Shown: one piece after another, positions 1 through 64,000 of the stretch
Layout of the letters: each line of letters opens with the position of its first letter
Numbering within the stretch: the stretch's first letter is position 1
Assembly (NCBI GenBank): GCA_025454795.1
Contig: JALONT010000006.1
Location: 1 to 64,000 of the forward strand
Length of the DNA: 64,000 nucleotides
Direction: 5' to 3'
DNA from: Bacteroidales bacterium
Lineage (GTDB): Bacteria; Bacteroidota; Bacteroidia; Bacteroidales; VadinHA17
Position numbers and translations under genes: made by a program
The notes under the pieces: generated by a model
What the model saw: only the letters and a program-made list of their open reading frames with translations
Databases searched by the model: none
Told to the model about the DNA's origin: nothing

Positions 1-98
1 AGTAACCAGTAACCAGTAACCAGTAACCAGTAACCAGTAACCAGTAACCAGTAACCAGTAACCAGTAACCAGTAACCAGTAACCAGTAACCAGTAACC
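1..98. repeat. Heptanucleotide tandem array AGTAACC x14
   Basis: Fourteen perfect head-to-tail copies of the 7-bp unit AGTAACC fill positions 1-98 and probably continue beyond the window edge. The array ends 9 bp before the ATG of the GntP permease gene at 108, so it occupies that gene's presumed 5' untranslated region. The unit identity is perfect, which suggests recent expansion or ongoing slippage. Other 7-bp arrays sit directly before start codons at 19002-19069, 61607-61634 and (degenerate) 62838-62881. Confidence 0.97.
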
Positions 99-107
99 AA
101 TAAACCT

Positions 108-1427
108 ATGCCACTTCTTATCGTAGTTCTTGGAATATGTCTGCTTCTTGTCCTGATCCTGGCATTTAAATTTGATTCTTTTATATCCTTTGTGATTGTA
201 GCCCTTCTGGTTGGTATTGCTGAAGGAATGCCCATTGACGCAGCAGTTATCTCAGTTGAAAAAGGACTGGGTAGTACTTTAGGTTTTATTGTAATGATCC
301 TTGGCTTTGGCGGAATGCTGGGGAAACTCGTTTCAGAAAGCGGAGCAGCCCAGAGAATTACACTCAGCCTTGTTAAGTTGTTCGGCAAAAAGAACATACA
401 ATTGGCATTAATGTTAACCGGTTTTATTGTTGGTATTTCATTATTCTACGATGTTGCCTTTTTCATAATGATGCCGCTCATATTTACTGTAGCGGCTACC
501 ACCCGGCTTCCACTTATCTATGTAGGCTTACCGATGCTCGCAGCTCTTTCTGTGACTCATGGTTATCTGCCTCCTCATCCTGCACCCACAGCTATTGTTG
601 CAATGTTTAATGCAGATTTTGGCCTGACTATGGTTTACGGAATAATTGTTGCAATTCCTGCAATTGTCATTTCAGGACCAATTTTGTCAAAAGCTCTCAG
701 TAAAATAAATGCTAAACCGTTGGATGAGTTTGTCAGCAGTAAACCCTTATCGGATGAAGAATTACCTGGATTCTGGACAAGTTTCTTTTCTGCCCTGATG
801 CCTGTTCTGCTGATAAGCATTTCGACTATTGCCGGTTTCTTTATGACTGATGGCAGTGAGATGAAAAAAGTAGTAGGACATATAGGAAATCCTGTACTTG
901 CCATGCTTGCTTCTGTATTGTTTGCTACTTACACATTGGGATTAGCAAGGGGCAGGAAGATAGGTGATATTATGAATTCACTTACTCATTCTGTTGTAAG
1001 TCTTACGGTGATAATGCTTCTTATTGCAGGCGCCGGAGCTTTGAAGCAAGTTCTGATCGATAGCGGTGTGAGTAAATACATTGGAGAGATGCTGCGCCAT
1101 TCAACTCTTTCTCCATTGTTTCTCGGATGGCTTATAGCCACCATTCTGAGGTTCTGTATCGGATCAGCAACAGTTGCAGGTATGACGGCTGCAGGTATTG
1201 TATTACCATTAGTTACCGCCGGGGGTGTAAAACCTGAATTGATGGTGCTTGCTATTGGTTCAGGAAGTCTTATGGTTGGGCATGTGAATGACGGTGGATT
1301 CTGGCTGTTTAAAGAATATTTCAATCTGAGTATTAAAGACACACTAAAATCATGGTCAGTAATGGAAACTTCAATTGGAATTACCGGTCTGATAGGGGTA
1401 ATGATTCTCAGCCTTTTTGTTAAATAA
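108..1427 (+). CDS. GntP-family permease (gluconate:H+ symporter family)
   Basis: This 439-residue, very hydrophobic inner-membrane protein has about a dozen predicted membrane segments and the length usual for the GntP family (TC 2.A.8). The motif GYLPPHPAPTAIVAMF around residues 150-165 is typical of these transporters, which import gluconate and related sugar acids with protons. The true substrate cannot be read from the sequence, and no gluconate kinase or dehydratase lies next to it. The ATG at 108 follows the AGTAACC repeat array by 9 bp, so repeat-number changes could alter its expression. The next gene starts about 75 bp downstream on the same strand but is functionally unrelated. Confidence 0.9.
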   Translation: MPLLIVVLGICLLLVLILAFKFDSFISFVIVALLVGIAEGMPIDAAVISVEKGLGSTLGFIVMILGFGGMLGKLVSESGAAQRITLSLVKLFGKKNIQLALMLTGFIVGISLFYDVAFFIMMPLIFTVAATTRLPLIYVGLPMLAALSVTHGYLPPHPAPTAIVAMFNADFGLTMVYGIIVAIPAIVISGPILSKALSKINAKPLDEFVSSKPLSDEELPGFWTSFFSALMPVLLISISTIAGFFMTDGSEMKKVVGHIGNPVLAMLASVLFATYTLGLARGRKIGDIMNSLTHSVVSLTVIMLLIAGAGALKQVLIDSGVSKYIGEMLRHSTLSPLFLGWLIATILRFCIGSATVAGMTAAGIVLPLVTAGGVKPELMVLAIGSGSLMVGHVNDGGFWLFKEYFNLSIKDTLKSWSVMETSIGITGLIGVMILSLFVK

Positions 1428-1502
1428 TAATTTCTCTTGAATTTCAATTTTTCTTGTAATTTTAAAGTACTGAAAATAAGAAGTGTCGACCGGTCTATAA
1501 TT

Positions 1503-4500
1503 ATGATGAAAAGGTTTATTTTTCTGTTATGCATTTCATTCATTCTGCAGGTATTAGAAGCACAGCAGGGATCACCACTTCTGACACATTTTGCTGAAGA
1601 CCGTAATATTGAAAACCAGAGCTGGGCTATTTGTCAGGATGATAACCAGGTTATGCTTTTCGCGAACCGCAAGGGGATAAACACATTTGATGGAGAGGAA
1701 TGGAAATCAGTGAAGATCCTTACAATACCTTATGCAATGCAGAAAAATCCGGCTGACAACAGGATTTATATCGGTGGTGAAAATAATTATGGTTATCTCG
1801 AAAAGACCCTTGGAGGATCTTATAAATACAATTCTCTGTCAACCGATTCATCAGAAACAGGGCTCACGACCAGGATTTTCTTCAGTGATAAAGGAGTCTG
1901 GTTCTATGGAGAGCAATCTATAATAAGGTATAATCCCGAAACAAACAGACCTGACTTACGGTTTGATTCTGAACCAGGCAATCCTTTTACAGGGATGATA
2001 GTAACCCCTTCGAATATATTTATAAATGTAAGGAATAAAGGTCTTTTCAGGATTGAGAGTGATACACTTTTTCCTATAGTGACAGGCTATCTCACTGAGA
2101 AACTGGATATCCTGTTTGCTCTTCCGTATAATAAAAACCTTGTACTGGCAGGTCTGAGCGATGGGAATCTTTCTCTGTTCGACGGAATTAAATACTATCC
2201 TTACAGGATAAAAGATGATAGATATATAAAAGAGAATATTTTGTCAGAAGGAATTGTTCTTGGTGACACAGCATTTGCTTTTTCAACTCTCGATGGAGGT
2301 GCAATTGTCACTGGAAAGGTGAGCGGGAAAGTGCTTTTCACTATTAATAATCAGAACGAATTACCCGATGACGAAATTTTTGCCATAGGATCCGATAATG
2401 GCGGTGGCTTGTGGCTTTCGCATCAGTATGGTTTGACCAGAGCCGACCTGAACCTTCCTGTCGAGAACTTCACAATTTTCCCCGGGCTTAAAGGTAACCT
2501 TTCTTCCGCACTAACCTTTAATAATGAACTTTATGTAGCCACCAGTGAGGGAGTTTATTATCTGAATGAAGTCAGGGATTTTACGAAAGTAAATGTTCTG
2601 GTAAAAAAACAGCCTGATATTGTTCCGTCAGACGAAAAAGTTTCAAATACGTCTCAGGATCAAACCGGCAGCCGGAAGAATATTTTTAATGTGATCTTTG
2701 GGAAGAAAACCGATCCAGGGACTGAGGAAGAAAAAAGACCGGTAACCCAATATACGCGAAAAACAGTCAGCAAGCTAAAATCGATTAACCATCAGTATAA
2801 GAAAATTGATGGTCTAAATGAAAAATGCCGCCAGCTGGTTTCCACTCCCAACGGGATTCTCGCAGCTACAAACAAAGGATTATTTAACATTAAAGACCAT
2901 AAAGCTTCCCTGGTGGTTCCCAACCGTTATATTAACTTCATAAGCTGGATTCCACTTGCAGGATATTACTATGTTGCTTCAAGTGACGGTTATTTCATTC
3001 TGAAATACCAGGACAGGAAATGGAAAGTAGATATTCCTGACACGGAGTTTTTTAATCCTGTCTATTCTGTTATCAGGAAAGACAGCACTACCTTGTGGCT
3101 TGGAGGCGACAATGCAGCCTACAGGGTTGTGCTCGATAAAGAAAATAAAGCAGAAAGGCATGTCACTTATAAGGTTAAAAGGGTCTTTCCGGAACGATAT
3201 CTGATAGATCTGATTAATGATTCGGTGTTTCTTTTTACAGAATCTGCGATACATTATTATAACATTGAATCAGATTCCTTTGAGCCATATAAACCTGGCA
3301 ACAATCAAATGGTCGTTGCAGAGAATTACTTCTTTCCATTGTCAAACCAGCGCCTGGTTAGAAAAGATAAAGAATGGTTACCACTGAAATCAGTAAAGAT
3401 AAAGGATATTGAATTGTCGCTTCTTAAACTGTTTGATGATGTCATCGCAGTAATGGTTGAAGATAAAAAAATCTGGGTTGTTGATGGAAATAAGAGACTT
3501 TATTCTATCGACAGGTTAAGGATATCAAGAATAACTCCAGAAATCAATGTTTTTGTAAAAAGTATCTCAAACGATAAGGGAACTGCTTTTAATCTTCAGG
3601 ATGTAAAATTCAAAAGGGGTGATAATGTCATAATTTTTGATATTGTTGCGCCGGTATATCTGAAACAGGGCACCACCCAGTACCAGTATTTTATCTATAA
3701 GATCATGCCCAACTGGTCAGAATGGTCAGTGAAAACACACTATGAAAAGGCGATCACCAGGCCTGGAGAATATATCCTTCAGGTACGTGCAAAAGATATC
3801 TGGGGAAACATCAGCAACCGTAAATCAATCAGATTTACGATTAAAGCACCTTTAACAAAAACCCCGTTGTTTTATATACTGTCAGGGCTGGTTTTATTTT
3901 CCCTTATTATCTTAATTGTACGTTTCAGGGAAAGGCAGCTGCGAATAAAGACAAGATTGCTTGAAGAAAGGGTAAAGGAAAGGACCTCAAAAATAGAAGC
4001 TCAGAAAGAGGAAATCACTTCAAGCATTGAATATGCCGGCAGGATACAGAGGGCTATGCTTCCGGTAGAAGACCATTTTAAGGATGCTTTTTCGGATTAT
4101 TTTATTTTATTCAAACCCAGGGATATTGTCAGCGGAGATTTTTACTGGATAGGCGAAGATGATAAACATATATTCTTTACCGTCGCCGACTGTACAGGCC
4201 ATGGCGTACCCGGAGCATTTATGAGTACAATGGGGATATCAACCCTGAATGAAATTATTGCAAATAATCGCGACCTCCAGGCAAATACAGTTCTGAACCT
4301 TCTGAGAGAAAAGACAAAGACAGCACTGCATCAGACCGGGAAATTTGGGGAAGCAAATGACGGTATGGATATCGCATTTTGTGTCATTAGCAAGACAAGG
4401 AAAATACTTCAGTATTCAGGTGCATTTAATCCCCTGCTCCTGTTCCAGGGTGGTGAGCTGAAGGAATACAGAGCCGATAGAATGCCAATTGGGATTCATT

Positions 4501-4763
4501 ATGGAGCTGAAAGATCATTTACAAATTATGTTGTTACTGTCAGCAGGGGCGACACAATTTATATTTACTCAGATGGATTTTCTTCACAGTTTGGCGGTGC
4601 TGGCGGAACAAAATACAAAGCATCGAATCTTAAGAAACTGCTTTCGGAAATATATTACAGGCCAATGGTTGAACAGAGGAATATACTCGAAAATGAATTT
4701 ACAAGATGGAAAGGATCCTATGATCAGGTTGATGATATTACAATAATAGGAGTACGGGTTTAA
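1503..4763 (+). CDS. Periplasmic-sensing SpoIIE/PP2C phosphatase (reg_prop-Y_Y_Y-TM-PP2C)
   Basis: The protein has 1086 residues. It starts with a signal peptide (MMKRFIFLLCISFILQVLEA), which fixes the start at ATG 1503 rather than the TTG at 1437. A long beta-propeller-like region of the two-component-regulator (reg_prop) type follows, then a Y_Y_Y domain at about residues 695-780, a membrane segment at about 786-806, a coiled coil and a C-terminal SpoIIE/PP2C phosphatase domain. The metal-binding acidic motifs are visible as VADCTGHG near 889, YSDGFSS near 1018 and DDITIIG near 1076. In Bacteroidetes this sensor architecture is normally coupled to a histidine kinase; here the output is a Ser/Thr phosphatase. 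A periplasmic ligand and a cytoplasmic anti-sigma pathway target are inferred. No partner is encoded nearby. Confidence 0.85.
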   Translation: MMKRFIFLLCISFILQVLEAQQGSPLLTHFAEDRNIENQSWAICQDDNQVMLFANRKGINTFDGEEWKSVKILTIPYAMQKNPADNRIYIGGENNYGYLEKTLGGSYKYNSLSTDSSETGLTTRIFFSDKGVWFYGEQSIIRYNPETNRPDLRFDSEPGNPFTGMIVTPSNIFINVRNKGLFRIESDTLFPIVTGYLTEKLDILFALPYNKNLVLAGLSDGNLSLFDGIKYYPYRIKDDRYIKENILSEGIVLGDTAFAFSTLDGGAIVTGKVSGKVLFTINNQNELPDDEIFAIGSDNGGGLWLSHQYGLTRADLNLPVENFTIFPGLKGNLSSALTFNNELYVATSEGVYYLNEVRDFTKVNVLVKKQPDIVPSDEKVSNTSQDQTGSRKNIFNVIFGKKTDPGTEEEKRPVTQYTRKTVSKLKSINHQYKKIDGLNEKCRQLVSTPNGILAATNKGLFNIKDHKASLVVPNRYINFISWIPLAGYYYVASSDGYFILKYQDRKWKVDIPDTEFFNPVYSVIRKDSTTLWLGGDNAAYRVVLDKENKAERHVTYKVKRVFPERYLIDLINDSVFLFTESAIHYYNIESDSFEPYKPGNNQMVVAENYFFPLSNQRLVRKDKEWLPLKSVKIKDIELSLLKLFDDVIAVMVEDKKIWVVDGNKRLYSIDRLRISRITPEINVFVKSISNDKGTAFNLQDVKFKRGDNVIIFDIVAPVYLKQGTTQYQYFIYKIMPNWSEWSVKTHYEKAITRPGEYILQVRAKDIWGNISNRKSIRFTIKAPLTKTPLFYILSGLVLFSLIILIVRFRERQLRIKTRLLEERVKERTSKIEAQKEEITSSIEYAGRIQRAMLPVEDHFKDAFSDYFILFKPRDIVSGDFYWIGEDDKHIFFTVADCTGHGVPGAFMSTMGISTLNEIIANNRDLQANTVLNLLREKTKTALHQTGKFGEANDGMDIAFCVISKTRKILQYSGAFNPLLLFQGGELKEYRADRMPIGIHYGAERSFTNYVVTVSRGDTIYIYSDGFSSQFGGAGGTKYKASNLKKLLSEIYYRPMVEQRNILENEFTRWKGSYDQVDDITIIGVRV

Positions 4764-4872
4764 TGACTCTCCTGCAACCTTGGAATTTTGCGCTCATAAA
4801 GTTTTTCAACCCCCTTCGCTTCCATTCACCTGTTTGTCAAAATCATTATCTTTAACCGTTAATCTTGTTATC

Positions 4873-6276
4873 ATGAAAATAAAATTTCTCGGTGCTGCCC
4901 GTGAAGTTACTGGCAGTAAACACCTGATAACCACAGATTCAGGAAAAAATCTCCTTCTCGACTGTGGTATGTTCCAGGGCAAGGGACTGGAGACTGACGG
5001 TATGAACAGGGAGCCTGGCTTTGATCCCGAAACGATTGATCATATCATTCTTACGCATGCTCATATCGATCATGCGGGTCTGATACCGTATATGTACAAA
5101 ATGGGTTTCCGCGGATCAGTAGTTTGCACAAATGCCACACGTGATCTTTGCTCTATAATGCTGGCCGATTCCGGATTTATACAGGAGCATGATACCCTGA
5201 CATTCAATAAACGACGTACTAAAAAAGGACTTCCGCTTGTAACACCAATATATACCCAGAAGGATGCCGTTGCCTGTATGAGCCTTTTTATAGGTGTTCC
5301 CTTTGATATGAATTTCAGAATACATGACAATGTAAAAGTCAGATTCTCCAGTACCGGTCATATGCTGGGAAGCGGTGTTGCCAATCTGCAGATCATAGAG
5401 AAGGGACAGATAAAAAGAATTGCTTATACCGGAGATATAGGGAGACCTTCCGACCGGATCCTCGCTTCACCGATACCTTTCCCCCAGGCTGACATACTAA
5501 TTACAGAGTCAACCTACGGCGACAGACTGCATCATGACAATGTTGCAGCTGAAGAGGAACTCCTCCGTGTACTTGTTGAAACATGTGTGGAAAAACGCGG
5601 TAAGCTTATAATCCCTGCCTTCAGTGTAGGGAGGACCCAGGAGATCGTTTATGCTTTGAATAATTTTTTCAATCAGGGCAAACTACCAAGGGTAGATATT
5701 TTTGTTGATAGCCCTCTTGCAGTTAACGCAACAACTATTTTCAGGATGCACCCCGAATGTTTTAATAAGGAATTCAGGCATATCCTTGAGAATGATGCCG
5801 ATCCTTTTGGGTTTAATAACCTGTTCTATATCACTAAAGTGGAAGATTCGAAAAAACTGAATGAACACAAGCAACCATGTGTAATCATCTCAGCATCAGG
5901 TATGATGGAAGCTGGGCGCGTTAAACACCATCTGGCAAACAACATTTCGGATCCTAAAAATACAGTCCTTGCTGTTGGTTATTGCTCTCCGGAAACCCTG
6001 GGAGCAAGGATTCTGAGTGGTGTAAAAGAGGTATCAATCCACGGAATCATACATAAAGTGAAAGCAGATATCAGGAAAATTGAATCTTTTTCCGGGCATG
6101 CCGATTACAAAGAGATGATTGGTTTCCTGGATTGCCAGGAGAAGAGTGCTATCGAAAAGACATTCATTGTCCATGGTGAATATGAGACTCAGAAAAAATA
6201 TGCTGCTGAGCTGCAGAATGAAGGATTCCGTAATATTGAAATCCCCGCAAAAGGAGAGTCATTCGATATTCTTTAG
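4873..6276 (+). CDS. MBL-fold/beta-CASP RNA metallo-hydrolase
   Basis: The 467-residue cytoplasmic protein belongs to the metallo-beta-lactamase superfamily with a beta-CASP insert, like archaeal and bacterial CPSF73/Ysh1-type nucleases. The zinc-binding signature THAHIDHAG is near residues 61-69, a second histidine site is in STGHMLGSG, beta-CASP residues follow around 250-400, and the C-terminal FIVHGE motif contributes the last histidine. Known relatives are RNA endo- or exonucleases; the exact RNA substrate is not evident. An upstream TTG in frame at 4780 exists, but the ATG at 4873 begins directly with the conserved MKIKFLGAAREVTGS strand. The gene is followed by a hairpin-forming CACAGAG repeat. 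Confidence 0.88.
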   Translation: MKIKFLGAAREVTGSKHLITTDSGKNLLLDCGMFQGKGLETDGMNREPGFDPETIDHIILTHAHIDHAGLIPYMYKMGFRGSVVCTNATRDLCSIMLADSGFIQEHDTLTFNKRRTKKGLPLVTPIYTQKDAVACMSLFIGVPFDMNFRIHDNVKVRFSSTGHMLGSGVANLQIIEKGQIKRIAYTGDIGRPSDRILASPIPFPQADILITESTYGDRLHHDNVAAEEELLRVLVETCVEKRGKLIIPAFSVGRTQEIVYALNNFFNQGKLPRVDIFVDSPLAVNATTIFRMHPECFNKEFRHILENDADPFGFNNLFYITKVEDSKKLNEHKQPCVIISASGMMEAGRVKHHLANNISDPKNTVLAVGYCSPETLGARILSGVKEVSIHGIIHKVKADIRKIESFSGHADYKEMIGFLDCQEKSAIEKTFIVHGEYETQKKYAAELQNEGFRNIEIPAKGESFDIL

Positions 6277-6284
6277 CATAATAC

Positions 6285-6412
6285 CTCTGTGTCCCTCAGT
6301 GTCTTCTCTGTGGCTCTCTGTGTAACAAAAGAAGAATAGAAGAACTTACACAGAGTTACACAGAGGCCTTCCCTTTGCTCAGCCTGACACAGAGACACAC
6401 AGAGAAATAATC
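6285..6412. repeat. CACAGAG-family intergenic inverted repeat
   Basis: The spacer between the convergent beta-CASP and YgjP genes contains degenerate 10-11-bp units. CTCTGTGT-type units occupy about 6289-6323 and the complementary ACACAGAG units lie at about 6350-6405, so the RNA could fold into a long imperfect hairpin in either direction. Similar units occur at 36262-36312, 36935-36990, 49678-49793 and 57107-57215, with GC-richer relatives at 23750-23835, 24440-24457 and 25689-25737. It may act as a bidirectional terminator, but that is inference. Confidence 0.75.
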
Positions 6413-6421
6413 ACGTTTTGA

Positions 6422-7108
6422 TTATTTTGTAATGAATTTTCTTAGTTCCTTCCTTATTGATTTATAGTCTGGAACCAGCTCTTCAAGTAAATTGTAGTAG
6501 TCTTTTCCATGATTGTGATGTTTCAGATGACACAATTCATGGATGATTACATAATCAGCAAATCTTTCGTCAAGCTTTATTAGTTCAGCATTTAAGGTAA
6601 TTCTCCCTTTTGATGAGCAACTTCCCCACCTGCTTTTAAGAGACTTTACAACAATCTCCGAAGGATTAAAAATATAGTCTTTGTTAATATTACAGATCTC
6701 TTCAACCTTCTTCCTGAAAATTTCAAATGCCTGCTGCCTGTACCATTTTACCAGAAGAGTCTTTATTTTCACCCTGTCATCAATACGGTTCAGACCGATG
6801 TTTATTTTATTATCATATTGTCTGACAAACTGTTTTACCGATCTTGTTATAGTGAGTTCGTATTCTGTACCACGGAAAAGATGAGTCTCACCCTCAATAT
6901 ATTCTTTACCCTGATTGATTCTGGTCAGATCTGAATGATTTTCGAGATGTTTTCTGATCCATCCCGATTTATCCTGTAGGAACCTTTCAATTGTTTTTAA
7001 CGATGTTCTGTACGGAGCCCTGACCGTCACTCCTTTATCAGGACTTACGATCAGGCTCAAAGATCGTCTTCGGGAAAAAATTATCTGATATTTAATTTCA
7101 TCAGTCAT
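6422..7108 (-). CDS. YgjP-like M48-type metal-dependent hydrolase (DUF45)
   Basis: The 228-residue product has the DUF45/YgjP family layout. A basic N-terminal part comes first, then the signature KSLKSRWGSCSSKGRITLN, then the zinc-protease-like VIIHELCHLKHHNHGKDYY, where HELCH replaces the canonical HExxH spacing and a further histidine follows. The family is predicted to be metal-dependent and is often found near restriction or DNA repair genes, but its substrate is not established. The ATG at 7108 (MTDEIKYQII) is preferred over an upstream in-frame start at 7153 because family homology begins there. It is transcribed toward the beta-CASP gene, and the two genes converge on the CACAGAG repeat. 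Confidence 0.85.
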   Translation of the reverse strand: MTDEIKYQIIFSRRRSLSLIVSPDKGVTVRAPYRTSLKTIERFLQDKSGWIRKHLENHSDLTRINQGKEYIEGETHLFRGTEYELTITRSVKQFVRQYDNKINIGLNRIDDRVKIKTLLVKWYRQQAFEIFRKKVEEICNINKDYIFNPSEIVVKSLKSRWGSCSSKGRITLNAELIKLDERFADYVIIHELCHLKHHNHGKDYYNLLEELVPDYKSIRKELRKFITK

Positions 7109-7412
7109 AAGAAAGTTTCTGTTACTGTTTGGGAGGATGTGTAAGTGTGGCACTGAACCATTTCTCTTTTTCTTAAATTTTCCTTAAAATATGTTAAATA
7201 TTCAATAAAACCCTGTTTTATTGCCTGAACCGGAATAAATCCTGTAATTTTACTGTCAATAAATTAAAGCTTGAAAAAACTATAATTTCTAAATGCCCAT
7301 ATCGATTCATTAAAAATATTACAGACATTCTTTACATAGGTTAGTTAGGTTAGTTCTCAGATCATGTGGGTTTTAAAAAACGGGTGGTAGTCTGTAGCCG
7401 CCCGTTTTCTTT
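7109..7412. other. Intergenic region, 304 bp
   Basis: This AT-rich stretch separates two leftward genes. It contains the terminator at 7377-7408 and a short direct repeat (TTAGTTAGGTTAGTT, near 7341-7355). No RNA gene or open frame of note was seen, and no convincing TAnnTTTG box was found for the YgjP-like gene downstream. Confidence 0.6.
7377..7408 (-). terminator. Rho-independent terminator of the metallophosphoesterase gene
   Basis: An 11-bp stem pairs 7377-7387 with 7398-7408 (AAAACGGGTGG against CCGCCCGTTTT, one G-T wobble) around a 10-nt loop. Read leftward it lies just after the stop of the gene at 7413-8594 and is followed by TTTTTT. It is also T-flanked in the other direction, so it could work both ways. 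Confidence 0.85.
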
Positions 7413-8594
7413 TTATTCTGATGAAAGCGTCAGTATGGTTATCTCAGGGGGCATCCAGATCCTGAAAGGGATGGCAAGCACTCCAAGACCACGATTGACA
7501 TAAAGATATTGTTCTCCTTCTTTAAATAGTCCGTTCCACTCAGGATAAAAATAATGAGAAGGGCTCCATTTGAATCTTTTTGTCATTATTCCCATCTGCA
7601 GGCCATGCGTGTGCCCAGAAAGAGTAAGACTGATATCAGTTTTCCGGGTAACATCCTGTTTCCATTGGTTAGGATCATGGGCCAGAAGTATTTTAAAATC
7701 AACACTGTCAAGACCCTCCATTGCCTTGTGAAGATCACCATGAATGATATCCGGATGTCTGCCTGCTGTATTGACACCGATAAAAGCAATATTAAATCCC
7801 TTGATATTCAATATAATATGTTCATCGTTAAGCATCCTGTAACCTGATGCTGTAATCAGGTCATTCATTTTTATGGTATTGGCCTGTTTTTCAGAGTCAG
7901 ATGAATTCGGCAGATAGGTTCCCATATCGTGATTCCCGAACACTGCAAAATTTCCGTACCTGCTGGTGGCTTTCAAAAGAATCGTATCACATCTGTCAAA
8001 TTCTCTCCACCCGAAGTTGACAAAATCTCCAGTATTAATTATTAAATCGGGATTATAACTCTTTACTTCATCCATCAGATCCTCCAGCAGGTCGTGATGA
8101 TGATAGAAACTGGCCAGATGCATATCTGAGAGTTGAACAATTCTGAGTCCGCTGATTTTTGGATCAAGCCCTTTTATCCGTACAGTTAGCATTTCGGTCT
8201 TAAAATTAAATCTGCCCGCAAAAGAACCCAGAGCGACAATCACGAAAATTCCTGAAGATAATAAGATACCTGCCCTTGTCAGCCACACTGAATGACCCCC
8301 TTTTCTGAACCTGAGAAGTCGGCCGGAAAAATGTAAAAAGCTCAGAAGTATTCTTGGAAAGACAACGGCACACATTAAACCCGTCAGATTCATTTGTGTT
8401 GCAATATTCACCGGTTCATCATAAAAACCTTTGAAAGTAGTAATTTTGATCAGAAGAAACCATAGCAGGAAGCTCAGGATCATATTAGCAGTCAATAATA
8501 TGAAAAACTTTGGTTTTGATCTGAAGTAAAAATGTTCCTTCAGCACGATAAAGGTAAGTACCTCAACAAGTATAAGTATAGCAAAGGCCAGCAT
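7413..8594 (-). CDS. Membrane-anchored metallophosphoesterase
   Basis: The 393-residue protein has four N-terminal hydrophobic segments (about residues 1-125) followed by a calcineurin-like phosphoesterase domain. The metal-binding motifs appear in order: LSDMHLA, NTGDFVNFG, GNHDMG, LLAHDP and SGHTHG. This layout resembles YkuE/YaeI-type enzymes, for which phospholipid-linked substrates have been proposed; the substrate here is unknown. An upstream TTG at 8615 is possible, but it overlaps a promoter-like box (8613-8620), so the ATG at 8594 (MLAFAILILVEVL) is the better start. The neighbouring NUDIX gene diverges from it. Confidence 0.87.
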   Translation of the reverse strand: MLAFAILILVEVLTFIVLKEHFYFRSKPKFFILLTANMILSFLLWFLLIKITTFKGFYDEPVNIATQMNLTGLMCAVVFPRILLSFLHFSGRLLRFRKGGHSVWLTRAGILLSSGIFVIVALGSFAGRFNFKTEMLTVRIKGLDPKISGLRIVQLSDMHLASFYHHHDLLEDLMDEVKSYNPDLIINTGDFVNFGWREFDRCDTILLKATSRYGNFAVFGNHDMGTYLPNSSDSEKQANTIKMNDLITASGYRMLNDEHIILNIKGFNIAFIGVNTAGRHPDIIHGDLHKAMEGLDSVDFKILLAHDPNQWKQDVTRKTDISLTLSGHTHGLQMGIMTKRFKWSPSHYFYPEWNGLFKEGEQYLYVNRGLGVLAIPFRIWMPPEITILTLSSE

Positions 8595-8612
8595 AACTTC
8601 CGGAATAGTCAC

Positions 8613-8620
8613 CAAAAATA
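8613..8620 (-). promoter_or_regulatory. Candidate Bacteroidetes -7 box TATTTTTG
   Basis: Read on the minus strand, 8620-8613 is TATTTTTG, matching the Bacteroidetes -7 consensus TAnnTTTG. It lies 18 bp before the ATG of the metallophosphoesterase at 8594 and supports that start over the TTG at 8615. No clear -33 element was seen. Confidence 0.5.
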
Positions 8621-8671
8621 CTTAAAAAAAGTTAAGTTGATAATTTATACATTAGCAGCTGTTATTAAAAG

Positions 8672-9112
8672 ATGATCTTTATGACCAGAGTTGAATTTTA
8701 TGATCCTTTCTGGTTACCTGATGGCAAGTTTGTATATTCTGTTATTGCAGCCAGGTTTAAAGGGCAATGGATATTTGTGCGGCATCAGAAGCGAAGCACA
8801 TGGGAGATTGCAGGAGGACATATCGAAAATGGAGAAACCCCGCTTGATGCAGCAAAAAGGGAATTGACCGAGGAGACAGGAGCAGAGGACTTTGAACTTG
8901 ATTGTATTTCAACATACTCGGTTGAGAAGGATGGAGAAACAGGGTATGGCAGGCTCTATTACGCATCTGTTACACAACTTGGACCGATACCCGATATTTC
9001 CGAAATAGCTGAAATAAAACTCAGCGATCACCTCCCGGAAAACCTGACGCATCCTGATATTCAACCGCATTTGTTCAAGAGAATTATTGATTTTCTAAAT
9101 GAAAAGGAATAG
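8672..9112 (+). CDS. NUDIX hydrolase
   Basis: The 146-residue protein carries a complete Nudix box at residues 49-71: G49, E55, R63, E64, E67, E68 and G70 match GX5EX7REUXEEXGU. Nudix enzymes cleave nucleoside diphosphates linked to another group using Mg2+. The specificity of this one (for example a house-cleaning mutT-like role) cannot be assigned from the sequence. The start is ATG 8672, with a second ATG at 8681 equally possible. It stands alone between the divergent metallophosphoesterase gene and a convergent operon end at 9247. Confidence 0.88.
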   Translation: MIFMTRVEFYDPFWLPDGKFVYSVIAARFKGQWIFVRHQKRSTWEIAGGHIENGETPLDAAKRELTEETGAEDFELDCISTYSVEKDGETGYGRLYYASVTQLGPIPDISEIAEIKLSDHLPENLTHPDIQPHLFKRIIDFLNEKE

Positions 9113-9120
9113 AATAGATG

Positions 9121-9208
9121 ATTGCGGATTGCGGATTTGTGATTGCGGATTTGTGATTACGGAATAAATATTAAAACAATCCGGAATCCGAAATCCGCAA
9201 TCCGAAAT
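9121..9208. repeat. Heptad-based direct and inverted repeat
   Basis: A 14-bp unit GATTGCGGATTTGT is repeated exactly at 9127-9140 and 9141-9154 and can be read as two 7-bp subunits. The complementary AATCCGCAAT at 9192-9201 pairs with ATTGCGGATT at 9121-9130, so a hairpin can form between the convergent NUDIX gene and the phosphatase gene. It may serve as a bidirectional terminator, but there is no clean T-run. Confidence 0.8.
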
Positions 9209-9246
9209 AAGAACAATCCTTGCGACAGAGCAAGTTTACCACTATT

Positions 9247-10431
9247 CTAGATATACTCAAAGGTGACCTTCTTCATCCATTTTTCTTCAAGCAGCCGGGC
9301 AATGCGTTTTACGACTGTTCGCCGGATCTCAAGATCGACTGGCAGGTTTGGGTCCTGGTGGGCAATATTGATCCTGGTCCCTATGATGAAGTGAATTTCA
9401 TCACTTTCCATTAACATCTTTACAATTTTATCAGCAGGACCTTTGCCAAGGCGTACACTATTATTATATGTCTTCAGAAGCTCATTCACTTTCTGCAGTG
9501 TAAGTATACCTTCTGTTACAAGGTCAATACCTTCAAGGAAGCTTTCCGGAGGCAGTTCAGGGTCTTCAAATATCAGTTCGTCAACAATCTTCCTGTTGAG
9601 TTCCCTGGCAACAATGTCAGCCGTTGTCCCTCCGCAGAGAATGACTTTTCCTTCATACGCTGTGACCTTTGCAGCAAGCTCCCTGTCCTTTTCCTTTTCA
9701 TAAGGCGGGCCCGTGCATATCATCAGCTTGCGTGGTTCCCGGAAATAGATTACTGCACAGCTTATATCATCTTTTGCCTTGTAAACATCATTTTTATGTG
9801 CCATGGTCACTATCTTTCCTGCGAGTGTGATGGCTGAAATTGATAGTTCCCCTGTGACCAGCGTTAAAGCATACGATGCAATATTATCCCTTTCCCATCC
9901 GAAGGGGAATGACTCACTGCCCATTCCGCTCTGTGATACACCGTCGGAACAGATAATAATCCTGTCCTCTTTTTCCGGCAGGAATGAGCATGTCTTTAGG
10001 ATCTTACCGGTATGTTTACCTTTATCCAGGACTACTTTTTTCCAACCGGGATCAAATTCTATGTTTCCTCTCAGGATTATGGTTGAAGGGTTGTCATATT
10101 CAAGAATATTTGCCCGGCCGCTGCTTTCGATATCAACTATCGTGAATGTTGAATAACTGATCTTCCTTTCACTGCATACTGGCAGAGTATTCATAATTAT
10201 TTCCGCAATCCGGTCAACTTCTTTGTGCTCACGGGTAAAATTAAGCGCCATAGTAGATGTAAGCGTGGCCAGGATATTTGCCTTTACACCATGCCCCATA
10301 CCGTCGGACAATACCGTAATTACCCTGTCTTCTTCCTTTATATATCTGTAAAGGAAGACATCGCCGCAGATCCTCTCTTCGTCGTGATTCCTCTGCTGAC
10401 TGTTAACTTCTATGTAAAAATCCTTTTGCAC
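9247..10431 (-). CDS. Hydrogenase-locus PP2C/SpoIIE phosphatase
   Basis: The 394-residue protein begins with a SpoIIE-type PP2C phosphatase domain. The acidic metal ligands are visible in VLSDGMGHG (D43), IICSDGVSQSG near residue 160 and KDDISCAVIYF near 220. The last ~160 residues form a separate domain with the segment VILCGGTTADIVAREL; I do not recognise it beyond its association with such phosphatases. The gene follows the sensory H-cluster gene by 5 bp and is therefore translationally linked to it. This fits the phosphatase-linked group C [FeFe]-hydrogenase sensors of the HydDB scheme as I recall it. It probably relays H2 or redox state to an unidentified phosphoprotein; no cognate kinase or anti-sigma antagonist is encoded here. 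Confidence 0.85.
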   Translation of the reverse strand: MQKDFYIEVNSQQRNHDEERICGDVFLYRYIKEEDRVITVLSDGMGHGVKANILATLTSTMALNFTREHKEVDRIAEIIMNTLPVCSERKISYSTFTIVDIESSGRANILEYDNPSTIILRGNIEFDPGWKKVVLDKGKHTGKILKTCSFLPEKEDRIIICSDGVSQSGMGSESFPFGWERDNIASYALTLVTGELSISAITLAGKIVTMAHKNDVYKAKDDISCAVIYFREPRKLMICTGPPYEKEKDRELAAKVTAYEGKVILCGGTTADIVARELNRKIVDELIFEDPELPPESFLEGIDLVTEGILTLQKVNELLKTYNNSVRLGKGPADKIVKMLMESDEIHFIIGTRINIAHQDPNLPVDLEIRRTVVKRIARLLEEKWMKKVTFEYI

Positions 10432-10436
10432 CCGGT

Positions 10437-12320
10437 TTACTGAGGATTGTTTTTCTGGCTGGTTCTTTTTTTGTAGGACTCAATTATCGAATTGAGCATC
10501 TGTTCGGTTTCAGAGGCGCCTTCGCCGAGGAGAAAACCAATCTTCTGGACCATTTCAAGATTCTTGTCAATTACTTCGCTTACCCTGTTTGTCACCTCTT
10601 CTCCCTGAACCTCAGGTGAGTACAGATCCCGTATAACTGCACCGCACATTTTATTCTTCTTAATCGGGAAGATCGAAATATTAAGCATTTTATCCTCAAA
10701 ATGAACATCTTTACTCACTACAGGTTCATCTTCCTTGATCACAAAAGTGAACATGTTATAGACACTGAACGGAATCAGAGTTTTAATATCGGCACCGGCA
10801 AGTCCCGGAATCACGTCCGATATTGCCTTTGCGTCCTCTCCTATGATATTGATGAAGCTCTGGTTTGAATGGAGTATCTTCAGGTTATTATCCACTATTA
10901 CCACTCCTGTGGGAAGCTTTTCAAGCATATTATTCATCATGTCTGATGTACTCTGCGCGACCTCCTTTTCTCTGAGTGCAAGCTCTTCTGATTCCTTCAG
11001 GGCTTTCTTGGTTTCTGCCAGTTTCCTGTTCGTTTGCCTAAGAGTTTCAATATATTCCTGTTTATTTTTCAGGTTGAAGGTGTGGCACATTTCGGGTATA
11101 GCCAGACCCTTTGCTACAGTTGAGGCAAAATCGCGGCAGGATAAATATCCGCAAGCACCACAATTTAATTCTTCTTCAGGATTAAGTTTTCCAACAATTT
11201 TCAGAACTTCATTTATAGCCTCTTCGGGAGGTTCGGGGATTCTCTGATCGTTTGCTGAGAAGGTTCTCGAAAAGTCCAGCTTCAGCCATTTATCCATATT
11301 TTTCTGCCAGAGAGTCTTATCAAGAGTATCGATTCTCTTCTCCGAATAACGGCTTACGAGCGCCCTTCTTTTGAACTTTTCCTTATGATTCTCCATCCCC
11401 GGACCCAGCAGACAGCCATGGCAGAAAAAGAGATTAAAATGGTGAAGAATTGTTTCAGTGTATTTGTCAAAATCGTTAATTGCCTCAAGGATATCCTCTT
11501 TCCCGGAGGCTGTGATGACTCTGCTTGAAACCATATCACGCTTGATGCCACCGGCTTGTATTATACCTGCAGGAACAGGATAAAGGGCTCCCCAGTAACC
11601 ATACGGAGGATCAAAATCCGACATCTTTACCAGTCTCTCCTGGATACTGAACTCTTCGAAAAGCTCTCTTAATTCAATAAATGTAAGTACCCCTTCGACC
11701 AGATTTCCTGAATCATAATTCTTTGCCTCATCCTTGGCATCAATACATGGACCAATCTGGATGATTGCAACATCTGGCCCATACAACTTCCTCACTACCA
11801 TAGCGGTAGCGATCATTGGCGATACGAGAGGTGCAAGGTTTGGTGTCAGCTCAGGATGAAACTTTTCAACGAGTTTGACAATGGCGGGACAGTTGGCGGT
11901 GATATAATATTTTCCTTCTGCTTCACTGAAGAGTTCAGCGTATTTGTTGGCAATAATATCAACTCCGAAAGAAACCTCATGAACATAATCAAATCCAAGC
12001 GAGCGGATCATTGCAACAAATTTTCTATAGTCTGTTATATCGTCAAATTCAGAAGCAATGCTTGGTTCGATAAGGGCAGCAAGCTTTTTCCCGGATGAAA
12101 ACAGAGCCCTGACCTGTTCCTTTGAGTCGCGGAACTCAATTGCCCGCGGGGAACAGGAGACATAGCACAAACCACAACCAATGCATCTGTTCGAAAGGAT
12201 AGTCGGATGCGCTTTCTGTGGTTTAACCTCGATGGCATTTACAGGGCATACCCTGACACAGGAATAAGAGTTCCTGCATTTCGTATCATCAATATTGAGA
12301 ACCGGATTATTGTCGTTCAT
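10437..12320 (-). CDS. hydS: Sensory [FeFe]-hydrogenase-like protein with PAS domain (HydS type)
   Basis: The 627-residue soluble protein has an N-terminal ferredoxin domain, an Fe-hydrogenase large-chain domain (about 75-370), a four-cysteine Fe-S domain (CGACGYLSC, near 390-415), a coiled coil and a PAS domain (about 465-570). The H-cluster ligands survive: C144 in TANCPA, C192 in GPCIDAKDE and the two cysteines of FCHGCLLGPG. The proton-transfer cysteine before C144 is N143, as expected for sensory rather than catalytic enzymes. In the first ferredoxin motif (CRNSYSCVRVCP) the second cysteine is serine (S18), while the second cluster (C46, C49, C52, C56) is intact. It is co-transcribed with the 84-residue [2Fe-2S] protein and the phosphatase, forming a likely redox/H2 sensor-phosphatase arm. 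Confidence 0.88.
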   Translation of the reverse strand: MNDNNPVLNIDDTKCRNSYSCVRVCPVNAIEVKPQKAHPTILSNRCIGCGLCYVSCSPRAIEFRDSKEQVRALFSSGKKLAALIEPSIASEFDDITDYRKFVAMIRSLGFDYVHEVSFGVDIIANKYAELFSEAEGKYYITANCPAIVKLVEKFHPELTPNLAPLVSPMIATAMVVRKLYGPDVAIIQIGPCIDAKDEAKNYDSGNLVEGVLTFIELRELFEEFSIQERLVKMSDFDPPYGYWGALYPVPAGIIQAGGIKRDMVSSRVITASGKEDILEAINDFDKYTETILHHFNLFFCHGCLLGPGMENHKEKFKRRALVSRYSEKRIDTLDKTLWQKNMDKWLKLDFSRTFSANDQRIPEPPEEAINEVLKIVGKLNPEEELNCGACGYLSCRDFASTVAKGLAIPEMCHTFNLKNKQEYIETLRQTNRKLAETKKALKESEELALREKEVAQSTSDMMNNMLEKLPTGVVIVDNNLKILHSNQSFINIIGEDAKAISDVIPGLAGADIKTLIPFSVYNMFTFVIKEDEPVVSKDVHFEDKMLNISIFPIKKNKMCGAVIRDLYSPEVQGEEVTNRVSEVIDKNLEMVQKIGFLLGEGASETEQMLNSIIESYKKRTSQKNNPQ

Positions 12321-12336
12321 ACTTATACATGCCTGT

Positions 12337-12591
12337 TTATTTAAGTCTGGCTAATTCCTGTTCAAGGATCTGCTCAATCCTGGTAAGCGTTACTCCCTCT
12401 TTTAATGTATCATTTATCATCAGGTTGGGACCATTACTGCAATGACCCATGCACCGCGCACCTTTGAAAGTTACCTTGTCGTCGAGATGATTCTTCTTAA
12501 GATATTCCCTGATAAACATCACCACCTCCTTGTTTCCCCTTGAAAAGCAGGAACTTCCAAGGCAAATATGCATTTCAGTACCCTGAGCCAT
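12337..12591 (-). CDS. Small thioredoxin-like [2Fe-2S] ferredoxin
   Basis: The 84-residue protein matches the C-terminal [2Fe-2S] domain of NuoE/HydC. The four cysteines are in CLGSSC (residues 10-15) and CMGHC (near 47-51), followed by the NGPN segment typical of the fold. It probably passes electrons to the sensory H-cluster protein encoded 17 bp downstream. It is the first gene of the leftward operon, and a minus-strand promoter box at 12624-12631 lies 33 bp before its start. Confidence 0.88.
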   Translation of the reverse strand: MAQGTEMHICLGSSCFSRGNKEVVMFIREYLKKNHLDDKVTFKGARCMGHCSNGPNLMINDTLKEGVTLTRIEQILEQELARLK

Positions 12592-12599
12592 CTGTTTTA

Positions 12600-12617
12600 C
12601 TGTTCATTAATAAACAA
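12600..12617. promoter_or_regulatory. Weak candidate Rex operator before the leftward operon
   Basis: The 18-bp CTGTTCATTAATAAACAA has the Rex layout of two 7-bp halves around a 4-bp spacer. Against TTGTTAA and TTAACAA the halves match at five and six of seven positions. It would overlap the transcription start expected from the -7 box at 12624-12631. This is a pattern match only. Confidence 0.35.
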
Positions 12618-12623
12618 CAACCC

Positions 12624-12631
12624 CAAAAGTA
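12624..12631 (-). promoter_or_regulatory. Candidate -7 box TACTTTTG of the leftward sensor operon
   Basis: Read leftward, 12631-12624 is TACTTTTG, a match to TAnnTTTG, 33 bp before the start of the [2Fe-2S] protein gene at 12591. The identical octamer precedes pheT at 47392-47399. Confidence 0.5.
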
Positions 12632-12740
12632 CGAATTATTTTCGAGCTGTGCATAGGCAGTGGAAACGTAAAAATCAAAGATCTAACTATATATAAGGTA
12701 TAGATTCAATTAAGTAGATCATTTAGGGTTGAAGTAAGCC

Positions 12741-12782
12741 AATATCCTGCATCAAGCATAAACAATTAAATGACAGGATATT
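12741..12782. repeat. 9-bp inverted repeat AATATCCTG
   Basis: AATATCCTG at 12741-12749 and its reverse complement CAGGATATT at 12774-12782 form perfect 9-bp arms around 24 bp. A third copy (direct) sits at 12883-12891, touching the hydC start codon. The arrangement suggests a protein-binding motif distinct from Rex, such as a site for a locus regulator; this is inference. Confidence 0.6.
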
Positions 12783-12819
12783 ACAAGAGTTTTATTCTTA
12801 ATATTTATTAATTCTTCCA

Positions 12820-12854
12820 TTGTTAATAAAAAAACAATGTTATTTTATTAACAA
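12820..12854. promoter_or_regulatory. Tandem Rex-like operator
   Basis: Positions 12819-12831 and 12843-12855 are perfect 13-bp inverted arms (ATTGTTAATAAAA / TTTTATTAACAAT). The same stretch reads as two 18-bp Rex-type sites, 12820-12837 and 12837-12854. Each has one perfect half (TTGTTAA or TTAACAA), one 5/7 half and the usual 4-bp spacer, and they share base 12837. They end 8 bp before the -7 box at 12862, where a bound repressor would block transcription. A rex gene lies downstream in the same operon direction (20702-21325). Confidence 0.7.
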
Positions 12855-12861
12855 TAAATAT

Positions 12862-12869
12862 TATATTTG
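12862..12869 (+). promoter_or_regulatory. Candidate -7 box TATATTTG of the hydC operon
   Basis: TATATTTG matches the Bacteroidetes -7 consensus TAnnTTTG and lies 22 bp before the hydC ATG. The same octamer precedes hydG (22285-22292) and the xdhC-like gene (61684-61691). The -33 region falls inside the tandem Rex-like operator. Confidence 0.6.
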
Positions 12870-12891
12870 TATATAAATTTAAAATATCCTG

Positions 12892-13362
12892 ATGAGTACA
12901 GAGGTTGACATAATTCTTAGGAAATACAAACCAGGCAGGAGGGAGGATCTGATTCCGCTTCTTCAGGAAATACAGGATGATAACGGGTATCTTTCAGAAG
13001 ATACGATCATTAAAGTAGGCGCTTTTATCGGACTGAGTACTACAAAGATTTACGGACTTGCCACTTTTTATGATCAGTTCAGGTTTGTCCCGGCGGGAAA
13101 GATACAGATAAAGATATGCCATGGAACTACCTGTTTTCTGAACGGATCGCAGGCTATAATAAACAAGATTAAAGAAGAGACTGGCCTTATGCCGGGACAG
13201 ACCGGCAGGGACGGGATTTTCAGCTATGATATTGTCACCTGTATGGGTGGATGCAATAATGGCCCTGTGGTAAGCGTGAACGGTGAATATCATCCTCATA
13301 TTAAGCCCGAACAGCTTCCGGAGCTGATAAGAAAGCTCAGATATATCATTGAGAATGACTAA
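12892..13362 (+). CDS. hydC: HydC/NuoE-like [2Fe-2S] subunit
   Basis: The 156-residue protein is the small thioredoxin-like subunit of a HydABC-type (NuoE-like) complex. An N-terminal helical domain (residues 1-70) is followed by the [2Fe-2S] domain with intact ligands in CHGTTC and CMGGC. In bifurcating hydrogenases this subunit relays electrons next to the flavin subunit HydB. The start ATG follows the promoter box by 22 bp. Its TAA stop is immediately followed by the hydB ATG, showing translational coupling. Unlike hydB and hydA in this operon it shows no loss of key residues. Confidence 0.92.
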   Translation: MSTEVDIILRKYKPGRREDLIPLLQEIQDDNGYLSEDTIIKVGAFIGLSTTKIYGLATFYDQFRFVPAGKIQIKICHGTTCFLNGSQAIINKIKEETGLMPGQTGRDGIFSYDIVTCMGGCNNGPVVSVNGEYHPHIKPEQLPELIRKLRYIIEND

Positions 13363-15297
13363 ATGGAAGATTTAAAGAAATTTCTGACTGAGAAGGTTCT
13401 TCTGTTCGAATCCGATACGCTGCCTTCTGAAACTGAAAAGGTTCTTCAGCAGGTCAGACGCGAAAAAACGGATAAAGCAGTCATTTTTATCTCTTCGGGA
13501 ACAAGCAGCGTAATTGCCGGGGCTGAAAAAACATGGGCAGCTCTCAGGTCATATATTGATGATACTGAACCCGGGACAGAACTTGTAAAGGTAGGTTGTA
13601 CCGGACCATCCAACTATGAGCCCCTGGTTTGTATCCAGCTTCCCGGGAAAAACAAATTATATTTCAGAAACATAACTGAAGAGAAGGTTGATCCTTTATT
13701 GAATGGTGTATTTCACAGCGATATAAACAAGGATGATCTTGTAGGTCAGAGCGGATCAAGAGGATTTGAACTGTGGCCGGGGATCCCCTTTACAGAAGAA
13801 CTTGCCTTCTTTTCGCACCAGAAGAGAGTGGTCCTTAACAATTGTGGCTGCTATGATCCTGAAAGCATTGAGGAATATATTGCCCGTGGTGGGTACCGGG
13901 TTTATGTTAAAGTCATCAGGCACTATACCTACGAAGAGGTCTGCAATATCATCGAACGGAGCGGTCTGAGGGGCAGGAGCGGAGGAGGATATCTCACCGG
14001 GCTTAAATGGAAACAGGCTCTCAATGCAGGAGCCTCTTCACGGTATCTTGTATGTAATGCAAAAGAAAGCGATCCGGGTGCTTTTACAGACAGAACAATA
14101 CTTGAAAGCGATCCTCACAGGCTGATCGAGGGGATAGCTATCGGCGCATATGCTATTGGAGCATCGACAGCTATTGTGTTCTTCAGGCAAGGGTCAGAAC
14201 ATGCAAGGAAAAGGCTTCAGAAAGCAATAGACACAGCAAGGGATTATGGGCTTCTTGGACACAACATTCTATCAAGCGGGTATAATCTCGACATCATCAT
14301 AAGAAAAGAGCCGGGAGCTTTTGTCTGCGGCGAAGAAACAGCCCTGCTAAACACCCTCGAAGGTAAGAGGGGAATGCCTCAGTTGAAGCCTCCCTATCCG
14401 ACAACAGCCGGACTTTTCGGGAAACCGACAGTTATTAACAATGTCGAAACATTGATGAATGTTCCGCTTATTATGCAGAATGGACCTGAATGGTTTCGCA
14501 CAATCGGAACGGAAAACAGTCCCGGAACCAAAATTTTTGCCATAGCCGGTAAAGGACGCATGACAGGTGTTGCGGAAGTTGAAATGGGTACTACATTCAG
14601 GTCGATTCTTGCAGATATTGCAGACGGGTTAAAGGAAGGTAAAGAGTTTAAGGCTATTATGCTGGGTGGGGCATCAGGATCATTTATAACGACTGAGACC
14701 CTTGATATGACTGTCGATTATGATGTTTTGCATGAAAATGGAATAGGCATGGGATCGGGTGGATTCGTGATTATCGATGAAAACACCTGCATGGTCGACC
14801 TTGTCCGGTATTATATGGAATTTATCCGTAACGAGAGTTGCGGCAAATGCATCCCCTGCCGCGAGGGTACAGGGCGTATGCTTGAGATACTTGAGAGTGT
14901 GATCAGGAAACCTTTAAACGAAGAATCAGGGACCACCCTTGAACGTTTTAAAGGTGTCATGCAACTTGAGACCATTGCATCAGTAATGAAAGATACGTCT
15001 CTTTGTGGACTGGGACAGAATGCTCCGAATCCATTTATGAGTGCTTTGAAAAATTTCAGGGAGGAGTTCGAAGAACATATTTTTGACAGGAAATGCAGAG
15101 CCAATATCTGCCGTGGTCTCCGGTCCTTCTCAATAGATGTCGATAAATGTACAGGATGTACCGCCTGTGCTGCAAAATGCCCGGTTAATGCGATTTACGG
15201 AACACGGCTTCAACCATTTTTTATTGTTGAAGAGAAGTGCATTGGCTGCGGTATATGCTTTGATATTTGTAAGTTCAGCGCAATAAACGTTAAATAG
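13363..15297 (+). CDS. hydB: HydB/NuoF-like FMN- and NADH-binding subunit
   Basis: The 644-residue subunit has a thioredoxin-like N-terminal domain, the NuoF NADH/FMN domain (GLRGRSGGGYLTGLKW near residue 202; CNAKESDPGAF near 228), the SLBB region, the four-cysteine cluster of ESCGKCIPCREGTGR near 490 with a partner cysteine in SLCGLG, and two C-terminal [4Fe-4S] motifs (CTGCTACAAKCP, CIGCGICFDIC). It should exchange electrons between NAD(H) and the Fe-S chain. Oddly, three of the four cysteines expected in the N-terminal [2Fe-2S] site are serines (S44, S49, S83; only C79 remains), so that cluster is probably absent. The flavin-site segment reads NAKESDPG where family members I recall have NADEGDPG. 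It is coupled to hydC and followed by hydA after 5 bp. Confidence 0.92.
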   Translation: MEDLKKFLTEKVLLFESDTLPSETEKVLQQVRREKTDKAVIFISSGTSSVIAGAEKTWAALRSYIDDTEPGTELVKVGCTGPSNYEPLVCIQLPGKNKLYFRNITEEKVDPLLNGVFHSDINKDDLVGQSGSRGFELWPGIPFTEELAFFSHQKRVVLNNCGCYDPESIEEYIARGGYRVYVKVIRHYTYEEVCNIIERSGLRGRSGGGYLTGLKWKQALNAGASSRYLVCNAKESDPGAFTDRTILESDPHRLIEGIAIGAYAIGASTAIVFFRQGSEHARKRLQKAIDTARDYGLLGHNILSSGYNLDIIIRKEPGAFVCGEETALLNTLEGKRGMPQLKPPYPTTAGLFGKPTVINNVETLMNVPLIMQNGPEWFRTIGTENSPGTKIFAIAGKGRMTGVAEVEMGTTFRSILADIADGLKEGKEFKAIMLGGASGSFITTETLDMTVDYDVLHENGIGMGSGGFVIIDENTCMVDLVRYYMEFIRNESCGKCIPCREGTGRMLEILESVIRKPLNEESGTTLERFKGVMQLETIASVMKDTSLCGLGQNAPNPFMSALKNFREEFEEHIFDRKCRANICRGLRSFSIDVDKCTGCTACAAKCPVNAIYGTRLQPFFIVEEKCIGCGICFDICKFSAINVK

Positions 15298-15302
15298 CTT
15301 TT

Positions 15303-17024
15303 ATGCTTTTCACAATTCAGGTAAATAATAAGAAAATAAAGGCAGAGAAAGGAGAAACCATCCTTTCAGCCCTTAACCGCAACGGTATTATTATACCTAC
15401 TCTCTGCAGGATGAAGGATTTCACTCCTACAGGTGCCTGTAGAATGTGTGTTGTGGAAGTGGAAGGCCGTGAAAGACTGGTAACAGCCTGTTCCCAGCCT
15501 GTTGAAGAATGGATGAAAATAAAAACTCATTCACCAAGAGTCATTACAGCAAGAAAAACAAACGTTGAGCTTCTGCTTTCAAATCACCCCGATGATTGCC
15601 TGTATTGCGATAAAAACCTGAACTGCGAATTGCAGCGTTTGTCTGAAGAGTTGAATATAAGGGAAAGGCGCATACGTGCAAAGAAAATTAAACCGAGGCT
15701 TGATCAGTCAAGTCCTGCAATTGTCAGAGAATTGTCCAAATGCATTCTTTGTGGAAGATGCGTGAGAGTATGCGAAGAGGTAATAACCTCTACCTCACTT
15801 GATTTTATTAACAGAGGAAGCCTGACGCATGTCGGTCCGGCAATGGACCGCGATTTCAATTTCTCCAGTTGCATCCATTGCGGACAGTGCGTACTTGTCT
15901 GCCCGACCGGAGCACTCCATGAAAAACATAATATCAGTGAGGTCCAGGAGAACCTGAATAATCCTGATATTATCAAGGTTATCCAGTATTCACCTCTGGT
16001 GACAACAGACATTGCCGATGAGCTTGGAATAAAGTATAACAGGGAGTTTGACAGGATACTGAACTCGATTCTCAGGAAGATCGGCTTTGATAAAGTTTTT
16101 ACAACAGGAACAGGAACAGATATATGTATTACCGAGCTTGCTGCTCAGCTTAAGGAAAAATTTGATAACAAGTCAGATACACCATTATTTATTTCAGCAT
16201 GCCCTGCCTGGGTAAAATTTGCCGAGCAATTCATGCCATCTGTAATTCCGCAGCTCTCAACAGTAAAATCTCCGCAGCAGATTACAGGAGTACTCATTAA
16301 AACTCTAGTTGCCGGAGAGGCAGAAGTTAAACCTGAGAAGATATTCTCGGTTTCTGTCTCACCATGCATGGCCATGAAATTCGAAGCCAGGCGTGATGGT
16401 ATGATGCGCAAAGGTATCAGTGATGTTGATTCTGTGATGACTGTCAGAGAACTTGGGAGGCTGATCAGGTTGTATGGGATTGATGTTACTAATGTGGAAC
16501 CTGAACCTGCTGATGATCCGATGGCAGGAAGAAGCTCCTCCGCTGCACTTGCAGAAGTATCAAGCGGGATGACTGAAGCAGTAATCAGGTTGCTCTTGTA
16601 TTCGGATCTTAATAAGGATGCGGATAAGCAGCTTTTTAAGAAAATCCGGTCGGGTGGTTCATTCAGGGAAGCTGCTTTCCTGATTGGCCAGAATGAAGTT
16701 ACAACGGTAGTTGTAGACGGACTTACAGGACTGGAAAAATTAAAGTCATCCATAGCTTCCGGTAAAAAGTATGACCTTGTTGAAGTCATGACTTGCCCGG
16801 GAGGATGCATCAACGGAGCTGGTCTTTCATTCAGCACTTCAAAGAATGACATTAAAAGCCGTGCTAAAACGATCTGGCAGGCAGATGAGTCAGATGCCAT
16901 AAACCTGCCATGTAAATCGCCGGTACTTAGAAATCTGTACGACAAGCTTATTAAAGAAAATAAGGAGATATCGGACAAAAAGATATTTTACACTCATTTT
17001 GAACAAAGGAAAGTGTTACTGTAA
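15303..17024 (+). CDS. hydA: HydA-like [FeFe]-hydrogenase catalytic subunit with altered active site
   Basis: The 573-residue protein has the full modular layout: an N-terminal [2Fe-2S] domain, a His-Cys3 [4Fe-4S] motif (HPDDCLYC...C), two [4Fe-4S] clusters (CILCGRCVRVC, CIHCGQCVLVC), the H-cluster domain and the small-subunit domain. The four H-cluster cysteines are present at C300, C355, C498 and C502. However, the proton-relay cysteine is alanine (A299 in ISACPAW), the relay glutamates are L279 and Q282, the CN-ligand lysine is M358 and M353 is serine. S319 is kept. Numbering happens to match Clostridium pasteurianum CpI without gaps from 279 to 361. H2 turnover may therefore be weak or lost. 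It is the third gene of the hydCBA operon and is followed by an H-cluster sensor kinase. Confidence 0.88.
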   Translation: MLFTIQVNNKKIKAEKGETILSALNRNGIIIPTLCRMKDFTPTGACRMCVVEVEGRERLVTACSQPVEEWMKIKTHSPRVITARKTNVELLLSNHPDDCLYCDKNLNCELQRLSEELNIRERRIRAKKIKPRLDQSSPAIVRELSKCILCGRCVRVCEEVITSTSLDFINRGSLTHVGPAMDRDFNFSSCIHCGQCVLVCPTGALHEKHNISEVQENLNNPDIIKVIQYSPLVTTDIADELGIKYNREFDRILNSILRKIGFDKVFTTGTGTDICITELAAQLKEKFDNKSDTPLFISACPAWVKFAEQFMPSVIPQLSTVKSPQQITGVLIKTLVAGEAEVKPEKIFSVSVSPCMAMKFEARRDGMMRKGISDVDSVMTVRELGRLIRLYGIDVTNVEPEPADDPMAGRSSSAALAEVSSGMTEAVIRLLLYSDLNKDADKQLFKKIRSGGSFREAAFLIGQNEVTTVVVDGLTGLEKLKSSIASGKKYDLVEVMTCPGGCINGAGLSFSTSKNDIKSRAKTIWQADESDAINLPCKSPVLRNLYDKLIKENKEISDKKIFYTHFEQRKVLL

Positions 17025-17041
17025 TTTAATAGTGATTCCCA

Positions 17042-19003
17042 ATGCTGGTCTATACAATAAAAGAGCTATGCCGAACATGTTATACTTGTGTAAGGGAGTG
17101 TCCTGCAAAAGCTATACGTATAGTCGGAGGTCAGGCTGAGGTGATAGTTGAAAGGTGTATTGCCTGTGGTAATTGCACTAAAGTATGCAGCCAGGGTGCC
17201 AAAGTTTTCCTCAATACTACTGACAGGGTGCTGAATCTCCTGGAGGAAGAGCAAAAGGTAGTAGCTATGGTAGCTCCAAGCTTCCCTGCCGAGTTTTCAG
17301 AAATATCTGATCACCGGAAGCTGATCGGAATGATAAAAGCGATTGGCTTTAAATATGTTACTGAGGTATCGTTTGGTGCAGATCTGGTTGCCGACAGGTA
17401 TAAAAAGCTGGTGAGTAACAGCAATGAATATTACATTTCTTCAGATTGTCCTTCAATAGTCAATTACATAAAACTTTATCATCCCGGGCTTGCAGATAAG
17501 CTTGCACCTATCGTATCCCCGATGGTGGCAATGAGCAGGGTTGTTCGTAAAAAATACGGAAATGATGCAAAAATTGTATTTATCGGTCCCTGTGTTGCAA
17601 AGAAAGCCGAAAGCAGCGAGATTGATGAAGCAATCACATTTACGGAATTAAGAGATTTACTTGATCAGATGGGTATCACAGCTTCGAAAAGCTCACCATC
17701 AGATTTTGATTCACCTGCCGGAGGGAGAGGAGCGATATTTCCGGTAACCAGAGGGCTGCTTCAGACAGCAAATATCAATGATGATGCCATTACCGGAAAT
17801 ATAATTGCCGCTGAGGGAAGGATAGGCTTTCAGGAGGCGCTGAAAGAATATGAGGCCGGATTGATAAAGAACCAGCATATGGAGCTTCTTTGCTGTGAGG
17901 GTTGTATTATGGGTCCGGGTTTATCTAAAAACGGGAAGCAGTACAACAGAAGAGCCCTTGTAAGTACCTATGCCAACAACAAAATGATGGAATTAGATCA
18001 GGATTCATGGAAGAGCGCATTCGACGAATTCTCAGATATTGATCTCCATGTACGTCACAGGGCTGAAGATACTAAGAGTGATCTCCCGGAAGAAAAGGAT
18101 GTTAATGATGTCCTTGTCTCAATGGGCAAGAAAACGAAGAAAGATCAGCTCGACTGCGGGGCATGCGGTTATGAGAGTTGTATTGAGCATGCGATAGCCA
18201 TTAAGAAAGGTCTGGCAGAAGTGGAAATGTGTCTGCCCTATACCATTGAAAAGCTGCATAAATCAGTTATGGATCTGGCTCTTTCGAATGAAAAGCTGAG
18301 CTCCATGAAGCAGGCTCTTAAACAATCAGAGAAACTGGCACATATGGGACAACTTTCTGCCGGTATTGCTCATGAGCTTAACAATCCACTCGGAGTGGTT
18401 ATAATGTACAGCAATATTCTCCTTGAAGAAAGTAAAACCGATGACCCGGTAAGAGAGGATCTGAAACTGATTGTAGAGCAGGCCGGAAGGTGTAAAAAAA
18501 TTGTTGCCGGTCTACTGAATTTTGCGAGGAAAAACCAGGTTAACCATCAGTTAATCAGCATTAAAGAACTTGCCATCCATAGCCTTGAAAGCGTAATTGT
18601 CCCTGGTAAAGTAAAAACAACTATTAAAGACCATACCACTGATCCGGTAGCAATGCTTGATTCAGAGCAGATGATGCAGGTTCTTACAAACCTCATTAAG
18701 AATGCTATCGATGCAATGCCTTCAGGCGGAGAAATAGACATCCTGCTTGAGGATACACTAAGTGATGTCAGTATAACTATCGGTGATACGGGAACAGGAA
18801 TTTCAGAAAAAGACAAGGCAAAGATCTTTGAACCATTTTTTACAACTAAAGGGCTTGGTTACGGAACAGGACTTGGACTTGCAACTGCCTATGGGATTGT
18901 AAAGATGCACAAGGGTTCGATAACAGTGGAATCGAATACAGATCCGGGAAAGGGTACAACAGGTACACAATTTAAAATTAATCTGCCAAGAAGGAAGGAA
19001 TAA
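17042..19003 (+). CDS. hydS: Sensory [FeFe]-hydrogenase-like histidine kinase
   Basis: The 653-residue protein joins an N-terminal two-cluster ferredoxin (CRTCYTCVRECP, CIACGNCTKVC, all eight cysteines present), an Fe-hydrogenase large-chain domain, a four-cysteine Fe-S domain (CGACGYESC) and a histidine kinase. The kinase has phosphoacceptor H444 in GIAHELNNP, an N-box (NAIDAMPSGG) and G-boxes (DTGTGI, GTGLGLATAYG). H-cluster ligands are C136 in SSDCPS, C184 in GPCVAKKAE and the cysteines of CCEGCIMGPG; the position before C136 is aspartate rather than cysteine, as in sensors. It likely converts H2 or redox state into phosphorylation of the response regulators encoded next, matching the kinase-linked group C hydrogenases. 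It lies 17 bp after hydA. Confidence 0.9.
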   Translation: MLVYTIKELCRTCYTCVRECPAKAIRIVGGQAEVIVERCIACGNCTKVCSQGAKVFLNTTDRVLNLLEEEQKVVAMVAPSFPAEFSEISDHRKLIGMIKAIGFKYVTEVSFGADLVADRYKKLVSNSNEYYISSDCPSIVNYIKLYHPGLADKLAPIVSPMVAMSRVVRKKYGNDAKIVFIGPCVAKKAESSEIDEAITFTELRDLLDQMGITASKSSPSDFDSPAGGRGAIFPVTRGLLQTANINDDAITGNIIAAEGRIGFQEALKEYEAGLIKNQHMELLCCEGCIMGPGLSKNGKQYNRRALVSTYANNKMMELDQDSWKSAFDEFSDIDLHVRHRAEDTKSDLPEEKDVNDVLVSMGKKTKKDQLDCGACGYESCIEHAIAIKKGLAEVEMCLPYTIEKLHKSVMDLALSNEKLSSMKQALKQSEKLAHMGQLSAGIAHELNNPLGVVIMYSNILLEESKTDDPVREDLKLIVEQAGRCKKIVAGLLNFARKNQVNHQLISIKELAIHSLESVIVPGKVKTTIKDHTTDPVAMLDSEQMMQVLTNLIKNAIDAMPSGGEIDILLEDTLSDVSITIGDTGTGISEKDKAKIFEPFFTTKGLGYGTGLGLATAYGIVKMHKGSITVESNTDPGKGTTGTQFKINLPRRKE

Positions 19004-19069
19004 AGACAAAAGACAAAAGACAAAAGACAAAAGACAAAAGACAAAAGACAAAAGACAAAAGACAAAAGA
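19002..19069. repeat. Heptanucleotide tandem array AAAAGAC, about 9.7 copies
   Basis: The 7-bp unit AAAAGAC is repeated almost ten times between the stop of the sensor kinase gene and the ATG of the response regulator at 19071, ending 1 bp before it. The array fills the whole intergenic spacer, including the place of any ribosome binding site. Copy-number change would move the regulator's start relative to the upstream gene by 7-bp steps. Confidence 0.97.
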
Positions 19070-19070
19070 A

Positions 19071-19466
19071 ATGAAGAAAAGCGATTATACGATTTTGGTG
19101 GCTGATGATGATCCCGATTACCTTTTCCAGACGGTTTTTAATCTCGAAAAGGCTGGTTATAAAACCGTTGCAGTGGAGAGTCAGGCGGAAGCTGAGTCGG
19201 TATTTTCAAAGTTTAAACCAAGCCTTGCAATCTTTGATCTGATGATGGAAAGCGACGACAGCGGATTCATCCTTTGTTACAAGATCAAGAAAAAGTACCC
19301 CAATGTTCCGGTTATTCTTGCTACTGCAGTATCACGCGAGACCGGCATGTCATTCAGCCTCGATTCTGAAAAGGAAAAGTCGTGGATAAGGGCTGACAGA
19401 TATCTTGAGAAAGGTATCAGACCTGAGCAGCTTGATCAGGAGATAATGAAACTATTAAAACTATAA
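19071..19466 (+). CDS. Single-domain response regulator
   Basis: The 131-residue protein is a stand-alone REC domain with all key residues: the acidic triad ADDD (12-14), phosphoacceptor D56 in IFDLMMES, T near residue 87 (ATAV) and K near 117 (YLEKGI). It has no DNA-binding output. It is encoded directly after the sensor kinase and 1 bp before a REC-kinase hybrid, so it probably acts as a phosphotransfer intermediate in that pathway. Its 5' leader is entirely AAAAGAC repeat. Confidence 0.88.
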   Translation: MKKSDYTILVADDDPDYLFQTVFNLEKAGYKTVAVESQAEAESVFSKFKPSLAIFDLMMESDDSGFILCYKIKKKYPNVPVILATAVSRETGMSFSLDSEKEKSWIRADRYLEKGIRPEQLDQEIMKLLKL

Positions 19467-19467
19467 C

Positions 19468-20604
19468 ATGGCAGTTTTAAAAGTACTTGTTGTTGATGAT
19501 GAACCCGGTATAAGATCAGGTGTCGCCCGTATCCTAAGGGATTTTCATGTTACTTATCCATTTATGGATGAGGACTATACATTTGAGATAATTGAAGCTC
19601 CTACGGGAGAGGAAGGTATAATCATGATTGAACGTGATATGCCCGATGTGCTTCTCCTGGATAATAAACTGCCCGGAATACAGGGAGTTGAGGTTCTTGA
19701 GTACGTAAGGGAAAGGAAATATGATATAATGGTTGCAATGATAACCTCTTATGCCTCCCTGGATGTGGCGATAAGAGCTACACGTGACGGTGCCACGGAT
19801 TTTATTCCCAAACCCTTTACACCCCAGGAGCTTAAGTCGAGCATTGAAAACATCTCAAAACAGCTTTATCTCAAGCGAATAACTCACAAGCTTAATGCTG
19901 ATGGTAAAAAGATAAGGTATCAGTTTCTGGCAGTTCTCTCTCATGAATTAAAAGCTCCGCTGAATGCTCTTGAAGGTTACCTGAGAATGATGCAGGAAAA
20001 ACAGGCAGGAAACAGGATAGATGATTACGCAACTCATATTGACCGGTCTCTTCAGAGGATACAGGGAATGAGGAATCTTATAATGGATCTGCTCGATTTC
20101 ACCAAGATACGGCTGGAAAGGAAGGAAGATAAGATACAGAAGGTGAACCTTGCCGAAGTGGCATCAGGAGCCATTGTTACAGTGCAGCCTTATGCAATTC
20201 AGATGGAGGTCAATATTAATCTTGAGGTAAAATCAGATGCCATCATCATGGCTGATCCGGCAGATATGGAAATTATATTTAATAACCTCATTTCAAATGC
20301 AGTAAAATACAATAAATTTGGTGGTAAAGCCGACATCACGATTGACAGCACAAACACAGAAGCGATACTTATATTTTCAGATACAGGTATCGGGATCACA
20401 AAGACAGACTCGGAAAACCTCTTTACAGAATTTGTAAGGATCAAAAATGAAAAAACCAAAAATATTTCCGGAAGCGGACTTGGATTATCAATTGTCAAAA
20501 AAGTTGTCGAACTATATCATGGAACTATCAAAGTAGACAGCACACCTGATGTGGGTACAATATTTACAATCAGATTACCAAAAAAACCAATAAACATATC
20601 CTGA
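19468..20604 (+). CDS. REC-histidine kinase hybrid
   Basis: The 378-residue protein has an N-terminal receiver domain (phosphoacceptor D65 in LLLDNKLPG, lysine in PKPF) followed by a HisKA domain with H159 in LSHELKAPLN and a HATPase domain (N-box NAVKYN, DTGIGI, GSGLGLSIV). There is no membrane segment, so it senses cytoplasmic input. A receiver-first kinase normally receives phosphate from another kinase, here most likely the H-cluster kinase or its small response regulator. The final DNA-binding output is not in the window. The gene starts 1 bp after the response regulator stop. Confidence 0.87.
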   Translation: MAVLKVLVVDDEPGIRSGVARILRDFHVTYPFMDEDYTFEIIEAPTGEEGIIMIERDMPDVLLLDNKLPGIQGVEVLEYVRERKYDIMVAMITSYASLDVAIRATRDGATDFIPKPFTPQELKSSIENISKQLYLKRITHKLNADGKKIRYQFLAVLSHELKAPLNALEGYLRMMQEKQAGNRIDDYATHIDRSLQRIQGMRNLIMDLLDFTKIRLERKEDKIQKVNLAEVASGAIVTVQPYAIQMEVNINLEVKSDAIIMADPADMEIIFNNLISNAVKYNKFGGKADITIDSTNTEAILIFSDTGIGITKTDSENLFTEFVRIKNEKTKNISGSGLGLSIVKKVVELYHGTIKVDSTPDVGTIFTIRLPKKPINIS

Positions 20605-20610
20605 CTATTA

Positions 20611-20664
20611 TGAAACCCGCATGGATGGCAATGCATATTCGATTTATATGGTTTCACCATGCGG
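20611..20664. repeat. Two interlaced inverted repeats upstream of rex
   Basis: TGAAACC (20611-20617) is complementary to GGTTTCA (20650-20656), and CCGCATGG (20617-20624) is complementary to CCATGCGG (20657-20664). The arms are arranged a-b-a'-b', so the two stems overlap at one base and would compete or form a knotted fold rather than nest. They lie in the 97-bp gap before rex. No T-run follows, so a simple terminator is unlikely. Confidence 0.6.
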
Positions 20665-20701
20665 ATTCCATAAGACCATTAATAAATAAAACTATAAACT
20701 G

Positions 20702-21325
20702 ATGAAACTACCGGGTAAAACAGTTGAAAGGCTAAGCGAATACAGAAGAACACTTCTGGGATGTCTGGATGAAAAGAAAAATTTCATCTTTTCTCACGAT
20801 CTGGCAGCGCGGCTGCACATTACTGCCGTACAGGTCAGACGCGACCTCATGCTTATAGGTTATTCATCTGTCCAGCGTAAAGGTTATGATGTGAGAGAGC
20901 TCATCGACACTATTGGTAACATTATCGATTCGGAACAGAGTCTGAATGTCGCCATTCTGGGTATCGGCAACCTCGGAAGAGCAGTTGCCGGTTATTTCAA
21001 AGGAAAAAGATCAAAACTTAATCTCGTGGCATCATTCGATAATGATCCGCAGAAGGTAAACAAGGTGATTTCGGGTGTGAAGTGCTATCCTCACAATGAG
21101 ATGGAAAAGATAATTAAGGAGCTCGACATTAAGATAGCCATCATAACCGTTCCCCCTGATTTTGCCGGGGAGATTGCTGAAGAGGTTGTACGTTTCGGAA
21201 TAAAAGGCATTCTCAATTTTACAACCATCCCACTAAATGTTCCTTCGTGGGTATTTCTTGAGGAATATGACATGATAACATCGATCGAGAAAGTTGCATT
21301 CTTCGTGAAGGAGAACCGGATATAA
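20702..21325 (+). CDS. rex: Redox-sensing transcriptional repressor Rex
   Basis: The 207-residue protein has the Rex layout: an N-terminal winged helix (residues 1-80, with RLSEYRR and VQVRRDLMLIGY) and a Rossmann NAD(H)-binding domain (GIGNLGRAVAGYF near 85), ending in the domain-swapped C-terminal helix. Rex binds TTGTTAA-type palindromes when NADH is low and releases DNA when the NADH/NAD+ ratio rises. Its location behind the hydrogenase operon and the Rex-like sites at 12820-12854 suggest it controls both hydrogenase operons. The length is close to typical Rex proteins (about 210). Confidence 0.95.
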   Translation: MKLPGKTVERLSEYRRTLLGCLDEKKNFIFSHDLAARLHITAVQVRRDLMLIGYSSVQRKGYDVRELIDTIGNIIDSEQSLNVAILGIGNLGRAVAGYFKGKRSKLNLVASFDNDPQKVNKVISGVKCYPHNEMEKIIKELDIKIAIITVPPDFAGEIAEEVVRFGIKGILNFTTIPLNVPSWVFLEEYDMITSIEKVAFFVKENRI

Positions 21326-21340
21326 CTTTCTGAATGCGCT

Positions 21341-22252
21341 ATGAAGATTTTCAGGGGGTTTGAAGAAGCAAACGGGATTAAAAATCCCGTTGTCACAACA
21401 GGATCGTTCGACGGAGTTCATATCGGGCATAAAAAAATACTTGCCAGACTGAAAATGCTCGCTGAAAAATATAACGGTGAATCGGTGCTCATTACATTTG
21501 ATCCCCACCCGCGGAAAGTCCTTTACCCTGAAACTGCGGGGAAAGATCTTAAACTGATAAATTCCCGGGAGGAAAAGCTTGAACTCCTCAAAAAGGCCGG
21601 ACTTGATAATGTAATAATAGTTGAGTTTACAAAGGAATTTTCAAAAGTGACAAGTGAGGAATTTGTCAGGGATTACCTCCATGAAATGCTGATGGCGAAA
21701 GTTGTAGTCGTCGGGTTCAATCATCACTTTGGTTTTAATAAGGAGGGAGATTATAAACATCTGTGGGGATGGAGGGAAAAGTACAATTTTGAAGCAGAAG
21801 AGATCCCTGAACAGGAGGTTCAGCACGAAACCGTAAGCTCAACAAAGATCCGGAAAGCAATAAGCGAAGGTTATATCCAGAGAGCAAACGCTTACCTCGA
21901 TCACTACTATATTATTATGGGTAAACCTGAAGGAAGAGAACCTGCCGGTTCACTTTCTTTTATGAAGATTCCTATAACCGAAGAGTGTAAAATTTTGCCG
22001 GCTACAGGCATCTATGCTGTTTCTGTCGTTTGTGACCAGATGAAATCGAGAGGTATGTCAGTGATCTGCCAGGAATCAGGAAAGAAACCCGAGGTATATG
22101 TACATATTTTCGAAAATGAAGAAAAATTCCCGGGAAACAATTCTCTTATCTTATTCCATAAAATGATTTATGGTTCAGTAAGCCTTGCAGATACACAGGT
22201 CAGCCGGAGGCTTGAATTCGCAAAGGCTCAGATTTCGGAGCTTATTTACTGA
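21341..22252 (+). CDS. ribF: RibF-like FAD synthetase with degenerate riboflavin kinase domain
   Basis: The 303-residue protein has a clear N-terminal FMN adenylyltransferase domain, with GSFDGVHIGH at residues 22-31 and VSSTKIRKAI near 165. The C-terminal flavokinase region is recognisable only by its edges (YIIMGKPEGREP, LPATGIYAV); the usual glycine-rich stretch leading to the PTAN metal and ATP motif is replaced. It may make FAD from FMN without phosphorylating riboflavin, or be a paralogue of another RibF elsewhere. It starts 15 bp after rex and is probably co-transcribed, which makes sense next to flavin-dependent HydB. Confidence 0.75.
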   Translation: MKIFRGFEEANGIKNPVVTTGSFDGVHIGHKKILARLKMLAEKYNGESVLITFDPHPRKVLYPETAGKDLKLINSREEKLELLKKAGLDNVIIVEFTKEFSKVTSEEFVRDYLHEMLMAKVVVVGFNHHFGFNKEGDYKHLWGWREKYNFEAEEIPEQEVQHETVSSTKIRKAISEGYIQRANAYLDHYYIIMGKPEGREPAGSLSFMKIPITEECKILPATGIYAVSVVCDQMKSRGMSVICQESGKKPEVYVHIFENEEKFPGNNSLILFHKMIYGSVSLADTQVSRRLEFAKAQISELIY

Positions 22253-22284
22253 TAGGTATTATTTTCCGGTCACTTTTTTTCGCC

Positions 22285-22292
22285 TATATTTG
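22285..22292 (+). promoter_or_regulatory. Candidate -7 box TATATTTG of hydG
   Basis: TATATTTG lies 30 bp before the hydG ATG in the 70-bp gap after the ribF-like gene and is identical to the box before hydC. No Rex-like palindrome was found beside it. Confidence 0.55.
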
Positions 22293-22322
22293 TAATTCTA
22301 ATTCACATTAATCTGTTGCTTT

Positions 22323-23747
22323 ATGCAGTTCTCACCTGAAAAGCTGAAAATTCCGGATCAGAGAATGAAACCATTCATTGATCCGGAAGAGATATGGAGT
22401 TTCATCAATAATATAAAACCTGACACTAGGAGAGTCAGGGATGTTATTGCCAAATCGCTCGAAAAGCAGAGGCTGACGATGGAGGAGACTGCGGTTTTAA
22501 TCAATTCCACAGGAACCGGACTTTTTGATGAAATCAGGCAGGGTGCCAGGGAACTAAAAGAAAAAGTCTATGGTAACAGGATAGTGCTGTTTGCGCCACT
22601 CTATGTCGGGAACAGATGTACTAACAACTGTCAGTATTGCGGTTTCAGAGTTTCAAACAAGGACGCTATCCGTAAAACCCTTACCGATGGGGAACTCATT
22701 AAAGAGGTCGAAGCACTTGAGGATAACGGACAAAAGAGACTGATACTCGTTTATGGAGAACACCCTGATTATTCTCCTGAATACATTGCAAATACAGTTA
22801 AAACTGTTTATAGTGTTAAAAAAGGCCATGGCGAAATCAGAAGGGTGAACATAAATGCTGCCCCACTTGATATAGAAGGATTCAGAACTGTTGGAGAATC
22901 GGGTATTGGTACCTACCAGATCTTTCAGGAAACCTATCACCCTGAGGCATATAAAACTTACCATCTTGGAGGGAAGAAAAGAGATTATGAATACCGGTTG
23001 ACTGCACTCGACAGGGCACAGGAGGCAGGTATTGACGATGTAGGCATAGGAGCACTTTTTGGACTTTATGACTGGAGGTTTGAGGTTCTGGGTCTGCTCA
23101 GGCATACCAATCACCTGGAAGCCTGTTATAATGTAGGGCCTCATACAATTTCATTCCCCCGCATTAAAGATGCGCTGAGCCTCAATATTGACGGCAGGTA
23201 TCAGACAAGCGATGAAGATTTTAAAAAGCTTGTTGCAGTATTGAGACTCGCAGTTCCTTATACCGGACTTATTTTAACCGCACGGGAATCTCCTTCAGTC
23301 CGAAAGGAAGTAATGCAATATGGTGTCTCACAGATAGATGGCGGGACAAAACTCGAGCTTGGTTCATATTCCGACTCTCAAAACGAAGTTCAAAATCTTA
23401 ACCGCGAACAGTTCAAAATTAACGATCCCCGATCACTTTCAGAAGTAATAGATGAACTGCTGACAAACGATTATATTCCTTCATTCTGTACTTCTTGCTA
23501 CAGGATGGGCAGAACAGGAGAGCATTTCATGGAATTCTCTGTCCCTGGATTTATAAAGCGTTTCTGTACTCCCAATGCCCTTCTTACGCTGTCGGAGTAT
23601 ATATGTGATTATGCAACTGAAGATGTAGCAAAAAAGGGATGGAGGGCGATTGAAAAAAATCTGCAAAAACTCGAACCTGGAGTTTTAGAGAGTACCATTG
23701 AGAAAATTGAGCGTATTAAGAAGGGGGAGAGGGATCTGTATTTTTAA
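22323..23747 (+). CDS. hydG: [FeFe]-hydrogenase maturase HydG (radical SAM tyrosine lyase)
   Basis: The 474-residue enzyme cleaves tyrosine to supply the CO and CN- ligands and iron of the H-cluster. The radical-SAM cluster motif CTNNCQYCGFR is near residue 99. The C-terminal auxiliary cluster cysteines are in FCTSCYRMG and, 22 residues later, RFCTPNAL. Length and motifs match HydG throughout. Its presence implies that H-clusters are really assembled, whether in HydA, the sensory proteins or another hydrogenase. It has its own promoter box and is followed by a TM1266-like gene. Confidence 0.95.
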   Translation: MQFSPEKLKIPDQRMKPFIDPEEIWSFINNIKPDTRRVRDVIAKSLEKQRLTMEETAVLINSTGTGLFDEIRQGARELKEKVYGNRIVLFAPLYVGNRCTNNCQYCGFRVSNKDAIRKTLTDGELIKEVEALEDNGQKRLILVYGEHPDYSPEYIANTVKTVYSVKKGHGEIRRVNINAAPLDIEGFRTVGESGIGTYQIFQETYHPEAYKTYHLGGKKRDYEYRLTALDRAQEAGIDDVGIGALFGLYDWRFEVLGLLRHTNHLEACYNVGPHTISFPRIKDALSLNIDGRYQTSDEDFKKLVAVLRLAVPYTGLILTARESPSVRKEVMQYGVSQIDGGTKLELGSYSDSQNEVQNLNREQFKINDPRSLSEVIDELLTNDYIPSFCTSCYRMGRTGEHFMEFSVPGFIKRFCTPNALLTLSEYICDYATEDVAKKGWRAIEKNLQKLEPGVLESTIEKIERIKKGERDLYF

Positions 23748-23749
23748 GG

Positions 23750-23835
23750 CACAGCGGCGCAGTGGCTTAGCGGCGCAATGGCCAAATACAGTGATACCTT
23801 CGTGCTAACTCCGTGAGACCCCGTGGTTAAACAAT
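23750..23835. repeat. GC-rich relative of the CACAGAG repeat
   Basis: The spacer after hydG holds degenerate units such as GCGGCGCAGTGG, GCGGCGCAATGG and, near its end, CTCCGTGAGACCCCGTGG. The phrase CCGTGGTTAA also occurs in the repeat at 49678-49793. No gene or clear terminator is visible. Confidence 0.55.
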
Positions 23836-23857
23836 AATATTGACAAACTCATCTCTT

Positions 23858-24382
23858 ATGATAAAAGTACTTGGAATTAAAATTATTGACCGCATAAAAG
23901 AAGCTGGTCTGACACAGGAAGTTTTATCCAGGCATGCATCTGTAATCACTACCCGTCTTGGATTCCATGAAGTCACTGATAATGTCTGCAGCCGTGAGGC
24001 ATATATTATTCTTCACCTGAAAGATGATCATGCTGAATCAGAGAGACTTATAAAGAACCTCGAACCGCTTGGAGGAATTATGATAAGGGAGGTGACCTTC
24101 TCCGATAATGGAAATAAGTCCGGGGATAAACAATTCGACGGGACTACCGAAATCATAGGAATCCTGGTCAAAAGAGATCGTGAAGTAATCCTGTCTGTTC
24201 AGAAGCTGCTTACCGCTTATGGATGTAATATAAGAACCCGTCTTGGGGTTAATGAAATATTTTTTGGTGAACCGGCAGGATTGATCATACTTGAATTAAC
24301 TGGTGATCATAAACAGCGTGATTTACTGGAGAAAGACCTGAAAGCACTGAAGCAGGTCCAAATCAGGAAAATGGTATTTTAA
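23858..24382 (+). CDS. Tandem TM1266-type 'iron-only hydrogenase system regulator'
   Basis: The 174-residue protein contains two copies of the small ACT-like TM1266 fold. The N-terminal copy carries ITTRLGFHEV and the C-terminal copy IRTRLGVNEI at the equivalent position, and each copy is about 80 residues, the normal length of the whole family member. TM1266-like proteins are encoded next to [FeFe]-hydrogenase maturases, and a regulatory role is assumed from context only. The ATG at 23858 is chosen over the in-frame TTG at 23840. It lies between hydG and the convergent hydE. Confidence 0.8.
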   Translation: MIKVLGIKIIDRIKEAGLTQEVLSRHASVITTRLGFHEVTDNVCSREAYIILHLKDDHAESERLIKNLEPLGGIMIREVTFSDNGNKSGDKQFDGTTEIIGILVKRDREVILSVQKLLTAYGCNIRTRLGVNEIFFGEPAGLIILELTGDHKQRDLLEKDLKALKQVQIRKMVF

Positions 24383-24434
24383 CATGGCACGAGGTAAGGG
24401 ATTAGTGGTTTTGGGGAACCTTGCCTTTAAGCCA

Positions 24435-25526
24435 TTACGCCTCTGCGCCTCTGCGCCGTTTTTCATAATGCTTCGAATCACCCCATTCCCCGTAAATCAC
24501 TTCAGCATCGGCAAGAGATACCCTCGCTTCGAGACAGCTCTGGCAATCCTCGGCTGAGTCATCAGTGCATGGCTTATTATCATACAGTTTATAACTGTCG
24601 CGGTATTTCCCGGGAGTAATATTCGGCATCAGGATATTTGCTCCTATCTTAACGGCCTTTTCCCTCCCTATCGGATCAATAGCCTGAAGCGCAGTGGCAG
24701 CTACAATATTTATATCCTTCATCATAATCCTCAGGATCGCGATCATTTTTAGAGTCAGATCGAATCTCTCTTTAAGTGGTAAAAGCGTCCCTGCATATTT
24801 AATCAAAGGTGTATCGGCATGTTCTATATATGGACCCATGCCGCACATATCGATATTAAAATCTCTCATAAAAATGAGATCCCCGGCAAGATCGTTAAAA
24901 GTCTGGAATGGCAAACCGATCATCACTCCTGTACCTGTCTGATAACCAATTTCCTGAAGACTTCTCAGGCAATCCAGTCTTCTTTGAAAATCATGCTTTT
25001 TATTGTCAGGATGGATCTTGCTGTAAAGATCCCTGTTGGTTGATTCAACTCTCAGAAGATACCTGTGTGCTCCGGCTTCAAACCATTTCCTGTAAACTTC
25101 AGGTTCCTGTTCACCTACGGATAAAGTAACTCCGAGTTCACCATTAGATAATTCCTTTATCTTATGAAGCAGGTTATCGATCCTGCCGGTAACAGCACTG
25201 CTCTCGAGTTCACCTGACTGAAGGGCAATTGATCCATACCGGTTTTCATAAGCGAATCGTGCCGCTGTAATAATCTCATTGTCAGACAGATTATATCGTT
25301 TCAGATTCTTATTGCCTTTACGGATCCCGCAATAGAAACAATCTTTTCCACAAACATTCGAAAATTCTATCAGCCCCCTGAACCATACCTTATTTCCGAT
25401 ATACTTTTCTTTTATATCTGATGATTTTTTAAAAAGTAGAGTACGGTCCTCACCATTCGATGAAAGCAGTAGGACAATATCTTCTTTTGAGAACGATTCC
25501 TTATTTAGTATCTCTTCTACTGACAT
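24435..25526 (-). CDS. hydE: [FeFe]-hydrogenase maturase HydE (radical SAM)
   Basis: The 363-residue enzyme takes part in building the two-iron subsite of the H-cluster. The radical-SAM motif CGKDCFYCGIR is near residue 59. The optional second cluster cysteines seen in some HydE proteins are present near the C-terminus (C, then DCQSC). It is transcribed convergently to the hydG/TM1266-like genes. The last residues (KRRRGAEA) are read from the intergenic CCTCTGCGCC repeat at 24440-24457, so the repeat has run into the 3' end of the gene. Confidence 0.94.
   Translation of the reverse strand: MSVEEILNKESFSKEDIVLLLSSNGEDRTLLFKKSSDIKEKYIGNKVWFRGLIEFSNVCGKDCFYCGIRKGNKNLKRYNLSDNEIITAARFAYENRYGSIALQSGELESSAVTGRIDNLLHKIKELSNGELGVTLSVGEQEPEVYRKWFEAGAHRYLLRVESTNRDLYSKIHPDNKKHDFQRRLDCLRSLQEIGYQTGTGVMIGLPFQTFNDLAGDLIFMRDFNIDMCGMGPYIEHADTPLIKYAGTLLPLKERFDLTLKMIAILRIMMKDINIVAATALQAIDPIGREKAVKIGANILMPNITPGKYRDSYKLYDNKPCTDDSAEDCQSCLEARVSLADAEVIYGEWGDSKHYEKRRRGAEA
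24440..24457. repeat. CCTCTGCGC repeat overlapping the hydE 3' end
   Basis: CCTCTGCGC is repeated twice in tandem and encodes the atypical HydE tail. Similar units occur at 25689-25737 and, as CTCTGTGT variants, at the other CACAGAG-family sites. Confidence 0.6.
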
Positions 25527-25542
25527 TTATTACATCCCCCTG

Positions 25543-25560
25543 TCCCCCTTCAAAGGGGGA
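25543..25560. repeat. Palindrome TCCCCCTT-AAGGGGGA
   Basis: Eight-base arms with a 2-nt centre lie upstream of hydE. The same kind of element (CCCCTCCTT...AAGGAGGGG) occurs at 59866-59886, which points to a dispersed family. Confidence 0.7.
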
Positions 25561-25619
25561 GGTTAATATTTTTAAGCTCTTCTTTATAAAATTTACCAGT
25601 AAATAAAAAATGTACTGTC

Positions 25620-25649
25620 ATTGCGATCCCGCAAAACGGGAGAAGCAAT
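25620..25649. repeat. Dispersed ATTGC...GCAAT inverted repeat
   Basis: Outer arms ATTGC/GCAAT (25620-25624, 25645-25649) and inner arms TCCCG/CGGGA (25627-25631, 25637-25641) form an imperfect hairpin around AAAA. From memory, repeats of this shape (ATTGCGA...GAAGCAAT) are widely dispersed in bacterial genomes. Confidence 0.65.
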
Positions 25650-25688
25650 CTTTCTAATTTTATCCTGCATCCTTTTACACTTAAGATG

Positions 25689-25737
25689 TCTCTACGCTCC
25701 TGCGCCCCTGAGCCTCTGCACCTCTACGCCCCTGTGC
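25689..25737. repeat. CCTCTGCGCC-type degenerate repeat
   Basis: Degenerate 9-11-bp units (CTCCTGCGCCC, CTGAGCCTCTGCACCTCTACGCCCCTGTGCC broken over the line) lie just before the 3' end of the convergent C69 peptidase gene. They belong with the GC-rich form of the CACAGAG family. Confidence 0.55.
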
Positions 25738-25740
25738 CTT

Positions 25741-27354
25741 TCAAAATCCTCTCCCAAACATCCCCCATAGCGTCACCTTCATATCTTCCCACTTTTTCAT
25801 TGCTGAAAAAGCAAAAGAGTTCGTATATTCTGTCACATATTTTTTTGCCTCATGATTCTTTCCTTGTTTGACAAGTTCATTAACATTTTTTTCAACAAGA
25901 GGAAGTTCTGAAATTGCTTTATCTTCAAACTCCCTGACAGCTGATTCTATCATTTGTCTGCTTTTTGACCAGTTTACTGTTGCAAGTTTGTTAGCCTCTC
26001 TGAATGACCAGATTGCTGCATCAGGTCTGTATCGCTGCTGCCCGCAGATGCTGAATGAGGCAGGTAACTGAAGAACGCCGCTGAAGATAGGGATCCGGGG
26101 ACTTTCTCCGGGGTTATCGAAGGAAAACCAGGCGATTGCACCCACTTCATCTGGCAGCCAGCCACGGCACTGGATAACATGTGAATAGGAACATGCAGGT
26201 ATCGCTATTGTTCTCTGACGTTCAACAACTCCTGGTTTTAGCTCATTCAGAAGGGTACGCAGATCATTGCTCATCCAGTTGTTAATTACAGGACTCTTGA
26301 TCTTCTCTTCAACGTCATTCCCGCCGGCATCTTTTTTCCTGACCGTAATCAAAAGGTTTCTGGTCATATCATAGGGTGTCCCTTCATAAGTTTCCCTGAA
26401 AAATTTCATCACATCACTAACTGACAGCTTTTTTTCCGGCTTAACAGAAAAGGGCAGTTCCTCTGCATCCATGCTGAGGTTAGAAGAGGGTGAGAGGGTG
26501 CTTAAAATGTAAAATTCCCGTATCGCAAAAGGCTTTTTACCGTTGATGATCTTCCAGAACTTAAGCGGTTCTATTCCATCCCAGTAGCCAAGTTTTCTTG
26601 CAACCTTCTGAAGATCGGTACTATACATGAAGAATTCAGAATTTTTAAAATCAACAACTGAGATCCTGGGAATATTGGCCGCAATACCGACATGATCATC
26701 AGGTATTCGCTGGGCACACCAGATTGCTGATGGTTTCCCTTTCCCTGACCCTGATATTTCGAGCTGCCAGACCTCTTTCGGATCGGCAAGTGTGATACAT
26801 TCAGCCTGATCCGCATACCCATATTCCTCTGCCAGCTTCCCGATAAGAGCAATACCTTCGCGGGCTGTACTGCATCGCTGGAGAGCTATCTTTTCAAGTT
26901 CTTCGATGAGAAACAGTCCATCCTTATTCATAAGCTCTTCTCTTCCATAAATTGTTGTTTCGCCGATCGCAAGCTGCTTTTCATTCATACATGGATAAGC
27001 AGTATTAAGGAAGGCATAAGTCTCTTCAGCTTCAGGTATTTCTCCCTTTTTATTCACCCCGGTCATATCCCAGGCTTCCTCAGTATGAATCATACCCCAG
27101 TAAACCGGATGCATTGATCCTTTTTCATGTTTTGAATGAGGAAATATCTCAACCCATGTCCGGTAATTGCCGTCGCAGGTGTGGGAAGTCATTACTGATC
27201 CGTCAGTACTTGCCAGCCTTCCAACCATTATGCTTGTGCAGTTCTCAGCGTAGCCGGGGCCATCAGAAGCAATATCATCATTTTGTGGAAATGCTGTTAA
27301 TGAATAAATTAATAGCATTATTATTAAACCGGACGGATTCAGAATTCTTTTCAT
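25741..27354 (-). CDS. C69-family dipeptidase (PepD-like), exported
   Basis: The 537-residue protein has a signal peptide (LIIMLLIYSLTAFPQ) followed by an N-terminal-nucleophile hydrolase domain of peptidase family C69. The presumed catalytic cysteine is C39 in ENCTSIMVG, which would become the new N-terminus after processing. Family members hydrolyse dipeptides, and an extracytoplasmic peptide-degrading role fits the neighbouring amino-acid fermentation genes. A minus-strand promoter box lies at 27395-27402. It does not appear to share a transcript with hydE, from which it is separated by a repeat-rich gap. Confidence 0.87.
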   Translation of the reverse strand: MKRILNPSGLIIMLLIYSLTAFPQNDDIASDGPGYAENCTSIMVGRLASTDGSVMTSHTCDGNYRTWVEIFPHSKHEKGSMHPVYWGMIHTEEAWDMTGVNKKGEIPEAEETYAFLNTAYPCMNEKQLAIGETTIYGREELMNKDGLFLIEELEKIALQRCSTAREGIALIGKLAEEYGYADQAECITLADPKEVWQLEISGSGKGKPSAIWCAQRIPDDHVGIAANIPRISVVDFKNSEFFMYSTDLQKVARKLGYWDGIEPLKFWKIINGKKPFAIREFYILSTLSPSSNLSMDAEELPFSVKPEKKLSVSDVMKFFRETYEGTPYDMTRNLLITVRKKDAGGNDVEEKIKSPVINNWMSNDLRTLLNELKPGVVERQRTIAIPACSYSHVIQCRGWLPDEVGAIAWFSFDNPGESPRIPIFSGVLQLPASFSICGQQRYRPDAAIWSFREANKLATVNWSKSRQMIESAVREFEDKAISELPLVEKNVNELVKQGKNHEAKKYVTEYTNSFAFSAMKKWEDMKVTLWGMFGRGF

Positions 27355-27700
27355 AGAACATTGGACGGGTTAAATATTTATAACTGTTATTCTGCAAAAT
27401 TAACTTTTAAAATCATTTAAAATCATTGCCCGATAATCTGCCTGGTGCTTTGATTTTTATTCCGGGAGTGCGTTCCGGGTCATTTTTATATGACAAGTAT
27501 CCTGATTTGTACTATTATTTTTTATTATATTGCCTTATTGTTATTTCAGCATATGATTTTATTAAATTGTTATAAATCAGAACTGTATTTATATGTTGTC
27601 GCTCAGAATGTCGGTTTTCTGAAGTGGTTTTACGGTTTATAGGATTTTCTCCATCAGGGATTATTTTATCGATAATTCACTCCTTACCTTATTTTGAAAA
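27355..27700. other. Divergent intergenic region, 346 bp
   Basis: This AT-rich spacer lies between the leftward C69 peptidase gene and the rightward acyl-CoA synthetase gene. A promoter box for the peptidase is at 27395-27402, and a perfect 10-bp palindrome TTATCGATAA is at 27666-27675, 26 bp before the rightward gene. No RNA gene or open frame is evident. Confidence 0.6.
27395..27402 (-). promoter_or_regulatory. Candidate -7 box TAATTTTG of the C69 peptidase gene
   Basis: Read leftward, 27402-27395 is TAATTTTG, matching TAnnTTTG, 40 bp before the start codon at 27354. Confidence 0.45.
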
Positions 27701-29758
27701 ATGATAAATAATAAATTAATAAATCCGGACAGCATTGTCGTTGTCGGAGGATCAGAAAACCTCATTAAACCAGGTGGAAAAATTCTGAAAAATATTATCG
27801 ACGGGAAATTCACGGGTGCTCTCTGCGTGGTTAATCCAAAGCAGGATTCTGTCCAGGGTGTGAAATCTTACAGAGACCTGAAGGATATTCCTCAGACCGA
27901 TCTTGCAATCCTTGCAATCCAGGCAAAAGATTGTCTTCCTGCTGTAGAGATTCTTGTTAAAGAAAAGGAAACCAAAGCATTTATTATTATTTCAGCAGGA
28001 TTCCGTGAAGCCGGTGAAGAGGGGAAAAAGTTTGAAAAGGAGATAGCTGAAATTATCGATAATGCCGGCGGATGTCTTATAGGGCCAAACTGCATCGGTG
28101 TGATAAGTCAGACTTACAGCGGTATTTTCACCACACCTGTTCCACGACTGAACAGCAAGGGTTGCGATTTTGTTTCAGGTTCGGGAGCTACAGCAGTGTT
28201 TATCTTCGAATCAGCAATTCCCAAAGGAGTCAATTTTTCCAGTGTCATTTCTGTTGGTAACAGTGCTCAAACGGGGGTTGAGGAAGTTTTGGAATATTGG
28301 GATAATAATTTTGATCCTGCGGTTAGCTCTGCTATTAAGCTGATCTATATTGAGAGTATCCAGAATCCGGATAAGCTTCTGCATCATGCTTCTTCACTTA
28401 TCCGGAAGGGTTGCAGGATTGCCGCCATTAAAGCCGGGACAAGTGAAGCAGGAAGCAGGGCAGCATCATCTCATACAGGAGCAATGGCAACATCTGATTC
28501 AGCCGTTGAAGCCTTATTTCGTAAAGCAGGAATAGTCAGGTGCTCCGGACGGGAAGAGCTTACAACCGTAGCTTCAGTATTTTTTCATAAACATTTGAAA
28601 GGAAGGAATATAGCTATCATTACACATGCCGGGGGTCCTGCTGTAATGCTTACTGATGCATTATCTGCAGGAGGGATGAATATTCCCAGGATAACCGGCG
28701 AACATCATGATAAGTTACTTGCAATGATGAATTCCGGAGCATCAGCAAATAACCCGATCGACATGATAGCTACTGCAACCAGTGAACAGCTTGATAAAAT
28801 AATTGAATACACCGATAAAAAGATGCCTGACATCGATGGCATGACTGTAATATTCGGAAGTAATGGTTTGAATGATATGACAGTGATCTATGACCTTCTG
28901 CATAAGAAAATTGAGGAGTGCAACAAACCACTTTTCCCAATACTGCCATCAGTCGAAAGCTCTGAGACAGAACTGGATTATTTTCTTGAAAAAGGGCATG
29001 TAAACTTTCCTGATGAAGTTGTTCTGGGAAGGGCACTGACAAAAATATCAAACACTCCTTATCCCGCCGATGAAAAGATTTTTCTCAGGGAAATTGATGT
29101 TCCGATGATACGTAAGATAATCGATGATGCTCCAAATGGCTATCTTGAACCGGACATAATTCAGAAACTGCTGGTTGCAGCAAGCATACCGACTGTTGAG
29201 GAAGCTGTCGTAAAGACAAAGAAAGAGCTGCTTGCACTGGCTGATAGTGCAGGATTTCCATTAGCGCTGAAAGTCGTCGGACATGTTCATAAATCTGACG
29301 TAGGAGGCGTGACACTCAATATTAAATCTAAGACTCACCTTGAGGCTGAATTTAACAGGATGACAAAGATAGAGGGTGTTAAGGCAGTTCTTGTACAGCG
29401 CATGCTTACGGGAACAGAGCTTTTTATTGGCGCAAAATATGAACCTAAGTTCGGACATATTATTCTTTGCGGACTTGGAGGTATATTCGTTGAGGTGTTG
29501 GGAGATGTATCTTCAGGACTTGCTCCGCTTACTTTTAATGAAGCGGGATCCATGATACGAAGCCTGAAGAGTTACAGGATAATCCATGGCACGCGGGGTA
29601 AACCTGGAATAAATGAACAGAAGTTTGCCGAGATCATTGTAAGGCTTTCAAGCCTTCTGCGATTTGCAACAGAGATAAAGGAGATGGATCTTAATCCGCT
29701 CATCGGAAGCCATGAAGCAATAACTGTTGTCGACGCAAGAATCAGATTAGAAAAGTGA
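27701..29758 (+). CDS. ADP-forming acyl-CoA synthetase, fused alpha-beta
   Basis: The 685-residue cytoplasmic enzyme fuses a CoA-binding and ligase-CoA part (about residues 1-455) to an ATP-grasp domain (about 465-685). The phosphorylated histidine is in SSHTGAMATSDSA near residue 265, and the ATP-grasp segment ALKVVGHVHKSDVGG is near 525. Such enzymes convert acyl-CoA + ADP + Pi to acid + CoA + ATP, the energy-conserving last step of peptide fermentation. Acyl-CoAs from the 2-oxoacid oxidoreductase encoded at 32963-35622 are the likely substrates. It heads a same-strand series of genes. Confidence 0.92.
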   Translation: MINNKLINPDSIVVVGGSENLIKPGGKILKNIIDGKFTGALCVVNPKQDSVQGVKSYRDLKDIPQTDLAILAIQAKDCLPAVEILVKEKETKAFIIISAGFREAGEEGKKFEKEIAEIIDNAGGCLIGPNCIGVISQTYSGIFTTPVPRLNSKGCDFVSGSGATAVFIFESAIPKGVNFSSVISVGNSAQTGVEEVLEYWDNNFDPAVSSAIKLIYIESIQNPDKLLHHASSLIRKGCRIAAIKAGTSEAGSRAASSHTGAMATSDSAVEALFRKAGIVRCSGREELTTVASVFFHKHLKGRNIAIITHAGGPAVMLTDALSAGGMNIPRITGEHHDKLLAMMNSGASANNPIDMIATATSEQLDKIIEYTDKKMPDIDGMTVIFGSNGLNDMTVIYDLLHKKIEECNKPLFPILPSVESSETELDYFLEKGHVNFPDEVVLGRALTKISNTPYPADEKIFLREIDVPMIRKIIDDAPNGYLEPDIIQKLLVAASIPTVEEAVVKTKKELLALADSAGFPLALKVVGHVHKSDVGGVTLNIKSKTHLEAEFNRMTKIEGVKAVLVQRMLTGTELFIGAKYEPKFGHIILCGLGGIFVEVLGDVSSGLAPLTFNEAGSMIRSLKSYRIIHGTRGKPGINEQKFAEIIVRLSSLLRFATEIKEMDLNPLIGSHEAITVVDARIRLEK

Positions 29759-29837
29759 TCATAAGCATAAAATATCTATTCAAAGTATAAATGATTATAT
29801 TCGGAATTTCTGATTGTATAATTAAAAATATAAGACT

Positions 29838-30263
29838 ATGATAATCCATCAGTTATCAGTATTTCTTGAAAATAAGTCAGGACGGATTGCAGAGGTACTG
29901 GAGGTTCTGGGTAAGGAGAACATAAGGATTACTGCCCTGAGTATGGCTGACACTAATGAGTTCGGCATTTTGCGGCTAATTGTATCTGATCCTGATAAGG
30001 CCAGGGCGCTGCTAAAAGAGCAATTGTTCACAGTAAACATTTCTGATGTTATTTCGGTTATGGCACCTGATGAAGCCAGATATTATGCTAAAGTTCTTAA
30101 AATACTTTCCGACATCGAAATTTCCGTTGAATATACATATGCTTTTTCCACGGGGAAAAAATCGATAATAATCTTAAGATGCAGCGATAATGAAAAGGCA
30201 ATTAAAGCAATCAAGGATCATGAAATGGAGCTTCTGAAGGCAAGCGATCTGTATAAGATTTAA
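29838..30263 (+). CDS. Tandem ACT-domain protein
   Basis: The 141-residue protein consists of two ACT domains (about 1-70 and 72-141), beginning HQLSVFLENKSGRIAEVL. ACT domains bind amino acids and act allosterically. Such proteins are often found beside phenylacetate-CoA ligase and 2-oxoacid oxidoreductase genes, as here, so it probably senses an amino acid for this pathway; the ligand is unknown. It lies 79 bp after the acyl-CoA synthetase gene and 51 bp before paaK. Confidence 0.85.
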   Translation: MIIHQLSVFLENKSGRIAEVLEVLGKENIRITALSMADTNEFGILRLIVSDPDKARALLKEQLFTVNISDVISVMAPDEARYYAKVLKILSDIEISVEYTYAFSTGKKSIIILRCSDNEKAIKAIKDHEMELLKASDLYKI

Positions 30264-30314
30264 TTAAGAATTACAAATTGAGAATTATAATAATCAGAAT
30301 AGTTGGAATCAAAA

Positions 30315-31616
30315 ATGGAGATCTGGAACAGGCATTTCGAATGCATGAATCGCGATAACCTGAAGCAGGTCCAGGGTGAACGGTTGCGGGAGACGGTTGA
30401 GAGAGTATATTTCAATGTCCCTTACTATCGGCATAAGATGCAGGAGGCAGGTCTGGCACCTGAAAGCATTCATACAATAGATGATATTACAAAGCTCCCG
30501 TTTACAACAAAGATTGATCTGAGAGATAACTATCCTTTTGGACTCTTTGCAGTACCTATGAGCGAAATAGTACGTCTTCATGCCTCATCCGGGACAACAG
30601 GAAAACCTACTGTGGTAGGTTACACCCGTAACGATATTTCAACCTGGTCGGAGGTGATGGCACGTACCCTGACATCTGCCGGTGCAAACCGTAATGATTT
30701 TATTCAGATTGCTTATGGTTACGGATTATTCACCGGCGGCCTGGGACTGCATTATGGCGGTGAAAAAATCGGAGCATCAGTGATTCCGGTTTCAGGCGGC
30801 AATACCAGCCGTCAGCTGCAGCTGATGCATGATTTCGGAACAACAATTCTTGCATGCACTCCGTCGTACGCTCTTTTTCTTGCTGAAGCAATTAATGAGA
30901 GCGGCATAAAACGGGAGGAACTGAAGCTTAAAGCTGGTGTTTTTGGTGCAGAGCCGTGGACTGAAAACATGCGCAGGGAAATCGAACAAAAGCTGAAGAT
31001 AAAAGCTATCGATATTTATGGTCTGAGTGAAGTGATCGGCCCTGGCGTCGCAAGTGAATGCATGTATCAGGAAGGACTCCATGTAAGTGAAGATCATTTT
31101 TATCCTGAAATCATAGATCCGGAAACACTTCAGGTTTTGCCTGAAGGATCAATAGGAGAACTGGTTTTTACAACTATTACCAAGGAAGGGCTCCCATTGA
31201 TCCGGTATCGTACCCGTGATCTTACAAGGCTCACATATGAAAAATGCAGATGCGGAAGGACAATGGCACGCATGGAAAAATGTCTCGGACGGAGCGATGA
31301 TATGCTGATAATAAGGGGAGTAAACCTGTTTCCTTCACAGATTGAGACAGTTCTTCTTGAGATGAAAGAGATAAAACCTCACTACCGCATCATCGTTGAC
31401 AGAGTAAATAACCTTGATACGCTTGAACTGCAGGTTGAGGTTGAAGAAGAGTTTTTCCAGGATAAGATAAGTCAGCTGCAATCCATTCGCGCTAAGCTTC
31501 AGGATAACCTTGAGAGTGCAACAGGTCTTGGGATCAGGGTGACTCTTGTTGAACCAAAAACAATTGAAAGAAGCGAAGGAAAATCACAACGTGTGATTGA
31601 CAAAAGGAAATACTAA
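30315..31616 (+). CDS. paaK: Phenylacetate-CoA ligase (PaaK-like)
   Basis: The 433-residue adenylating enzyme shows the AMP-binding loop [14 protein letters not shown] near residue 93, further motifs such as [10 protein letters not shown], and the C-terminal domain with [13 protein letters not shown]. Family members activate phenylacetate or other aryl acetates with ATP and CoA. In a fermenter it may instead act with the 2-oxoacid oxidoreductase on aromatic amino-acid products. The ATG at 30315 is chosen over the in-frame TTG at 30303. Confidence 0.9.
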
Positions 31617-31635
31617 TCGAACATTTAAAACTATT

Positions 31636-32940
31636 ATGATACCAATAACTTCTGATTTAATTGAAAATATTGCCCTGGAGAACGGGATACCGGCCCTGGG
31701 ATCTGCATCAATCCGTGAGATTTCTCACCTTGTAGATCTGATAGAGGCTAAGACGGGAATCAGATTCATCAGGATGGAGATGGGAGTACCCGGATTACCT
31801 GCACCTTCTGTTGCAGTTGAGGGTGAAATTAAAGCTCTTAAAAGCGGAATGGCTTCACTTTATCCGGAGATATCCGGAATCCCATCATTAAAGGAAGAGG
31901 CTGCACGGTTTATCAAATTATTCCTTAATGTAAGAATAAGCAAGGAAGGCTGTATACCCACTGTCGGTTCCATGATGGGAGGAATGGTAAGCTTTCTGGT
32001 TGCAAACAGGAATGACAAATCCAAGGAGGGCACCCTTTTTATTGATCCCGGTTTTCCTGTCCAGAAACAGCAGGTGAAAATGATAGGACATGATTATTAT
32101 TCTTTCGATGTATATAATTACAGGGGGAAGAAACTTAAGGCAAAACTTGAATCATACCTGAAAACGGGAAAGGTATCATCTCTGCTTTATTCAAATCCAA
32201 ACAATCCGTCATGGATATGTCTTACGGAGGAAGAGTTGTCAATAATAGGAAGTCTGGCAAAGAAATATGACGTTATTGTGATTGAGGACCTGGCATATTT
32301 CGGAATGGATTTCAGGAAAGACTATTCACGACCGGGAGTACCGCCTTACCAGCCAACGATAGCTCATTATACCGATGACTATATTCTGCTGATCTCCAGC
32401 TCAAAGATGTTCAGCTATGCAGGACAGCGCATTGGACTGATGGCAGTATCAGACCACCTGTTTAACAGAACCTATCCCGATCTTTTAAGATATTATTCGA
32501 CAGATAAATTTGGACATTCTATTATCTTTGGAGCTTTGTACGGTTTATCAGCAGGTGTAACCCATTCTGCTCAATTCGGGCTTGCTGCTTTGCTGAAAGC
32601 TGTCAATGACGATACTTATCGTTACCGGGATGACATAATCGAGTATGCCGAAAAAGCTTCGATAATGAAGAAAATATTCATTCAGCATGGCTTCAGAATA
32701 GTCTACGACAGGGATCTTAATGAACCTATTGGTGATGGATTTTATTTTACTATTTCATATCCGGGAATGAGCGGAAGGGAATTACTGGGGGAGCTCATAC
32801 GTTACGGTGTAAGTACGATTTCACTCGATATCACAGGTAGCGAAAGAGAGGGGTTGAGAGCCTGTGTCTCAATGGTACCCAGGGATTTGTTCAGTGACCT
32901 GGAGAAACGTCTTAAGAAGTTCAGGCAAGATCATAATTAG
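31636..32940 (+). CDS. PLP-dependent class I/II aminotransferase
   Basis: The 434-residue enzyme has the fold-type I layout with the cofactor lysine in SSSKMFSYAGQRIG near residue 258 and the NPNNPSW motif near 186. It would turn an amino acid into the 2-oxoacid used by the oxidoreductase encoded directly downstream. Aromatic or branched-chain specificity is suggested by the neighbouring PaaK-like gene but not proven. The ATG at 31636 starts at the homologous region; the in-frame start at 31597 would overlap paaK. Confidence 0.88.
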   Translation: MIPITSDLIENIALENGIPALGSASIREISHLVDLIEAKTGIRFIRMEMGVPGLPAPSVAVEGEIKALKSGMASLYPEISGIPSLKEEAARFIKLFLNVRISKEGCIPTVGSMMGGMVSFLVANRNDKSKEGTLFIDPGFPVQKQQVKMIGHDYYSFDVYNYRGKKLKAKLESYLKTGKVSSLLYSNPNNPSWICLTEEELSIIGSLAKKYDVIVIEDLAYFGMDFRKDYSRPGVPPYQPTIAHYTDDYILLISSSKMFSYAGQRIGLMAVSDHLFNRTYPDLLRYYSTDKFGHSIIFGALYGLSAGVTHSAQFGLAALLKAVNDDTYRYRDDIIEYAEKASIMKKIFIQHGFRIVYDRDLNEPIGDGFYFTISYPGMSGRELLGELIRYGVSTISLDITGSEREGLRACVSMVPRDLFSDLEKRLKKFRQDHN

Positions 32941-32962
32941 GAACGAATAAATAATATTAAAT

Positions 32963-33187
32963 ATGGCAAAGATCAGAGGGAGTATTGTAGTAAATATAGA
33001 CAGATGCAAAGGTTGCGAAGTGTGTATGGTATCGTGTCCTACAGGTACCATTGCAATGGCTAAGGAGGTCAATCACAAAGGATACTATTATGCTTACCCG
33101 GCAAATCCTGACCTTTGTATTGGTTGCGCCAGTTGTGCAATGGTTTGTCCCGATGGCGTAATAACAGTGTATAAAACAAAAATATAG
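32963..33187 (+). CDS. 2-oxoacid:ferredoxin oxidoreductase delta subunit (2[4Fe-4S] ferredoxin)
   Basis: The 74-residue protein has two complete [4Fe-4S] motifs, CKGCEVCMVSCP and CIGCASCAMVCP. It is the ferredoxin-like subunit that takes electrons from the thiamine-dependent core. It is followed after 7 bp by the alpha subunit, so all four subunits form one unit. Confidence 0.93.
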   Translation: MAKIRGSIVVNIDRCKGCEVCMVSCPTGTIAMAKEVNHKGYYYAYPANPDLCIGCASCAMVCPDGVITVYKTKI

Positions 33188-33194
33188 CATAGTA

Positions 33195-34265
33195 ATGGAA
33201 AAGGAATTACGACTTATGAAAGGCAATGAGGCTGTTGCAGAGGCTGCAATACGCGCAGGTGCGGATGGTTATTTCGGGTATCCCATTACACCCCAGAGCG
33301 AAATTCTGGAATATCTGATGGAAGCAAGTCCCTGGAAAACAACCGGTATGGTCGTGCTTCAGGCTGAAAGCGAGATTGCAGCAATAAATATGGTATATGG
33401 AGGTGCAGCTTGCGGGAAGAAAGTATTAACTACATCTTCATCCCCCGGTATCAGCCTGAAACAGGAGGGAATAACATATATTGCCGGTGCTGAATTACCT
33501 TGTTTGATCGTGAATGTGGTCAGGGGCGGCCCGGGACTTGGAACAATCCAACCGGCGCAATCAGATTATTTTCAGGCAGTTAAAGGCGGCGGGCATGGTG
33601 ATTACCATCTTATTGTTTTGGCGCCTGCCTCAGTCCAGGAGATGGCTGATTTTGTCGGCCTGGGATTTGACCTGGCATTCAAATATCGCAATCCGGCAAT
33701 GATACTTTCCGATGGTGCAATCGGACAGATGATGGAGAAGGTCTGGCTTAGCCCGCAACAAGAAAGGTCAAAGAGTGTACCGGCATGGGCGACAACCGGA
33801 AAACCTTCAACACGCAAACGGAATATTATTACATCTCTTGATCTGGATCCGAATGCACAGGAGGTTTTCAATCAGAAACTGATTGCAAAATACAATGAGA
33901 TTAAGGAAAAGGAGGTAAGGTATGAGGAGCTCCGGTGCGATGATGCAGAATATCTCTTTGTTGCATATGGAACGAGTGCACGGGTATGTATGAAATCAGT
34001 TCAGCTGGCACGGGCACAGGGTATAAAGGTCGGATTATTACGCCCGATAACACTTTACCCATACCCGTCAAAACGGCTGAACCAGCTGGCAGACAGAGTA
34101 AAAGTGATGATATCAGTAGAGATGAGCGCCGGACAGATGATTGAGGATGTGCTACTGTCAGTTAATGGTAAAGTGCCGGTTCATCACTTTGGAAGAATGG
34201 GCGGAATTGTAACAAATCCGGAAGAAGTTGTCGAAAACCTGAAATCAAAGATTATAGGAGGTTAA
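33195..34265 (+). CDS. vorB: 2-oxoacid:ferredoxin oxidoreductase alpha subunit (VorB-like)
   Basis: The 356-residue subunit contains the pyrimidine-binding part of the thiamine-diphosphate enzyme (GYPITPQSEILEYL near residue 28) and a C-terminal transketolase-like domain. Length and motif resemble VorB (3-methyl-2-oxobutanoate oxidoreductase), but KorA-like 2-oxoglutarate enzymes look similar, so substrate preference is open. The complex oxidises 2-oxoacids to acyl-CoA + CO2 and reduces ferredoxin. Confidence 0.9.
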   Translation: MEKELRLMKGNEAVAEAAIRAGADGYFGYPITPQSEILEYLMEASPWKTTGMVVLQAESEIAAINMVYGGAACGKKVLTTSSSPGISLKQEGITYIAGAELPCLIVNVVRGGPGLGTIQPAQSDYFQAVKGGGHGDYHLIVLAPASVQEMADFVGLGFDLAFKYRNPAMILSDGAIGQMMEKVWLSPQQERSKSVPAWATTGKPSTRKRNIITSLDLDPNAQEVFNQKLIAKYNEIKEKEVRYEELRCDDAEYLFVAYGTSARVCMKSVQLARAQGIKVGLLRPITLYPYPSKRLNQLADRVKVMISVEMSAGQMIEDVLLSVNGKVPVHHFGRMGGIVTNPEEVVENLKSKIIGG

Positions 34266-34268
34266 GAA

Positions 34269-35060
34269 ATGGCTGAAGCTACAGGAATTAAAGATATTCT
34301 AAAACCTGAAAATCTGGTTTATAATAAAACGAAGATTATGACCGACAATGTGCTCTCATATTGTCCGGGTTGTGGTCATGGAACAGCTCATCGTATTCTT
34401 GCCGAAATAATTGGTGAGGAAGGACTTCAGTCGCAAACTATCGGAGTATCTCCGGTAGGCTGTTCAGTGCTTCTGTATAATTATCTGGATATCGACTGGC
34501 AGGAAGCTGCACATGGACGTGCTCCGGCTGTTGCAACAGCAATTAAACGTCTGTTACCTGACAAATTTGTATTCACGTACCAGGGCGATGGTGATCTTGC
34601 TGCAATAGGAACAGCAGAGACTATCCATTCCTGCAACAGGGGCGAAAATATCCTTATCATTTTCATAAACAACGGGATCTATGGAATGACCGGCGGACAA
34701 ATGGCTCCGACGACAATTTCAGGGATGAAGACTTCTACCTCCCCCTACGGAAGAGATGTTAAACTGATGGGTAATCCTTTGAAAATAACTGATATTGTAG
34801 CAACATTACCCGGTACATATTATGTTACCCGGCAAAGTGTTCATACCCCTGCCAATGTCAGAAAAACAAAAAAAGCAATGAGAAAGGCAGTTCAATATCA
34901 GAAACTTAATAAAGGAACCTGCTTTATCGAGATTGTTTCGAACTGCCCTTCAGGATGGAAAATGACTCCGGTACTATCTAATAAATGGATGGAGGAAAAT
35001 ATGTTCCCTTTCTATCCTCTTGGAGATATTAAGGTACCTGAAGAAAAATCTGCTCAGTAA
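34269..35060 (+). CDS. 2-oxoacid:ferredoxin oxidoreductase beta subunit (TPP-binding)
   Basis: The 263-residue subunit carries the thiamine-diphosphate motif, GDGDLAAIG followed by NNGIYGMTGGQ, and an N-terminal CPGCGHGTAHR segment. It forms the catalytic core with the alpha subunit, whose stop codon is 3 bp upstream. The conserved cysteines of CPGC are expected for this family. Confidence 0.93.
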   Translation: MAEATGIKDILKPENLVYNKTKIMTDNVLSYCPGCGHGTAHRILAEIIGEEGLQSQTIGVSPVGCSVLLYNYLDIDWQEAAHGRAPAVATAIKRLLPDKFVFTYQGDGDLAAIGTAETIHSCNRGENILIIFINNGIYGMTGGQMAPTTISGMKTSTSPYGRDVKLMGNPLKITDIVATLPGTYYVTRQSVHTPANVRKTKKAMRKAVQYQKLNKGTCFIEIVSNCPSGWKMTPVLSNKWMEENMFPFYPLGDIKVPEEKSAQ

Positions 35061-35079
35061 CAATAAAAATCAAAAAGAA

Positions 35080-35622
35080 ATGACTGAAGAAATCATCATA
35101 GCCGGATTCGGAGGACAGGGAGTCCTTTCGATGGGTAAAATAATGGCATATTCAGGAGTAATGCAGGATATGGAAGTTAGCTGGATGCCGTCGTACGGCC
35201 CGGAAATGAGGGGCGGAACAGCAAACGTTATAGTGATCATAAGCAGTGAGAGGATCAGCTCGCCAATTATAAAACATTTTGATACCGGGATCATACTTAA
35301 CCAGCAGTCACTTGATAAGTTTGAAAGTTCGGTAAAACCGGGTGGGGTTCTGATCTACGATAGTAACGGGATTACGCGTCATCCGGAAAGAAAGGATATA
35401 ACGATTTACCGTGTTGATGCTGCTGAAGAGGCTGGGAAAATGAACAGTCCTAAAACATTCAACATGATAGTACTGGGAGGTTTCCTGAAGGTAAAACCTA
35501 TCATAAAAATGGAGAATGTGATCAAGGGTTTGAAAAAGTCTCTGCCCGAAAGGTATCACAACCTCATTCCGATGAATGAGAAGGCATTGCAGAAAGGACT
35601 GGAAATAGTAAAGAAAGTTTGA
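35080..35622 (+). CDS. 2-oxoacid:ferredoxin oxidoreductase gamma subunit
   Basis: The 180-residue subunit begins with the family motif IIIAGFGGQGVLSMGKIM. It completes the delta-alpha-beta-gamma complex. The ATG at 35080 is 19 bp after the beta stop and begins at the conserved region; the in-frame start at 35020 overlaps beta and is not used. The operon appears to end here, before convergent housekeeping genes. Confidence 0.92.
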   Translation: MTEEIIIAGFGGQGVLSMGKIMAYSGVMQDMEVSWMPSYGPEMRGGTANVIVIISSERISSPIIKHFDTGIILNQQSLDKFESSVKPGGVLIYDSNGITRHPERKDITIYRVDAAEEAGKMNSPKTFNMIVLGGFLKVKPIIKMENVIKGLKKSLPERYHNLIPMNEKALQKGLEIVKKV

Positions 35623-35661
35623 ACCGCAAGCCTTACGCCGCATACCCCACGCCGCTCTTAT

Positions 35662-36258
35662 CTATTTCTCATAAAAATGCATCTCCCCGATATACTTCCA
35701 TACCGGTGGTGCCAGGAAATATGACATGTTCTTTCCCTTTTTGATTCCGTTCCTGATAAACGCGCCTGAAATATCCATCAGTGGAGCCTTAACCCAGTGT
35801 ATATGAGCATTCGACAGTATCTGATCAAGCAGGGGAGATTCAGGTCTTGGAGTATAAGGCCGCGGGTAGACATAAATCATATGATTTTTAATAAGTTCCT
35901 CTGTATTCTTCCATTTATGTAAAGTATAGAGATTGTCTTCTCCCATTACAAGACAGTATTCATTCTGAGGATATTTATCTTTAAGATATGCCAGTGTATC
36001 AATAGTAAATGAGGGTACAGGAAGTGTGAATTCAATATCCGAAGCTTTAAGTCTCTCATTTTCTCCTATAGCAAGCCGTGTCATGTATAGCCGCTGCCGG
36101 TCGGCGAGGAGTGACTCTTTCTTTTTTAAAGGATTATGAGGACTTACAACGAACCATACCTGGTCAAGGGAGCTGAACTCTGTCATAAATCCTGCAATTG
36201 CAAGGTGACCTAAATGAATAGGATTGAAAGATCCGAAATACAAGCCGATTTTTACCAT
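35662..36258 (-). CDS. nadD: Nicotinate-nucleotide adenylyltransferase NadD
   Basis: The 198-residue enzyme makes NaAD from NaMN and ATP in NAD synthesis. It has the nucleotidyltransferase motif GSFNPIHLGHLAIA at residues 8-21 and the C-terminal ISGAFIR, a variant of the family ISSTxIR. It is the last gene of the yicC-gmk-nadD group, and a CACAGAG-like repeat separates it from gmk. Confidence 0.92.
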   Translation of the reverse strand: MVKIGLYFGSFNPIHLGHLAIAGFMTEFSSLDQVWFVVSPHNPLKKKESLLADRQRLYMTRLAIGENERLKASDIEFTLPVPSFTIDTLAYLKDKYPQNEYCLVMGEDNLYTLHKWKNTEELIKNHMIYVYPRPYTPRPESPLLDQILSNAHIHWVKAPLMDISGAFIRNGIKKGKNMSYFLAPPVWKYIGEMHFYEK

Positions 36259-36261
36259 AGG

Positions 36262-36312
36262 GTTTAAATTCTTCCTTTGTGTTACTTTGTGTGGTACTTA
36301 GTGTGACTTTGT
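36262..36312. repeat. CACAGAG-family repeat between gmk and nadD
   Basis: Degenerate units CTTTGTGTTACTTTGTGTGG and ...AGTGTGACTTTGTGG occupy the gap. They match the CTCTGTGT/ACACAGAG pattern at 6285-6412 and 57107-57215. Confidence 0.6.
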
Positions 36313-36315
36313 GGT

Positions 36316-36882
36316 TCAATTATTTATAAAACTTTTTACGATATTAAAAACCTCTATTTTAGTCTGTTCAAGATTGTCGTTGATGATTACAGTATCGAAC
36401 TGATTGGCAAGTTCCATTTCATCTATTGCTTTATTAATTCTTATTTTTATTTTTTCAGGGCTGTCTGTACCTCTTTTGAGCAGCCGGTTCTCGAGTTCCT
36501 TAATTGACGGAGGCATTATGAATATCGCAATTGATTCTGTTTTAAATTTCTTTTTAAGGTTTATTCCTCCGCTTGCATCAACATCAAATATAACATGTTT
36601 TCCTTTTGCCAGGATTCTATCCAGTTCACTCTTCAGCGTACCATACAGGAGATCTTTATAAACCTCTTCCCATTCCACGAATTCATTGTTCTTAACTTTC
36701 TTTCTGAATTCAGAGACTGTCATAAAGAAATAATCTTCTCCATCTGTTTCAGAGCCTCTTATTGGTCTTGTCGTGGCCGAAACTGAAAACTCAAGGTTTA
36801 ATACCTTTCCGAGAAGATGCTTGACTATTGTCGTTTTACCTGCTCCTGATGGTGCCGAAATTATTACCAGTTTACCTTTCAT
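36316..36882 (-). CDS. gmk: Guanylate kinase
   Basis: The 188-residue enzyme phosphorylates GMP to GDP. It has the P-loop SAPSGAGKTTIVKHLL at residues 8-23 and the GMP-binding region with SATTRPIRGSE. The start ATG 36882 is followed directly by MKGKLVIISAPSG, the expected N-terminus; the in-frame start at 36939 adds unrelated residues. It is the middle gene of a yicC-gmk-nadD order that I recall as common in this phylum. Confidence 0.94.
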   Translation of the reverse strand: MKGKLVIISAPSGAGKTTIVKHLLGKVLNLEFSVSATTRPIRGSETDGEDYFFMTVSEFRKKVKNNEFVEWEEVYKDLLYGTLKSELDRILAKGKHVIFDVDASGGINLKKKFKTESIAIFIMPPSIKELENRLLKRGTDSPEKIKIRINKAIDEMELANQFDTVIINDNLEQTKIEVFNIVKSFINN

Positions 36883-36934
36883 GATTTTAGTTTGGAGTTT
36901 AATTTTTCGGGAAGCTGTTTTTTGCCAATGAGTC

Positions 36935-36990
36935 ACCAATAAGTTTCACAAATGATATTGTTAGTGTTTCTTAGTGTCTTTGTGGCAAGA
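36935..36990. repeat. CACAGAG-family repeat between yicC and gmk
   Basis: The gap holds GTCACCAATAAGTTTCACAA and GTTTCTTAGTGTCTTTGTGG, degenerate forms of the same intergenic unit. No terminator T-run was seen. Confidence 0.5.
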
Positions 36991-37009
36991 GAAGGGATTA
37001 TTAACCATG

Positions 37010-37885
37010 CTATAAAACATTCAGAGATTGTTCTTTGATTTTTTCCAGTTCATCTTTCATCATAATCACCAGTTTCTGCATTGAAGCATCATTTGCTTTT
37101 GAACCGATAGTATTTATTTCACGGCCGATCTCCTGTGCAATAAAACCGAGTATTTTACCATTCGGAGGCAGTGAGGCGATCTTCTCAAGGAGATATTCGC
37201 AATGCTTTTTCAGCCTTACCTTTTCTTCATTAATATCGAGTTTTTCGAGATAAAAGATCAGCTCCTGTTCAAACCTGTTATGATCGATATTATCTTTTCC
37301 CACATTTTCTGCAAGAGCAGAATTGAGCTTTTCACGTATCCTGGTAATCCTGTCATCCTCAAACTTCTCTATTTCTTCAAGCATCTTGAGTATCTTTCCG
37401 ATACACCTGATCATATCTGCTTCAATCGATTTGCCCTCCTCTACCCTGAATGCATCGAGATTATCGATAGATTCAATTATCTTTTCCCTTACTGACATCC
37501 ATTCCTCTTCCGGAAGTTCAGGTTTTTCTGTTTTCAAGGCATCCGGAAGCTTCATTATTGTCGAAAGCAGCTGCTCGTCTGCATTTATCTGTAATTCACC
37601 GGCAATCTCTTTCAGCTGAGTGTAATAATTTTTTACAATAGCTTTATTTATCACCGGAATGATCTCACTGTTAAGTACATCAAAATTTACAGCCAGATCA
37701 ATCTTTCCCCTGTCGAGTTTCTGGCTTATCAGGTTCCTGATTTCGGTCTCCTTTTCTTTATAGATCCAGGGGAGTCTTGTATTAAGATCTAACGATTTGG
37801 AGTTAAGCGATTTAACTTCAACAGTGACTTTCTTATGAGGGAATTCGGCAATGGCTTTGCCATAGCCGGTCATCGATTTTATCAT
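37010..37885 (-). CDS. yicC: YicC-family endoribonuclease
   Basis: The 291-residue protein begins with the family signature MIKSMTGYGKA and ends with the DUF1732 region (REINTIGSKAND...). YicC proteins are reported to cleave RNA and act in RNA turnover. It is the first gene of the leftward yicC-gmk-nadD group. Confidence 0.92.
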   Translation of the reverse strand: MIKSMTGYGKAIAEFPHKKVTVEVKSLNSKSLDLNTRLPWIYKEKETEIRNLISQKLDRGKIDLAVNFDVLNSEIIPVINKAIVKNYYTQLKEIAGELQINADEQLLSTIMKLPDALKTEKPELPEEEWMSVREKIIESIDNLDAFRVEEGKSIEADMIRCIGKILKMLEEIEKFEDDRITRIREKLNSALAENVGKDNIDHNRFEQELIFYLEKLDINEEKVRLKKHCEYLLEKIASLPPNGKILGFIAQEIGREINTIGSKANDASMQKLVIMMKDELEKIKEQSLNVL

Positions 37886-37927
37886 ATAGTTTTGTATTCC
37901 AGTTAAAGTAACTATCTGGAGTGAAAG

Positions 37928-38821
37928 TTACGCATTCTCATCATATTTAACAACTGACCTGGTTTTCCACCGGCCTGTCTTGTAATAAATAAAAGACAGG
38001 GAAAGGCCTGCAAACCAACCAACCGGAATGGCCCACCAGATTCCCTGAGAACCTATTTCCCCAGACAGGAAATAGGCCATAGGGATCCTGATGAGCCAGA
38101 GTGATATGATTGAGAAGAACATTGGAAGGAGAGTATCGCCGGCACCTCTCATTATTCCATTATAAATAAACATCAGGGTAAACATGAAATAAAAAATACT
38201 GACGATGGTAAGGTACTGGTCTCCTGTCTTAATGACATCAGGATCTTTAGTAAACATACTCATTACAAGATGTCCCCAGAAAACAATAAAAAGGGTTGTA
38301 ACAATTGTTACAATTCCTGCCATTTTTATTGTCGAGATAAGTCCTGCCCGGATCCTTTCCATCTTATTTGCTCCAATATTTTGTCCGACAAAAGTCGAAA
38401 GTGCCTGAGAAAAGGACATGGCGGGAACCAGGGCAAGTGAATCGAGCCGGCTTGCCACTGAATAACCAGCAATGACGTTGGTACCAAAGGTGTTGACAAT
38501 ACCCAGAAGTGCCATACCCCCGATGGCAACCAGTGTTTGCTGTATGCCTGTAGGCAATCCGATACGTATGCTTTGTCTGAATATATCCCTGTCAAAATGA
38601 AGCCTGCTGATTGAAATCCTGATAAGTTTATGGGTCTTATTCAGCCAGTATATAGCAAGACCGAACGCAATTCCATTCGCCAGAAGAGTTGCATATGCGG
38701 CACCCGCTATACCCCATTTAAAAACGGCAACGAAAAGGAGAACCAGGATGATATTCGCAATTGTTGCAATAATAAGGAAATAGAGAGGTGTTTTAGAATC
38801 CCCCAAACCTTTCCAGCTCAA
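37928..38821 (-). pseudogene. MATE efflux transporter, 5'-truncated
   Basis: The 297 codons match only the C-terminal two-thirds of a MATE multidrug/Na+ antiporter, which is normally about 450 residues with 12 membrane segments. The reading frame opens at a TTG inside the last codons of tryptophanase and begins at the internal motif WKGLGDSKTPLYF, which normally lies between membrane segments 4 and 5. The first four or so segments are missing. It has no promoter or start of its own and is probably non-functional, or at best makes a partial protein by read-through from tnaA. Confidence 0.85.
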
Positions 38822-40178
38822 TTGTAAAATGTCTTAGCAGAGGTGCTTCTTTTATTATCCTGAAACCTCGTGTAATTGAATCTCTTCTGTCATAAACATT
38901 TTTTACTACTGCTGCCACATAATCCATATGGTTGTCGCTGTATACCCTTCGTGGTATGGCAAGTCTTACAAACTCTTTACCACTGAACCTGTTAGCACGT
39001 GTCACAGGATCCCTGTCAGCCATAAGTGTTCCGATCTCACTGCTTCTTATACCTCCTTCAACGAAAAGCTCCACGGCAAGCGACTGTGCGGGGAACTCTT
39101 CTTCAGGAACATGCGGAAGGAAACTTTTTGAATCAATAAATACAGCGTGGCCTCCCGTTGGTTCAAGGATGGGAATACCGTACTTTTTCATCTTTGAACC
39201 CAGGTATGCAACCTGGCCGATCCTGGATGAAAGAAATTCAAAGTCAGTACCCTCAAATAATCCCTGGGCCAGAGCATTCATATCGCGTCCAGACATGCCT
39301 CCGTACGTTATAAAACCTTCATAAATAATATTATATGCAGATGCCTGGCGGAACAGATCTTCATCTTTTAACCCTATGAATCCCCCCATGTTTACAATAG
39401 CATCCTTTTTTGAGCTCATCGTCATGCCGTCTGTATATGAGAACATTTCACTGACAATCTCCCTGATGCTTTTCCCTGAATATCCATCTTCCCGTGTTTT
39501 AATGAACCAGGCATTTTCGGCAAACCGGGCCGAATCGAGAAAAAACTTAACACCGTACCTTTGTGCAAGATTGTGCACTTCCCTGATATTCGCCATACTT
39601 ACAGGTTGTCCTCCGGCAGTATTGTTTGTAATAGTGACAATTATTAAGGGTATCTTCTCTAATGGATTTGTTTTAAGAACATCCTCCAGCTTATCCAGAT
39701 CGACATTACCCTTGAAAGGATGCCATACGATAAACTCAGAAGCGACATCGACTGTACAATCGACCGGAATTGCTTTTCTGAATTCAATATGTCCTTTGGT
39801 TGTATCGAAATGGGAGTTGCCCGGGACAAGATCACCCTCTTTCACCAGTGTCGAAAAGAGTACGTTTTCAGCAGCTCTTCCCTGATGGGTGGGAAGAAAA
39901 TAACTGAATCCGGTTATCTCTTTTATTGCATTTTTAAGATTGTAATATGAAGATGCACCGGCATAACTTTCATCACCGAGCATCATTGCAGACCATTGTT
40001 TGTCACTCATTGCCCCTGTTCCTGAGTCGGTCAGCAGATCAATTGTTACTTGTTCCGATTTCAGATTAAAAAGATTAAATGAAGCTTCTCTGATCCAGTT
40101 CTCTCTCTGCTCTCTTGTGCTCATGTAAACTGGCTCAACCATTTTTATTTTAAATGGTTCAATAAATGGTAAGTTCAT
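38793..40178 (-). CDS. tnaA: Tryptophanase
   Basis: The 461-residue PLP enzyme splits tryptophan into indole, pyruvate and ammonia. It has the cofactor lysine in MSSKKDAIV and the conserved DSARFAEN and FDTTKGH segments. DSARFAEN and the aspartate of FDTT are the tryptophanase forms, where tyrosine phenol-lyase has DATRCVEN and FTTT. The ATG at 40178 (MNLPFIEPFKI) is chosen over an in-frame upstream opening at 40325. The expected ending LRHFT is present, but the last nine residues (IELERFGGF) are read out of frame from MATE sequence, marking a deletion junction. It would feed indole and pyruvate fermentation. Confidence 0.9.
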   Translation of the reverse strand: MNLPFIEPFKIKMVEPVYMSTREQRENWIREASFNLFNLKSEQVTIDLLTDSGTGAMSDKQWSAMMLGDESYAGASSYYNLKNAIKEITGFSYFLPTHQGRAAENVLFSTLVKEGDLVPGNSHFDTTKGHIEFRKAIPVDCTVDVASEFIVWHPFKGNVDLDKLEDVLKTNPLEKIPLIIVTITNNTAGGQPVSMANIREVHNLAQRYGVKFFLDSARFAENAWFIKTREDGYSGKSIREIVSEMFSYTDGMTMSSKKDAIVNMGGFIGLKDEDLFRQASAYNIIYEGFITYGGMSGRDMNALAQGLFEGTDFEFLSSRIGQVAYLGSKMKKYGIPILEPTGGHAVFIDSKSFLPHVPEEEFPAQSLAVELFVEGGIRSSEIGTLMADRDPVTRANRFSGKEFVRLAIPRRVYSDNHMDYVAAVVKNVYDRRDSITRGFRIIKEAPLLRHFTIELERFGGF

Positions 40179-40444
40179 GATTATGAATAGTTTATTGTTA
40201 AAATTTTGTTTCGTAATAAATTGGAAATCTTGCTGTAGAATAAACCAGGGGTCCACAAAGGTTTTTGTGTGACAGTTAAAAGAAAAGAAAAAAATCACGG
40301 TTTTTGATATTTCTGTATATATCAAAAGCCCTGTTTAACGTTAAGGGAATAGTGAACATTTCTTCCAAACTTTTTACGAAGGTAAAATTAAGAGTATTTT
40401 ATAATATATTCAACCAGTAAAAACTTTAAGAAAAAATATTGATC
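40179..40444. other. Divergent intergenic region tnaA / DUF3078 gene
   Basis: This 266-bp AT-rich spacer contains the 10-bp palindrome TTAACGTTAA at about 40337-40346. The minus strand continues open in the tnaA frame up to 40325 but shows no start or conserved leader. No clear TnaC-like leader peptide could be identified. Confidence 0.45.
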
Positions 40445-42286
40445 ATGAAGTTAAGTATTCTTAAAATTAATTTAATATTTATATTTGTAAGTATCTGTAT
40501 ATCAGGATTTACACAAAACAATCCGGATAACTCCCAATTGCCTGCACCAGTAATGGACTCACTGAGAAAAGCCGGTGTGATACTTAACGCACAACCCACA
40601 AAAACAGAAATTTCTCTTTCAGAAGAACAGTCAATCCGGTTTCTTCAACAGAGAATTCAGCCTCATTTCTGGAAAAATACCCGTGATCCGTTAAGAATTG
40701 CTCTCGAACAACTGGTATTTGAGGCTTCCCATTTACCTTATGATTCGTCAGAGATCTATTTAAAGAAATATCCGTTTGATTCACTCAGAGTCTCCTGGGA
40801 TAAGTTCTATATCTGGGAGCCTTTCAGGATCAAAATTCCGGTAAAATCTGCTTCAGCATCTGACATGCAGGCAGATAATCTCCCCGTCGCTGATACCAGT
40901 CTTGTCGCTCAGCATCCTGATTCAGTAAATGTCGCTGATCTGCCTCAGGCAGTTAAGCTGATAAGGCCTGAACGGGTTCTTGTAATGAAAGACACTTCAA
41001 TTCTTGTGGTTATAGATACACTGCATGAAGTACGCTCCGATTATAAAGAATTTCCTTTCACCTCGTATAACTATCCCTATCAGGGCGATTCAATTTTCGT
41101 AGCCGTAAGATCACTTATGAATTTTCTGGAGGCAAGAGATTCCAGTATTGTTAACCTGACCGGAATAGGAGCTGGGCTAACTCCCATCTGGCTTAATTCA
41201 AAATCGGATCAGATGCAAAGATACTGGCTGAAGAATGATATAAATGATTCTGTTACATTATGGATCGGAGCCACCTCAAGAAATACCCTCGGTTTGTATC
41301 TTGAAAAGGGTGTAAATTTCAGGAGACCTGACAGACAGATCAATATTACTGAAGCAAAGATTGATATTGAGAAGGTTGATAAATCCAAATTGCTTGCTGT
41401 AAAAAAAATAATTATTAAACCCCAATATTGGATATACCGAACCGAAGCATCGTTTGCCCTTAACCAGGCCTCACTGACAAACTGGGTCAAGGGTGGGGAG
41501 AACAGTATTTCAATCTCGTCCGACATAACCGGATATGCAGATTATAACAATAAACCATTAAAGATCACCTCAAACAATTTTGCCAGGCTTAAATTTGGAT
41601 TGATCAAATCAGGCGAAAACAATGTCAGAAAGAATCTCGACCTCCTTGAGACAAACTCAAAACTGAATCATAAAGCATTTGGTAAGTTTGACTTTAGTGC
41701 AATTTTATTATTTAAAAGCCAGATCGCTAAAGGATTCGACTATACTAAGTACAAAAAAAATGGGCAGGAGAGGGATACAGCCATACTTGTTTCAAGGCTT
41801 ATGAACCCTGCCATAATTACGGCTGGTTTAGGTCTTGATTATAAGCCGAATAAGAATACTTCAATTAACATTTCACCATTTTCATACAAGGGCACTTTTG
41901 TATACGATACAGCACATATCGATCAGACCAAGTATGGAGTCGCTGCCGACAGACGTTCGAAGCACGAACCCGGTGCAAGTTTTATGATCTCTCATATTTA
42001 TAAACCTACCAAGAATATTTCTGTTACCAACAGGCTCCAGCTTTTCACCAATTACATAAACAATCCTCTTAATATCGATATCGACTGGGAGATGATCCTG
42101 ACAGCCAACATAAACTGGTTCACAGATGTCAGATTCAACACTCATTTTATTTTTGATGATGATACAAAGACGCTTGATTTCGACCGGCACAAGGAGCCGG
42201 TATTGGATTCCTCCGGGAAACAGAAGAAGAATGCAAGGGTTCAGTTTAAGGAATTGCTTGGATTTTCCTTTGTCTTCAGATTTTAA
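40445..42286 (+). CDS. DUF3078 outer-membrane protein
   Basis: The 613-residue protein has a signal peptide (LIFIFVSICISGFTQ) and a C-terminal beta-rich DUF3078 region (about 330-613) ending in phenylalanine (FSFVFRF), as expected for an outer-membrane barrel. The middle part (about 60-320) is less recognisable. The function of the family is unknown. The ATG at 40445 is preferred over the in-frame TTG at 40439. Confidence 0.8.
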   Translation: MKLSILKINLIFIFVSICISGFTQNNPDNSQLPAPVMDSLRKAGVILNAQPTKTEISLSEEQSIRFLQQRIQPHFWKNTRDPLRIALEQLVFEASHLPYDSSEIYLKKYPFDSLRVSWDKFYIWEPFRIKIPVKSASASDMQADNLPVADTSLVAQHPDSVNVADLPQAVKLIRPERVLVMKDTSILVVIDTLHEVRSDYKEFPFTSYNYPYQGDSIFVAVRSLMNFLEARDSSIVNLTGIGAGLTPIWLNSKSDQMQRYWLKNDINDSVTLWIGATSRNTLGLYLEKGVNFRRPDRQINITEAKIDIEKVDKSKLLAVKKIIIKPQYWIYRTEASFALNQASLTNWVKGGENSISISSDITGYADYNNKPLKITSNNFARLKFGLIKSGENNVRKNLDLLETNSKLNHKAFGKFDFSAILLFKSQIAKGFDYTKYKKNGQERDTAILVSRLMNPAIITAGLGLDYKPNKNTSINISPFSYKGTFVYDTAHIDQTKYGVAADRRSKHEPGASFMISHIYKPTKNISVTNRLQLFTNYINNPLNIDIDWEMILTANINWFTDVRFNTHFIFDDDTKTLDFDRHKEPVLDSSGKQKKNARVQFKELLGFSFVFRF

Positions 42287-42329
42287 TTCAATGTCGTATC
42301 TCTGAATGTATGTCGCAAAACAGAAGCGA

Positions 42330-43451
42330 TCAGAGTGTCTTCTGGTATATTCTGTATTTTTTAACTACCCGGCCACCAACCCGCTCATATTCGCCTCTCA
42401 TCTTGGTGTTATTTTCAAGGACGAGATGACTGTCGATAACTTCCATATTGTGTTTAATTCCCGACTGGAGAATTTTGACGCCCATCAGTACATCAATTCC
42501 TTTACCACGAAATTCTTTCTTAACGCCGCCAAGCATCATCAGCAATTTTTTTGACCGTTTTGATTCATTCAGAATCTTGAAGATCCCGAATGGAAGCAAT
42601 TTGCCGTTACAGGCTTTGATCCCGGGACTTACATCAGGCATTCCTATGGCAAATCCTACTATTTTTCCTCCGGCTTCGACAATCTTGATGAATTTCGGGT
42701 CAAGGATTGGTAAATATCTTGATGCAAAATCCGATTTCTCTTTATCATTGAGGGGAACAAATCCATAGATTTCATTAAATGTGTCATTCATGAGCTCGAG
42801 AACCGGAATGATGTATGGCTTGAGCTCCTTTTTTGAATTGAACTCAATGATTTTGTAACCTTCTGTTTTCTCAACTCTCTCGAGGACCCTTTCGTATATG
42901 TGAGGGAATTCCTTAGGCATGTTTGCCAGGTAATTTACGAGATCAATTTTCTTTTCATATCCCTCATTTTCGATCAGGTTATTCATGTACGGGGAATTGT
43001 TGGCACTTGTCATGAACAGAGGGTACTCAAAGCCTTCGGTCTGAAATCCCTGGGGATCTTTATCGGAAAAGCCCAGCGGTCCGACAAGTTTACTCATACC
43101 GTTTTCCCTTGACCAGTCTTCAACCCTTTTTATCAGGGCATGAAAAACCTCCTGATCGTTGTAGCACTCCATGAAACAAAAGCGGCCGTGCTGTTCATTA
43201 TTAATCGTGTTGTATCTCTTGTTGATGATCCCCATGATTCTTCCCACTGGCTTTTTGTCCTTATATGCCAGTAGAATCAGTGCATCAGCATATTTGAATG
43301 ATTTATTCTTCTTCCTGTTATATAACTCCCATTCATCCATATAAATAGGAGGAAGCCAGTCAGGTTCGTTCCTGTGTACTTTTTCAGGAAGAAAAATGAA
43401 CTGGCGAAGTTGTTTCCGTGTAATTACCTCTTTTAGAATAATTTCTCCCAT
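42330..43451 (-). CDS. GNAT-superfamily acyltransferase-like protein
   Basis: The 373-residue protein has an N-terminal segment (EVITRKQLRQFIFLPE) and a C-terminal acetyl-CoA-binding-like region including GGVKKEFRGKGIDVLM near residue 315. It resembles long GNAT-like proteins of Bacteroidetes, often without known substrate. The ATG at 43451 is chosen over the in-frame TTG at 43475. It stands between the convergent DUF3078 gene and the ubiA-like gene. Confidence 0.7.
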   Translation of the reverse strand: MGEIILKEVITRKQLRQFIFLPEKVHRNEPDWLPPIYMDEWELYNRKKNKSFKYADALILLAYKDKKPVGRIMGIINKRYNTINNEQHGRFCFMECYNDQEVFHALIKRVEDWSRENGMSKLVGPLGFSDKDPQGFQTEGFEYPLFMTSANNSPYMNNLIENEGYEKKIDLVNYLANMPKEFPHIYERVLERVEKTEGYKIIEFNSKKELKPYIIPVLELMNDTFNEIYGFVPLNDKEKSDFASRYLPILDPKFIKIVEAGGKIVGFAIGMPDVSPGIKACNGKLLPFGIFKILNESKRSKKLLMMLGGVKKEFRGKGIDVLMGVKILQSGIKHNMEVIDSHLVLENNTKMRGEYERVGGRVVKKYRIYQKTL

Positions 43452-43525
43452 GTCAGGTTTTTTAGGTAGCAGCAAGTAACAAAAAAATATATAATGATGG
43501 TTAGTTTATAACAAATTTTTACTTA

Positions 43526-44404
43526 TCAGCGGTTTCTCATGAAAAGGTCCAGGATTACAAAAAGAGCAAATATGATACTTGCAATGCCGTTGGTTGTTCC
43601 AAATGCAAGGGTTACTCTGCTGAGGTCATCGTGTTTGACAATCAGGTGCTGATATATTAATAATGAAGTAAATGAAGCCACTCCGGTCCAGAATAACAGA
43701 CCGCTGTCATCAACAAAACCTGCTGCAAGAACTGAAATAAAAGTGACCATGTGGACAAGGACAGAAATCGTGAGCGCTCTCTTCCGGCCTGCTGCAGAAG
43801 GAAGTGAGTGGAGCTGATTCGTTCTGTCGAAGTCATCATCCTGGAGAGCGTAAATTATATCGAAGCCGCTGACCCAGGTAATAACAATTAGTGAATAGAT
43901 TAGCGGAAGCAAAGCAAAAGTACCGGTAACGGAAATATATGCGCCTATAGGAGCCAGGCTCAATCCAAGTCCAAGGATATAATGACAGAGTGCGGTAATT
44001 CTTTTTGTAAGGCTGTAGCCGAGAATGATCAGGAGGGCTACCGGTGAAAGGAACAGGGTAAGCCTGTTGATAAATCCGGTTGTAATAATAAAAAGTACTG
44101 AATTAATTATTACAAAAATGACTGCTGCTCTGGTGCTTATTTTACCGGAAGGCATTTCCCGGGTTCTGGTACGTGGATTGAGAGCGTCAAACCTGTTGTC
44201 GGCCAGTCTGTTGAAGCCCATGGCTGCATTACGGGCAAAGATCATACACAGGATGATAAGCAGCAGCAGTTTAAGACTGAAAGAGTGCTCATCTTCTGAA
44301 ACTGCAAGCGAAAAGCCTATGAGTGCAAAAGGCATTGCAAATACAGTATGACTGAATCTGACAAGCGAAAAGTAATTCTTTACAGTTTTTAACAGGGTAC
44401 TCAT
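43526..44404 (-). CDS. UbiA-family prenyltransferase (quinone biosynthesis)
   Basis: The 292-residue membrane protein has about eight hydrophobic segments and both Asp-rich motifs of the UbiA family: NRLADNRFD near residue 66 and ALQDDDFDR near 190. It probably attaches a polyprenyl chain to an aromatic ring, as 4-hydroxybenzoate UbiA or futalosine-pathway MqnP do; which quinone cannot be decided here. Its ATG overlaps the stop of the macrodomain gene (ATGA), so the two are coupled. Confidence 0.85.
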   Translation of the reverse strand: MSTLLKTVKNYFSLVRFSHTVFAMPFALIGFSLAVSEDEHSFSLKLLLLIILCMIFARNAAMGFNRLADNRFDALNPRTRTREMPSGKISTRAAVIFVIINSVLFIITTGFINRLTLFLSPVALLIILGYSLTKRITALCHYILGLGLSLAPIGAYISVTGTFALLPLIYSLIVITWVSGFDIIYALQDDDFDRTNQLHSLPSAAGRKRALTISVLVHMVTFISVLAAGFVDDSGLLFWTGVASFTSLLIYQHLIVKHDDLSRVTLAFGTTNGIASIIFALFVILDLFMRNR

Positions 44405-44916
44405 TGATCAAGAAGCTTACGGTATGTTTCGTAGTTGTCATCATCGTAGGCAACGAAGATTACTTTTTCCGGCAAGGAATGTCTGTTTATAAATCTTTTT
44501 GTTTCATTTATCGCAATCAATGCTGCAAGGTCCTTAGGGAATCCATAAACACCTGTTGAAATACCGGGGAAAGCTATTGTCTTTATTTTGTTCTCTTTAG
44601 CCAGCTTAAGACTTGACTGATAGCATGATGCAAGCGACCCGGGTTCATCGCGATAACCACCATACCACATTGGTCCGACAGTATGAATAATGTGTCTGGC
44701 TTTGAGTTTGTAACCTTTTGTGATTTTTGCTTCACCGGTAATGCATCCCTTTAAGGACTCGCATTCTTTGTAAAGATCAGGACCGGCTGCTTTGTGTATT
44801 GCTCCGTCAACACCGCCGCCCCCCAGAAGTGAGTTATTTGCTGCATTAACAACGGCATCAACATCAAGTCTTGTAATGTCGCCCTTTATCAGTTCAATCC
44901 TCTTATTTTTCATCAC
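44401..44916 (-). CDS. Macrodomain protein (O-acetyl-ADP-ribose deacetylase-like)
   Basis: The 171-residue protein is a single macrodomain with the ADP-ribose-binding residues in VNAANNSLLGGGGVDGAIH, near residues 22-40, and FPGISTGVYGFP. Such proteins hydrolyse O-acetyl-ADP-ribose or remove ADP-ribose. It overlaps pheT by 4 bp (44913-44916) and the ubiA-like gene by 4 bp, so all three are read as one operon. A second ATG at 44913 gives an equivalent start. Confidence 0.9.
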   Translation of the reverse strand: MMKNKRIELIKGDITRLDVDAVVNAANNSLLGGGGVDGAIHKAAGPDLYKECESLKGCITGEAKITKGYKLKARHIIHTVGPMWYGGYRDEPGSLASCYQSSLKLAKENKIKTIAFPGISTGVYGFPKDLAALIAINETKRFINRHSLPEKVIFVAYDDDNYETYRKLLDQ

Positions 44917-47366
44917 CTGAGCCTGGCATCAAGTTCTTTTGTAAAAGCGCTTATCAGGCTATTCATTGTTTTATCAATACTCTTATCTGTAAGTGTTTTA
45001 AGGTCATCCCGCAGAATAAAGCTGACAGCATAGGATTTCTTATTGTTCCCCAGAGTATCGCTTTCATAGACATCAAATAGCCCGACCTCCTGAAGTATAT
45101 GTTTTTCTGTCCGGAATGCAATATCCCTGATCTGGCTGAATTTCACTCCTTTATCGAGCAGGAGAGCCAGATCCCTTCTTACCCATGGATATTTCGGGAG
45201 TTCTTTGTATGAGACTGTATGGTTGCTGATAATTTTTACCAGGAAATCCCATTCAATATGAGCATAGTAAACATCCTGTGCGATATCGAATTTCTTCAGA
45301 TATTCCTTTGAGATCCGGCCAGCCTCAGCAACCAGCTTATTATTAAATGAATATGAAACTGATTCGGCAAAATATTTTCTGTCACTGACACCTGAGGTTA
45401 AATCGTCTGTCTTTACCGATAGTCGCGAAAGAATCATTTCAACCGTTGATTTGATCCTGAAAAAATCTGTCGGGCTGGTTTTGTAATTCCATACCTGTGG
45501 ACCATCATTCCCTGTAATAAAAATATCGAGAGCCTTCTTCTCGGTGTAGTCTCCCGGAGAGGGGACTGGTTTTCCGGATTTTTTAAAGAAATAACAGTTC
45601 CCGAATTCGTACAGTTTAAGATCGGGATTCTGCCTGTTTATATTCCAGGTTACAGAGCTAAGTCCTCCGAATAAAAGGGACTGCCTCATTGCATTCAGGT
45701 CGGAACTGATAGGATTGGCCAGCATTACAAGTTGCTCATTGTCGAAATCTCCGTTCTCATAAAAAGATGCAGGGTTGAGCGAATTGCACATTATTTCTGA
45801 GTATCCGTTTGCAGTAAGCATATCGGAGATGATGTTCACGATCTTTTCCCTGTCGGGTTTTTCAGGATAAAAAAGTGTAGAGTTAATGTGATTGCTGATC
45901 TCCACATTATTATACCCGTATATTCTCAGGATCTCTTCAATTACATCGGCTTCGCGCTGTACATCAACCCTGTACAAAGGAATTTCGAGGTCCATTTTAT
46001 CCCCGTTTTCATGCAGAATCTTTATGTCGATTAATCCCAGAATCTTCTTAATTACCTGTCGGTCTATCTGTTTCCCAATAAGTCTGTCGATATTTTTAAA
46101 GCTAACTTCAAAATTTCGCCTTTTAATTTTTTTAGGGTATACATCAATTATTTCTGAGGATATCTTTCCCCCGGTAATCTCCTTAATAAGCATGATTGCT
46201 CTCTTTAGCGCCCAAGTTGTGATTTCAGGATCAGCGCCTCGTTCAAACCTGAATGAAGCATCGGTATTCAACCCGTGCCTTTTTGAAGTTTTCCTGATTG
46301 ATACCGGATTAAAATATGCACTCTCCAGAAAAATGTTCTTTGTGGAGAATGTAACTCCTGATTTTATTCCTCCGAATACTCCTGCAATGCACATGCCCTC
46401 CTTAGAATTACAGATCATCAGGTCTTTTGAAGAGAGGTTTCTTTCTGTTCCATCAAGAGTAACAAATTTTGATTTATCGGGCAGGTTTTTTACTATAACC
46501 TTTTTCCCGTCGATCATATCTGCATCGAAAGCATGCAGAGGCTGTCCTATCTCATGCTGGACAAAGTTGGTAATGTCGACAACATTATTGATCGGACTTA
46601 GACCTATTGCTCTTAGTTTATTTTTAAGCCATTCCGGTGATTCACCTATCGTGACACCGTTTATAGTTATGCCTGTATAACGCGGGCAATCTACACTATT
46701 CTCAATGATGACCTCACAGGGGTTACTGTTATTGTCAGGTTTAAAGCCTGTAACAGAGGGGAGCATCGCTTTTTTTGTTTCTCCTTCATTAATATTCAGA
46801 TAAGCTGCAAGATCCCTGGCTACTCCAAAATGTGAGCCGCTGTCTATCCTGTTGGGTGTAAGGCCGATCTCAAAAACATGATCTTTTACAATACTGAAAT
46901 ACTCCGAAGCAGGTGTTCCCGGAATAGCATTCTTATCAAGAATCATGATTCCCTCGTGCATTGTTCCCAGACCTAGTTCGTCTTCTGCGCAGATCATTCC
47001 TTCTGATAATTCTCCTCTGATTTTTGATTTTTTTATTTCGAGGCTTTCATCACCTTTAAACACAATTGTACCAGCTTTTGCAACCGGAACTTTTTGTCCT
47101 GCAGCCACATTGGGCGCTCCGCAAACGATATGAATGGGCTCACCGGACCCAACATTAACAGTGGTAACCGATAATTTATCAGCATCGGGGTGTTTTTTGC
47201 ATGTAAGAACTTCACCTATCACAACTCCTTTCAATCCACCTTTTACGGATTCCCATTCTTCTATTGCCTCAATCTCAAGACCAATCCCTGTAAGTATTTT
47301 TGCAATCGTTTCCGGGTCCTTATCAATATTTAAATAATCCTTGAGCCAGTTGTATGAGATCTTCAT
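44913..47366 (-). CDS. pheT: Phenylalanine--tRNA ligase beta subunit
   Basis: The 817-residue subunit has the N-terminal tRNA-binding OB fold (GVVIGEVLTCKKHPDADKL near residue 45), the B3/B4 editing region, the B5 domain and the C-terminal anticodon-binding fold (ELPKYPWVRRDLALLLDK). Length and order match PheT. The alpha subunit gene pheS is not in the window. It heads the operon with the macrodomain and ubiA-like genes and has a minus-strand promoter box at 47392-47399. Confidence 0.95.
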   Translation of the reverse strand: MKISYNWLKDYLNIDKDPETIAKILTGIGLEIEAIEEWESVKGGLKGVVIGEVLTCKKHPDADKLSVTTVNVGSGEPIHIVCGAPNVAAGQKVPVAKAGTIVFKGDESLEIKKSKIRGELSEGMICAEDELGLGTMHEGIMILDKNAIPGTPASEYFSIVKDHVFEIGLTPNRIDSGSHFGVARDLAAYLNINEGETKKAMLPSVTGFKPDNNSNPCEVIIENSVDCPRYTGITINGVTIGESPEWLKNKLRAIGLSPINNVVDITNFVQHEIGQPLHAFDADMIDGKKVIVKNLPDKSKFVTLDGTERNLSSKDLMICNSKEGMCIAGVFGGIKSGVTFSTKNIFLESAYFNPVSIRKTSKRHGLNTDASFRFERGADPEITTWALKRAIMLIKEITGGKISSEIIDVYPKKIKRRNFEVSFKNIDRLIGKQIDRQVIKKILGLIDIKILHENGDKMDLEIPLYRVDVQREADVIEEILRIYGYNNVEISNHINSTLFYPEKPDREKIVNIISDMLTANGYSEIMCNSLNPASFYENGDFDNEQLVMLANPISSDLNAMRQSLLFGGLSSVTWNINRQNPDLKLYEFGNCYFFKKSGKPVPSPGDYTEKKALDIFITGNDGPQVWNYKTSPTDFFRIKSTVEMILSRLSVKTDDLTSGVSDRKYFAESVSYSFNNKLVAEAGRISKEYLKKFDIAQDVYYAHIEWDFLVKIISNHTVSYKELPKYPWVRRDLALLLDKGVKFSQIRDIAFRTEKHILQEVGLFDVYESDTLGNNKKSYAVSFILRDDLKTLTDKSIDKTMNSLISAFTKELDARLR

Positions 47367-47391
47367 TTTTTCAAATAATATTAACAGAAGG

Positions 47392-47399
47392 CAAAAGTA
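47392..47399 (-). promoter_or_regulatory. Candidate -7 box TACTTTTG of pheT
   Basis: Read leftward, 47399-47392 is TACTTTTG, 25 bp before the pheT start and identical to the box of the leftward hydrogenase sensor operon. It is divergent from the surE box at 47424-47431. Confidence 0.5.
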
Positions 47400-47423
47400 A
47401 GAATTTTAAGAGAGGTAATTATC

Positions 47424-47431
47424 TATCTTTG
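47424..47431 (+). promoter_or_regulatory. Candidate -7 box TATCTTTG of surE
   Basis: TATCTTTG matches TAnnTTTG and lies 18 bp before the surE ATG at 47450. Confidence 0.55.
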
Positions 47432-47449
47432 TAAACAAACTTATAATTA

Positions 47450-48241
47450 ATGGTTGTTGAAAAAAGTGATAAGCTGATTCTTCTGACTAACGATGATGGT
47501 TTGTATGCCGCCGGTCTGAAGACTCTTTTTGAGGTGATGGAAGAATTCGGAAAGGTCGTACTTATCTCGACCGCAGAAAGTATGTCGGGGATGTCTCAGG
47601 CTCTTACAGTTAAAACACCTCTTCGTGTTAAGCTTCTTGAAGAGAACGAAAAACACAGGATTTATCAATGCAACGGAACTCCCACCGACAGCGTTAAACT
47701 TGCTGTAAATCAATTGCTTGAAAGGATACCTGATTTCGTGGTTGCGGGTATTAACCATGGAGCCAATGCCTCTGTGAGTGTTTTATACTCCGGTACAATG
47801 GCTGCAACCCTTGAAGGGTGCCTTTACGGTATCAGTTCAGTGGGATTTTCTCTTAACAACTTTTCCCCGACAGCCGATTTTTCAGTCTGCAAAAAGTATA
47901 TAAGGATTGTAATGAAAAATCTGACTGATGAACCTTTTCCTCCGGGGATATGTCTGAATGTCAATATCCCCGCTGTTCCGGTGGAAGAGATTAAAGGTAT
48001 CAGGATCTGCCGGCAATCGAAAGGTAACTGGAAAGAGGAGTTTGAGAAGAGAAAGGACCCGATGGGCAAAAATTACTACTGGCTTACAGGCTTCTTCCAG
48101 AATCATGAACCGGAGTCTGAAGATACAGATGAATGGGCTCTCACAAATAATTATGTTTCCCTTGTCCCGGTAACGGTCGATATGACCGCACACTGGTATC
48201 TTGATAAACTAAAGAAAAGATTTGAAAATGACACTGCCTGA
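47450..48241 (+). CDS. surE: 5'/3'-nucleotidase SurE
   Basis: The 263-residue phosphatase has the metal-binding motif LLTNDDGLYAAGL at residues 10-22 and the GTPTDSV motif near 78. SurE removes phosphate from nucleoside monophosphates and is linked to stationary-phase survival. It starts an operon with a small membrane protein and lpxB. Confidence 0.93.
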   Translation: MVVEKSDKLILLTNDDGLYAAGLKTLFEVMEEFGKVVLISTAESMSGMSQALTVKTPLRVKLLEENEKHRIYQCNGTPTDSVKLAVNQLLERIPDFVVAGINHGANASVSVLYSGTMAATLEGCLYGISSVGFSLNNFSPTADFSVCKKYIRIVMKNLTDEPFPPGICLNVNIPAVPVEEIKGIRICRQSKGNWKEEFEKRKDPMGKNYYWLTGFFQNHEPESEDTDEWALTNNYVSLVPVTVDMTAHWYLDKLKKRFENDTA

Positions 48242-48527
48242 GAAATATGATAAACTGGCAACCGGGATTATCTCGGGATTCCTGCTTCCGTTTATGATTG
48301 CCATTCTGATTTTTCTTTTTTCAAAAAGTGATCCCAGTCTGAAATCATGGCTTGCCAAAATTTCAGAAGCAAATATTATAACTCATATTATAACTTTATG
48401 TGTATTCCCGAATGTAGCCATATTCATGCTGTTCAATCATTTTGATATGCTACGGGCCTCCCGGGGTGTACTTGGTGTGACAATTTTCTGGGCTGTAGTT
48501 GTCTTTGGGATTTATTTTTTCAAATGA
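48228..48527 (+). CDS. Small membrane protein of unknown function
   Basis: The 99-residue protein has three hydrophobic segments (about residues 14-33, 50-69 and 78-98) and no recognised motif. Its ATG overlaps the 3' end of surE and its stop overlaps the lpxB ATG, so it is coupled to both. A role near lipid A synthesis is possible from position only. Confidence 0.75.
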   Translation: MTLPEKYDKLATGIISGFLLPFMIAILIFLFSKSDPSLKSWLAKISEANIITHIITLCVFPNVAIFMLFNHFDMLRASRGVLGVTIFWAVVVFGIYFFK

Positions 48528-49675
48528 AGTATTTTTTAATAGCCGGTGAACAATCAGGTGACCTTCACGGCTCAAACCTGATTAAGGAACTTTTCAATGC
48601 TGACAGTAGCGCAGAAATAACTTCCTGGGGGGGTGATCTAATGGAAGGCGCAGGAGCCAGACTGCTGATGCATTACAGGAAAACAGCATTCATGGGTTTC
48701 GTTGTAGTTCTGAAGAACCTGAAAACAATAGCAAGGAATCTGAGACTTTGTAAACAGCAGATTTCCGAATATAAACCTGATGTTGTAATCCTGATAGATT
48801 ATCCGGGATTCAATCTTCGGATAGCAGAATATGCCAGAGCTGAAGGATTTAAGGTTTTTTATTATATCTCTCCGAAATTCTGGGCATGGAAAGAAAAAAG
48901 GGTTAATAAGATAAAAAAGTATGTCGACAGAATGTATATTATTTTCCCGTTTGAGAGAGAATTTTACAGTAAGCATGGCATTAATGTCGAATACAGAGGT
49001 AATCCGCTTGTCGATGAGACTGAAAGGAGGATAGCAATACTCCCTTCAAAGGAAGAGATCAGTAAATCTCTCGGTATAGGTGATAAACCAGTGATAGCGC
49101 TGCTTGCAGGAAGCCGCTCTCATGAAGTTGAATCGATGTTGCCGGAAATGATCAGGGTAGTTTCAAGCTTCCCTGATTATCAGTTTGTACTTGCCGGTGT
49201 CAAAAACCTTCCTGATGAGTTATACCTCAGGATAATTGAAAATGAACCGGTAAAACTTGTAACCGATAAAACGTACGAGCTGTTAAGAATTGCTGATGCA
49301 GCTCTTGTAGCATCAGGGACTGCAACTCTTGAAACAGCACTTTTTGATACACCACAAGTTGTTTGTTTTAAAGGAGACTTTTTTTCAATGCTCATCGCCT
49401 GGATAGTTGTAAAGGTTAAATATATCTCGCTTGTCAATCTTATAATGAACGAGGAAGTAGTTAAGGAAGTGCTTGGATATCTGGTAAATAAGAAGAATCT
49501 GGAAAAAGAACTCAAAGTAATACTTCCAGGCGGGGAGAAGCGTGAAAAAATGCTTGCCGGCTATAAAATCTTAAAGCAGAAGCTGGGTCCGGCAGGGGCC
49601 TCGGCGAGGATTGCCGGTGATATGGTCAGGGAACTGAGTGAGGTTACTCATGACAAAAATGAAAAAAATCGATAA
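48524..49675 (+). CDS. lpxB: Lipid-A-disaccharide synthase
   Basis: The 383-residue glycosyltransferase (GT19) joins UDP-2,3-diacylglucosamine and lipid X. It has the N-terminal GEQSGDLHGSNLI motif (residues 8-20), YYISPKFWAWKEKR near 115 and LLAGSRSHEVE near 190. It implies a Gram-negative outer membrane. It overlaps the small upstream gene by 4 bp. Confidence 0.94.
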   Translation: MKYFLIAGEQSGDLHGSNLIKELFNADSSAEITSWGGDLMEGAGARLLMHYRKTAFMGFVVVLKNLKTIARNLRLCKQQISEYKPDVVILIDYPGFNLRIAEYARAEGFKVFYYISPKFWAWKEKRVNKIKKYVDRMYIIFPFEREFYSKHGINVEYRGNPLVDETERRIAILPSKEEISKSLGIGDKPVIALLAGSRSHEVESMLPEMIRVVSSFPDYQFVLAGVKNLPDELYLRIIENEPVKLVTDKTYELLRIADAALVASGTATLETALFDTPQVVCFKGDFFSMLIAWIVVKVKYISLVNLIMNEEVVKEVLGYLVNKKNLEKELKVILPGGEKREKMLAGYKILKQKLGPAGASARIAGDMVRELSEVTHDKNEKNR

Positions 49676-50954
49676 TACTTTATTAACCACTGAGTTACAC
49701 GGAGTATCACAGAGAAGAACACAGAGAAGGTCTCCATACAAATTATGCAGAGTTGCTCCGTGGAAACCCCGTGTTACTCCGTGGTTAACTTATCAAATCT
49801 TTCAGCAAAGTTTAAAAATATTTATAGTAACAATTTTCCTTACTTATACATTTCCCGGCTATTTAACAGCCCAGGTAAGGATCCGGATCTTTGCAGACCA
49901 TTCACCTGAGTCGGCAGTATTTTCAGTCAGCGCTGGTAAGTATGAGGTGAATACTTATAAAGGAGTTAATGTACTACTTGTAAAGGGGAACCTTTTAGTA
50001 ATCTCTAAACTTAACGGGAGATTGGCTGTAAAAGCCATGGGTTCCGAAGGTGTAATTTGTGATTCAGTAACTCTTTCAGGTTTAACAGGCAACGATTCAT
50101 TTACACTCCGGCTGAATGACAAAATTCCGTTGAGGCAATCTTATTCCGGCGATCTTCAATGTCTTCCGGACTTCGGGACTCTTTTGTTCATCAACATTTG
50201 TGATATAGAATCATATATCGCCGGAGTCGTAAGGGCTGAAGGAGGTTCGGGTAAAAACCCGGAGTATGTTAAAACTCAGTCCATTATTGCCCGGACTTAC
50301 ATGTACAGGTATTTTGATAAGCATTTTGCTGACAGATTTAATCTTTGCGACAATACTCATTGCCAGGCCTTTAACGGAATTACCACTGATACTCTTGTAA
50401 TCCGGGCCGCCATTGAAACAAGAGGCCTTGTGATCCTGGGACCTGACACTTCTCTGATCATTTCGGCATTCCACTCCAATTGCGGAGGGGAAACTGCACC
50501 ATCGGAAGATGTCTGGCTCTCTGGTCAGCCTTATCTCAGGAAAGTAACTGATCCTTATTGTCTTGCATCAAGGAATGCATTATGGCAGAGAGTCATAAGC
50601 TTAAGTGAATGGACAAGTTATCTGAAGAAGAACGGATTCACGGGGAGTGTGGACGACACTTCTTTGTTAAATTTTTCACAATTCACGCGGAAAAAGGATT
50701 ACAAAGCGGGAAGCTATTCAATCCCTCTGCGAAAGATCAGGGAAGATCTGAACTTTCGGTCATCATTTTTTTCAGTTACAACTAAAAAAGATTCTGTTGT
50801 AATAAAAGGGAAAGGCTATGGACATGGTGTTGGTCTGTGTCAGGAGGGTGCAATGGCAATGGCATCAAAAGGATTTGATTATAAGCAGATTATTGAGTTT
50901 TATTATGCGGGAGTGAGAATTACGGATATAAAGAATGCAGTAAGGGAGAAATGA
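49659..50954 (+). CDS. SpoIID/LytB-domain protein
   Basis: The 431-residue frame contains a SpoIID domain (about residues 175-430). Its segments include YIAGVVRAEGG, SIIARTYMYRYF, HSNCGGETAPSEDVW and GYGHGVGLCQEGAMAMA. SpoIID proteins cleave denuded glycan strands of peptidoglycan. The N-terminus is unusual: between the ATG at 49659 and the hydrophobic signal-like stretch (IFIVTIFLTYTFPGYLTA, near residue 57) the frame reads through a CACAGAG-family repeat. Either the protein has an added tail before its signal anchor or a non-ATG start near 49800 is used. Overlap with lpxB argues for co-transcription. Confidence 0.82.
   Translation: MKKIDNTLLTTELHGVSQRRTQRRSPYKLCRVAPWKPRVTPWLTYQIFQQSLKIFIVTIFLTYTFPGYLTAQVRIRIFADHSPESAVFSVSAGKYEVNTYKGVNVLLVKGNLLVISKLNGRLAVKAMGSEGVICDSVTLSGLTGNDSFTLRLNDKIPLRQSYSGDLQCLPDFGTLLFINICDIESYIAGVVRAEGGSGKNPEYVKTQSIIARTYMYRYFDKHFADRFNLCDNTHCQAFNGITTDTLVIRAAIETRGLVILGPDTSLIISAFHSNCGGETAPSEDVWLSGQPYLRKVTDPYCLASRNALWQRVISLSEWTSYLKKNGFTGSVDDTSLLNFSQFTRKKDYKAGSYSIPLRKIREDLNFRSSFFSVTTKKDSVVIKGKGYGHGVGLCQEGAMAMASKGFDYKQIIEFYYAGVRITDIKNAVREK
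49678..49793. repeat. CACAGAG-family repeat in the 5' end of the SpoIID gene
   Basis: Units such as TTAACCACTGAGTTACACGG, ATCACAGAGAAGAACACAGA and the inverse CCGTGTTACTCCGTGGTTAA form a long imperfect inverted repeat. The outer arms are TTAACCAC/GTGGTTAA. It is the clearest member of the family and sits inside the open frame of the SpoIID gene. Confidence 0.8.
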
Positions 50955-50985
50955 ATATGCTTACATGTGACAATTCTAATTTGAT

Positions 50986-50993
50986 TATTTTTG
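50986..50993 (+). promoter_or_regulatory. Candidate -7 box TATTTTTG of gldF
   Basis: TATTTTTG matches TAnnTTTG and lies 16 bp before the gldF ATG at 51010. Confidence 0.5.
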
Positions 50994-51009
50994 CCAATTA
51001 ACCATAAGT

Positions 51010-51753
51010 ATGTTTGCAATTTTCAGGAAAGAGATAAGCGGGTTTTTCAGCAGTCTTACAGGATATATTGTAATCATTGTATTCCTCCTGATTAACAGCT
51101 TGTTTATGTGGGTATTTCCCGGTGAATGGAATGTTTTCGACAGTGGCTATGCAGGGCTCGACACTCTCTTCTTCCTTTCCCCATGGGTTTTCCTGTTCCT
51201 GGTACCTGCTGTTACTATGAGAATGATTGCTGAAGAAAAAAGGCTGGGGACACTGGAACTTATCTATTCCAAACCTGTTACCGAAAGGGAAATTATCTGG
51301 GGCAAATACCTGGCTTCTGTGGCACTTGTTCTTCTTTCACTTCTTCCCTGTCTTATCTGGTACCTTTCGGTTTACCTGCTTGGTGAGACTCCTGGTAATC
51401 TTGACAAAGGAGGAACATGGGGTGCATTTATAGGGCTTTTTTTCCTGGCAGCCGTTTATGCCTCAGCAGGTATTTTTGCTTCATCACTTACAGATAACCA
51501 GGTAATTGCATTCATTATTGCCGTAGTGATCTGTTTTATACTTTTTATGGGATTCGATTCAATAGCTTACCTGCCCGGACTTAAAAGAATTGACGAATTC
51601 GTTACTAATCTCGGGATAAATGAACATTATAAATCAATGAGCAGAGGTGTCATTGATATAAGGGATATTGTATACTTCATTGCTCTTTCTGCTATTTTTA
51701 ATGAAGCTACCAGGATTGTTTTGTTATCACGTAAATGGAAGAAAAAAAGCTGA
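51010..51753 (+). CDS. gldF: Gliding-motility ABC transporter permease GldF
   Basis: The 247-residue protein has six hydrophobic segments and the conserved EEKRLGTLELIYSKPVTERE segment typical of GldF/NosY-type permeases. With GldG and the ATPase GldA (not in this window) it forms an ABC transporter required for gliding in model Bacteroidetes. Many non-gliding members also have it, so motility is not proven. It is 3 bp before gldG. Confidence 0.9.
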   Translation: MFAIFRKEISGFFSSLTGYIVIIVFLLINSLFMWVFPGEWNVFDSGYAGLDTLFFLSPWVFLFLVPAVTMRMIAEEKRLGTLELIYSKPVTEREIIWGKYLASVALVLLSLLPCLIWYLSVYLLGETPGNLDKGGTWGAFIGLFFLAAVYASAGIFASSLTDNQVIAFIIAVVICFILFMGFDSIAYLPGLKRIDEFVTNLGINEHYKSMSRGVIDIRDIVYFIALSAIFNEATRIVLLSRKWKKKS

Positions 51754-51756
51754 GTT

Positions 51757-53481
51757 ATGGCTGAAAAAAAGGATAACAGAAATATCAGAATGAAAAGCTG
51801 GGTGCAATTCATTGTTACCGTAACAGCAATTATCCTGCTGGTATCTGCTTTTAACTCAATTCGTCTCAGGGTTGACCTTACAGAGGACCGGCGTTATACG
51901 CTTTCTGAGCCAACCCTGGCTGTGCTCGACGGAATAAAGGATGATATCTATATACAGGTTTACCTGGATGGTGAGATGCCTGTTCCTTTAAAACGGCTAC
52001 GCCGGTCGGTGGGAGAGATGCTTGAAGAGTTCAGGATTGTATCGGGGAAACAAATTGATTATGAGTTCATTAATCCAGCGGATTCCAGGGATGCCAGGCA
52101 GAGAGATGCCCAATATTCTGAGCTTTACAACAAAGGGTTGAATCCTGTTAATATTCAGGCAGGCGATGAGGAGGGCGGCTCATTGCAGAAGATGATCTTC
52201 CCCGGTATGATTGTCAACTACAACGGGATAGAAGTCCCGGTAAACTTTTTAAAGAACAATCAGTCGGTCTCTTATGAGCAGAATATCCTGCATTCTATGG
52301 AAAGTCTTGAATATGAGATGATCCAGACAATAGCTGCCATAACATCTGATACAATTTATAAAGTTGCATTTCTTGAAGGACATGAAGAACTTCCGGAGGT
52401 TGAGGTGGCGGATCTGACCATTAACCTTGCAAAATATTTTACTGTCGACAGAGGAACCATCGGTGGCAAAGCAGGAATACTGGATAATTACTCTGCCGTG
52501 ATTGTGGCAGGTCCTGAAAAAGAATTCAGCGAATCTGATAAACTTGTTCTTGACCAGTACATTATGAATGGTGGCAGAGTTATATGGCTTTTTGAAGAGG
52601 TGGCAGTAAGCGCCGACAGCCTTGTTCAAGGAGAAAGTGTCGGACTTTATCATCCGCTAAATCTTGAGGATCAGCTTTTTAGATATGGCGCAAGAGTTAA
52701 TCCTGAACTGGTTCAGGATCTCGAATGCATGGTTGTACCCTTGTCAGTCACGACAGGCGCTGAGCAGAAACAGATTGTACCTGCACCATTTGTCTATTAT
52801 CCGCTGCTTTCACCCAATCAAAATCACCCGGTAACAAGGAACATAAATAAGGTCAGGGGATTATTCGTAAATTCCATTGATACGGTTGGTCTCGACCCGG
52901 CAATAAAAAAAACAATCCTTTTATCAACCTCTGCTTTATCCCGCACTCTGACACCACCGCTCCTTATAAGCATGAGAGAGGCCTCTCAGGTTCCTGACGA
53001 GAAGTATTTTAACAGGCCGGGACTTCCGGTTGCGGTTTTGCTGGAAGGCACTTTCCCTTCAGCATTTAAGAACAGGATGACAGGCAAACTGATCTCCGAC
53101 AGGAATTTCAGGCTAAAAACAGAAAGCTCCGAGACAAAAATGATAGTTATTTCTGATGGTGATATAATAAGAAATGATGTCCGCAGATCAGGGACAACTG
53201 CTACACCTTATCCTCTCGGTCTTGACAGGTATTCAGGACAGATGTTCGGGAATCGCGATTTCCTTATTAACTGCATGAACTATCTGGTCGACGATAACGG
53301 ACTTATGGAACTCCGGTCGAGAGAAATGAAACTCAGGCTCCTTAATAAGCCGAAAATCCGGACTGAAAAAACAAAGTGGCAGCTGGTTAATATTGGACTT
53401 CCGGTTCTTCTGGTTATTCTTGCCGGAATGATTTATGGATTTTTCAGAAAAAGAAAATATACCAAAATCGTCAATGAATAA
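51757..53481 (+). CDS. gldG: Gliding-motility-associated ABC transporter component GldG
   Basis: The 574-residue protein has one N-terminal membrane segment, a large periplasmic domain (with LRVDLTEDRRYTLSEPTL near residue 32) and a C-terminal membrane segment, matching GldG. It pairs with GldF. It overlaps the DUF4340 gene by 8 bp. Confidence 0.9.
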   Translation: MAEKKDNRNIRMKSWVQFIVTVTAIILLVSAFNSIRLRVDLTEDRRYTLSEPTLAVLDGIKDDIYIQVYLDGEMPVPLKRLRRSVGEMLEEFRIVSGKQIDYEFINPADSRDARQRDAQYSELYNKGLNPVNIQAGDEEGGSLQKMIFPGMIVNYNGIEVPVNFLKNNQSVSYEQNILHSMESLEYEMIQTIAAITSDTIYKVAFLEGHEELPEVEVADLTINLAKYFTVDRGTIGGKAGILDNYSAVIVAGPEKEFSESDKLVLDQYIMNGGRVIWLFEEVAVSADSLVQGESVGLYHPLNLEDQLFRYGARVNPELVQDLECMVVPLSVTTGAEQKQIVPAPFVYYPLLSPNQNHPVTRNINKVRGLFVNSIDTVGLDPAIKKTILLSTSALSRTLTPPLLISMREASQVPDEKYFNRPGLPVAVLLEGTFPSAFKNRMTGKLISDRNFRLKTESSETKMIVISDGDIIRNDVRRSGTTATPYPLGLDRYSGQMFGNRDFLINCMNYLVDDNGLMELRSREMKLRLLNKPKIRTEKTKWQLVNIGLPVLLVILAGMIYGFFRKRKYTKIVNE

Positions 53482-54445
53482 AGTAATTATAAGGAGTCTG
53501 TTACTGGCTCTTTTACTGATCATTCTTCTGGTTCTTGTCCTTTTTTTAAGGGGGAGATCACCTTTTGGGAAAAACCAGAGCTCATTTGCTTCAGAACCGA
53601 AGAAGGAGATTACCAGGATTGAGTTTTCAGACAGGAAAGACAGACTCTCTCTTATATTAAAGGATGGCAGCTGGCTTGTTAACGGCAGGCAGGAAGCCCG
53701 TAAAAGCGGAGTAATGTTCATGATCCGCATCCTTACGGAAATGAAGATAAAATCTCCTGTTTCACCCGAAATGCTTAATGCTGATGTAACAGAAAAAGGG
53801 ATACTTCCCGTGAGGGTAAGAGTTTTTGAGAATAAAAGACTCCTCAAATCATTCTATGTTTATAAAACCGGATCAAACAGGTATGGTAACATAATGAAGA
53901 TCAGGGAAAGAGGCAAACCGTTTATAGTCCATGTTCCCGGTTACGAAGGTGATATCGGTTCAGGCTTTATCCTGAATGAACTATACTGGCAGCAATATAT
54001 AGTCTTCAACCTCCTGCCATCTGAAATATCGTCGGTGACACTTGAAAACTTAGCCGATCCGGCGGCATCATTTTCTATCAGGCGACGGAATTATTCATAC
54101 ATCTTTTCAGATTTAAGAACTGATCTGTCAGGATGGGATTCGGTCAGGGTAAGTCGTTATATATCTTATTTTACGTGGATACCATTTGAAAAGTATGCCC
54201 TTGATATTAACGAAAATGAAAAGAAGAAGATTGAGTCAGAGAGTCCTGTTTACAGGATTAAAGTCAAAAAAACAGAAGGGGAGGAGCTTATTCTTACCTT
54301 ATGGAGGATGCTAAACAGCGAAAAACAAATTATTGACACCGACAGGTTGTGGGCAAAAACCGATAACCGTGAAGAGCTCTTCATTATAAGATATTTCGAT
54401 ATCGACCCTGTTCTGAAGGAACTATCATATTTCTTTCCTGAATAA
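53474..54445 (+). CDS. DUF4340 protein, membrane-anchored
   Basis: The 323-residue protein has an N-terminal membrane anchor (RSLLLALLLIILLVLVLFL) and a periplasmic DUF4340 region, a family that I recall following gldG-like genes. Its role is unknown. The ATG at 53474 overlaps the gldG end; the in-frame start at 53435 lies inside gldG and adds no membrane signal. Confidence 0.82.
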   Translation: MNKVIIRSLLLALLLIILLVLVLFLRGRSPFGKNQSSFASEPKKEITRIEFSDRKDRLSLILKDGSWLVNGRQEARKSGVMFMIRILTEMKIKSPVSPEMLNADVTEKGILPVRVRVFENKRLLKSFYVYKTGSNRYGNIMKIRERGKPFIVHVPGYEGDIGSGFILNELYWQQYIVFNLLPSEISSVTLENLADPAASFSIRRRNYSYIFSDLRTDLSGWDSVRVSRYISYFTWIPFEKYALDINENEKKKIESESPVYRIKVKKTEGEELILTLWRMLNSEKQIIDTDRLWAKTDNREELFIIRYFDIDPVLKELSYFFPE

Positions 54446-54580
54446 TTTTTGTTTGAGGGAATATTTTTTTTTTGTAATATTGATAATTGGGAATTGAGCA
54501 GGAATATAATCTCAATCTGCTCATTCTTAGTTATATGGATAAATTTTGAATAAATAAAATCAACTTAAACCTATATCATT
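54446..54580. promoter_or_regulatory. dnaN leader region
   Basis: The 135-bp AT-rich region has a short inverted repeat GAGCAG (54496-54501) / CTGCTC (54517-54522). It probably contains the dnaN promoter; no exact TAnnTTTG box could be placed. Confidence 0.35.
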
Positions 54581-55711
54581 ATGAAATTTGTAGTGTCCAG
54601 CACTGAACTTCTTGGTCATTTACAGGCAATCAGCAGAGTGATCAGCTCCAAGAATTCACTTCCTATCCTCGATAATTTCTTATTTAATCTGAGAAAAAAT
54701 GATCTTGAAATTACTGCCTCCGACCTTGAGTCAACACTGATAACCAGGATGAAACTTGAAAACACACAGGGTGATGGCATGATTGCTCTTCCTGCAAGAA
54801 TATTGCTGGACACACTGAAGGAGTTTTCTGCGCAGCCTCTGACATTTGATATTAATTCCGAAACATTGGCTGTCGTTATCAGTTCAGAAAACGGTAAGTT
54901 CAATGTTATTGGACAGAATGGAATAGATTTCCCTGCTCTGCCTGCAATCAAAAAAGATAAGAAGTTCTCATTTTCCATAAATGCAGATATAATGCTGGCA
55001 GGAATAAACAAAACTCTTTTTGCCACCGCCGATGATGAGCTGCGTCCGGTTATGGGCGGAATATTCGTCGAAGCTTCCACTGACAGCATTACTTTTGTTG
55101 CATCGGATGCCCATAAACTGGTGAGATACCAGAGGAGAGACGCACATGCCGATGATAATGCATCATTCATCCTGCCAAAGAAACCTGCTTCACTTCTTAA
55201 AAATATTCTTCCCAGAGAGGAGGGACCATTCACTGTTGAGTTTGATGACAAGAACGCATTCTTTAACCTTAATGACTATAAAGTTGTCTGCCGGCTTGTT
55301 GAAGGCAACTATCCGAATTATAATTCAGTCATTCCAAAGAATAATCCAAGGAAGATAACAATTGACAGGGTTGAGTTTTTCAATACACTTAAAAGAGTAT
55401 CTGTATTCTCTAACCAGGCCAGTAATCTTGTAAAACTTCAGCTTAAAGGAAACCAGGTGATGGTTTCTGCCCAGGATATTGACTTTTCAATCTCTGCTTA
55501 TGAAAGGATCAAGTGCCAGTATGAGGGTGAGGAGATTGAAATCGGATTTAAATCTGTATTCCTGCTTGAGATACTTGCCAATATTGCATCCCAGGATGTT
55601 ATGATAGAGCTTGCTGATCCTACCCGTGCAGGGCTGTTCCTGCCTGTTGAAACAGAAAATGAGTCTGAGGATCTGCTGATGCTCCTCATGCCGATGATGA
55701 TAAATGCCTGA
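54581..55711 (+). CDS. dnaN: DNA polymerase III beta subunit (sliding clamp)
   Basis: The 376-residue protein has three clamp domains and the usual length. Recognisable segments are SRVISSKNSLPILDNFLF at the N-terminus, TDSITFVASDAHKL near 167 and LLMLLMPMMI at the C-terminus. It encircles DNA and tethers the polymerase. It is not next to dnaA; a proofreading-type exonuclease gene follows after 3 bp. Confidence 0.95.
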   Translation: MKFVVSSTELLGHLQAISRVISSKNSLPILDNFLFNLRKNDLEITASDLESTLITRMKLENTQGDGMIALPARILLDTLKEFSAQPLTFDINSETLAVVISSENGKFNVIGQNGIDFPALPAIKKDKKFSFSINADIMLAGINKTLFATADDELRPVMGGIFVEASTDSITFVASDAHKLVRYQRRDAHADDNASFILPKKPASLLKNILPREEGPFTVEFDDKNAFFNLNDYKVVCRLVEGNYPNYNSVIPKNNPRKITIDRVEFFNTLKRVSVFSNQASNLVKLQLKGNQVMVSAQDIDFSISAYERIKCQYEGEEIEIGFKSVFLLEILANIASQDVMIELADPTRAGLFLPVETENESEDLLMLLMPMMINA

Positions 55712-55714
55712 TAA

Positions 55715-56491
55715 TTGGAACTCAAGCTTAAACGTCCCGTCGTATTTCTTGATCTTGAGACCACGGGTATAAACGTATCAACAGATCGTATTGTTGAGAT
55801 TTCACTCCTGAAGATCAGTCCGAACGGAAAGGAACAATGGATGACAACGAGAGTAAATCCTGAGATTCCAATTCCTCCTAAGGTAACGGCAATTCATGGT
55901 ATTTCAGACAGTGATGTTGCTGATGCACCTGCATTCAGGGAGATCGCAAAGAATCTTGCTGTTTTTCTTGAAGGCTGCGATCTTGCCGGATATAACTCAA
56001 TCAGGTTCGATATTCCGGTACTTGCGGAAGAATTTCTGAGGGCCAATATCGATTTTAATTTCAGGAAAAGAAAATATGTTGATGTGCAGGTCATCTTTCA
56101 TAAGAAGGAGCAGCGTACCCTTGCTGCAGCCATGCAGTTTTACTGTAAGAAAGATCTTGAGAATGCGCATAGTGCCAAAGCCGATACAGCTGCAACATAT
56201 GAGGTTCTGAAAGCCCAGCTCGACCATTACAGGGATCTTGAAAACGATATTGAGAAACTCGCCGATTTCAGTTCTTATGGCAATAACGCCGACTTTGCAG
56301 GAAGGATAATTCTTGATGAGAATGGTGTCGAGATATTCAACTTCGGAAAACATAAAGGCAGGTCTGTGGAAGAAATCTTTAAGGAAGAACCGTCATATTA
56401 TTCATGGATGATGAACGGTGATTTTCCTCTCTATACAAAGAAAGTACTGACAGAAATTAAATTGCGTTCCTTCGGAAAAAACCAGAGTTAA
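55715..56491 (+). CDS. 3'-5' exonuclease (DnaQ-like) with ExoX-like C-terminal domain
   Basis: The 258-residue enzyme has the DEDD exonuclease motifs: VFLDLETTG at residues 10-18, a central aspartate in NSIRFDIPVLAEEF and SAKADTAATYEVL. A C-terminal module with FNFGKHKGRSVEEI...SYYSWMMNGDFP resembles the ExoX C-terminal domain. A TTG start at 55715 is required, because no ATG precedes the first motif; it lies 3 bp after dnaN. The link to the clamp gene suggests a repair or proofreading role. Confidence 0.88.
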   Translation: MELKLKRPVVFLDLETTGINVSTDRIVEISLLKISPNGKEQWMTTRVNPEIPIPPKVTAIHGISDSDVADAPAFREIAKNLAVFLEGCDLAGYNSIRFDIPVLAEEFLRANIDFNFRKRKYVDVQVIFHKKEQRTLAAAMQFYCKKDLENAHSAKADTAATYEVLKAQLDHYRDLENDIEKLADFSSYGNNADFAGRIILDENGVEIFNFGKHKGRSVEEIFKEEPSYYSWMMNGDFPLYTKKVLTEIKLRSFGKNQS

Positions 56492-56492
56492 C

Positions 56493-57104
56493 ATGAAGAT
56501 CATATGTATCGGGCTTAATTACAGAAAACATGCAATGGAAATGGGAATGCCTCTGCCGGCGGAACCGGTGGTTTTCCTGAAACCCGACTCATCCATTCTA
56601 AAAAACAATAAACCATTTTTTCTTCCCGGTTTTTCGTCGATGATACAATATGAAACTGAAGTAGTAATTAAGATAAGCAGGCTCGGAAAAGGGATCTCTT
56701 CAAAGTTTGCCCATCGTTATTATGATGAACTGACACTTGGTATTGACATTACCGCACGCGATATCCAGAAACGTAACTCTGCAGCTGGCATGCCCTGGGA
56801 ATTGTCGAAATGTTTTGATGGTGCAGCCCCTTTAGGCAGATTTATTCCGGTAAGTTCGGTTAAGGATATAAATAAACTTGATTTCAGGCTGGAGATCAAT
56901 AAAAAAGTGGTTCAGGAAGGAAATACATCCGACATGATCTTCAATATCAGTGAGATAGTTGCTTATGTGTCCCAGTTCTTCACACTTAAAACCGGAGATA
57001 TTATCTTCACCGGAACACCTTCCGGTGTTGGTCCTTTAAAGAAAAATGATAACCTTGTTGCTTATCTGGGCGATGAACCACTCCTGGATTTTAAAATAAA
57101 ATAG
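56493..57104 (+). CDS. Fumarylacetoacetate hydrolase family protein
   Basis: The 203-residue protein is a small FAH-family enzyme with the metal site around YETEVVIKI, LGIDITARDIQ and the GTPSGVG motif near the end. Members hydrolyse or decarboxylate 2-oxo/1,3-diketo acids such as oxaloacetate or acylpyruvates. It starts 1 bp after the exonuclease stop. Confidence 0.9.
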   Translation: MKIICIGLNYRKHAMEMGMPLPAEPVVFLKPDSSILKNNKPFFLPGFSSMIQYETEVVIKISRLGKGISSKFAHRYYDELTLGIDITARDIQKRNSAAGMPWELSKCFDGAAPLGRFIPVSSVKDINKLDFRLEINKKVVQEGNTSDMIFNISEIVAYVSQFFTLKTGDIIFTGTPSGVGPLKKNDNLVAYLGDEPLLDFKIK

Positions 57105-57106
57105 TT

Positions 57107-57215
57107 ATATAGAGTTTCACAGGGGATACACAGAGTTCCACAGAGGATTCAAAGTATGATCTAAATTTTCTCTGTGAATCTCTGTTACTTCTCTGTGTCG
57201 CTCTGTGTCAGTTCT
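57107..57215. repeat. CACAGAG-family repeat overlapping a gene 3' end
   Basis: Left units GTTTCACAGGGGATACACAG and GTTCCACAGAGG face right units CTCTGTGAATCTCTGTTACT and CTCTGTGTCGCTCTGTGTCA, making a long imperfect hairpin. The right half encodes the last residues of the convergent gene at 57185. Confidence 0.8.
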
Positions 57216-57970
57216 TTTTCCTCTTGATTCAGATATATTTTGTTGATAACAAATTTTGCTTTGTCCCTGTAATAATCCCCTGCAAGGTTATGTTTTATAA
57301 GCAAAACCTCAACGAAATCTATTGCTTTCTGAACGGTCTGTGACCTTCTTCTGTGGAGGTGTCCCTTCTCTGGGTGTATATTAAGGAATGATGGCCTATT
57401 GTACTTTGATGAAAAAAAAGGAAACATCAAACCAAATGCATTACTCCATGCTCTGCCTCTTGTTGTACTTCCTATTCCCGTTGAACTATCGCCTTCGTCC
57501 TGAAGCTCATCGAAGATAATTTTCCCGATGTTACCGTTTTGCTGGTGTTCAATCAGATTGTTGAATAATTCAGATTCTTTTGATATCATGCTGGCCCCGA
57601 GTGCCAGGTGGAAAGGCTTGCTGAAATATTGCCTCTCCCTGTTCATTTCAGCAAGGAAGTATGCAGTTTGTGCTGCAACTACGCTACCGGAGCTTGATGA
57701 AACAATTATCAACTGAGTGTCGTAATCTACTCCGTTTGAAGTTAGTTGTCTGAAAGCCTGATCTATAATTCTGCTCCTGCGCGACCTGTTAATCGGTATC
57801 TGCGCGTTGTTCAAAGCCCAGGCTACATTCATCATGGGTGTTTTAAAATATATTCCCCTTACATGTTCAAATTTATTATCAAGGATCAGTTTCATCAGCC
57901 TGATAAATGATCCTGTAAAGACATTGAATTTGTCATCCCTGGTCTCTCCTCCTGCAAAGAACCAGACCAT
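57185..57970 (-). CDS. Protein of unknown function (alpha/beta hydrolase-like)
   Basis: The 261-residue protein has no family I can name. A central segment LIIVSSSSGSVVAAQTA resembles the nucleophile elbow of alpha/beta hydrolases (small-x-Ser-x-small), and a late histidine in HPEKGHLHRRR could complete a triad, but this is speculative. The end (KELTQSDTEK) is read from a CACAGAG repeat and is probably not native. An in-frame TTG at 58042 would lengthen it by 24 residues, but a -7-like box (58047-58054) sits 5 bp before that codon, so the ATG at 57970 is preferred. Confidence 0.6.
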   Translation of the reverse strand: MVWFFAGGETRDDKFNVFTGSFIRLMKLILDNKFEHVRGIYFKTPMMNVAWALNNAQIPINRSRRSRIIDQAFRQLTSNGVDYDTQLIIVSSSSGSVVAAQTAYFLAEMNRERQYFSKPFHLALGASMISKESELFNNLIEHQQNGNIGKIIFDELQDEGDSSTGIGSTTRGRAWSNAFGLMFPFFSSKYNRPSFLNIHPEKGHLHRRRSQTVQKAIDFVEVLLIKHNLAGDYYRDKAKFVINKIYLNQEEKELTQSDTEK

Positions 57971-58046
57971 GAACTTTTCTCTTATAAGGCTGATATTGTG
58001 CTGACTGCTTTCCAAATCTGTATCAGGTAATTTATTTTGCAAACCG

Positions 58047-58054
58047 CAAAGATA
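58047..58054 (-). promoter_or_regulatory. Candidate -7 box TATCTTTG
   Basis: Read leftward, 58054-58047 is TATCTTTG, matching TAnnTTTG and placed before the unknown gene at 57185-57970. It is divergent from the Gfo/Idh gene. Confidence 0.45.
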
Positions 58055-58213
58055 AAAGAAAAATAATGCAGCGGATATAGTATTATTAAGTACTTAGTTT
58101 AAGTTAAAAAACCCGAATTATACGTTTAAGAATATAAGTCGACTGGTAAACCGGACGAAAAATTATTCTCTTTCCTCCTTGAATCAACTATCAAACTTTA
58201 ACAATAATAACCC

Positions 58214-59437
58214 ATGAAAGAGAAGAAAAAGGAATCCAGAAGAAGCTTTGTTAAAAAGTCTGCAAGCGCAGCTGGACAGCTCTCTTTTCCTACTATTATT
58301 CCAGCCAATGTTTTTGGTGCGAACGACAAGGTAAGAGTTGCAGTTCTTGGCGTTAACGGACGAGGAGAAAACCACATTCAGGGATTTATGAACCAGCCTG
58401 ATTCCGTAGTGGTATGTTTATGTGATCCTGATCTTAATGTTCTTGGGAAACGCGCCCAGGAATTTGAGGCCAGGTACAGCAATAAAGTCATTCAGCAGCA
58501 GGATCTCCGGAGAGTTTTTGAAGATAAATCCATTGATGCAGTGAGTATTGCAACTCCGAATCACTGGCATGCACTTGCCACGATATGGGCTTGTCAGGCA
58601 GGCAAGGATGTGTATGTTGAAAAACCGGGCTCCCATAATATCTCTGAAGGCCGCAAAATGGTTGAAGCTGCAAAAAAATATGATCGCATCGTCCAGCATG
58701 GAGTTCAGCTTCGCAGCTCAGTGGCAGTCCAGGAAGCCATCAAACATCTTCGCGATGGACTGATAGGAAATGTCTATATGGCAAGAGGGCTAGTTTTCCG
58801 CTGGCGTGATGATATCGGTAAAAAAGGACCTGGTACTATTCCAAAGGAACTGGATTATGATCTCTGGACAGGCCCTGCAGCAATGCAGCCTTACTCGGAA
58901 GACTGGGTACATTACAACTGGCACTGGCAGTGGAACTATGGAAATGGTGATGTCGGCAACCAGGGAATTCATGAAACCGATCTTTGCATGTGGGGACTGA
59001 ATGTAGGATTTCCTGAAGTCATTACAGCAGGCGGCGGAAAATTCCTTTTCGACGATGCCAAACAGACACCTGAACTTCTTGCAACTACATACTATTATCC
59101 AAAAGAGAAGAAGATCATCGAGTTTGAGGTTCGTCCATGGATAACTAATGCGGAAAACGGCGCTGAAGTTGGTAATATATTCTATGGAAGTGAAGGTTAC
59201 CTTGTTGTTTATAATTACGACAGGTATGAATCATTCCTTGGAAGGAACAAAAAGCCCGGTCCTACACGACGCGAGGATGGTGACCACTATGCAAACTTCA
59301 TCAAGGCTGTTCTTGCTCACGACAAATCGATCCTGAACGCACCGGTTGAAACAGCACACCTGGCATCAGGTCTTGCTCACCTGGGTAATATAGCTTATCG
59401 CACAGGCCGGACTCTTTATTTTGATCCTGTAACATAA
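58214..59437 (+). CDS. Gfo/Idh/MocA oxidoreductase with Tat signal, interrupted by a stop
   Basis: The 407-codon frame encodes an exported sugar-type oxidoreductase. An N-terminal twin-arginine signal (SRRSFVKKSASAAG) is followed by a Rossmann NAD(P)-binding domain (VAVLGVNGRGENHIQGF) and the motif YVEKPGSHNI. The TAA at 59435-59437 stops translation, but the same frame continues for 26 more codons with a plausible family C-terminus ending RPARKPFVVPEEV before a second TAA at 59518. So the gene is probably a full 434-residue protein broken by one nonsense change, or the stop is read through. It is followed by tatA, encoding a component of the exporter it needs. Confidence 0.85.
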   Translation: MKEKKKESRRSFVKKSASAAGQLSFPTIIPANVFGANDKVRVAVLGVNGRGENHIQGFMNQPDSVVVCLCDPDLNVLGKRAQEFEARYSNKVIQQQDLRRVFEDKSIDAVSIATPNHWHALATIWACQAGKDVYVEKPGSHNISEGRKMVEAAKKYDRIVQHGVQLRSSVAVQEAIKHLRDGLIGNVYMARGLVFRWRDDIGKKGPGTIPKELDYDLWTGPAAMQPYSEDWVHYNWHWQWNYGNGDVGNQGIHETDLCMWGLNVGFPEVITAGGGKFLFDDAKQTPELLATTYYYPKEKKIIEFEVRPWITNAENGAEVGNIFYGSEGYLVVYNYDRYESFLGRNKKPGPTRREDGDHYANFIKAVLAHDKSILNAPVETAHLASGLAHLGNIAYRTGRTLYFDPVT

Positions 59438-59518
59438 AAATTCGTTAAAGACAAAAAGGCTGATAAATATCTGTCACGTCCGGCGCGCAAACCTTTCGTT
59501 GTACCGGAAGAAGTTTAA
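59438..59518 (+). pseudogene. C-terminal remnant of the Gfo/Idh gene after the in-frame stop
   Basis: Codons 59438-59515 read KFVKDKKADKYLSRPARKPF then VVPEEV and end in TAA at 59516-59518. They are in the same frame as the upstream gene. KYLSRP and KPFVVPEEV look like the usual end of this family. Confidence 0.75.
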
Positions 59519-59535
59519 CGGTTTATCAATCTCTG

Positions 59536-59592
59536 AAAATCAGCATAGTCAGAGGGAATTAATCTTAAGTTTCCGCCGATATTGCTGATTTT
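59536..59592 (+). terminator. Possible terminator between the Gfo/Idh gene and tatA
   Basis: AAAATCAGCA (59536-59545) pairs perfectly with TGCTGATTTT (59583-59592), leaving a 37-nt loop. The T-rich end (TTTTT) supports termination, but the large loop is unusual. Confidence 0.35.
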
Positions 59593-59625
59593 TAGTACCT
59601 TTATAAGATAATTAAAAATAAAAAG

Positions 59626-59811
59626 ATGGGAAATTTTGGAGTTACTGAGATTATTCTTATTCTGCTTGTTGTGGTTCTTCTCTTCGGCGGACGCAAGATA
59701 CCGGAACTGATGAAAGGCATCGGACAGGGAATGAAGGAATTCAAGAAAGCTTCCCGGGTTGATGATGAATCCGATAAAGTGAAGTCAGAGGATAAGGAAG
59801 AGAAAAAATAG
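59626..59811 (+). CDS. tatA: Twin-arginine translocase subunit TatA
   Basis: The 61-residue protein has the TatA layout: a short periplasmic N-terminus, one membrane helix ([17 protein letters not shown]), the FGG hinge, an amphipathic helix and a charged acidic/basic tail. TatA forms the protein-conducting part of the Tat exporter. Its neighbour encodes a Tat substrate. tatC is not in the window. Confidence 0.93.
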
Positions 59812-59840
59812 GGAAGTGTAATAAATTACATAACCACCCC

Positions 59841-59958
59841 GTCATACGCCTTTTGGCGGATGACACCCCTCCTTCAAAAGGAGGGGAAAGTATTAATATA
59901 CAATAATATAGATTTTTCCTCCTCTGGAGGAGGAGTATCCCTGCCGTATTAGGCAGGG
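59841..59958. repeat. Cluster of four inverted repeats
   Basis: Four hairpins lie between tatA and the convergent amidase: GTCATACGCC/GGCGGATGAC (59841-59864, one mismatch), CCCCTCCTT/AAGGAGGGG (59866-59886), TCCTCCTC/GAGGAGGA (59917-59934) and CCCTGCC/GGCAGGG (59939-59958). The second resembles the palindrome at 25543-25560. The cluster may be a composite of dispersed palindromes. Confidence 0.8.
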
Positions 59959-59996
59959 GGGAGGTGGTGTTAAATTATTCACCTCTATTTTGATAT

Positions 59997-61595
59997 TTAA
60001 TCCGAAACCAGATACCCTGGTGCTTTCCTGTGTCTTGAAGCCTGTTCGTAGCTGAAAGCAATCTCAATCAGCAGAGGTTCACTCCATGCTCTTCCGAAGA
60101 ATGAAATCCCTACCGGAAGGTTCTCAATGAATCCCATTGGAACGGTGATGGCAGGATATCCCGAAATAGCTGCCAGCGAAGAGTTCCCTCCTATGAAATG
60201 GTCTCCCAGAACCAGATCGGTTTTCCATGCCGGAGAGCCCGTTGGTGCAATAAGAGCGTCAAGTCCGGCAGAATCCATCATCTTATCTATACCATCCTCC
60301 CTTGTAACCTTAAGCATTTTAGCAAGTGCGTTTTTATATTCGGGAGATCTGAGATCTCCCTTCTTTTCAGCTGCGATCAGTATATTCTGATCGAAATACC
60401 GGAGTTCAATATTATCTTTTTTATTGAATTCAATAAGCTCATTGAGACTTTTTATCGGTGCATCCGGACCGAGCCCGGCCAGGTATTTATTCAGGCCATC
60501 TTTAAACTCGTACAACATTACCTGGAAGGAAGGATCATCATATTCCCCTCCCTCTGGAGCTTCAACTTCTATTATCTCAGCGCCCTGTGCTGTCATACAT
60601 CTGATAGCTTCTCTCATAAGTGTGTCAACCTTATCGGAATAGCCTCCTGAATTTTTTACCAGTCCGATACGTTTACCTTTAAGCCCGTCAGGTTTAAGGT
60701 ATTTTGTATAATCGTTAATGTACTTTCCCGCAGAGGCGAACGTTTTTGGATCGAGTGAATCAATTCCGGTCAATGCCCCGAGGCAAAAAGCTGCATCCTC
60801 AACGCTCCTCGACATAGGCCCGGGTGTATCCTGGGTATAAGATATGGGTATTATTCCCGATCTGCTTACAAGGCCTACAGTCGGTTTAATACCGACAATA
60901 CCATTATTATTTGACGGACAGACAATTGAGCCATTAGTCTCTGTTCCGATCGCTATCATGCAGAGATTTGCAGATACTGCAACAGCTGAACCTGAGCTTG
61001 AGCCGCAGGGATTCCTGTCAAGTATATATGGATTTTTAGTTTGTCCGCCGACACCGCTCCATCCGCTCGATGACGTCATAGCCCTGAAGTTTGCCCACTC
61101 GCTGAGGTTCGATTTGGCAATGATAACAGCCCCCGCCTCTCTCAGTTTCTTTGCAACATAACTGTCAGCTCTTGGATATGAATTCATTAAAGCGGTTGCA
61201 CCTGCAGTGGTCGGCATTTTATCATAAGTATCAATATTATCTTTAAGAATGACAGGGATTCCATGAAGAGGACCTCTGATCTTTCCTGCAGCCATCTCTT
61301 TGTCCATCTCTTCTGCGATTTGCATGGCATCAGGATTGACTATGACTACAGAATTGAGCTCAGGTCCATTCATGTCAAGTTCGATGATGCTGTTCAGATA
61401 CGCAGAAACAACATCTGTGACCGAATAATCACCGTTACTGTAACCAAGTTGAAGTTTTGAAATGGTCATCTCTTCAAGCCATTTATTGTCTTTAACTTCC
61501 TCTTCTGTTTTTTTATTAACAGGAGACTGACATGCAATCATAAAAAGCAATCCCGCAATAGCCAGGTTCAGAGATTTAATATATATCTTCTTCAT
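59997..61595 (-). CDS. Amidase-signature lipoprotein
   Basis: The 532-residue protein has a lipoprotein signal (LLFMIACQS, lipidated C22) and an amidase-signature domain with catalytic Lys in VILKDNIDT and the Ser residues of GSSSGSAVAV. These Ser-cisSer-Lys enzymes hydrolyse amide bonds, here outside the cytoplasm. The natural substrate is unknown. The start is preceded 12 bp upstream by a GATAAAA heptamer array (61607-61634). Confidence 0.9.
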   Translation of the reverse strand: MKKIYIKSLNLAIAGLLFMIACQSPVNKKTEEEVKDNKWLEEMTISKLQLGYSNGDYSVTDVVSAYLNSIIELDMNGPELNSVVIVNPDAMQIAEEMDKEMAAGKIRGPLHGIPVILKDNIDTYDKMPTTAGATALMNSYPRADSYVAKKLREAGAVIIAKSNLSEWANFRAMTSSSGWSGVGGQTKNPYILDRNPCGSSSGSAVAVSANLCMIAIGTETNGSIVCPSNNNGIVGIKPTVGLVSRSGIIPISYTQDTPGPMSRSVEDAAFCLGALTGIDSLDPKTFASAGKYINDYTKYLKPDGLKGKRIGLVKNSGGYSDKVDTLMREAIRCMTAQGAEIIEVEAPEGGEYDDPSFQVMLYEFKDGLNKYLAGLGPDAPIKSLNELIEFNKKDNIELRYFDQNILIAAEKKGDLRSPEYKNALAKMLKVTREDGIDKMMDSAGLDALIAPTGSPAWKTDLVLGDHFIGGNSSLAAISGYPAITVPMGFIENLPVGISFFGRAWSEPLLIEIAFSYEQASRHRKAPGYLVSD

Positions 61596-61606
61596 ATGAT
61601 TTTAAC

Positions 61607-61634
61607 TTTTATCTTTTATCTTTTATCTTTTATC
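61607..61634. repeat. Heptanucleotide tandem array TTTTATC x4
   Basis: Four perfect copies of TTTTATC (GATAAAA on the coding strand) lie 12-39 bp before the start codon of the amidase gene. This is the third perfect 7-bp array placed just before a start codon in this window. Confidence 0.95.
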
Positions 61635-61683
61635 TTTAAATTAAGGTGTCATCGTAAAATTATGATTTATTTATCGATTTTAA

Positions 61684-61691
61684 TATATTTG
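61684..61691 (+). promoter_or_regulatory. Candidate -7 box TATATTTG of the molybdenum hydroxylase operon
   Basis: TATATTTG lies 80 bp before the ATG of the XdhC-like gene and is identical to the boxes before hydC and hydG. Confidence 0.45.
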
Positions 61692-61771
61692 TTTTATAGC
61701 CCGGGCAGTTAGTAATTAAGACATTGTATATTAGAATTAATTCCTCCAGGAAATATTGATTTTTCGGAATA

Positions 61772-62836
61772 ATGAATAGCATTTACCTGAAGATACTCGA
61801 ATTTGATAAGCCCGGATCAGGTCTGGTCCTTGCCACAGTAACAGGAAGTGCCGGATCTACTCCGCAGAAATCTGGCAGTTCGGCTTTGTTTGATAGCGGC
61901 AACCTGGTAGCAGGGACAGTGGGAGGCGGAATTGTTGAAAATACTGTGCAGGAATATGCCTGGAAAATTGGCCACACGAAAGAATCAGCAATGCTCAGAT
62001 TGCAGATGAATAGTGATATATCGCAAAAAGACAAAGCGATATGTGGTGGAGAAATATCTGTACTGATTGATGCCAATCCATCTCTCCATTTTCCTGTTTT
62101 CTCAGAGATCAGTAAATCAATTTCTGAGAGAATTCCTGGTGTCCTACTTACAATGGTCATAGTTAATTCTGAAAGTCAGGTGCTTATTAAACGTTACTGG
62201 ATGACATTACAAATCTCGCCTGCAATACCTGACGAATTCATGGAAAAGATAGAGCCTGAAGTCAGAAGAATCCTGACAACAGGTAATGCAGATGATTTCA
62301 GGAGAATGGAACTGACAATACCCGGAGAAGAACCCTCATCGTTGTTCTTCCTTGAGCCTGTTTTTCCATTGCCGCAACTGGTTATAGCAGGTGCGGGCCA
62401 TATCGGAAAAGCACTTTCTCACCTTGGAAAAATGCTTGATTTTGAAGTGACCGTCATTGATGACAGGCATGAATATGCTAATTCTGATAATCTACCTGAT
62501 GCTGACTATATTGTAGTCAAAGATATTGGTGATGCCATGATGCAAATCAGAAAAAAACAAGATACATTTATAGTAATTGTGACCCGTGGTCATAATGATG
62601 ATGCCAGTGCACTTAAATCCTGCATTGGATCAGAGATTGCTTATGTGGGCATGATCGGAAGTAAAGGTAAAGTAGCAAAAATGCATGCTGAGTTTGTTCA
62701 GAAACAGTGGGCGACGGAAGAGCAATGGAGCAGGATCTTCACTCCGGTAGGCCTTGATATCAGGGCAAAAACAGTTGAGGAGATCGCAGTGAGCATTGCC
62801 GCACAACTGATACAGGTAAGAAATAGGAAAAGGTAA
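61772..62836 (+). CDS. XdhC/CoxI-family molybdenum cofactor insertion protein
   Basis: The 354-residue protein has an N-terminal XdhC domain (GSAGSTPQKSGSSALF, then GTVGGGIVE) and a C-terminal Rossmann domain (VIAGAGHIGKALSHLGKML near residue 208). XdhC binds molybdenum cofactor and delivers it, sulfurated, to xanthine dehydrogenase-type enzymes. It opens a rightward operon with a cofactor nucleotidyltransferase and a [2Fe-2S] subunit. Confidence 0.9.
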   Translation: MNSIYLKILEFDKPGSGLVLATVTGSAGSTPQKSGSSALFDSGNLVAGTVGGGIVENTVQEYAWKIGHTKESAMLRLQMNSDISQKDKAICGGEISVLIDANPSLHFPVFSEISKSISERIPGVLLTMVIVNSESQVLIKRYWMTLQISPAIPDEFMEKIEPEVRRILTTGNADDFRRMELTIPGEEPSSLFFLEPVFPLPQLVIAGAGHIGKALSHLGKMLDFEVTVIDDRHEYANSDNLPDADYIVVKDIGDAMMQIRKKQDTFIVIVTRGHNDDASALKSCIGSEIAYVGMIGSKGKVAKMHAEFVQKQWATEEQWSRIFTPVGLDIRAKTVEEIAVSIAAQLIQVRNRKR

Positions 62837-62837
62837 A

Positions 62838-62881
62838 AGTTTCAAGTTTCAGGTTAACGAGCAGCGAGCAACAATAACAAC
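62838..62881. repeat. Degenerate heptad region before the cofactor nucleotidyltransferase gene
   Basis: AGTTTCA is doubled at 62838-62851, and GAGCAGC/GAGCAAC form a 7-bp pair at 62859-62872. The stretch ends at the ATG at 62882. It looks like a decayed version of the perfect heptamer arrays before other start codons. Confidence 0.55.
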
Positions 62882-63475
62882 ATGTCAGAAATCTGGGGAA
62901 TCATTTTAGCTGCCGGAGAATCGAAGAGGATGGGAACTTCAAAGATGCTTTTGCCTTTTAAAGGGAAGACTATCATTGAAAATGTAATAGGTACTGTCGT
63001 AATGTCGGGTGTTGATAAGACCATTGTAGTCCTTGGTTCAGGAAGCAATGAGATACAGCAGATCATCGGTCGCCTGCCTGTAAAGTGCTGTTATAATGAG
63101 AATTATAAACAAGGAATGCTTTCATCGGTGAAATGCGGATTTAAAAATCTGCCTGAAAGATTCGACGCTGCTCTCATATTTCTTGGCGATCAGCCAATGG
63201 TTGAAATATCTGTGATAAACAATGTAATTGATGCATACCGGAATTCCGGAAAAGGAATTTTAATGCCGGTATCCTTAAACAAAAGGGGGCACCCGCTGAT
63301 GATTGACAGTAAATACAGGAATGAGATTGAGAGTCTTGACCAGGGAGAAGGTCTGCGCTCTCTAGCTCAAAAATTTTCCGATGATGTGCTTGAAGTTGAA
63401 GTAAATACATCATCGATCCTTAAAGATATTGATACAATGGACGATTATAATAATGAATTAAAACAAATCAGATAA
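62882..63475 (+). CDS. MocA-like molybdenum cofactor nucleotidyltransferase
   Basis: The 197-residue protein starts with the nucleotidyltransferase motif ILAAGESKRMGTSKMLLPF and carries the metal site in FLGDQPMV near residue 100. MocA-type enzymes attach CMP (or GMP in MobA) to molybdopterin; in a hydroxylase operon the CMP form is more likely. It is followed 2 bp later by the iron-sulfur subunit gene. Confidence 0.88.
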   Translation: MSEIWGIILAAGESKRMGTSKMLLPFKGKTIIENVIGTVVMSGVDKTIVVLGSGSNEIQQIIGRLPVKCCYNENYKQGMLSSVKCGFKNLPERFDAALIFLGDQPMVEISVINNVIDAYRNSGKGILMPVSLNKRGHPLMIDSKYRNEIESLDQGEGLRSLAQKFSDDVLEVEVNTSSILKDIDTMDDYNNELKQIR

Positions 63476-63477
63476 AC

Positions 63478-63954
63478 ATGGAAGAGACGATTCGTTTTTC
63501 ATTAAATGGTAAAAAACAGGAGGTCCGCATTGATCCCTCGCAGACTCTGTTATGGGTCCTTCGGAATCATTTTGGACTTACAGGTACCAAATACGGCTGT
63601 GGAACAGGATTCTGCGGAGCCTGTACTGTTATTATCAACAAGGAGGCTGTCAGATCATGTATGCTTCCGGTAAGTGATGTTGCCGGGAAGAAAGTTGTGA
63701 CTATCGAAGGGCTTGCCAGAAAAGGAAAACTGCATCCTGTCCAGAAGGCTTTCCTGGAGCATGATGCGCTCCAGTGTGGCTTTTGCACTCCCGGAATGAT
63801 AATGACTGTTGCAGCTCTTCTGATGAAAAGTCCTTCTCCTTCGGTCGAGGAAATAAATGCCGGGTTAGAGGATAATCTCTGCCGCTGCGGGGCACATAAC
63901 AGGATAGTTGATGCAGTTCAGATGGCTGCCGGTAAAATGAAAGGAGGGAAGTAA
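63478..63954 (+). CDS. [2Fe-2S] subunit of a xanthine dehydrogenase-family molybdenum hydroxylase
   Basis: The 158-residue protein has both clusters of the small subunit. The plant-type motif is CGTGFCGACTV plus a later cysteine in VRSC, and the C-terminal helical cluster is in QCGFCTPGM and LCRCGAH. It passes electrons from the molybdopterin subunit. The larger subunits should follow downstream, outside the window, and the reaction (aldehyde, xanthine or other) is unknown. Confidence 0.93.
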   Translation: MEETIRFSLNGKKQEVRIDPSQTLLWVLRNHFGLTGTKYGCGTGFCGACTVIINKEAVRSCMLPVSDVAGKKVVTIEGLARKGKLHPVQKAFLEHDALQCGFCTPGMIMTVAALLMKSPSPSVEEINAGLEDNLCRCGAHNRIVDAVQMAAGKMKGGK

Positions 63955-63956
63955 TT

Positions 63957-64000
63957 ATGAAAAAAACAGAAATAATGAAACAAAAATCATCCGCCAATCC
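63957..64000 (+). CDS. Start of a downstream gene, cut by the window edge
   Basis: An ATG at 63957 follows the strong ribosome-binding-like GGAGGG at 63943-63948 and the stop of the [2Fe-2S] subunit gene by 2 bp. Only 14 complete codons are visible (MKKTEIMKQKSSAN). By context it is probably the molybdopterin- or FAD-binding subunit of the hydroxylase. Confidence 0.5.
   Translation, partial: MKKTEIMKQKSSAN

Follow-up and report, generated by a model that had tools for sequence, protein, structure and literature searches.

C299 and E279 are considered essential in fast [FeFe]-hydrogenases. The window, i.e. the entire 64,000-nucleotide stretch of Bacteroidales DNA analysed here, encodes a HydA-like H-cluster subunit of 573 aa (15303..17024, + strand) in which both residues are replaced, raising the question of whether the corresponding HydABC complex is still a working hydrogenase or serves another role. 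A sequence-only reading of this DNA had proposed that HydA retains its H-cluster ligands, has lost its proton path and may be a slow enzyme, a sensor or an electron acceptor with another substrate. The genome from which the window derives is 3.29 Mb in size and 99% complete, and those of its close relatives that carry a name are MAGs of uncultured Bacteroidales, several with the label 'fen'.

The active site of HydA

HydA was aligned to CpI chains using phmmer. The alignment is free of gaps from position 279 to 361 and returned the residues listed in the sequence-only reading, namely L279, Q282, A299 (FISACPAW), C300, S319, S353, C355 and M358, while the four cysteine ligands of the [4Fe-4S]H cluster (C300, C355, C498 and C502) were likewise present. 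The designations M496, C498 and C502 follow the protein's own numbering and correspond to M497, C499 and C503 in the CpI numbering used below. The codons of the replaced residues are located on the + strand at 16137..16139 (L279, CpI E279), 16146..16148 (Q282, CpI E282), 16197..16199 (A299, CpI C299), 16359..16361 (S353, CpI M353) and 16374..16376 (M358, CpI K358). Seven further changes had been missed, i.e. A230S, S232L, R234T, R286K, F417A, G418E and V423M, of which E418 (16554..16556, + strand; CpI G418) represents a candidate new acid beside the H-cluster.

Group A enzymes are characterized by a TSC[CS]P motif and a proton path formed by C299, E279, E282, S319 and R286; HydA lacks this motif and retains only S319 of the path, with K in place of R286. 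HydA also scored below the NCBIfam cut-offs for group A (TIGR02512, 333.6 vs 405.95) and A6 (NF040763, 568.7 vs 765), both of which were passed by the canonical relatives L216 and L223. The AlphaFold model of HydA (mean pLDDT 81, around 90 in the H-domain), which carries no cofactor geometry, matches the fold of HydABC HydA and CpI. By sequence and fold, the solved proteins closest to it are CpI and HydA from the HydABC complexes of T. kivui, A. woodii and T. maritima. In CpI, the substitutions C299A/S or E279A/Q leave <1% activity, and E282Q leaves 8% (PMC6226526). Such published variants of other enzymes predict a very low activity of HydA.

Distribution and conservation of the altered active site

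Searches by order, phylum and named genome yielded 210 HydAs of this kind. A canonical active site (E279, E282, C299, M353, K358 and F417) was found in 107 of these, all outside one Bacteroidales clade and including representatives from MAGs labelled Planctomycetota, Acidobacteriota, Elusimicrobia, Melainabacteria, Ignavibacteriae and Deltaproteobacteria. The remaining Bacteroidales-type HydAs comprise 32 sequences that retain C299 with E279 or other residues lost, and 71 without C299. Within this altered clade, E279 is almost always absent, and where C299 is lost, position 299 is occupied by A, S, D, N, H, R, L, F or Y. C355, C499 and C503 are invariant across the 210 sequences; position 300 is Cys throughout the altered clade, whereas 20 canonical sequences have Ser there (TSCSP, a form that also occurs in other bifurcating enzymes).

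A tree of 101 loci, based on HydB and the N-domain of HydA with the active-site columns left out (quick LG+G4), placed all altered rows in a single group of 69 (SH-aLRT 100). Parsimony indicated 5 changes at position 279, ~10 at 299, 9 at 353 and 12 at 358, these counts being approximate because some branches of this quick tree are weak and long. Judged from this tree, the active-site change is derived, and the repeated loss of proton-carrying residues, under strong selection and beside signalling genes, suggests a transition from a working hydrogenase to a slow or sensing version.

A299, M358, S/T353 and an acid at position 418 were observed in 36/36 sequences of the subgroup to which the window belongs, down to 59% identity. 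Since all 36 members, derived from many separate assemblies, carry A299 and M358, the HydA changes are neither a sequencing error nor a chance one-off. For HydA, codon models gave an omega of 0.024 in the N-domain and of 0.070 in the H-domain; the values for HydB, HydS2 and Rex were 0.043, 0.044 and 0.040, respectively. These values are only a rough guide, because synonymous substitutions approach saturation over such divergence. HydA is under strong purifying selection.

Gene neighbourhood of the HydABC locus

HydA is encoded in a tight operon with the order hydC, hydB, hydA, HydS2, response regulator, regulator-kinase fusion, rex, ribF and hydG; hydE is located nearby and hydF on contig C80, in agreement with the initial description of the operon as complete. 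On the + strand, hydA is preceded by hydC (12892..13362; NuoE-like, thioredoxin-fold [2Fe-2S]) and hydB (13363..15297; NuoF-like, FMN). It is followed by HydS2 (17042..19003), in which an [FeFe]-hydrogenase-like domain is fused to HisKA/HATPase, and by a response regulator (19071..19466) and a response regulator fused to a histidine kinase domain (19468..20604), both assigned from their translations and conserved in gene order among relatives. The redox (NADH/NAD+) repressor Rex (20702..21325) and the maturase HydG (22323..23747) scored above the NF003995 (NCBIfam) and TIGR03955 cut-offs, respectively, as did HydE (24435..25526, - strand) for TIGR03956. The interval 23840-24382 encodes a TM1266-like putative hydrogenase-system regulator of approximately twice the length of the Pfam model.

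Opposite in direction from the hydC promoter, a divergent arm on the - strand encodes a thioredoxin-like [2Fe-2S] ferredoxin (12337..12591), a second [FeFe]-hydrogenase-like protein designated HydS1 (10437..12320) and a SpoIIE/PP2C-type phosphatase (9247..10431). HydS1 carries N at 299 and A at 358, and its third motif, FFCHGC, puts C at 500, not 499, so that the H-cluster site of HydS1 looks changed as well. Loci outside the clade usually consist of hydCBA, HydS2, the response regulator and the regulator-kinase fusion; the divergent arm and a downstream rex in the operon are mostly clade features, and the clade nearly coincides with the presence of the arm. Where a locus included sufficient upstream sequence, loss of E279 was found in 50/55 cases with the arm vs 5/25 without it, a link that is weakly replicated because the tree shows only ~4 changes of the arm. 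Independent-pairs tests of arm against residue loss, and of acid against C299 loss, gave no significance, there being too few independent changes.

At 12820..12854 (+ strand), 38-72 bases upstream of hydC, a pair of neighbouring palindromes of the Rex-like type TTGTTAA-N4-TTAACAA is present at a distance of 17 bp. This motif, which we take to be a Rex operator type, was found at hydC in 37/55 loci with the arm, against a total of ~0.9 expected from shuffled sequences, and frequently in tandem with a 17-bp spacing; 8/35 other loci also have it. The motif suggests NADH/NAD+ control of the operon. Searches with TTGTGAA half-sites gave no excess over chance, whereas TTGTTAA half-sites exceeded it.

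At least one other canonical-scoring HydA was found in 66/68 clade genomes, while the HydA of this locus is the sole HydA in 13/30 basal genomes (Fisher p 1.5e-6, uncorrected for kinship). Searching the DNA for the TSC[CS]P motif proved too unspecific for counting canonical HydAs. The window genome itself has two ordinary HydAs, one of which (L001, G000:C52) contains TSCSPGW, i.e. Ser for ligand C300, a form also present in other bifurcating HydABC. In the window and, with few exceptions, in the other lineages, whether canonical or altered, HydS2 possesses D299 and K358, while the HydS1 proteins of the subgroup carry N at 299 and mostly A at 358. The H2-reactive site thus seems to have been preserved in HydS2, whereas HydA abandoned or altered it.

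HydB and comparison with known hydrogenases

The partner subunits correspond to those of group A, HydB and HydC providing an NADH/FMN site and the B1-B4 ligands. Mapping with published B2 ligand positions (PMC9304861) showed that HydB retains the ligands of B1-B4, with both Cys and His in place at the unusual B2 cluster. The B5-type N-terminal [2Fe-2S] site is degraded: its thioredoxin-like domain has a single usual Cys left in the window. The initial claim that all accessory Fe-S domains are intact thus holds for HydA, whose N-domain Cys/His ligands are invariant, but not for this part of HydB. Based on this ligand pattern, NADH oxidation by HydB is plausible, and bifurcation less certain. 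The Cys of the GGPSGGC motif, conserved in bifurcating HydB, is F441 in the window; it is present in 99/103 canonical relatives and in 0/34 subgroup sequences, and the same mapping ruled it out as a B2 ligand.

Trimeric group A HydABC complexes (T. kivui 8a6t, A. woodii 7q4v and T. maritima 7p5h) share with the window complex the three subunits, the domain order, FMN and the accessory clusters. The window complex differs from them in the replacement of the C299/E279/E282 relay and of K358, M353 and F417, in the degraded N-terminal [2Fe-2S] of HydB and in its sub-threshold group A and A6 scores. Similar to HydA, the sensory group C/D enzymes TmHydS and TamHydS combine Ala at 299 with a small residue at 353, and their proton-path residues are not conserved (PMC10055695, PMC10407848). 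The window HydA is unlike these proteins in having a full N-terminal NuoG-like domain and HydBC partners, and in lacking a PAS or kinase domain of its own as well as K358, a residue that hydrogen-bonds [2Fe] and is of the kind reported to be retained in sensory types (M358 in the window). In sequence comparisons, HydA groups with its best matches, the HydA proteins of HydABC complexes and of sister operons, and not with HydS.

HydABC genes beside a histidine-kinase [FeFe]-like protein are also found in BfuABC with its T subunit (group C3 with histidine kinase) of Hydrogenedentota sub-type V, for which the P1 motif is reported as xTSCxP, vs ISACP in the window HydA (PMC11406978). The association of HydABC with a group C3 histidine-kinase protein is therefore already known; no description of the altered clade was found in the open-access literature searched.

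Proposed role of the altered complex

The reading that we tentatively favour, at a little short of an even chance, is that this HydABC has been repurposed as a slow or sensory NADH-linked complex. According to this model, NADH would be oxidized at the FMN in HydB, and electrons would then pass through the intact Fe-S chain of HydA to the old catalytic centre, where H2 turnover would be very slow or absent because the C299-E279-E282 relay and the contacts provided by K358, M353 and F417 are gone. The complex would report the NADH/ferredoxin/H2 poise to the HydS2 histidine kinase, its response regulators and the HydS1-SpoIIE arm, and would help to adjust how strongly the cell expresses its ordinary hydrogenases. 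This reading is favoured by the signalling neighbours, the spare ordinary hydrogenases, the strong purifying selection, the published variants and the sensory pattern at 299/353, in which C299A accompanies small M353 replacements (PMC10055695). Further points in its favour are the derived and conserved nature of the changes, the co-occurrence of E279 loss with the arm, the D299 and K358 of HydS2, and rex together with the paired Rex-like sites at hydC. A sensing role of the complex and its physical contact with HydS2 are what we infer.

Several observations temper the sensory part of this reading. HydS2 and the response regulators already occur beside canonical relatives, so that context alone is no proof of a sensory role. 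Residues that contact [2Fe] are reported to be conserved in known sensory enzymes, and one of these, K358, is lost in HydA. Furthermore, the acid gains at 418/423 suggest retained chemistry. A more far-reaching version, which is rather unlikely, is that in Bacteroidales the [FeFe] site of a bifurcating-type hydrogenase complex was shut down or reconstructed more than once and that the complex became the input module for signalling, HydABC then serving as the cell's own sensor of NADH, ferredoxin and H2. The third role proposed at first, that of an electron acceptor with another substrate, found no positive support in the comparative evidence.

Acidic residues at positions 418 and 423

D or E occupies position 418 in 36/36 subgroup sequences and in 0/107 canonical HydAs; D418 is also present in L127, which represents a separate A299 lineage, and E423 occurs in nine other C299-less sequences. 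Overall, an acid at 418 or 423 was found in 46/71 sequences without C299 vs 0/139 with C299. An alternative proton path has been proposed for the group D enzyme TamHydS, starting from E252 where group A has valine (PMC10407848), and V423 is a candidate match of this residue. In the main rival reading, HydA would be a slow but genuine NADH-linked hydrogenase in which the acid at 418 (or 423, or D299 elsewhere) replaces C299 in the manner proposed for E252. The 30-80% activity kept by CpI C299D (PMC6226526) and the presence of HydE, HydF and HydG in the window genome are in line with such a relocated relay. We nevertheless regard it as rather unlikely, as the acid trait reflects only about 5 changes on the tree, V423 is a candidate counterpart of E252 at most, contacts of [2Fe] itself differ owing to M358 and A417, and bulk work can fall to the ordinary HydAs present.

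These acids also bear on the proposal of a lost proton path resulting in a slow enzyme or sensor. The loss is real, derived and conserved, and the comparative evidence fits it; yet the fixed acid gained at 418 in the subgroup, together with the natural Ala-299 enzymes TmHydS and TamHydS, which still catalyse slow H2 turnover along other routes (PMC10055695, PMC10407848), implies that 'lost' may mean 'rewired'.

Maturases and the [2Fe] site

In a further scenario, which we consider improbable, [2Fe] is no longer bound and [4Fe-4S]H ends the electron chain, as in Nar1-type relatives, and connects NADH/ferredoxin with HydS2. Such a protein would fit the observation that C355, C499 and C503, and within the clade C300, are never lost while most [2Fe]-contacting residues vary, as well as the gene content of G074, a 95%-complete MAG with only degenerate [FeFe] HydA/HydS proteins and no HydE, HydF or HydG. 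G074 is, however, a single MAG, the window genome possesses all three maturases, and S319, Q325 and M497 are retained in the subgroup. HydE, HydF and HydG were all missing in six checked genomes, five of which retain canonical HydA, so that assembly gaps are possible; maturase absence was consequently rejected as proof of a [2Fe]-less protein, only G074 fitting this expectation. In G024, G014, G016, G067 and G257, the three maturases were not found despite canonical HydA genes, and in the first three of these, other genes fill the HydG/HydE position beside the operon on long contigs. The HydA-like ORF of G074 (L151) is intact, with all four cysteines and Y299.

Decay of a redundant hydrogenase under relaxed selection, with no new function, is very improbable. 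Among C299-less sequences that do not belong to the subgroup, pocket positions are as variable as other parts of the domain, but A299 and M358 are invariant within the subgroup, omega is 0.07 or lower, HydA has all its Fe-S ligands and the HydA copies scanned showed no internal stop.

Implications

The clade, its canonical sisters and the graded replacements between them constitute a natural mutagenesis set, which allows one to ask which residues matter, in which order they can be lost and whether a displaced acid can restore proton transfer. Should the complex prove to be a sensor, this HydABC would have turned from an enzyme into a signal input, and genome surveys that score it as an H2 producer would be wrong.
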